In this document: positions 1 through 24,010 of the stretch, piece by piece | How the letters are laid out: each line of letters starts with the position of its first letter | Numbering within the stretch: position 1 is the stretch's first letter | Virus record (IMG/VR): IMGVR_UViG_3300008448_000639 | Span: 1-24,010 of that record | Origin: a virus | DNA: 24,010 nt | Reading direction: 5' to 3' (one strand) | Notes under the pieces: model-generated | Databases searched by the model: none | Told to the model about the DNA's origin: nothing | What the model saw: only the letters and a program-made list of their open reading frames with translations | Translations under genes and position numbers: made by a program

Positions 1-2348
1 TTATAACTATTTTTTCTCATTTCATCACCAGTTTCATTAGGATTAGCACCTGTGGTAGCTTCAATTATTTTTCGGCCATCTATGTTTACACTTATAGGAC
101 GATTTGCTAATGCGTTTATATCACCTCTTAATGCGTTAACAGCATTAATCATTCCAGACATATCAATATTTCCTCCACCTCCACTAGCTAATTTAATTTC
201 ACCTTTTCCAGCAAATTCTGTAGCTTTTCCTGGGGAGGACATAACATCATTTCCAAATAGGTTAGTTCCAGCTATAACTGTATCTTTATTATTTAATTGG
301 ATAGCTCCTTCAGGGCCAAATAAAGTGCGTTTACCATACCCACCACCACTTTGTGCTGGGGAATAAACATCATCTCCACTACTAAAAGCTCCCATTAATG
401 CAGCAATACCAGCAGCAACAGCAGCTCCCGCTAATATAGGACCGGCTATTGGGACAGAGCCTAAAGCAGACCAAGCTCCTTTAACAATAGAAGCTACAGC
501 AGCTAATTTTTCTTTACTAGCTAAAGTTCCTACTAATTTAATTCCGTCCATTACTCCTTTACCAAAATTAATTATACCTTTAACCATCTGGCCTAGTATG
601 ATACCTCCAATAATAACTAAAATAGTTTTCATACCGCCTAAAGATTGAATAATTCCTTTAATGCTATCCCAAAACTGGTTAAAATGTTTACTAATGTTAG
701 CTAAAGTGGGGACTACTTCTTTAGCAAGCATATCTTGCATTTGTTTTTGAGCTTCTTGTCTTTTTTCTTCTATAGACTGTTGTTCAAACTGTTTAGCCAA
801 TGCTTCATCACCTAACATTTTGTTAGCTTCTTCTATACCATGAGCTTCAACTAGTTTATCATATTTTTCTCGAGCTTGTTCTAATGATTCAGCTCCTATA
901 TTTTTAAGTGCTTCTTGTTCAGTTAAAGTTTTAGCTAATTCTTCTCGATTCATCCCTACTGCTTCTGCAATTTTTTCTTGTTGCATTCTGTTCATTCCTG
1001 CAAAATCAGCAGCACTACCTACATTTTTAGCTATTTCATCTGAAACTGTTGCTAGGTCACCATTCAAGGCAGCTTGTCTAGCTTTTTCAAGGCTTAAATC
1101 TTTACCTAACAATAATTCGGCTTCTAATTCACTTTCAATAGATTGTTCAAAATTTAATAAACTGCCTGCTATTTTATCAACAGTAGATAAATCTGTACCT
1201 AGTGCTTTTGCAGCAGCTGCGGCTTTAACTAACCCCTCAGCACCACCTGCTGTTGAGAGTTTTACAGCTTCTGATGCTTTAGCTACATCTTTCATAATCT
1301 CTTTTTCGTTGAGTAATACTCCCCGTTTCATTCCTTCAGTTTTAGCAGTAACTAAACCTGTTTTCATAAGATCTTCAGCTGATTGTCCAGTAGCCATGGT
1401 ATATTTAAGCATAGCATTTGTTTCTTCAGCAGTATAACCAGCTTTAACAGCAAGTTCACCCATTAAAGCAACATCTTTTTGTAAAGATTTACTCATATTT
1501 TCAAAAGCAACAGAAGAACCTAATGATTTATTTAATTCTACAACTTGTTTATTTAAATTTTCTGAATTAGCAAGGGGTAATTTTGAAGCTTCAGCAAATT
1601 CAACCATTGCTAGTTTAGATTTACTTGCTTCTTCATAGGTCATGTTCATGCTTTTAGCAGTCTCACCTAATCCTTTATCGAGATCCGTAACCCCTCCTAC
1701 AACAAATTGTATAACCGAATTTATTAAATTCAAGGGGCTTAACATTCCGCTTAAAGGAGTTTGGACTTGATCTAAAGCTTTTCCGGCTTTTTGAAACCCT
1801 TCTGCAATTTCAGCTTTTCCAGTAGCAATCTCTAAATCTTTTTGCATCTGTTTTATAGAACCATCTGCATCTTCAACAGCACGAGTTACTCTATCATATG
1901 CTGCAGCATTTTGTTCTATGAATTTTTCAGATTCTTGGATATTTTTAGTATATTCTGCTTGGGTTGATTTTAAACTTTCAAGTTGGGATTTTTCAGCATT
2001 AGTTAAACGTCTTTTATTTTCTAAACTTTTAATTTGTTGTCCTAATCCTTGAGATGCAGATTCAAAAGCTTTTTTAGCTATTTTTTCAGACTCAATTTCA
2101 GCTTTTAAAGAAGATTGAAGAGTTAAAAGATTTTCTTTTTCTTTTTTTATTTTATCACTTAGAGTTTTTAATTGTTCTGCACTCAATTTAGAAGAACCTT
2201 GTTGAACAGATTTAAATTGTTCTGCAGCGGATATTAGGTTTTTAAAAGATGCATCACTTTGGTCAGCATATGATTTAAAGTTTTCCATTTCGGTCTTTAT
2301 TTGACCAAGTATACCACCTAATTCTTCAGCATCATCTCTAAGAGCCAT
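1..2348 (-). CDS. Tail tape measure protein (3' end outside window)
   Basis: The frame is open from ATG at 2348 to the window edge, giving 782 complete codons with no stop. The protein starts MALRDDAEELGG. Residues about 40-150 are charged and rich in K/E/L/Q heptads, typical of coiled coil. A long helical Ala/Lys/Glu-rich middle follows. Two hydrophobic stretches lie at residues about 570-590 (core TILVIIGGIILGQMV) and 626-652 (core VPIAGPILAGAAVAAGIAALMG). This layout of long helix plus late membrane-like segments is that of phage tape measure proteins, which set tail length and sit inside the tube. Position agrees: it is the last and longest gene after tube, sheath and gp26-family genes. 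The C-terminal text in the window (VNIDGRKIIEATTGANP) resembles the ends of such proteins, so the stop is probably close. A TAATATTTATAATAAAA motif lies 14 bases before the start. No lysozyme or peptidase motif was seen. Confidence 0.82.
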   Translation of the reverse strand, partial: MALRDDAEELGGILGQIKTEMENFKSYADQSDASFKNLISAAEQFKSVQQGSSKLSAEQLKTLSDKIKKEKENLLTLQSSLKAEIESEKIAKKAFESASQGLGQQIKSLENKRRLTNAEKSQLESLKSTQAEYTKNIQESEKFIEQNAAAYDRVTRAVEDADGSIKQMQKDLEIATGKAEIAEGFQKAGKALDQVQTPLSGMLSPLNLINSVIQFVVGGVTDLDKGLGETAKSMNMTYEEASKSKLAMVEFAEASKLPLANSENLNKQVVELNKSLGSSVAFENMSKSLQKDVALMGELAVKAGYTAEETNAMLKYTMATGQSAEDLMKTGLVTAKTEGMKRGVLLNEKEIMKDVAKASEAVKLSTAGGAEGLVKAAAAAKALGTDLSTVDKIAGSLLNFEQSIESELEAELLLGKDLSLEKARQAALNGDLATVSDEIAKNVGSAADFAGMNRMQQEKIAEAVGMNREELAKTLTEQEALKNIGAESLEQAREKYDKLVEAHGIEEANKMLGDEALAKQFEQQSIEEKRQEAQKQMQDMLAKEVVPTLANISKHFNQFWDSIKGIIQSLGGMKTILVIIGGIILGQMVKGIINFGKGVMDGIKLVGTLASKEKLAAVASIVKGAWSALGSVPIAGPILAGAAVAAGIAALMGAFSSGDDVYSPAQSGGGYGKRTLFGPEGAIQLNNKDTVIAGTNLFGNDVMSSPGKATEFAGKGEIKLASGGGGNIDMSGMINAVNALRGDINALANRPISVNIDGRKIIEATTGANPNETGDEMRKNSY

Positions 2349-2362
2349 ATTAAATTATTTTA

Positions 2363-2374
2363 TTATAAATATTA
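2363..2374 (-). promoter_or_regulatory. Late promoter-like motif before the tape measure gene
   Basis: Coding strand reads TAATATTTATAATAAAA, with the core AATATTTAT at 2373-2365, 16 bases before the ATG. It matches the copies at the other transcription-unit starts. Confidence 0.6.
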
Positions 2375-2387
2375 AAAATGGAAAATT

Positions 2388-2747
2388 TTATTTATACTTT
2401 ACAGGTGCTTTAGGGGATTTAGCAAAAAACTCTGGGGTTTGGATTTTACCATCATTTCCTACTATGGTTTTTTTCCCTGGGGAAGAAGATTTATTTGCTG
2501 ATTCTTTTTCTTCTTCGTAAAAGTTGTAAATTTGTTTAAAAGTAAAACGGCGAAGCCAAATTGGCATATCATAAATGGTATGCCAATCATATCCTCCTTT
2601 ACCATGAAATACTATTTGATGTATTTGAGTAAATATTGCTAGTCTAGTTTCAGAGGCAGTATTAGATGTCAGGCCAAAAAAAGCTAAGCCCAATTGGGAT
2701 ATTGACTCTGGTCTCGCTATCGTCGGGAAAAAAAGTAAGATCAACAT
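2388..2747 (-). CDS. Small tail assembly protein overlapping the gp26-family gene (possible frameshift partner)
   Basis: This 119-codon frame lies between the gp26-family gene and the tape measure gene. The conserved-looking core is residues about 35-80 (TRLAIFTQIHQIVFHGKGG, then YDWHTIYDMPIWLRRFTF), followed by an acidic/lysine-rich tail. The first ATG (2747) lies 86 bases inside the upstream gene, in the +1 frame relative to it, and the first 28 residues would be antiphase to the conserved end of the gp26 family. The next ATG is far inside the core, so the product starts at 2747, starts at a TTG near 2692, or is made by ribosomes that shift frame in the T7 run at 2682-2676. A two-frame overlapping gene just before the tape measure is the classic position of tail assembly chaperones (lambda G/GT, P2 E/E'). 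I do not recognise the protein beyond this; the chaperone role is inference. Confidence 0.6.
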   Translation of the reverse strand: MLILLFFPTIARPESISQLGLAFFGLTSNTASETRLAIFTQIHQIVFHGKGGYDWHTIYDMPIWLRRFTFKQIYNFYEEEKESANKSSSPGKKTIVGNDGKIQTPEFFAKSPKAPVKYK

Positions 2748-3393
2748 CTGGCTGGATCTCTTTTACATATTCTCTAAGAGCTTTCGAGTCTCGGGCTAAG
2801 AGAGCGTTGTCGACAAAATCTCGAATATCTTTCCTATCTCTACTGCCTTCTATTGAGGTTATTAGGTATTTTAAACGGGTAGAAAGTTCAGGAGATGAAT
2901 CTTTATTTATCTTTTTTAATCCTTCCAGCTCAGCTGACACGTCTTGTTCATCTTTATGAGTTAAAAGTTTAAAAGTAATATTATTTTTAGAATATGGTAA
3001 AGTAAATGAAAATTCGTTTACTTTATTTCTAAATAATTCTTCATTAAGAGGTTTATTTTCAATTTTAGAAAGATCTATAGTATAAGGAGCTCCATTGTAT
3101 TCAAAACTGTATGATGGGCCATATCCTAAAATACGAGCAGCTACCATAATAGCATTTTTATCTCCTACTAACAAATCATCATAGTTAATTTTTGATACAA
3201 TAAGAGATCTCATTACTTTATCTATAACTGTACCATTCTTAATATATATTTGGTTCGTTAAGATATCTTCTTCACGAGCAGTCATATATTTCATAGTAAT
3301 TTTTCCTTTAGCTAACTCAGTTCCTTCAGGATAAAGTAAACCTTTAGAGGGTAATTCAATTTCTTCAGTTGGTAACTTAAATTTTTCTTCCAT
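2662..3393 (-). CDS. T4 gp26-family baseplate/tail assembly protein
   Basis: The 243-residue product has the features of the T4 baseplate protein family typified by gp26. The N-terminus contains LPSKGLLYPEGTEL (residues about 14-27). A strongly conserved block reads ITMKYMTAREEDILTNQ, then GTVIDKVMRSLIVSKINYDDLLVGDKNAIMVAARILGYG in register. The C-terminus is NIPIGLSFFWPDI, which matches the aromatic FFWP ending I know from this family. The protein is therefore full length. In T4, gp26 acts in baseplate hub assembly. The gene follows the 123-residue unknown after 41 bases and overlaps the next ORF by 86 bases. Codons in its last third (GTC, GAC, CTC, GCC, AGC, ACC) are unlike the A/T-ending codons used elsewhere. 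The start is the ATG preceded by the A/T-rich stretch AACAAATAAAAATT. Confidence 0.8.
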   Translation of the reverse strand: MEEKFKLPTEEIELPSKGLLYPEGTELAKGKITMKYMTAREEDILTNQIYIKNGTVIDKVMRSLIVSKINYDDLLVGDKNAIMVAARILGYGPSYSFEYNGAPYTIDLSKIENKPLNEELFRNKVNEFSFTLPYSKNNITFKLLTHKDEQDVSAELEGLKKINKDSSPELSTRLKYLITSIEGSRDRKDIRDFVDNALLARDSKALREYVKEIQPDVDLTFFPDDSETRVNIPIGLSFFWPDI

Positions 3394-3434
3394 AATTTTT
3401 ATTTGTTATAACTTAATTGTCTTATATACATATA

Positions 3435-3806
3435 TTAAAGAGAAGTAATATTATCAGGATTTACATTAAATGATAAAACTCCTTCTACTTTTAATATTTC
3501 TTTTCTAATTTCATCCATTTTACTTTTATCAAAACCACCTTTTGCAATCCATGGATGACCATCAACTTTAATTGTTAAAATAGTTTGAAATTTTTCTGTG
3601 TTTTGTTCACTATATTCCATTGGTTCTTTTGAAGATGCTACAGTAATACCGGGAATAGAACGAATATCTGAAAATATTTCTTTTTGGGGGCGTTTTTTAA
3701 TATTTGTAATAATCATCCCTACCATTTTATATTTATCTTGGTAGTCTTCGTTTAGAGTTCTTTTTAACTCTTCTTTAACTAATTGGCGTAAATTGTCTAA
3801 TTTCAT
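3435..3806 (-). CDS. Conserved phage protein of unknown function (123 aa)
   Basis: I do not recognise a named family. The N-terminus (MKLDNLRQLVKEELKRTLNE) is an amphipathic helix of a type common at the start of virion-associated proteins in marine T4-like phages. It is followed by a mixed alpha/beta part with strands near MVGMIITNI (residues 28-36), PGITVASS, FQTILTIKVD and a final helix-strand (DEIRKEILKVEGVLSFNVNP). The order suggests a small ferredoxin-like or ACT-like fold, but this is only a secondary-structure impression. There is no signal peptide or membrane segment. It follows the secreted trio and precedes the gp26-family gene, so a role in tail or baseplate assembly is plausible. 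The AATATTTATA motif ends 5 bases before its ATG and overlaps the stop codon of the upstream gene, so it may start its own transcript. Confidence 0.7.
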   Translation of the reverse strand: MKLDNLRQLVKEELKRTLNEDYQDKYKMVGMIITNIKKRPQKEIFSDIRSIPGITVASSKEPMEYSEQNTEKFQTILTIKVDGHPWIAKGGFDKSKMDEIRKEILKVEGVLSFNVNPDNITSL

Positions 3807-3811
3807 ACGAG

Positions 3812-3822
3812 TATAAATATTA
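3812..3822 (-). promoter_or_regulatory. Late promoter-like motif before the 123-aa gene
   Basis: Coding strand TAATATTTATA at 3822-3812, five bases before the ATG at 3806. It also covers the TAA stop of the T9SS gene (3822-3820), so overlap with that stop may make the match partly accidental. A transcript would start almost at the start codon. Confidence 0.4.
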
Positions 3823-4380
3823 CCGAATTAAAGTAAGGTGACCATGAATTAAATAACGTTTATCAGAATGAATGTCTCCAAAATCAATTCTCCAAATGTA
3901 AGTTCCATCTTGGCACATTTTTCCTTTATACGATCCATCCCACCCCATTTCATGATCATAAGATTCCCAAACAATTTGACCCCATCTATTAAGAATTAAA
4001 ACATGAAAATCTAATGGATCAAATCCTGAAGTGAAAGTTACGTTCCATGTTTGGTTTGATTCATCTCCATCAGGGGTAAAACAGTTAGGAACATAATAAG
4101 TTAATTCTTCACATTTGGTTACATGAACTGTATATGTAACTGGTTCACTAGGGCAATTTAAACTGTAATGAATAGCTGTAAGGGTGTATGTTCCTGTGTC
4201 GCTCCAAGTTAAGCCTATTGGATTTCCATAATGGTATTGACCATTAACTTCCCATTCAGTATTACCCGGTAAATTAGCTTCTGTTGAATAAAAAAATGTT
4301 TGAGGTTCATCACATAATTCTACTTCTTGTTGTCCAAAAGCAATATTAAATGCTAATAATATAAAAAATAATATCCTCAT
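3820..4380 (-). CDS. Secreted protein with type IX secretion type B (gliding-motility CHU_C) sorting domain
   Basis: The 186-residue product begins with a clear Sec signal peptide (MRILFFILLAFNIAFGQQ, cleavage likely after FG at residue 16). Residues about 18-90 form a PKD/Ig-like domain ending in TYTLTAI and PVTYTVHVTKC. Residues about 95-186 are a canonical CHU_C domain: YVPNCFTPDGDESNQTW, then LILNRWGQIVWES, then GWDGSYKGK, DGTYIWRIDF and the terminal GHLTLIR. In Bacteroidota this domain directs secretion and surface attachment by the type IX system. Six cysteines lie in the mature part. It is the last of three adjacent genes with signal peptides; its ATG shares one base with the preceding stop (TAATG), implying translational coupling. 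A host-surface or adhesion role is inferred. Presence inside a phage tail module is unusual, and whether the protein reaches virions is unknown. Confidence 0.88.
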   Translation of the reverse strand: MRILFFILLAFNIAFGQQEVELCDEPQTFFYSTEANLPGNTEWEVNGQYHYGNPIGLTWSDTGTYTLTAIHYSLNCPSEPVTYTVHVTKCEELTYYVPNCFTPDGDESNQTWNVTFTSGFDPLDFHVLILNRWGQIVWESYDHEMGWDGSYKGKMCQDGTYIWRIDFGDIHSDKRYLIHGHLTLIR

Positions 4381-4943
4381 TAGTTATGTGAAATTGGTGA
4401 TAGTGTAGGTGTAGGATTAACTGTAACTGATGTAGTAGCTGTAAATGTACATCCACCTTGTGTTACAGTATATGTTAAAGGGAATGTACCTGCTCCAGAT
4501 GTTCCAGGACAAAATGTGTTTCCTACTACACCGGTTCCTGTTAAAACACCACCTGCAGGTGTAGTTACTACAGCAACACAAGCATCTGTAGAACAAAATG
4601 GGCCTAAAGCAGTAATTGTAGGTACAATCTGCAATATAAACACGTTAACTGTTGAGGCAGGGCTAGTACATCCAGATGCGTTACTTGCAGTAACTGTAAC
4701 AGCATTGTTGATTAAACCAGGAGCAGCTGCTGACCAATTGACACCAATTTGATTTGTACCTTGGCCTGAGGTAATCACACCAGGAGCAGCAACAGTCCAA
4801 GTATAAGTGTATCCTGGGGTATTTGTGACCTGATAAATTGATCCATTTGTTTGGTAACAAACTGTGTCTGGGTTAAGGGTTGTAAGTTGTCCAAAACTAA
4901 CAACAGAAATAAATAGAAATAAAGTTAAAAGTAAATTTTTCAT
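4380..4943 (-). CDS. Secreted PKD-like domain protein (second gene of secreted trio)
   Basis: The 187-residue product has a Sec signal peptide (MKNLLLTLFLFISVVSFGQ, cleavage after residue 18 or 19). The mature chain is low in charge and rich in Thr, Val, Gly and Pro. Residues about 28-105 match the PKD-like domain found repeatedly in secreted Bacteroidota proteins, with TYTWTVAAPGVITSGQGTN and the following NWSAAAPG. A second beta domain (about 106-178) has paired cysteines in GPFCSTDACVAVV and TFCPGTSG. The chain stops abruptly at PTPTLSPISHN, sharing the ISHN ending with the gene before it. There is no CHU_C domain. Its stop overlaps the start of the next gene and it begins 12 bases after the previous one, so the three are one operon. 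Function unknown; an extracellular structural or adhesive role is inferred from the domain type. Confidence 0.8.
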   Translation of the reverse strand: MKNLLLTLFLFISVVSFGQLTTLNPDTVCYQTNGSIYQVTNTPGYTYTWTVAAPGVITSGQGTNQIGVNWSAAAPGLINNAVTVTASNASGCTSPASTVNVFILQIVPTITALGPFCSTDACVAVVTTPAGGVLTGTGVVGNTFCPGTSGAGTFPLTYTVTQGGCTFTATTSVTVNPTPTLSPISHN

Positions 4944-4955
4944 AGATTTTATTTT

Positions 4956-5540
4956 TTAATTGTGAGATATTGCTCCTACAGAAGGGAGTTGTGGGTTAAT
5001 AGTTCCATTAAATACTACAAAAGGGGTAGCTAAATCACATGATGTGCTTCCCCAACTACCCCATAAACCATCAGAACCAGGTGTTACTGAAATTGCTAAA
5101 CTTTGAGGGGTACAACCTTGCGCTACAGTTAATGTAACACAAAAAGTCCATATACAAGATCCTGAATCTCCAAAATCATTAGCTGGGTTTCCATTCATAT
5201 CTAAATCAAAAAAATATCCAGGTCCTACAAGTCCAACGGGAGTATTTGAAGCTAATGTCCATAACCATTGACCTCCACTTACATTACCTCCACAATTAGC
5301 AGGTGCAGTTTGAGGTTGAACATTTGCCCATCCTGGTCCTAAAGTTAAATCAAATCCTTCTATCCAATTAGTTCCTGCTTGTGAATACCCATTCATAGTG
5401 TAACACATAGTTACAACTTGACCAGGTAAATATTGATTTCCAACAGGAGGAGGAGTTAATGTAAATGATTGAGTTCCATTACATTGTGAATATCCCCAAA
5501 TAAATGGGAATAAAAATAACAGTGTATTAAATAATTTCAT
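4956..5540 (-). CDS. Secreted beta-rich protein (first gene of secreted trio)
   Basis: I start the gene at the ATG at 5540 and not at the in-frame ATG at 5597, because only the inner start puts a normal Sec signal peptide at the N-terminus (MKLFNTLLFLFPFIWGYSQ, cleavage near residue 19). The outer start would also lie in the terminator hairpin. The 194-residue product is then a Thr/Pro/Gly/Trp-rich beta domain with CNGTQSFTLTPPPVG, GQVVTMCYTMNGY and GFDLTLGPGWANVQP, and later SGSCIWTFCVTLTVAQGC. This pattern is familiar from secreted Bacteroidota proteins, but I cannot name a function. It ends PQLPSVGAISHN, close to the end of the next gene product. The cysteine after the signal peptide is not in a proper lipobox (YSQC), so a lipoprotein is unlikely. 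The gene follows a terminator and therefore probably has its own promoter. Confidence 0.78.
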   Translation of the reverse strand: MKLFNTLLFLFPFIWGYSQCNGTQSFTLTPPPVGNQYLPGQVVTMCYTMNGYSQAGTNWIEGFDLTLGPGWANVQPQTAPANCGGNVSGGQWLWTLASNTPVGLVGPGYFFDLDMNGNPANDFGDSGSCIWTFCVTLTVAQGCTPQSLAISVTPGSDGLWGSWGSTSCDLATPFVVFNGTINPQLPSVGAISHN

Positions 5541-5583
5541 ATAACTAATATATATTATATTTTTTAAATATCCAAAGAAAAAT

Positions 5584-5615
5584 AAAAGCTCCAACATATA
5601 AAATGCGGAGCCTTT
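5584..5615 (-). terminator. Rho-independent terminator after the tail tube gene
   Basis: Read on the minus strand, AAAGGCTCC pairs with GGAGCTTTT (nine pairs, one G-T), with a 14-base loop. It is followed by TTTTATTTTTCTTT. It lies just after the tail tube stop and before the secreted trio, so it separates virion genes from the cassette. Confidence 0.7.
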
Positions 5616-5639
5616 ACTTTTATTGTTTAACCTAAAATT

Positions 5640-6128
5640 TTAGTAATTCAAGATACAGTAATCAGGTTGTACTTCAATTGTAATATTAACAGCAGTACCG
5701 TCATCATCCCAGTTATAATCTCCAAAGTTTACACTAGTAATCATAGCTCCTTTAATAATCCATTCATTTACAATATCACCTACTGGGCCTAAGCCTTGGA
5801 AGGTAATATCCTTTTTATAGAAATCAGAGTAACCATCTCTACCTGTTACAGATTCGTGACCTAAACGTACCCATTCCATTACTGTTTGTGAACCTGCAGG
5901 GGTAATAGCTTCAAATAAGGTAAATGAAATAGTATTCCAAATAGTTTTTCCTTTTACATAACGTTGAACGTTAATATGGTTAAGAGCTACTGCAGTTTGA
6001 GATAAAGATATAGCTCCCATTCCTTTTACTAAATATGCAGGAATACCTTCCATATAAAGTATAAAACGATTGGTTAGCCTTGGTTCAAACGCTGTATAAA
6101 ATATTTCATTCGGTTCTAAAATTGCCAT
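5640..6128 (-). CDS. Tail tube protein (T4 gp19 family)
   Basis: The 162-residue product has the size and sequence character of T4-type tail tube subunits. The start (MAILEPNEIFYTAFEPRLTN) leads into RFILYMEGIPAYLVKG. A middle block reads KGKTIWNTISFTLFEAITPAG, followed by VMEWVRLGHESVTGRDGYSDFYKKDITFQGLGP in register. The C-terminus (GAMITSVNFGDYNWDDD, then VNITIEVQPDYCILNY) has the NFGDYNW pattern usual in this family. Subunits stack as hexameric rings inside the sheath and form the channel for DNA. The gene directly follows the sheath genes, as in T4 (18 then 19). A TAATATTTATAATAAAA-type motif lies 27 bases upstream of the start, the longest spacing in the window, and a terminator follows the stop, so it can be transcribed alone, which suits a protein needed in many copies. 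Confidence 0.9.
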   Translation of the reverse strand: MAILEPNEIFYTAFEPRLTNRFILYMEGIPAYLVKGMGAISLSQTAVALNHINVQRYVKGKTIWNTISFTLFEAITPAGSQTVMEWVRLGHESVTGRDGYSDFYKKDITFQGLGPVGDIVNEWIIKGAMITSVNFGDYNWDDDGTAVNITIEVQPDYCILNY

Positions 6129-6151
6129 TTTCTTTTATTTTAATTTTGTTT

Positions 6152-6165
6152 TATTATAAATATTC
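6152..6165 (-). promoter_or_regulatory. Late promoter-like motif before the tail tube gene
   Basis: Coding strand GAATATTTATAATAA at 6165-6151, the core AATATTTAT ending 27 bases before the ATG. This is the longest spacing, with an A-rich leader between. Confidence 0.6.
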
Positions 6166-6178
6166 AACTTTTAAGTTT

Positions 6179-7879
6179 TTATGAAGGAAATTGAGCTCCT
6201 GTTGGTAACAAAATGAAATCTAATGATATAAATTCAGCTGTACGAGTTGGTTGAATATAAATTTGTCCAACTAATTGGTTTTGGTCAATTACTGCAGGGC
6301 CATTATTTGATTCATCCATAATAACTTTATAAGCATATAATCCTTGTTTTTGTTGGATAGTTTCTAAATATGGAGTTACTCTTGTAAGGAATGATAAACG
6401 TGTTGCAGTTGTATTTTGTTCAAACACAATCGTATCTGCAATTTGACGAATATAATTTTTCATTTCAATCAATAAACGTCTAACATTTACACGATCAAGA
6501 GAAGATTGAGCTTTTTGTAATGTTTTTTGTCCAAATACTACAACACCTTTTTTAGGTAATGTTGCAATTGGGTTAACATTATTTGCATATAAAGTATCTC
6601 TATTAGCTTGTGATAGTTTATATTGAGCTTGTAATACTGTAGATAAACCTCCACGGTTAATACCTGCAGGTGCAAACCAAGGGGCTGATACTTTATCATT
6701 AAATGCATATACACCTGGAATTACTGTTGAAGCAGGTACCCAAACTTGTTTTCCTGTAGCTGGATCAATTATGCGAACCCAAGGCCAATATGATGCTGCA
6801 TATGAAGTATCTCTAGATTGGGCCTGGATTGTAGCATCTGATAAAGTACTATTGAAATCTGTTAGGTCCATTACAAATAAATTATCTCCTCTATCTTGGG
6901 TATTTGTAATAATATTAGTAACTTGGGTAGGATGAGTGTCATTTAATAATCCTGGGGCAAATAATACATTAAATTGATATGCTTCACGATTTGCTAATAA
7001 GGAAATCATACTATCGTAACAACCAGCAGTTAAACCTTGTGTATTAGTTGAAATAGCATCGTATAAATTTACTACTGAATTTAATGTGCCTGTAGCTCCA
7101 CCAAAAGATCCACTTTGATTAATAGGAAGAGAAGCAGTATATGCTGTAACTGGGGCTCCATTAGGGCTAAAATAATTTGGGGTATTAAGATCAACTGATT
7201 TAACTCGAACATATCTTGAATTATTTGGATAACTTCCAGATAGTTCCATTTGATTATTTGTAGCACTATAATTTAATGCTTGATCTCCAATTACTCTAGC
7301 AATATAGCGAGATGAATTTGGGTCTAAAGTTAAGCTATTCCAAGATTCAAGAATAACGGGATTATTAGTAGTGTCATTTCCTCTTCTAATTAATAGATTA
7401 AATGTTCCTGATCCTGTATTAGAATTGGTAATTTCCCATCTAATGTTATCTGATGATCCTGAAATAAGAGAGCCAGAAGCATCTAATGAACTAGTACTGT
7501 TCATAAGAGCTCCTTCAGAAAGAGTTTCAAGGGAAAATGAAGAAGAAGTAGCATTTAAATAACTAGATACTGTATTGCTAGTTGCTGAAGAATATGAACC
7601 AGTTACAACACGAGTTACTAATAATGAAGTTCCTCCATAATTAAAGTAGTTGTAAGCTGCAATTGAGGTTAAATAAGAATATGCATTGCCCCCACTAATA
7701 AAAGAATCTCCAAAAATACTTCTATAATCAGAATATGAAGTTACTAAAGTTGGGTTTTCAACAGGACCTTTAACTGTTGGACCTATAATAGCTGCTCCAG
7801 CCTGTACAGGTTGGCCAGTTAAAAATGTATTGTCTATTTCACTAATTGCTACTCCAGGAGATACTGTAAATTTTGCCAT
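6179..7879 (-). CDS. Tail sheath protein 1 (T4 gp18 family)
   Basis: The 566-residue product starts MAKFTVSPGVAISEID, the usual SPGV sheath N-terminus, then GQPVQAGAAIIGPTVKGPV and AAYNYFNYGGTSLLVTRVV. The C-terminal third has the sheath signature: VFGQKTLQKAQSSLDRVNVRR, LLIEMKNYIRQIADTIVFEQN, and NQLVGQIYIQPTRTAEFI followed by LDFILLPTGAQFPS. A central part (WPWVRIIDPATGKQVWVPAS and APWFAPAGINRG) also matches. Sheath subunits wrap the tube and contract on infection. It is clearly paralogous to the next sheath gene upstream over both ends, but lacks the roughly 130-residue insertion found there. A motif TAATATTTATAATAAAA ends 14 bases before the ATG, so it has its own likely promoter. Which of the two sheath proteins builds the tail cannot be told from sequence. 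Confidence 0.92.
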   Translation of the reverse strand: MAKFTVSPGVAISEIDNTFLTGQPVQAGAAIIGPTVKGPVENPTLVTSYSDYRSIFGDSFISGGNAYSYLTSIAAYNYFNYGGTSLLVTRVVTGSYSSATSNTVSSYLNATSSSFSLETLSEGALMNSTSSLDASGSLISGSSDNIRWEITNSNTGSGTFNLLIRRGNDTTNNPVILESWNSLTLDPNSSRYIARVIGDQALNYSATNNQMELSGSYPNNSRYVRVKSVDLNTPNYFSPNGAPVTAYTASLPINQSGSFGGATGTLNSVVNLYDAISTNTQGLTAGCYDSMISLLANREAYQFNVLFAPGLLNDTHPTQVTNIITNTQDRGDNLFVMDLTDFNSTLSDATIQAQSRDTSYAASYWPWVRIIDPATGKQVWVPASTVIPGVYAFNDKVSAPWFAPAGINRGGLSTVLQAQYKLSQANRDTLYANNVNPIATLPKKGVVVFGQKTLQKAQSSLDRVNVRRLLIEMKNYIRQIADTIVFEQNTTATRLSFLTRVTPYLETIQQKQGLYAYKVIMDESNNGPAVIDQNQLVGQIYIQPTRTAEFISLDFILLPTGAQFPS

Positions 7880-7889
7880 TTTATCTTTT

Positions 7890-7903
7890 TATTATAAATA
7901 TTA
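7890..7903 (-). promoter_or_regulatory. Late promoter-like motif before tail sheath 1
   Basis: Coding strand TAATATTTATAATAAAA, core AATATTTAT at 7902-7894, 14 bases before the ATG. Confidence 0.6.
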
Positions 7904-7924
7904 AATTCTTTTTTAAAATCTAGA

Positions 7925-10054
7925 TTAAGTTGGGAAAACTGCACCCGTAGGTAGTATATTAAAGTCTAATATAATAAATTCAGCTGTCCTTGTAGGTTGT
8001 AAATATATTTGACCTACTAATTGATTATTATCAATTACAGTTGGAGTATTATTAGTCTCATCCATAATTACCTGGTATGAGATTAAGCCTTGGTTTTGTT
8101 GAATGGTTGATAGATATGCCGTAATAATAGATGAAAATTCACTTCTAGTAGCTGCATTATTTTGTTCAAATACATAAGTATCAGCAACTTGGGAAATGTA
8201 ATTTTTAAGTTCTATTAATAAACGTCTAACATTTACACGATCGAGAGCACTTTTTTTCTTTTGTAATGTCTTTTGACCAAAAACAGTTACACCAGCATTA
8301 GGAAAAGTAGCAATTGGATTAACATTACTTTGATATAAAGAATCTCTATTACCTTGAGTTAAAAATCTTTCAGCAGAAAGAACATTTGTCATAATTCCTC
8401 TATTTATTCCAGCAGGGGCAAACCAAGGATAAGAAATAGAATCACTTTTAGCATATACTCCAGGAATTAAAGCTGAAGCTGGTACCCATCTTTGGGAAGC
8501 TGTGTTAGGGTCTATTGTTTTAACCCAAGGCCAGTAAGTTGCTGTATATGAATTATCATAAGTAATGGCATTAGTTAAAACTGTATTAAGAGGTTTATCG
8601 TACCCTACTAGATCAATAATAGTCATACTATCTGCTCTATTTGTAACCATACTGATTAATTGGGTTACAACAGGTACATGGGATGGGTAAAAAGTGCCAT
8701 CTGCAATTAATCCAGGAGCTGTAATAAAATTGTATTTATATGCATCTTTATTAGCTAATAATGAAATAGATTCAGTATAACTATTTGCTGTTAATCCTTG
8801 TATGTTAGAATTAGTAATATTTTCATAGTATGCACCTGCTATTCCTGTTGGAATATTTTTTCCTTTTCCATTACCAAATACTCCAAGAGATGAAGTAGGA
8901 ATAGAACCAGTATATTCTGGTTTTGGATTCCCTACATTATCTAAATATCCAGGAGTATTTACATTAACTTGTTTAACTCTAACATATGATGATTGGTTAG
9001 GATAATTACCTATAGTTTGAAGAAAATATTCTCCATTATCTGAGGAAATTTGTTCATATTGATTTCCAATTACTTTTTCAATGTAGTTTGAAGAATATGG
9101 ATCTAATGATAATGGGCCCCAAGTTTCTAAAATAGAAGGTTGAACTATTGAATCATTACCTTGCCTAATAACTAAAGTAAAAGTTCCATCATTAATGTTT
9201 TGACCTACTATTTGCCATCTATAATTTTCAGATGAGCCACTTAATAATGTACTATTTGAACCAGTAGGACCAGCACTATTCATCATTTCACCTTCAGATA
9301 GTGTTTCTAATACAAATGCTTCAGTATTTGTACCTCCAGAAAAATATGTTGTAGTACTTCCTGAGATAAGGTAATTAGAATTTCCTAAAAAACCATTAGA
9401 TCCTATATAAGTAAATATTAGATTGTTAGGAGTAGAAAAACTTGAAGAAATATATGGTAAAGAAGCACTATATGGTGCTACTGAGCTACTAAAATTAAAT
9501 ATAGCAGATGCAGTTGTTATATAATCTGCAACTGTTAATGGATGGGCTGAAAATGATGCTGTATTAACATATACAGTAGTTGATGTATTAGTTACGTTAG
9601 ATCCGGTAAAGAAAAAGGTGATTCCATTTACATTAAATGAACTTGAACCATTAACTGAAAGCGCAACACTAGCTGAAACGTATGTTAGGTTTAGGGTAAT
9701 TGACGCACTGGTAGCAGCTATTGATGTAGGGATAAGAGATGAAGTAGCAGGTGTCCAATCAGTTGCTGTACTTCCACTTACTACTCGTGTTACTAATAAC
9801 GAATTACCTCCATTGTTAAAATAGTTATATGCGGAAATAGAAGTAAAATACGTATAGGTTTGACTTCCACTTAAAAAAGTAGTTCCATATTTGTTAACGT
9901 AATCGCTATAAGTAGTACATAAAGTAGGAATCCCAATTTTTCCCTTAACCGTTGGTCCTATAATAGCAGCACCTGCTTGTACAGGTTGTTGAATTACAAA
10001 AGATTGATCATTTTCTATGGCTAATACACCAGGTGATACAATTGTTTCTGCCAT
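7925..10054 (-). CDS. Tail sheath protein 2 (T4 gp18 family) with surface insertion
   Basis: The 709-residue product is a paralogue of the downstream sheath. Shared landmarks are the SPGVLAIEND start, QQPVQAGAAIIGPTVKGKI, SAYNYFNNGGNSLLVTRVV, WPWVKTIDPNTASQRWVPAS, YPWFAPAGINRG, VFGQKTLQKKKSALDRVNVRR and the end NQLVGQIYLQPTRTAEFI. Relative to sheath 1 it has about 130 extra residues (about 100-245), a Ser/Thr/Tyr-rich beta-type stretch including SFNVNGITFFFTGS and LIFTYIGSNGFLGNSNYLIS. It then rejoins at FVLETLSEGEMMNS, matching FSLETLSEGALMNS of sheath 1. In gp18 structures such inserts form protruding outer domains, so this is probably a surface decoration. A motif with ATATTTATAATAAAA lies 19 bases before the start. 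A role as minor sheath or alternative sheath is inference. Confidence 0.9.
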   Translation of the reverse strand: MAETIVSPGVLAIENDQSFVIQQPVQAGAAIIGPTVKGKIGIPTLCTTYSDYVNKYGTTFLSGSQTYTYFTSISAYNYFNNGGNSLLVTRVVSGSTATDWTPATSSLIPTSIAATSASITLNLTYVSASVALSVNGSSSFNVNGITFFFTGSNVTNTSTTVYVNTASFSAHPLTVADYITTASAIFNFSSSVAPYSASLPYISSSFSTPNNLIFTYIGSNGFLGNSNYLISGSTTTYFSGGTNTEAFVLETLSEGEMMNSAGPTGSNSTLLSGSSENYRWQIVGQNINDGTFTLVIRQGNDSIVQPSILETWGPLSLDPYSSNYIEKVIGNQYEQISSDNGEYFLQTIGNYPNQSSYVRVKQVNVNTPGYLDNVGNPKPEYTGSIPTSSLGVFGNGKGKNIPTGIAGAYYENITNSNIQGLTANSYTESISLLANKDAYKYNFITAPGLIADGTFYPSHVPVVTQLISMVTNRADSMTIIDLVGYDKPLNTVLTNAITYDNSYTATYWPWVKTIDPNTASQRWVPASALIPGVYAKSDSISYPWFAPAGINRGIMTNVLSAERFLTQGNRDSLYQSNVNPIATFPNAGVTVFGQKTLQKKKSALDRVNVRRLLIELKNYISQVADTYVFEQNNAATRSEFSSIITAYLSTIQQNQGLISYQVIMDETNNTPTVIDNNQLVGQIYLQPTRTAEFIILDFNILPTGAVFPT

Positions 10055-10069
10055 TTGCTTAAATTATTT

Positions 10070-10081
10070 TATTATAAATAT
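10070..10081 (-). promoter_or_regulatory. Late promoter-like motif before tail sheath 2
   Basis: Coding strand ATATTTATAATAAAA, core ATATTTAT at 10081-10074, 19 bases before the ATG. Confidence 0.58.
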
Positions 10082-10093
10082 GGTAAATTTAAA

Positions 10094-10107
10094 ATAGATT
10101 AATCTAT
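10094..10107 (-). other. Perfect 14-base palindrome over the coiled-coil gene stop
   Basis: ATAGATTAATCTAT spans the TAA stop at 10099 and is followed by TTTTAAATTT on the coding strand. It has only two G-C pairs and no loop, so it would be a weak terminator at best. A similar AATCTAGATT palindrome overlaps the sheath 2 stop at 7917-7926. Confidence 0.25.
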
Positions 10108-10362
10108 CTTAATAATTTCACCGGTATTAGGGTCAACATTTGATTTCCCATATTTTTCAAATATATTTTTTGTATATTCTTTTTCTTTTATTGCTAATTC
10201 TTGAAGATATTCTCTAGCTACTAATGAACGTTCTTCAAGTTGAATTTTAAGTAATTCAATTTCACCTAATTCTAATACAATTGATTGGGTTTGAGATTGG
10301 ATTTCTTTTAATTGTGTTAATTCGTTTTCTGTTAAAAACTTTTTTTCTGTAACTGTTTCCAT
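10099..10362 (-). CDS. Small coiled-coil protein of unknown function
   Basis: The 87-residue product is almost entirely charged helix: LTENELTQLKEIQSQTQSIV, then LGEIELLKIQLEERSLVARE and LQELAIKEKEYTKNIFEKYG, ending with a short NVDPNTGEIIKID tail. Heptad-like spacing of Leu/Ile supports a coiled coil. Small proteins with this plan and a terminal GxxDxxTGE motif are common in T4-like environmental phages, but no function is established that I know of. It begins 3 bases after the SET gene stop and is therefore co-transcribed with it. It has no signal peptide. Its position before the sheath genes suggests an assembly or scaffold helper, which is inference only. Confidence 0.72.
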   Translation of the reverse strand: METVTEKKFLTENELTQLKEIQSQTQSIVLELGEIELLKIQLEERSLVAREYLQELAIKEKEYTKNIFEKYGKSNVDPNTGEIIKID

Positions 10363-10365
10363 TAT

Positions 10366-10698
10366 TTATAGATATTTAAAGGTTATTTCTTCATTTATTT
10401 GCACATCACGTACAGTTTTTATTATTACTAATTTATTTTCTTTATCAATTTCAAATTTTACATTAGGTTTATCACTAGAATTTATTAGACTAACATATCC
10501 TAACCCCAATATAAAATTTTCATCATAAGGATAAAAATGTTCCATTAATTCCCGTGAATCATATATTTTTGCTTGTAACACTATTCCCGGATTTTGAAGG
10601 ATTATAGTGTCTGCTTTTATAAATTCATTTGCAAACATACCCCATCCGTGTATAGGTGATTTTGCAATTTTTAAATTAAAATTTATAAGATCAATCAT
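10366..10698 (-). CDS. SET-domain protein (putative lysine methyltransferase-like)
   Basis: The 110-residue product has the ordered motifs of a minimal SET domain. Residues 14-23 (SPIHGWGMFA) match the N-terminal SxxxGxGxFA loop that helps bind S-adenosylmethionine. LGLGYVSLINSSDKPN (residues 64-79) corresponds to the GxxxxxNHSxxPN motif, with the usual His replaced by Ser. EEITFKYL (103-110) corresponds to the EELTxxY motif with the catalytic-region tyrosine. It ends right after that motif, so there is no post-SET cysteine region. SET proteins methylate lysines on protein substrates. In a structural operon the target might be a virion or host protein, but this is inference. The His to Ser change could lower activity. 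It sits 9 bases after a fibre-like gene and 3 bases before the coiled-coil gene. Confidence 0.78.
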   Translation of the reverse strand: MIDLINFNLKIAKSPIHGWGMFANEFIKADTIILQNPGIVLQAKIYDSRELMEHFYPYDENFILGLGYVSLINSSDKPNVKFEIDKENKLVIIKTVRDVQINEEITFKYL

Positions 10699-10707
10699 AT
10701 GTGTAAT

Positions 10708-11403
10708 TTACGAAAAAGAACTTGATCTCCAAGCTCCTCCCATCCACATATAAAGATAATGTTGACCTCCAATAGTTGCTGGTACTATTTCTCCATCTGC
10801 TCCGGTGTATGTCGGGGCCATAGATTGTGTAGTTGATATTTTAAGGGTACCATCTATTATACTAACATCTTGGTATATATTAGTATTTAGGTTTGAAACA
10901 TTATTTGGGTTAAGCTCAATACTTGATGTATTTGTAGAATCTCTTTTAAGGTTTATTAAGGTTGACCCACTAACCGTGAAGGATAGGGTTCTAATATTAG
11001 CTGTATTAGATAAAACTGATATAAAAGTATTATCTATTCCAAAAATTGATTGGGTTACACCTATACCCATTAAACTAATGGGAGCGGCAAAATATAGGTA
11101 TTGTCCTGTATAAAGGGATGAAGTATTACTGGTAATCCATAAGTAGTTATTATTAGTATTATGTGTTCTATCCCCAGTAAATGTTAGGTTAGTGTTAGCA
11201 AAATTTGTAGCATTCATAGCATATGATGCTGTTAAATTGTTTATAACTCCAGGTTGGCCTGTTATAGAGCCAGTCATGTTAAACGAACCAGACAATGAAA
11301 TATCATACGCTGCCGTTCCATTAAATGCATCTATTGATTGGGTAACATGCCAGGCTTCAACTGTATTGCCTGTGGTTATTCCTGTTTTTGAAAGTATTGC
11401 CAT
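10708..11403 (-). CDS. Fibre-like structural protein
   Basis: The 231-residue product starts MAILSKTGITTGNTVEAWHV, then shows the low-complexity Thr/Ser/Gly pattern of the fibre proteins in this block (LSGSFNMTGSITGQPG, NNLTASYAMNA). The middle (TNNNYLWITSNTSSLYTGQY onwards) and the C-terminus (GGQHYLYMWMGGAWRSSSFS) are more complex, and aromatic residues at the tip suggest a trimeric fibre foot or carbohydrate-contact site. I do not recognise a specific family for the tip. It is preceded by the TAATATTTATAATAAAA motif (14-base spacing) and followed within 9 bases by the SET gene, so these and the coiled-coil gene form one unit. Host recognition or virion decoration is likely from context. 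Confidence 0.75.
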   Translation of the reverse strand: MAILSKTGITTGNTVEAWHVTQSIDAFNGTAAYDISLSGSFNMTGSITGQPGVINNLTASYAMNATNFANTNLTFTGDRTHNTNNNYLWITSNTSSLYTGQYLYFAAPISLMGIGVTQSIFGIDNTFISVLSNTANIRTLSFTVSGSTLINLKRDSTNTSSIELNPNNVSNLNTNIYQDVSIIDGTLKISTTQSMAPTYTGADGEIVPATIGGQHYLYMWMGGAWRSSSFS

Positions 11404-11413
11404 TTTTTAATTT

Positions 11414-11427
11414 TATTATAAATATTA
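11414..11427 (-). promoter_or_regulatory. Late promoter-like motif before the 231-aa fibre-like gene
   Basis: Coding strand TAATATTTATAATAAAA, core AATATTTAT at 11426-11418, 14 bases before the ATG. Spacing equals that of sheath 1 and is close to that of the tape measure gene. Confidence 0.6.
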
Positions 11428-11970
11428 TTTAACCCCGTAAACTCGTAAACTATCAACAGTCCAAGTACCATTTGCAAAACCACTTGTAGTTACAGTAACA
11501 GTTCCACCAGCAGTATTTACTTCACTAAATTTTAAAACTCGTCCTTGATCAAATTGTACAGCTGCAACTGCATCTGCTTCTATTTGGTGGGATCGTTTAT
11601 TGACAGCTCCAACTAATATATTAAAAGTAACGATACCATTAGTATTAACGTTATTTCTGAATCTACACTCTGTTTCATATATAACACGTGAGTATGTGTT
11701 TGATGCTAACACATATGATTTTGCAGTAGCATTTGCTGTACCTGTAGATTGGATTTCATCAGCATAAATTAATTCAACAGTACCAGCCGGCATATTAGTT
11801 ATAGTAGCACGTGTCCCTGTTATACCAGCACCACTTCCACTAAAAGATCCTGTAAATGATCCAGATATAGAAGCATTTGTAAATGGTTGAGATACAGTAA
11901 TAGATCCAGTAATAACACTATTACCATCAACATTTAATCCATTTTGTATTATAAGTCTTTCTAAAGGCAT
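11425..11970 (-). CDS. Small adhesin/fibre protein, paralogue B
   Basis: The 181-residue product has a short N-terminal tail-fibre-like repeat region (SVITGSITVSQP, ASISGSFTGSFSGSGAGITG), then a beta-sandwich-like domain from residue about 60 on: KSYVLASNTYSRVIYETECR, NGIVTFNILVGAVNKRSHQIE, GRVLKFSEVNTAGGTVTVTT and the ending NGTWTVDSLRVYGVK. The preceding gene product aligns with it over the whole length with identical landmarks (TYSR, ETEC, NTNGIVTFNI, KFSE, DSLRVYG). The two start and stop codons are separated by one base, so the pair is a tandem duplication in one transcript. No catalytic residues were seen. A receptor-binding or capsid/tail decoration role is inferred. Confidence 0.75.
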   Translation of the reverse strand: MPLERLIIQNGLNVDGNSVITGSITVSQPFTNASISGSFTGSFSGSGAGITGTRATITNMPAGTVELIYADEIQSTGTANATAKSYVLASNTYSRVIYETECRFRNNVNTNGIVTFNILVGAVNKRSHQIEADAVAAVQFDQGRVLKFSEVNTAGGTVTVTTSGFANGTWTVDSLRVYGVK

Positions 11971-11971
11971 A

Positions 11972-12511
11972 TTATATAATTCCGTAAACTCTTAGACTAT
12001 CCACTTCCCAAGTACCATTAGCAACAGCGGTTGTTGTTACCGTAATAGTAGCTCCAGCTGTTATAGGTTCACTAAATTTTAAGGTTCTTCCAGATTCAAA
12101 CTGGTCACCTGTACCAGTAGCGTCAAATTCTATTTGGTGGGTTCGTTTTGTGACACCTCCAACTATTATATTAAATGTAACAATACCATTGGTATTAGCA
12201 TTTGATCTAAAACCACATTCTGTTTCTATTAAAATTCTAGAATAAGTATTAGCAGCTAATACGTAAGTTTTAGCAGTAGTATTTATTGTATTAGTTACTA
12301 TAGTTTCATCCGCACTTAATAAAATTGTTGTACCTGCCGGAGGTGAAGCTGTTGTAGTTAACCCTGTTAATCCTAGTCCACTACCTTGAAATGATCCTGA
12401 AAATGATCCGGAAAATGATCCTATAATGTTTGATGTTACTGTTAAAGATCCAGTAACACTTACGCTACCTTCAGAATTAAATCCATTTTCTATTACTAAT
12501 TCACCTGCCAT
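11972..12511 (-). CDS. Small adhesin/fibre protein, paralogue A
   Basis: The 179-residue product is the tandem partner of the following gene. It has the N-terminal repeat region (EGSVSVTGSLTVTSNIIGSF, then SGSFSGSFQGSGLGLTG) and the same beta-rich C-terminal domain: KTYVLAANTYSRILIETECG, NTNGIVTFNIIVGGVTKRTH, GRTLKFSEPITAGATITVTT and the ending NGTWEVDSLRVYGII. Differences cluster in the short loop after residue 55 (TTTASPPAGTTILLSADE compared with RATITNMPAGTVELIYADE), while beta-strand landmarks are kept. A motif ATATTTATAATAT ends right at its ATG, with no room for a normal leader. The pair may bind two different receptors, or be redundant copies; sequence alone does not decide. Confidence 0.75.
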   Translation of the reverse strand: MAGELVIENGFNSEGSVSVTGSLTVTSNIIGSFSGSFSGSFQGSGLGLTGLTTTASPPAGTTILLSADETIVTNTINTTAKTYVLAANTYSRILIETECGFRSNANTNGIVTFNIIVGGVTKRTHQIEFDATGTGDQFESGRTLKFSEPITAGATITVTTTAVANGTWEVDSLRVYGII

Positions 12512-12525
12512 ATATTATAAATATA
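12512..12525 (-). promoter_or_regulatory. Late promoter-like motif abutting the paralogue A start
   Basis: Coding strand TATATTTATAATAT with the core ATATTTAT at 12524-12517, only five bases before the ATG at 12511. A start site 5-7 bases downstream of the core would fall on the AUG itself. Confidence 0.5.
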
Positions 12526-13263
12526 TTAATGTCCAAATCTAGCTTTTGTAGCATTATAATTTTTAAGTATTTCTGTTGCTGTTAAAGCTCGAGTATAAAT
12601 GTGAGCCGCTCCTATTTGGCATTCATTATAATATGTAGCCCAATCTAAAGCTGATGCAAATGATAAGCCTAATGTTGTACTAGTACCTAATGCTGTTATC
12701 GCAGTTGTTGAACTAGCGTTTAATACACCATTTACGTATATTGCTTGTTGACTATTAACAGCATCATATACTGTACTAATATAAAAAAACGTACCAACGT
12801 TACCTGAGTTTAAAAATGCAGTTGAAGATAATGTTTGGGCAGTACCTCCTGGATCTTGGGCTGCTACTCTCCATTTTAATTGTATGGAAGTGTTATCTTG
12901 TTCTATTCCTAATCTAGTAAATGTATCAGAAGATGTTTCTTCATAAAACATACGTTTATCAACCCCCGCTGATATTGATAGTGGTTTCCACCACATATTT
13001 ATAGTTACTTGGTTTTTTCCAGCTAATGTTGCTCCAGAATTTATTGTTGCTGTTTGGTTAGTTCCATTAAATGCAAAACTTTCACTTGCAGGAATATAAG
13101 TACAATCTAAGGCAGCATCCCACCCATTCCCCGACATATCTTTCCATGTTGTAGGGGTTGGGTTTTCAGGTACATAATATGAATTTGGTGATGCCGCATC
13201 AAAATATAAATGTAAACCATTTGTTACTATGTCTGGTCCTCGCCATCCGTATGAATATGCCAT
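12526..13263 (-). CDS. LamG / concanavalin A-like lectin-fold protein
   Basis: The 245-residue product has the plan of LamG-type jelly-roll domains found in phage structural proteins. It starts NGLHLYFDAASPNSY (residues 15-29), with WKDMSGNGWDAAL (40-52) and ESFAFNGTNQTATIN (61-75), the usual W-x-D-x-S-G-N-G and FdGtn motifs. Strands VTINMWWKPLSI, TRLGIEQDNTSIQLKW and FFYISTVYDAVNSQQAIYVN follow, and the end reads IGAAHIYTRALTATEILKNY, matching the AxVYnraLtxxEI motif of the family. Such domains bind glycans, so a host surface polysaccharide receptor is likely. It lies 3 bases after the large fibre gene and 14 bases before the paralogous adhesin pair, so it belongs to the recognition block. 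No enzyme active-site pair was identified. Confidence 0.82.
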   Translation of the reverse strand: MAYSYGWRGPDIVTNGLHLYFDAASPNSYYVPENPTPTTWKDMSGNGWDAALDCTYIPASESFAFNGTNQTATINSGATLAGKNQVTINMWWKPLSISAGVDKRMFYEETSSDTFTRLGIEQDNTSIQLKWRVAAQDPGGTAQTLSSTAFLNSGNVGTFFYISTVYDAVNSQQAIYVNGVLNASSTTAITALGTSTTLGLSFASALDWATYYNECQIGAAHIYTRALTATEILKNYNATKARFGH

Positions 13264-13266
13264 AAC

Positions 13267-15069
13267 TTATATTGATCTTATAATTGTTTTCATTGTCCAA
13301 CCACCAGTAGTAGCACTTCCAGTTAATGCAAAATTACCACCAACTCTAAATACACCAAATGACAATCCTGCAGTAGTACCAAACGCTGTTGTAGTTGTCT
13401 CTGAATAGTTTACTGCCGATCCTGACCACACTGCCATTACTTGGCCTGCTCTTGCATTTGAACCAGATCGAATTACATACTCAAACCAAGCTCCATCATA
13501 CGATGCTGTTGGAATAGAATACACTGTAAACTGGCCAGATGCTGTTACAATTGTTTCTTGCGTGGTAAGTAACGCTTGATATCCAGGTTTACCAAATGTT
13601 ATATTGTTGTCAGAAGTGACTTCTAAAATCGGGTTACCTGATTGATTATTAACGCTAAATAGTGAACCTGAGAATGTATCGTATACAGAAAATAATTCTC
13701 CTGCACCTCCTTGTATTTTAAGTAATGGGTTAGCAGAGCCTGAATCGTATATTGTTAAACTTCCAGTAATAATTGCTGAACCTGAGAATGGGAATGCTGC
13801 TCCACCACCATTTAAAGCAAATGATGCTGTAAGAGCATAGGAAGATGATAATACTGAATTAGCTCCATTTGGTCCAAATATATTTGAAGCGGTTATAAAT
13901 GAAGCAGTTGCTGCCGTACCAAATAAACTACCTGTTATACCTTGAGTTACTGTTAAAGATCCTGTTACTTCTGTATTGCTATTTATACTAACTGTAGTTC
14001 CATCATCTGATACATTTGAGCTAGTGATATGTTCACCTAAATCCCCTGCTTGTCCTTTGGTTAGTCTGTTAGCAGTAATTGTAATTTCATTTCCAACATT
14101 ATTAAATGTTTGGGGGCCCATTATTAAAACAGAACTAGTAACAGGGGAGCCAGCAGTTTGTTGATGAATAAAAATCCATTGATCATTTACTGAATCAAAA
14201 AGCAAAGAACCAGATATTATAGGAGATGAACCTGAGTCTGCTACTGCGATACCTCCAAACCGCAATGGTGATATATTAGTGTTAAGTGTTATAATATTGG
14301 TTCCAACATTAAGTTGAGATGATGTAATATAAGTAATAGAGGATGTTGTAGCTGTTAAATTAGTAACAGATAAATTACTAATATTAGCTGAACTTGCTGT
14401 AATAGACCCAGATATATTTAGGCTGCCAGTTATACTAACATTTTGTTGTAATGGGTTAACGAATGATGCAGTAGAAGCAAATGAAGCTGAGGTTGCTGTT
14501 GCTGCGTTTCCAGTGATGGATCCATTAAAAGTTCCACTATCCCAATTCAATACCGAACCACCACCAGAATCAAATAATTGTCGTGTTTGCCAATCCACCG
14601 ATGATATACTACTTGTATCTTGTAAATACCTATTAACCCAATCAACAGACGTATTTGCTGTATTATCTGTTAGTAGTCTATTCTCCCAATCAATAGATTG
14701 AACTGAAGTTGCATCAATAACCTGGTTATTTAGCCAATCTATTCTAATATCACTCGCATCATCTTTTAATTGTCTATTACCCCAATCTACACTTGTATTA
14801 TTTGTAGTAGTATCTAGTAACGCTAAGCTACCCCAGTCTACTGTTGGTGTGTTGTTGGTTAATAAATGTCCGGTACTACTTTTAATACCATACGTTGATC
14901 CAGATACGGTTAGTGATCCAGTTATAATTAATGATCCTGTTATAAGAGCTGATCCGGTGTATGGGAATGCTGAACCACCACCACCGTTTAAAGCAAATGA
15001 TGCAGTAGCTGCAAATGAAGCACTTTCTGCATTTATTAAAAAACCATTTATTTTACTTATATTACTCAT
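13267..15069 (-). CDS. Tail fibre protein with DW repeats (600 aa)
   Basis: The 600-residue product shares its make-up with the preceding fibre. Residues 13-55 contain ASFAATASFALNGGG and the cassette FPYTGSALITGSL. Residues 75-180 hold about seven 16-residue repeats with the pattern DWxNRxLxD (examples VDWGNRQLKD, IDWENRLLTD, VDWVNRYLQD). A beta-rich middle follows (SPLRFGGIAVADSGS, then VNDQWIFIHQQTAG). A second FPFSGSAIITGSL cassette is at about 425-440, and a compact C-terminal domain at about 480-600 ends WTMKTIIRSI. This is the layout of a trimeric beta-structured shaft with a receptor-binding tip. Its ATG overlaps the previous stop by 4 bases (ATGA), so translation is coupled to the 799-residue fibre. 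No chaperone-type autoprotease motif was seen. Confidence 0.83.
   Translation of the reverse strand: MSNISKINGFLINAESASFAATASFALNGGGGSAFPYTGSALITGSLIITGSLTVSGSTYGIKSSTGHLLTNNTPTVDWGSLALLDTTTNNTSVDWGNRQLKDDASDIRIDWLNNQVIDATSVQSIDWENRLLTDNTANTSVDWVNRYLQDTSSISSVDWQTRQLFDSGGGSVLNWDSGTFNGSITGNAATATSASFASTASFVNPLQQNVSITGSLNISGSITASSANISNLSVTNLTATTSSITYITSSQLNVGTNIITLNTNISPLRFGGIAVADSGSSPIISGSLLFDSVNDQWIFIHQQTAGSPVTSSVLIMGPQTFNNVGNEITITANRLTKGQAGDLGEHITSSNVSDDGTTVSINSNTEVTGSLTVTQGITGSLFGTAATASFITASNIFGPNGANSVLSSSYALTASFALNGGGAAFPFSGSAIITGSLTIYDSGSANPLLKIQGGAGELFSVYDTFSGSLFSVNNQSGNPILEVTSDNNITFGKPGYQALLTTQETIVTASGQFTVYSIPTASYDGAWFEYVIRSGSNARAGQVMAVWSGSAVNYSETTTTAFGTTAGLSFGVFRVGGNFALTGSATTGGWTMKTIIRSI
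14530..14847 (-). repeat. Seven-unit DWxNRxLxD coding repeat (48-base period)
   Basis: Residues 75-180 of the 600-residue fibre repeat every 16 residues (17 at two units), each beginning with V/I-D-W and continuing with xxRxLxD. The DNA copies are diverged, so it is an old repeat; the unit is probably one rung or turn of a fibre shaft. Confidence 0.75.
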
Positions 15070-17465
15070 ATTTCATACCAGTCGTTAGATGGGTTAAATT
15101 TCATTATCCAATAATCAGGGTTTGATGTGCTATTATAGTACATATGACCTACTACTCTTACATATCCTGAGATGGGTTTGGTTGTGGTAAATGTTGCAGC
15201 AGAACCAGTCAAGTATACAGGCATACCATAAAAGTTACTTCCACTTACAAAAGGTGTTGTATCCCCATATCCAGATGCTGTTGTAACTGTGATTATTCCT
15301 TCTGTTAGAATTTGTCCTTTGTTATACGGCTCTACACAGATTCCTAAAAGTTTTGTAGTGGTGTCAGTTGTTTGATCTGATCGCTTCCAAATACCATCTG
15401 TGTCTAAAAATACAGGATTAGATGCTGTTACTGCTAAGTCTACGTTCGGGTTAACAGTTATAATATTACCAGCAACGTTAGTGCTTAAACCAAAAACTTG
15501 AGTTTGAGTAAAATTATTCTGAGCATCTAGTGATAAATTTTCAATAGTAGGTCGATAGTTAGTTATACTATAGCCATTACCACCACTGTAATCTATAATG
15601 TTATTATTGTTTTGATCATTCATGAACCTACTAGCCCAATCAACTGATACATTAGCTGCACCGTCGGTAAGGTATCTTCCTTCCCAACTGGTTGATTGAT
15701 TACCGGCAGAATCGTATGTAGCGCGTGATTCCCAATCTATACTAGAAACAGAAATACCACTTCCTCCTGGGGCTCCGGAGTCACTCATTAGCCTGCTATT
15801 CCAGTTTAGAGATGCACTTTCATTGGTATCTGTTAAATCTCTAGACGACCAATTTATAGATGAGGATTGATTTACATCATATGAAATACGACTGTTCCAC
15901 TCTACAGATCTAGAAAAATTTGTATCTATTAATTGCCTATTGCCCCAATCAATCGATCGAGTTGTATTACTATCAATAGCATATAAGTTTCGCCAATCTA
16001 ATCTTGTAGAACCGTTAGCAGCACTTAATAGTCTATTTGCCCAATCAACACTTGAACTACTATTTGTACCATATAAAGTTCGTACATTTGTGTTTAGATT
16101 ATTTGTTCCGTTTCCATCTATTACAGATAGACTACCAGTTACGCCTAATGATCCGGTTATACGAGCTGAACCTGTGTATGGGAATATTGCTGATGGGGGT
16201 ACATATGATGCTGTTAAGGCAAATGATGATGTGACAGTAAGTGTGTTAAACTTTGGATTATATAATCCATCTCTATCAGCGGCAATTAGTTGCGTAGACC
16301 CAGTATTTGCTACAAATGCTATATGAAACTGTGCATTAACATCACTAGCATCGGCTATGTTAGCTGCTGAACTGGTAATTGCAAATGAAGCTGATAATGC
16401 TTGTGTAGCATATGAGGCTGTTCCAAGTAAACTTCCGGTAAATGAAGTTGCTGTTAATGAACCTGTTAAACCATATGAACCTGATAATTGTTTTGTGTTT
16501 TCCCAAACTTGAGAACCACTATCCCACACTAATAAATCTCCAGTAGATGCACTAGTAATTAAAACATCATGTAATTCCCCAATTTCATATCCATTTTGGA
16601 TATCAATGTATATAATACCGTTAGTAGCTTGTGTAATGGTTTTACCTAACCGTACTTCATGTAATGGTGAAAGAGGAGGAACACTTGTATATTGGCCACT
16701 TGATGACAAATATAAAGAAGTACCAGGAGGAAATGCATTTGTGTTTATATCTCGAATCAATCCATTAGTAACAGCATATCCGGTTTGGCTACTGTTGATA
16801 TCTTGAGCTATAATACCTATAGTAGTTGCACTTGATGAATCATCAGTCCAAGATGCGGTAGCAAATGTGGGTCTATTGCCCGATTCTCCATTAATATAAA
16901 CAACTGAGCCTTTTGTTAAAGTAAATGAATTAACATTTCGCCCCCGTATTACACTTTGATGACCTATTTCAAGTTCAAAGTTATTTACGTCTGTATCTAA
17001 TTGGAGTGTTTTTGTATCATCTGTCCAATGTAAACGACCTGTGTTAAATGCTGGTTCTGCAGGTAACAAAGTAAAATCAATGTAATCTACAGTTGAAATA
17101 TATGATTGGGTAACAAGTAAAGAACCTGTTATAATTACGTTTTGATTTAATGGATTTACATATGATGCTGTCAATGCATATGAAGCACTTGTAACGGTTA
17201 AAGATGAAATATTAACATTAAATGTACTTCCGTTACCTTTTGTAAATGTTAAATTTGGGTCTGAAAATGAAGCTGTTGTTAACAATGAACCTGTGTTAGT
17301 AGTTCCACCTCCACTTCCACTTGCTGTAAATTCTTTTACAACATTACCTGATCCTGAACCATAAAATAGCCTTCCATCGGTTACATTAATTGCTAATTCA
17401 CCTTGTACTAGTGAAGAAGGAACACTTCCTGAATTTGCGCTATTTCTTGTTATTATTGTGCTCAT
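15066..17465 (-). CDS. Large tail fibre protein with DW repeats (799 aa)
   Basis: The 799-residue product begins with a virion-attachment-type N-terminus common in phage fibres: MSTIITRNSANSGSVPSSLV, then QGELAINVTDGRLFYGSG. Residues 59-105 are the module GSLLTTASFSDPNLTF, with VNISSLTVTSASYALTASYVNP, shared with the small gene at 18652. Residues about 165-300 form a compact beta domain (NVNSFTLTKGSVVYINGESG, ATTIGIIAQDINSSQTGYAV, NGYEIGELHDV). Residues 470-627 hold about nine DWxNRxLxD repeats, and 640-799 a C-terminal domain with KLLGICVEPYNKGQILTEGI and YVRVVGHMYYNSTSNPDYWI. A repeat-built shaft with a distal tip is the natural reading. The motif TAATATTTATAATTA ends 5 bases or fewer from the ATG. 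The next fibre gene overlaps it by 4 bases. Confidence 0.85.
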   Translation of the reverse strand: MSTIITRNSANSGSVPSSLVQGELAINVTDGRLFYGSGSGNVVKEFTASGSGGGTTNTGSLLTTASFSDPNLTFTKGNGSTFNVNISSLTVTSASYALTASYVNPLNQNVIITGSLLVTQSYISTVDYIDFTLLPAEPAFNTGRLHWTDDTKTLQLDTDVNNFELEIGHQSVIRGRNVNSFTLTKGSVVYINGESGNRPTFATASWTDDSSSATTIGIIAQDINSSQTGYAVTNGLIRDINTNAFPPGTSLYLSSSGQYTSVPPLSPLHEVRLGKTITQATNGIIYIDIQNGYEIGELHDVLITSASTGDLLVWDSGSQVWENTKQLSGSYGLTGSLTATSFTGSLLGTASYATQALSASFAITSSAANIADASDVNAQFHIAFVANTGSTQLIAADRDGLYNPKFNTLTVTSSFALTASYVPPSAIFPYTGSARITGSLGVTGSLSVIDGNGTNNLNTNVRTLYGTNSSSSVDWANRLLSAANGSTRLDWRNLYAIDSNTTRSIDWGNRQLIDTNFSRSVEWNSRISYDVNQSSSINWSSRDLTDTNESASLNWNSRLMSDSGAPGGSGISVSSIDWESRATYDSAGNQSTSWEGRYLTDGAANVSVDWASRFMNDQNNNNIIDYSGGNGYSITNYRPTIENLSLDAQNNFTQTQVFGLSTNVAGNIITVNPNVDLAVTASNPVFLDTDGIWKRSDQTTDTTTKLLGICVEPYNKGQILTEGIITVTTASGYGDTTPFVSGSNFYGMPVYLTGSAATFTTTKPISGYVRVVGHMYYNSTSNPDYWIMKFNPSNDWYEI
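15585..16058 (-). repeat. Nine-unit DWxNRxLxD coding repeat (48-base period)
   Basis: Residues 470-627 of the 799-residue fibre carry about nine units such as VDWANRLLSA, IDWGNRQLID and VDWASRFMND, mostly 16 residues apart. One unit is stretched to 23 residues by a Gly/Ser insertion (GAPGGSG). The same repeat type occurs in the next gene. Confidence 0.75.
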
Positions 17466-17480
17466 TAATTATAAATATTA
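17466..17480 (-). promoter_or_regulatory. Late promoter-like motif before the 799-aa fibre
   Basis: Coding strand TAATATTTATAATTA at 17480-17466, directly followed by the ATG. It overlaps the stop codon of the upstream 88-residue gene. Confidence 0.52.
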
Positions 17481-17744
17481 AAAAGTGCCTCCATCTATGA
17501 TACCAACAAAGTAAGAAGCAGTCACGGAATTTGTTACCGAAATGCTTCCTGTTATGGTTTGATTTCCAATAAAAATGTTTGAACCTGTGGTTGCAAATGA
17601 TCCTGTATCTATAGCAGGGGAACCTGAAATGTTAATGTTAACTAGTGAGCCTGTACCATCATAGACAAAGGTTCCATCTGTTTGAAGGACCCTTTGGTAT
17701 GTATTTTCTATATTTTGACCTGTAAAATCAAAAGGCCCAGCCAT
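17478..17744 (-). CDS. Small fibre-like protein ending in GGTF
   Basis: The 88-residue product starts MAGPFDFTGQNIENTYQRVL and then QTDGTFVYDGTG, a beta-type head, followed by fibre-type repeats (NQTITGSISVTNSVTASYFV) and the ending GIIDGGTF. The 100-residue protein encoded at 18652 also ends in GGTF after a TASY segment. The N-terminal part (ENTYQRVLQTDGT) resembles the start of other phage fibre proteins that begin with a query to the virion surface, but no family name can be given. It is the last gene of the neck operon, 9 bases after the 182-residue unknown and 12 bases before the large fibre start. It may be a fibre connector or a remnant of a longer fibre; the intact start and coupling argue for a working gene. 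Confidence 0.68.
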   Translation of the reverse strand: MAGPFDFTGQNIENTYQRVLQTDGTFVYDGTGSLVNINISGSPAIDTGSFATTGSNIFIGNQTITGSISVTNSVTASYFVGIIDGGTF

Positions 17745-17753
17745 AACTTATTT

Positions 17754-18302
17754 TTAGATTAATGTTTGAATAATACCTTCGATTATTCTGCCTTTTTCAC
17801 CATCACTTATTTTGTTTACTTTAAGGTAAGAAGCTATAATGTTGTTTACTTTAGCTTTATTTGAAGCCATATTATTAACATTAATATTTTCTTTTACAAG
17901 CATTTTTGATAAATTTTGTATATGATCTCCAACTTTAATATTTCTAACCGTTACCCCTGTTTTTGTTTCGGTAAGTGTTGATTTGTTTGTTTGAGATTTT
18001 ACTTCTACGGTTACTTTTCTAGCAGTTTCTACCTCGAAATCTGATTCCCAAGGTGTAAAATACGTATCGTCTGCTATAACTTCAAGCCTTATTTTACCTT
18101 TTGTTGATTCTTCTAAAAGATTTTTTAATTTTTTAATTGGAACCGTACATTTTCCACTAGAATCAATTGTACCTTTAAATAAAAGGTTTAAATTATCTGA
18201 TTCTACTATTAAACGGGCTTGGCTGTTTTTAACAGAAGCACCCTCCAATGAAATAGAACATTCAAAAAGTTCTTGTTTGTCTGTGTATAATGTATACATC
18301 AT
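17754..18302 (-). CDS. Conserved phage protein of unknown function (182 aa)
   Basis: The 182-residue product begins MMYTLYTDKQELFECSISLE. Residues 15-95 look like a beta-sandwich: ASVKNSQARLIVESDNLNLL, FKGTIDSSGKCTVPIKKLKN and GKIRLEVIADDTYFTPWESD, then FEVETARKVTVEVKSQ. The C-terminal half is a linker with Thr/Lys and then a helical part (VNNMASNKAKVNNIIASYLK, ISDGEKGRIIEGIIQTLI). I believe homologues are widespread in environmental T4-like phages, but I know of no function. Two consecutive ATG codons are possible starts (18302 or 18299); the first overlaps the upstream stop by 4 bases (ATGA). Its position between gp15-like and fibre genes suggests a head-tail joining or fibre-attachment protein. 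No signal peptide. Confidence 0.72.
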   Translation of the reverse strand: MMYTLYTDKQELFECSISLEGASVKNSQARLIVESDNLNLLFKGTIDSSGKCTVPIKKLKNLLEESTKGKIRLEVIADDTYFTPWESDFEVETARKVTVEVKSQTNKSTLTETKTGVTVRNIKVGDHIQNLSKMLVKENINVNNMASNKAKVNNIIASYLKVNKISDGEKGRIIEGIIQTLI

Positions 18303-18652
18303 TTATTAATTTTAATCTCTACTCCTAGCACTTCTTTAGCCACTAGTTTTACGTCTGTTATACGTATTTGACGTTTTAGTACCTCTTTGGTTTCTTTATA
18401 TTCTACACCTTCAACTTTACATAAAAGTTTGATAAACTTTTTCTTTTTTTCTTGGTTTTTATCAAAATATTTTGTAAGGGTTCCACCTCCTCCTTGTACA
18501 ACTCTAATTATTTCAATAATTAAAGCACAATCATCCCATAAATTTGTTCCCGTAACATTTTCGTTTGGGGGGTATGTTTTCCCATCTGTTGGATTAACAG
18601 CATTCCAATTAAAATTGGCAGTATTCCATTGAAAAGGTATCCTAGTTGACAT
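18299..18652 (-). CDS. Conserved phage protein of unknown function (117 aa)
   Basis: The 117-residue product is highly basic in its second half. It begins MSTRIPFQWNTANFNWNAVN, with repeated Trp/Asn, then NLWDDCALIIEIIRVVQGGG and the flexible GGGGTLTKYFDKN. A helical Lys-rich stretch follows (QEKKKKFIKLLCKVEGVEYK, then ETKEVLKRQIRITDVKLVAK), ending VLGVEIKINK. I do not recognise a family name, but the glycine stretch plus KKKFIKLLCKV pattern recurs in T4-like phage neck/tail regions as I recall. Start and stop overlap both neighbours (TAATG upstream, ATGA downstream), so it is translationally coupled inside the neck operon. Charge suggests contact with nucleic acid or an acidic partner; this is inference. 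Confidence 0.7.
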   Translation of the reverse strand: MSTRIPFQWNTANFNWNAVNPTDGKTYPPNENVTGTNLWDDCALIIEIIRVVQGGGGTLTKYFDKNQEKKKKFIKLLCKVEGVEYKETKEVLKRQIRITDVKLVAKEVLGVEIKINK

Positions 18653-18954
18653 TAAAATGTTCCTCCGTTTATGTATGAAGCTGTAGCAGCATTAGTAACT
18701 GTTAAACTTGAAATGTTAACATCAAACGAACCTCCATTCCCTTTTACAAATGTTATATTAGGGTCTGAAAATGAAGCTGTTGTAAGTAATGAGCCTGTGG
18801 CTACAGACCCAGAAGAAGGTGGCACATCATCTATAGTAATATAACCTGCATCATTTATAAATTGAGAAACATTACTTCCAGAAACAACAAAATCTTTAAA
18901 CTTACTATATTGCCAGTTATAATTATACTTTTTATCTTGAGTAAAATCTGCCAT
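18652..18954 (-). CDS. Small fibre-module protein ending in GGTF
   Basis: The 100-residue product starts MADFTQDKKYNYNWQYSKFK, followed by DFVVSGSNVSQFINDAGYIT. Residues 50-95 are a near copy of a module in the 799-residue fibre: GSLLTTASFSDPNITFVKGN with GGSFDVNISSLTVTNAATAS, ending YINGGTF. The ending is shared with the 88-residue protein at 17478. The module seems to be an interchangeable piece of fibre shaft. As it sits between neck genes with one-base overlaps on both sides (TAATG), it is expressed with them and is probably a virion component, perhaps a whisker or collar decoration. The role is inference; the repeat relation is directly visible. Confidence 0.7.
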   Translation of the reverse strand: MADFTQDKKYNYNWQYSKFKDFVVSGSNVSQFINDAGYITIDDVPPSSGSVATGSLLTTASFSDPNITFVKGNGGSFDVNISSLTVTNAATASYINGGTF

Positions 18955-19850
18955 TATAAAGAACCTGTAGTTTCAAATCCAATTATTACTTGGGCTTTAC
19001 TGTTATATTTTTTAATAGCTGTAACTTGTTTTTGAATATTATCAGGGATAACATATCCTTTAATAGTTAAAGTAAAATTAGCTTTTGCTATTCTATTAGT
19101 TGTGTCTGTGATTTCAATAGGGGTACTATATGAACTAATAGTAGCCATAAATTTAAATCTTTCTGGGTTTCCCCAGTATGAATCTGAAGCATAGTTAATG
19201 GCTTCAATTATTTTATTTAATTGGGATACATAATATGTTTGAATAGCACAGGTATAACTTAAGGTTACATAATCAGGGATTATATTAACTATAAATTGTT
19301 CTACAGGAATTCTATTATTAAGAACTTCAAAATTAGAATATGAATTTTTTGGGTTATATACTTTTTTCCAAGAAGTATATAAATTAGGATAGTTTGCATC
19401 TAATTTATTCCCTAAAGAACGAACTTTATCTATGCTTTCTCTTTTAAACATAATTAATGGGGCCATAATAGCACCATTTTTATCTTTATAATACCCATCT
19501 TTTTGTGTTGATTTCCATCTTTCAGGAGAACCATATATTATAGGAACTTCAATTCGATCTCCATTTTGATAAACATATGGACGGATTACATTTTGAAAAT
19601 AATACATTATAGATTCATCTATATCTTCAAATCCTATAGTAAAAGGTTTTGTAGTATCCCCTTTAAATGACATTTGTTTAGAACGATTAAAGTCAATTCC
19701 ACTTTGATCATCTGAGGTAAATTGATTAAAATCTGAAGGGGTATTAGGATTACCATATGATTCTCCGGATTCGGGGAAAACATAAGGTTCTATCTGTTCA
19801 TTAGATATTTGCCTTTGAGACTTTGGGTTTGGTTTTCTTTTTTGAGGCAT
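18954..19850 (-). CDS. Neck/tail completion protein, gp15-like (tail sheath stabilizer)
   Basis: The 298-residue product has a polar N-terminal extension (about 60 residues, with NRSKQMSFKGDTTKPFTIGF following). It then resembles T4 gp15: DESIMYYFQNVIRPYVYQNG and the strand EVPIIYGSPERW (residues about 101-112; gp15 has VPITYASKEHF). Later come APLIMFKRESID and, in the second half, TLSYTCAIQTYYVSQLNKII, matching the IFTRYEDDMFQIVEQI region, then FKFMATISSYSTPIEITD and ANFTLTIKGYVIPD near the end. In T4, gp15 caps the tail and joins it to the neck. It is the third gene after gp13-like and gp14-like genes, the T4 order. The match is by motif and order only, so the exact name is less certain than the neighbourhood. 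Start and stop are coupled to both neighbours. Confidence 0.68.
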   Translation of the reverse strand: MPQKRKPNPKSQRQISNEQIEPYVFPESGESYGNPNTPSDFNQFTSDDQSGIDFNRSKQMSFKGDTTKPFTIGFEDIDESIMYYFQNVIRPYVYQNGDRIEVPIIYGSPERWKSTQKDGYYKDKNGAIMAPLIMFKRESIDKVRSLGNKLDANYPNLYTSWKKVYNPKNSYSNFEVLNNRIPVEQFIVNIIPDYVTLSYTCAIQTYYVSQLNKIIEAINYASDSYWGNPERFKFMATISSYSTPIEITDTTNRIAKANFTLTIKGYVIPDNIQKQVTAIKKYNSKAQVIIGFETTGSL

Positions 19851-19853
19851 ATC

Positions 19854-20363
19854 TTATAATCTTTCTCTAGTAATTTGTACTCTATCTGCCGGAACATAAT
19901 GTGCTGTGCATATTATAGAAAGGTTATATCCAAAATTTTCTAATCCTGGGTTTAAAGGATTTTCATTATATGGATAATCAGGGTCTTTTCCAACAAATAA
20001 TTGGTTGTTATTTACATTATTTAATTCCCAATATGAATCATACCACATCACAATATCTCCAACTTCAGGTAACACATTGGCTTCAACTAAGTCATCTCTA
20101 AGAAATCTAAAAGTCATTGGTCTATCAACAGTTACACCAAAATCATCTACTGGGCTAGAAAAATCACCTCTTTCAACTAGCATATTAAGTAAAACAGGTT
20201 CTTCATAATATCTTGCCCCTGATGCTTCACCATAAATGTTAATTTTAGTTTCATTGGCTTTTAATTGGTAAAAAACACATTGTTGAGTAATAATATCCCA
20301 AAGTAACTCACGATTTACATGTCTAAATAATGATATGTCCCTAGCGCTGCCAAATAATGCCAT
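19854..20363 (-). CDS. Neck protein, gp14-like
   Basis: The 169-residue product resembles the T4 gp14 type of neck protein. RELLWDIITQQCVFYQLKAN is followed by NIYGEASGARYYEEPVLLNM (residues 42-61), VTVDRPMTFRFLRDDLVEAN, and GDIVMWYDSYWELNNV at 102-117, comparable with GDLIYFPMDNSLFEINWV of gp14. It is shorter than the T4 protein (256 residues), ending soon after CTAHYVPADRVQITRERL. Neck proteins close the portal vertex of the filled head and form the tail attachment site. The gene follows the gp13-like gene after one base and is followed 3 bases later by the gp15-like gene. The order strongly supports the call; sequence support is limited to recognisable blocks. Confidence 0.68.
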   Translation of the reverse strand: MALFGSARDISLFRHVNRELLWDIITQQCVFYQLKANETKINIYGEASGARYYEEPVLLNMLVERGDFSSPVDDFGVTVDRPMTFRFLRDDLVEANVLPEVGDIVMWYDSYWELNNVNNNQLFVGKDPDYPYNENPLNPGLENFGYNLSIICTAHYVPADRVQITRERL

Positions 20364-20364
20364 C

Positions 20365-21516
20365 TTATCCTATATAAATTACCATTGGTACATCACCTAA
20401 AATATTTTTTTGACTAACTGCTTCTGCTGCTTTATTTTCTAATAAAGTTTTACGAGAAGTTGTATCAAAATATGCTCTTAAACGTTCAATTAAAGCTGTT
20501 TTTTCAGAAGTTGCAGCTGTAATTAAATCTCCTTGGTTTAAAGTTACTTCAGCTCCAGGGATTGGGACTGTTTGATATTTTCCTCTTACATATCCTAAAA
20601 TTTCTTTAACTATTGCTAAAGCATATTCAAAAACCCACGAACGACCAATTGAATTTATTTGGGAATAAACGGGGTTATCATATGGGACATTGGAAGCATT
20701 GGTTATAAGGTCTTGGCCATTGTTATCCACGTAAGGATAATTAGCTTCAGAAAGTATAACATATTCAAAATGTAATTCTCTAATTCCTCCTCCTCTTGGG
20801 ATTGGGAATATTCTTAATACATTATTAACAAGTTCAAAAGTATATTGTGATTTACGAATTTGATCATTAAGTTCAATTGCTTGAATTTTTTGTAAATCAT
20901 AATTTATAGGCATTAACATAAAGTTAATAGCAGGAGAATATGAACCCCACCCAAAACTATCTAACATTTGCATCATTCCTGTACCTGTACCTGCGTATGG
21001 GTCAAAATAACGTGTAATAGCAGGTGATGCTTCGTAAAATATTCGCTTAATTTCAATTCTACCTTGAATACCTTGATCAAGAGACCATTGTTTCATATCA
21101 TAGTCTTGGACAGATGCTGTTAATGGTATTGATCCGGTATGCCAAGTTACTGTACCTCCAACTCCTGCTTCAGTGCCATATTGGTTAGAAAGTAAAATTA
21201 CATTTGACAAATTGGGTTGAACTAGTTGATTATTCCCAGGAACAATAGTTGTAGGAGATCCTTGAAGTGTTAATAAATTTTCTGCTATTTGATATGCATA
21301 CACTTCATTTCCGTAAGTTGTAATAGCATCTTCAAGAGCAGCATAAAAATTTAAATCTTGTAATTCAATTTCAACTAAAGGATATCCCAATCTGCGTGAA
21401 GCAAAAATTGCAAATTTATCAGCATCTGCTTGAAATTGCGGATCATTGTCGTAAAACCCAAATGGTGTTTCTCCGGGTTGAAATGAACTTGAGCCAGGCC
21501 AAATTGGAATATTCAT
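20365..21516 (-). CDS. Neck protein, gp13-like
   Basis: The 383-residue product has GFYDNDPQFQADADKFAIFA, then RRLGYPLVEIELQDLNFYAA (residues 41-60) and LEDAITTYGNEVYAYQIAEN. The FxxRRLGxPxVEIE helix-strand followed by an acidic EDAI helix is the mark of the gp13-like head completion family. Later parts are YFDPYAGTGTGMMQMLDSFG, PINYDLQKIQAIELNDQIRK and the beta segment LRIFPIPRGGGIRELHFEYV. In T4, gp13 with gp14 completes the neck after DNA packaging. The protein is longer than T4 gp13 (309 residues), as is common in divergent relatives. It starts the neck operon: the promoter-like motif CATATTTATAATAAAC ends about 15 bases before its ATG and directly follows a strong terminator. Confidence 0.7.
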   Translation of the reverse strand: MNIPIWPGSSSFQPGETPFGFYDNDPQFQADADKFAIFASRRLGYPLVEIELQDLNFYAALEDAITTYGNEVYAYQIAENLLTLQGSPTTIVPGNNQLVQPNLSNVILLSNQYGTEAGVGGTVTWHTGSIPLTASVQDYDMKQWSLDQGIQGRIEIKRIFYEASPAITRYFDPYAGTGTGMMQMLDSFGWGSYSPAINFMLMPINYDLQKIQAIELNDQIRKSQYTFELVNNVLRIFPIPRGGGIRELHFEYVILSEANYPYVDNNGQDLITNASNVPYDNPVYSQINSIGRSWVFEYALAIVKEILGYVRGKYQTVPIPGAEVTLNQGDLITAATSEKTALIERLRAYFDTTSRKTLLENKAAEAVSQKNILGDVPMVIYIG

Positions 21517-21527
21517 AATTTCTAGTT

Positions 21528-21540
21528 TATTATAAATATG
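21528..21540 (-). promoter_or_regulatory. Late promoter-like motif between terminator and gp13-like gene
   Basis: Coding strand CATATTTATAATAAA starts one base after the T8 tract of the strong terminator and ends about 11 bases before the gp13-like ATG. This is the best evidence that the motif is a promoter, as no other site remains. Confidence 0.68.
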
Positions 21541-21567
21541 AAAAAAAAGGGCCTCATTTAGAGGCCC
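21541..21567 (-). terminator. Strong Rho-independent terminator after the 769-aa fibre
   Basis: On the minus strand GGGCCTC, five-base loop TAAAT and GAGGCCC form a perfect seven-pair stem with five G-C pairs, followed at once by eight T. It stands between the fibre stop at 21588 and the gp13-like gene, so gp13 needs its own promoter in the next 24 bases. Confidence 0.92.
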
Positions 21568-21587
21568 ATTTCAATAAAATTTATATT

Positions 21588-23897
21588 TTATAGATTTTCT
21601 ATTCCTTTAAATTTATAAACTAAATAAGTAAATGATGGGCTAACATTTGTCATATTAGTTTTATACCCAATTTCTGGAAATTCAGATATAGATGCTGATG
21701 GTCCAGGGGTTGAACTTCCCCAATATACTACTTCAAATGTTGCTTTTTGTCCGGGATCAATTTTAATTGAATGGGTTGTAGCAGGAATAATACTACTAAG
21801 ATTAGTATAGTTACCCCATGATCCTGAAATAATATATGATGTATTAAATGTTGCTGTTATTAATTTATTATTAGTATCTACTTGAGTAACACCAGATACT
21901 GTAGCAGTTATATAAATACTTCCTGAAGCTCTGTAAAAACTTCCTACTTCACCCATGTTATACACTGTAATAATATCTCCTGATGTATACCCTGCATTAT
22001 ATACTGGAGGTAGAGATACTACTGGGTTGGGAGAAAATTGGGCTGCTGTAAGGCAATTGTTAACTAATGAATATGCTGTAATTTTTCTATCCCAAGGTAA
22101 AACCATGACAGATCCATTAGTGTATATTTCTGGGTTTCTAGTATATTGGAAAGATGAATTTGCTAAACTAAAAGCACAATCTGAGTTAGTATAACTTTTT
22201 TGGATTGTAGTACTAAAAAGAGCAAAATCCGTAAGTGGATTAACAGGGGTTGTTACTAAAGATCCTGTTATTACTGTAGCGTTGGTTCCAGCTCCTATAG
22301 TACCTTGAACTTGACCTGCACTATTTAAGAAATTAATTGTACCATTTGATACATAAATATCTTTCCATGCATTAGTTGGTGAACCTAAGCTAAATGAAGA
22401 AGTTGAAGATCCTGCAGGGACGTTTGGAACAATAGAACCACTAACTAAAATTGAACCTGAGATTTGAACACTATTTCCAGAAGCAAATATTAAATTTTTA
22501 CGATTTGAATCATCTGTTCCGTTTCCGAGTATAAATGCACCAGCTGTAGAGCTAGTAATGTTATATAAACCTTGAACATGTTGATAATCTCCTTGAGATA
22601 TGGTTCCATTTCCTTCAACATGTGAAGCATATCCTAACGCTGTGTTAAGTTCACCTTCAGCATGTGAATAACTTCCAAGAGCAATAGTGCTATACCCTTC
22701 ACTATGAGCAGTATTTCCTCCAAGAATTTGAGTTTGATTAGTTAATTGAGTACTTGGTGAAGAAATTTGTGAATAAAGAGATATTGTTGCAGCTGACCCG
22801 TAATTTACAGATGTATTAGTTAATTGAATTTGGGTTCTAGAAGCTGCAAAGAATGAATTTGAAACAGCATATTTATAAATTGTTCCTGAGTTATCTAAAA
22901 GAATAGGAGTTCCATTAGGGAAAGAAGATGTTATATTCCCAACAGATGTAGCAAGTTGAATTAATCCATTTGTTGTAGAGGTAGTATCCCATGCATATAA
23001 ACCAGTATTACTAGTTCCTTCAGCATGTGAAGCATATCCTAAAGCTACAGAATATGAACCTTCAGCATGTGTAAAAGAACCAGATGCTAATGTACCTTCA
23101 CCTTGAGCTGTAGAATTATTTTTAGCTATATTAGCAGCATCTCCTGTGGTTAAAGAACCAATATTAACTATTGTGTTTGAACCAGATACTATTAATGAAC
23201 CACTAACTGTTAAATTACCTGCAATAACTGGGCTACCAGTAATTGCAACACTTCCTGTAAATGTAGAATTACCTACTGATGAAAAGGAACCAGAAATAGT
23301 TGATGAACCTGTTGTACTTGTAGTACCAACAGTATTAACTGAACCCGAAGTATTAACCGATCCTGTTGTGTTAACTGAACCTGAGGTGTTAGATGATCCT
23401 GTGGTATTAGAACTTCCTATTGTGTTAACTGAGCCAGAGGTTGAAACTGAACCGGTTGTGTTAACTGAACCTGAAGTATTAACTGAACCGGTTGTGTTAA
23501 CTGAACCTGAGGTGCTAACTGAGCCCGTATTACTAACGCTCCCACTAAATCCTCCACCTGTTAAAGTAGGACCTCCATTTACAGATATTCCAGTAGGAGT
23601 AGCTGAGATAACGGTTTGGGAACCACTAGCTATAAATTTAATAGATCCTTCAGATACATAAATATCTTTCCACGCCGCTGTTGGAGAACCCAAATCAAAA
23701 GATGATGTAAGATTTCCAGGAGCAACATTAGGAATAATTGATCCACTAATTAAAATTGAACCCGAAGTTACTATCCCTTCAGTAGTTGTTAATGATCCTG
23801 TTATTGTATGTGAACCAGTAAAATATGAAAAATTATTATCTAATTCATCATTAGTAAGTGGAGAACCTTTTACTGATCTATAAGTTAAATTTGCCAT
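21588..23897 (-). CDS. Long repetitive fibre with YadA-head-like HAEG repeats
   Basis: The 769-residue product starts MANLTYRSVKGSPLTNDELD, an N-terminal phage fibre type (LTNDELDNNF). Residues 49-89 are a block SGSILISGSIIPN with SFDLGSPTAAWKDIYVSEGS, and an alike block recurs at 480-523. Residues 120-200 are a six-residue repeat of the type NTSGSV/NTTGSV. Residues 264-300 and 395-445 are HAEG repeats (SHAEGYSTIALGSYSHAEG), the left-handed beta-roll pattern of YadA-type adhesin heads. The C-terminal part (about 560-769) is a non-repetitive domain ending FTYLVYKFKGIENL, probably the binding tip. A trimeric fibre is likely. The gene has its own motif (TAATATTTATAAACAAAA) 8 bases before the ATG and its own terminator, so it is a monocistronic unit lying before the neck operon, an unusual place for a fibre. 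Confidence 0.85.
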   Translation of the reverse strand: MANLTYRSVKGSPLTNDELDNNFSYFTGSHTITGSLTTTEGIVTSGSILISGSIIPNVAPGNLTSSFDLGSPTAAWKDIYVSEGSIKFIASGSQTVISATPTGISVNGGPTLTGGGFSGSVSNTGSVSTSGSVNTTGSVNTSGSVNTTGSVSTSGSVNTIGSSNTTGSSNTSGSVNTTGSVNTSGSVNTVGTTSTTGSSTISGSFSSVGNSTFTGSVAITGSPVIAGNLTVSGSLIVSGSNTIVNIGSLTTGDAANIAKNNSTAQGEGTLASGSFTHAEGSYSVALGYASHAEGTSNTGLYAWDTTSTTNGLIQLATSVGNITSSFPNGTPILLDNSGTIYKYAVSNSFFAASRTQIQLTNTSVNYGSAATISLYSQISSPSTQLTNQTQILGGNTAHSEGYSTIALGSYSHAEGELNTALGYASHVEGNGTISQGDYQHVQGLYNITSSTAGAFILGNGTDDSNRKNLIFASGNSVQISGSILVSGSIVPNVPAGSSTSSFSLGSPTNAWKDIYVSNGTINFLNSAGQVQGTIGAGTNATVITGSLVTTPVNPLTDFALFSTTIQKSYTNSDCAFSLANSSFQYTRNPEIYTNGSVMVLPWDRKITAYSLVNNCLTAAQFSPNPVVSLPPVYNAGYTSGDIITVYNMGEVGSFYRASGSIYITATVSGVTQVDTNNKLITATFNTSYIISGSWGNYTNLSSIIPATTHSIKIDPGQKATFEVVYWGSSTPGPSASISEFPEIGYKTNMTNVSPSFTYLVYKFKGIENL
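23297..23540 (-). repeat. 18-base coding minisatellite (SGSVNT / TGSVNT units)
   Basis: Residues 120-200 of the 769-residue fibre are about 13 units of six residues, such as NTSGSV and NTTGSV, alternating S and T at one position. DNA units are still similar (GTTAACTGAACC-like on the plus strand), so the array looks recent and able to change length by slippage. Confidence 0.8.
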
Positions 23898-23903
23898 TTT
23901 TGT

Positions 23904-23915
23904 TTATAAATATTA
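23904..23915 (-). promoter_or_regulatory. Late promoter-like motif before the 769-aa fibre
   Basis: Coding strand TAATATTTATAAACAAAA, core AATATTTAT at 23914-23906, eight bases before the ATG. It overlaps the stop codon of the upstream partial gene. Confidence 0.55.
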
Positions 23916-24010
23916 AGTTGATGCTACAAAGTATTCTAATTGGACGCTTCCAGAAATTGCTTTTGCTTTTATTGAATTTATATATTCGTATGAACTAAAA
24001 TATGATATAT
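23913..24010 (-). CDS. 3' end of an unidentified structural gene
   Basis: At the right edge the minus strand has one open frame that ends with TAA at 23913-23915. The last residues read ISYFSSYEYINSIKAKAISG, followed by SVQLEYFVAST. The frame is supported only by the lack of stops over 31 codons and by its stop lying within the promoter-like motif of the fibre gene, as seen at 3820. Too little is present to name the protein. It is transcribed into the fibre and probably belongs to the same late block. Confidence 0.5.
   Translation of the reverse strand, partial: ISYFSSYEYINSIKAKAISGSVQLEYFVAST

Follow-up and report, generated by a model that had tools for sequence, protein, structure and literature searches.

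The window that we analysed, that is, the whole 24,010-base viral contig, contains a tail module of T4-like type, encoded on the minus strand, in which two sheath paralogues are followed in turn by the tail tube gene, three genes whose products we call P1, P2 and P3, a terminator-like tail gene and a gp26-type hub gene. The slot that holds the trio is bordered upstream by the tail tube gene (5640–6128, minus strand), which was assigned by a match to phrog_4542 (2e-16) and by synteny, and downstream by the tail terminator-like gene (3435–3806, minus strand), for which a weak profile match (0.006) was combined with synteny; the gp26-type baseplate hub gene beyond it (2662–3393, minus strand) matches phrog_150 at 1e-8. 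These data agree with the initial annotation of the sequence, made from its letters without database searches, which had placed the cassette between tail tube and baseplate assembly genes. It had also placed the cassette after a terminator, and this we regard as plausible: RNA folding revealed a terminator-like hairpin with a U run (−17.3 kcal/mol) at about 5581–5618 (minus strand), between the tail tube gene and P1, although a simple consensus scan found no terminator and missed this hairpin. In those phages in which the trio occupies the tail slot, its position suggests late expression together with the structural genes. The window has further features of note: the two different sheath paralogues are adjacent (6179–7879 and 7925–10054) and are both kept in relatives, a SET-domain protein (PF00856, 9e-13) is encoded inside the tail module at 10366–10698, a laminin G-like domain protein (PF13385, 3e-12) is found at 12526–13263, and fibre-like proteins with many short SVDWxxR- and TGSL-type repeats occupy 13267–17465.

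Three adjacent ORFs lie on the minus strand exactly at positions 3820–5540, where three exported proteins had been proposed, namely P1 (4956–5540, 194 aa), P2 (4380–4943, 187 aa) and P3 (3820–4380, 186 aa). Inspection of the sequences bore out the Sec signal peptide that had been ascribed to each protein, with hydrophobic starts ending in YSQ (P1), FGQ (P2) and FGQ (P3). These peptides comprise residues 1–18 of P1 (5487–5540, minus strand; before Q19), where a helix is predicted over residues 2–16, residues 1–18 of P2 (4890–4943, minus strand; before Q19) and residues 1–16 of P3 (4333–4380, minus strand; before Q17), with a predicted helix over residues 3–13. A hydrophobic signal sequence followed by glutamine is the usual layout of Bacteroidota signal peptidase I substrates, and this glutamine is most likely the first mature residue of all three proteins. 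P2 contains a PKD_6 domain (2.6e-11, Pfam). No Pfam, PHROG or NCBIfam family was matched by P1, the model of which is an Ig-like sandwich that matches a large number of adhesin and pilin domains at Z of about 9 and has no distinctive neighbour; such Ig-like matches are too common for a function to be named from the fold. A match of P1 to iota-carbonic anhydrase (3.5e-5 over about 50 residues) was also rejected, as this family was absent from the fold searches. Pfam and NCBIfam scans detected no C-terminal sorting domain of T9SS (type IX secretion system) type A, B or C in either P1 or P2, and both proteins end in the tetrapeptide I-S-H-N (P1, 4959–4970; P2, 4383–4394; both minus strand).

Among the three proteins, only P3 carries a T9SS signal. 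The CHU_C domain anticipated in the last protein was confirmed by profile search, with 55.8 bits for PF13585 (cut-off 27; E-value 5e-15) and 52.4 bits for TIGR04131 (cut-off 35; E-value 4e-14), and this type B sorting domain takes up approximately residues 91–186 (3823–4110, minus strand). The modelled fold of residues 91–186 superimposes on the CTD (C-terminal domain) of PorZ (5m11; Z 8.9, rmsd 2.7 over 85 residues) and on that of PorU (6za2; Z 8.0), the model of the whole protein having a mean pLDDT of 89, and its single N-terminal domain was modelled as a fairly complete Ig fold by itself. Sequence comparison places P3 closest, among solved proteins, to the end of GhpA, a grappling-hook protein on the surface of Aureispira (2e-19), and the CHU_C core is kept across 47 aligned P3 sequences. 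P3 is probably exported by T9SS. Type B cargo depends on a PorP/SprF barrel, the gene for which commonly lies close by, and this barrel is believed to retain the cargo on the surface (PMC10202324, PMC9143113). A PorP/SprF-like partner (TIGR03519) was found in none of the 13 phage records examined, most of them fragments, and the phage proteins would therefore need a host barrel; a clustered PorP/SprF gene is a usual, not an obligatory, trait of type B substrates.

Relatives of the trio were collected by scanning IMG/VR, in which 3, 43 and 103 contigs were matched with P3, P1 and P2 as the query respectively, and the order P1–P2–P3 and the shared strand proved to be constant in nearly all fetched loci of sufficient length. 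The type IX sorting domain noted in the initial annotation is thus present, in P3, but that reading missed what the domain-less proteins have in its place: all 63 distinct split P1 sequences end in [IV]-x-H-N and 67 of the 68 distinct P2-type sequences in I-x-H-N, the remaining one ending in I-x-H-D. P3 ends in the usual CHU_C motif and never in this tag. If an unrelated protein (L068, L075, L082 and L104) or a longer diverged one (L084, L089, L095, L099 and L111) takes the place of P1, it too has a signal peptide and an I-x-H-N end, as has the product of an extra gene located after P3 in L073 and L110. Altogether, seven companion proteins unrelated to P1 and P2 share this end (e.g. in L068, L073, L104 and L110). 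With shorter overlapping ORFs removed, every ORF of at least 90 aa ending in HN in the fetched loci belongs to the tagged set, an enrichment that is partly circular, as the loci were fetched through P1–P3, whereas the seven unrelated tagged proteins are free of this circularity. All four codon combinations for HN are used, which indicates that selection acts on the protein. Intein-like or ligase chemistry was considered for the terminal HN and rejected, since no Hint domain was found and there is no bond after the asparagine. Two further observations concern the make-up of these loci: in L073 (312–1466) a tagged protein ending in GPIQHN is encoded about 4.5 kb from the trio, so that tagged partners need not adjoin it, and in one phage subgroup P1 and P2 are separated by the gene for a further protein, which has about 400 aa and no tag (L083, 1868–3088; L106, 4681–5889).

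In addition to the split trio, we found fused relatives; a scan with the fused protein as the query matched 139 contigs, and related fused genes are present in phages of 634–642 kb. In the fused chain the P2 and P3/CHU_C domains follow each other in the order of the trio, within the same slot, and in 32 complete fused sequences we found neither an internal I-x-H-N nor a terminal HN. Comparison of the two forms at the domain junctions aligns fused ..VVGPI-VAS-DTVC.. with split ..VVGPI-xHN-stop followed by the mature start ..NPDTVC.., and fused ..TITPI-TPYNEFF-ELC.. with split ..TLSPI-xHN-stop followed by QQxxELC.., from which it follows that the residues just before HN match the start of the Ig-like domain that comes next, the HN residues themselves having no counterpart in the fused chains. 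The PKD_6 match begins at Pfam model position 8–10 in split P2, compared with 2–7 in the fused chains, and grafting the P1 tail without HN on to the P2 core brought the start back to position 3–5 and added 5.6, 5.2 and 5.0 bits in three pairs, whereas a shuffled P1 tail added 0 bits. Scored with profiles built from the fused chains, the P2 tail placed directly before mature P3 gained a mean of 7.8 bits over 58 loci; shuffled tails gained 2.0 bits there and the P1 tail 4.3 bits. With HN and the extra P2 N-terminus removed, the P1 tail before P2 gained 7.1 bits (shuffled, 1.9), and the P2 tail was equally good in that place (8.8 bits); with the same profiles there was no gain for the P1 tail with HN before the natural P2 N-terminus. 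Specific pairing of the P1 tail with P2 and of the P2 tail with P3 is accordingly partial at best, given that the P2 tail fits the P2 domain equally well. We conclude that the tail would represent a displaced inter-domain strand or linker, in keeping with joining in trans after the manner of donor strands. HN is an additional feature found in the split form only, perhaps serving as a lock or recognition mark.

A scan of bacterial genomes, together with 396 genomes of the same order, showed that short P2 homologues also occur in a chromosomal operon. Here a gene with LysM and periplasmic-binding-like parts (about 440 aa) is followed by a gene that we call X (200–1047 aa), the P2 homologue (190–526 aa) and a CHU_C protein (356–428 aa), and both X and the P2 homologue bear an I-x-H tag whose last residue is less strict (N, F, Y or W) and is D or E in the Bacteroidales examples; variant ends were seen in two operons (IISN or IVTN; IIFN). 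The neighbours are conserved in several Flavobacteriales genomes, instances from this order being L186 (4937–9861), L142, L187, L189, L191, L193, L196, L199 and L200. There is no PorP/SprF-like gene (TIGR03519) beside the operon, and between 2 and 7 such genes are present elsewhere in each of the five genomes tested. This operon of Flavobacteriales and Bacteroidales is apparently undescribed and, because its three-gene logic and tag are those of the phage trio, the phages probably took the cassette from their hosts. A genome-wide excess of the tag at the DNA level was looked for and rejected, as 196 genomes yielded about 120 PI.HN-stop and about 127 PI.NH-stop matches; with permuted codons as the control, a difference emerged only on checking for ORF ends, as 19 of 30 inspected PI.HN-stop loci and none of 30 PI.NH-stop loci proved to be the end of a real ORF. 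The sprCDB genes were also rejected as the bacterial parent, as six Flavobacterium-like sprB loci lack the tag at the SprC and SprD positions.

The reading that we favour, with roughly even confidence, is that the trio is a phage-borne, host-derived cell-surface complex, with P3 as its carrier and with the tags joining P1, P2 and P3. Sec would take each of the three proteins across the inner membrane, and P3 would use the host T9SS to bring the complex through the outer membrane and anchor it at the cell surface, P2 acting as the fixed connector and P1 as the variable outer module. The I-x-H-N tail of P1 and P2 would then stand in for the peptide bond of the fused form, with the P1 tail supplying P2, and the P2 tail supplying P3, with the missing first strand of the next Ig-like domain, as in donor-strand complementation. 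Assembly of P1, P2 and P3 into one complex through the tag appears somewhat more probable than not, and strand donation as the means of joining may be put forward tentatively. Several observations speak against this reading: the profile gains are not specific to one pairing, HN has no counterpart in the fused chains and may be read by something else, the N-terminal domain of P3 was modelled as a fairly complete Ig fold by itself, no PorP/SprF-like gene was found in the 13 phage records (mostly fragments) or beside the bacterial operon, and two bacterial operons have variant ends. Presented during infection, the complex would alter what the infected cell binds or what binds to it, and its presumed benefit could lie in superinfection exclusion, in the masking of receptors or in a change of adhesion or aggregation. 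The connector and the T9SS anchor being fixed and the outer module exchangeable, the cassette resembles a platform for presenting varied binding domains on infected cells. In its broadest form, which we hold with somewhat less than even confidence, the proposal is that I-x-H-x at the extreme C-terminus could act as a signal for assembly or sorting that has gone unrecognised in Bacteroidota and their phages, whereby exported proteins without a T9SS domain would be strung by strand donation in trans on a short CHU_C protein and surfaced as one split adhesin, which the phages would use as a plug-in platform with exchangeable outer modules.

The tag could instead be read by a host component, such as an outer-membrane barrel, a periplasmic carrier or a ligase, with P1 and P2 sorted singly and P3 as a mere neighbour or co-cargo. 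Such a reader would account for a tag on unrelated proteins, sometimes away from the trio (L073, 312–1466), for an HN without counterpart in the fused chains, and for bacterial tags that differ in the last residue only, as a recognition motif might. However, we think this unlikely, as the tagged genes lie nearly always directly before, and rarely after, the CHU_C gene and in the same order, the untagged fused forms unite the same domains in that order, and the segment preceding HN completes the profile of the next domain.

The distribution of the cassette among phages bears on where its products are likely to act. The same arrangement of tube, trio, terminator and hub was found in about 25 contigs, which answers the search of related phages for a trio between tube and gp26-family genes that had been suggested in the initial annotation; other, more numerous trios lie away from these tail genes, on contigs of up to 436 kb. 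With the tail tube protein as the query, the slot proved to be polymorphic among the matches listed: it is empty in, for example, L274, L279 and L294, holds the trio in L060 and the window, and holds a single fused protein in L280 (657 aa) and L290 (733 aa), and in partial form in L276–L278, L281 and L286, a tally that describes the matches listed and is not an unbiased frequency. Within the tail module the cassette is thus gained or lost as a whole, in keeping with the separate insert that had been envisaged, and the conservation at the tail locus throughout the phage group that would be expected of a tail structural protein was not observed, the slot being empty, occupied by the trio or occupied by the fused form. 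As the tail-slot trios take at least three separate positions in a quick tree of P2 domains (SH-aLRT starred branches), the slot was probably entered by the cassette more than once, and at least three times.

Residence between tail tube and terminator in about 25 contigs, and probable entry into that slot on at least three occasions, are what might be expected if P1–P3 were virion parts (a tail fibre or decoration) whose signal-like and CHU_C features are remnants of a captured host gene, and Ig-like domains are indeed commonly borne by phage virions. Nevertheless, the clear signal peptides of all members would direct them away from the cytoplasm, the site of myovirus tail assembly, the CHU_C core has been conserved throughout the 47 aligned P3 sequences, and most trios lie away from these tail genes, with the slot empty in many relatives, and we consider this explanation improbable. 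A dedicated virion part, which was among the suggestions of the initial annotation, is similarly argued against by the fact that most relatives have the trio, unchanged in form, at a place other than the tail module. Slightly less probable still is a purely accessory cargo that plays no part in infection (chance host genes, or genes expressed only to benefit a surviving host), with which the many empty slots and the homologous bacterial operon would agree, but against which stand an intact unit in more than 100 diverse viral contigs, a tag strongly conserved at the protein level, a compact phage form that differs from the bacterial form and repeated entry into the tail-gene slot. The related concern that the stretch is a chance host insertion absent from relatives can be set aside, as relatives of the trio were found on over 100 other viral contigs.

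The cell-surface complex that we favour can be compared with several known systems. With T9SS type B substrates (PF13585/TIGR04131; SprB, PG1035 and GhpA) the trio has in common a Sec signal peptide, a C-terminal CHU_C domain and Ig/PKD-like passengers, but P3 is very short, the passengers are separate proteins, there is no linked PorP/SprF gene and the whole is phage-encoded. Cryophage, a cryoconite phage, carries three type A T9SS cargo genes with a proposed role in competition or superinfection, the products of which were reported as single proteins with type A CTDs, i.e. two glycoside-hydrolase-type enzymes and a PA14 protein (PMC7468147), and T9SS sorting domains have been noted near BACON genes in gut phages, in the crAss-BACON neighbourhoods (PMC6949934). 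These are likewise Bacteroidota phages that encode T9SS sorting domains; in contrast with Cryophage, the trio is a type B multi-protein cassette with tagged partners, present repeatedly in a tail-module slot. The earlier remark that a phage export cassette of this kind is little described therefore needs to be narrowed, since phage T9SS cargo of type A has already been published, and it stands for the split cassette, as we found no description of this cassette, the I-x-H-N tag or the bacterial operon in the open-access literature. The sprC-sprD-sprB-sprF gliding operon of Flavobacterium likewise encodes exported proteins ahead of an adhesin with a type B CTD, but the genes that precede the SprB-like gene in six Flavobacterium-like genomes have other sizes and end in ...TVIK and ...VEN, with no I-x-H-N. 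With the donor-strand assembly of chaperone-usher pili and of Bacteroidales type V pili (e.g. Mfa) the cassette would share the logic that an end strand completes the Ig-like fold of the next subunit, whereas it has no usher or lipoprotein signal, and the proposed donor is a C-terminal tail closed by HN on proteins destined for T9SS export.

T9SS cargo is defined by large C-terminal domains. If a four-residue tag does let domain-less proteins ride along, the prediction of T9SS secretomes changes, and the tag would also explain the three-gene operons of Flavobacteriales and Bacteroidales. More than 100 viral contigs, including fragments of up to 436 kb, would then seem to alter the infected cell surface by way of the secretion machine of the host, and the occurrence of one locus in empty, split and fused states provides a natural experiment through which the mechanism can be tested directly. 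Finally, in a phage of 642 kb (LR756502; L006, 3360–8372) we noted a single protein of 1,670 aa with a P1-like domain, many SprB-like repeats and a CHU_C-like end, which resembles a host gliding adhesin.
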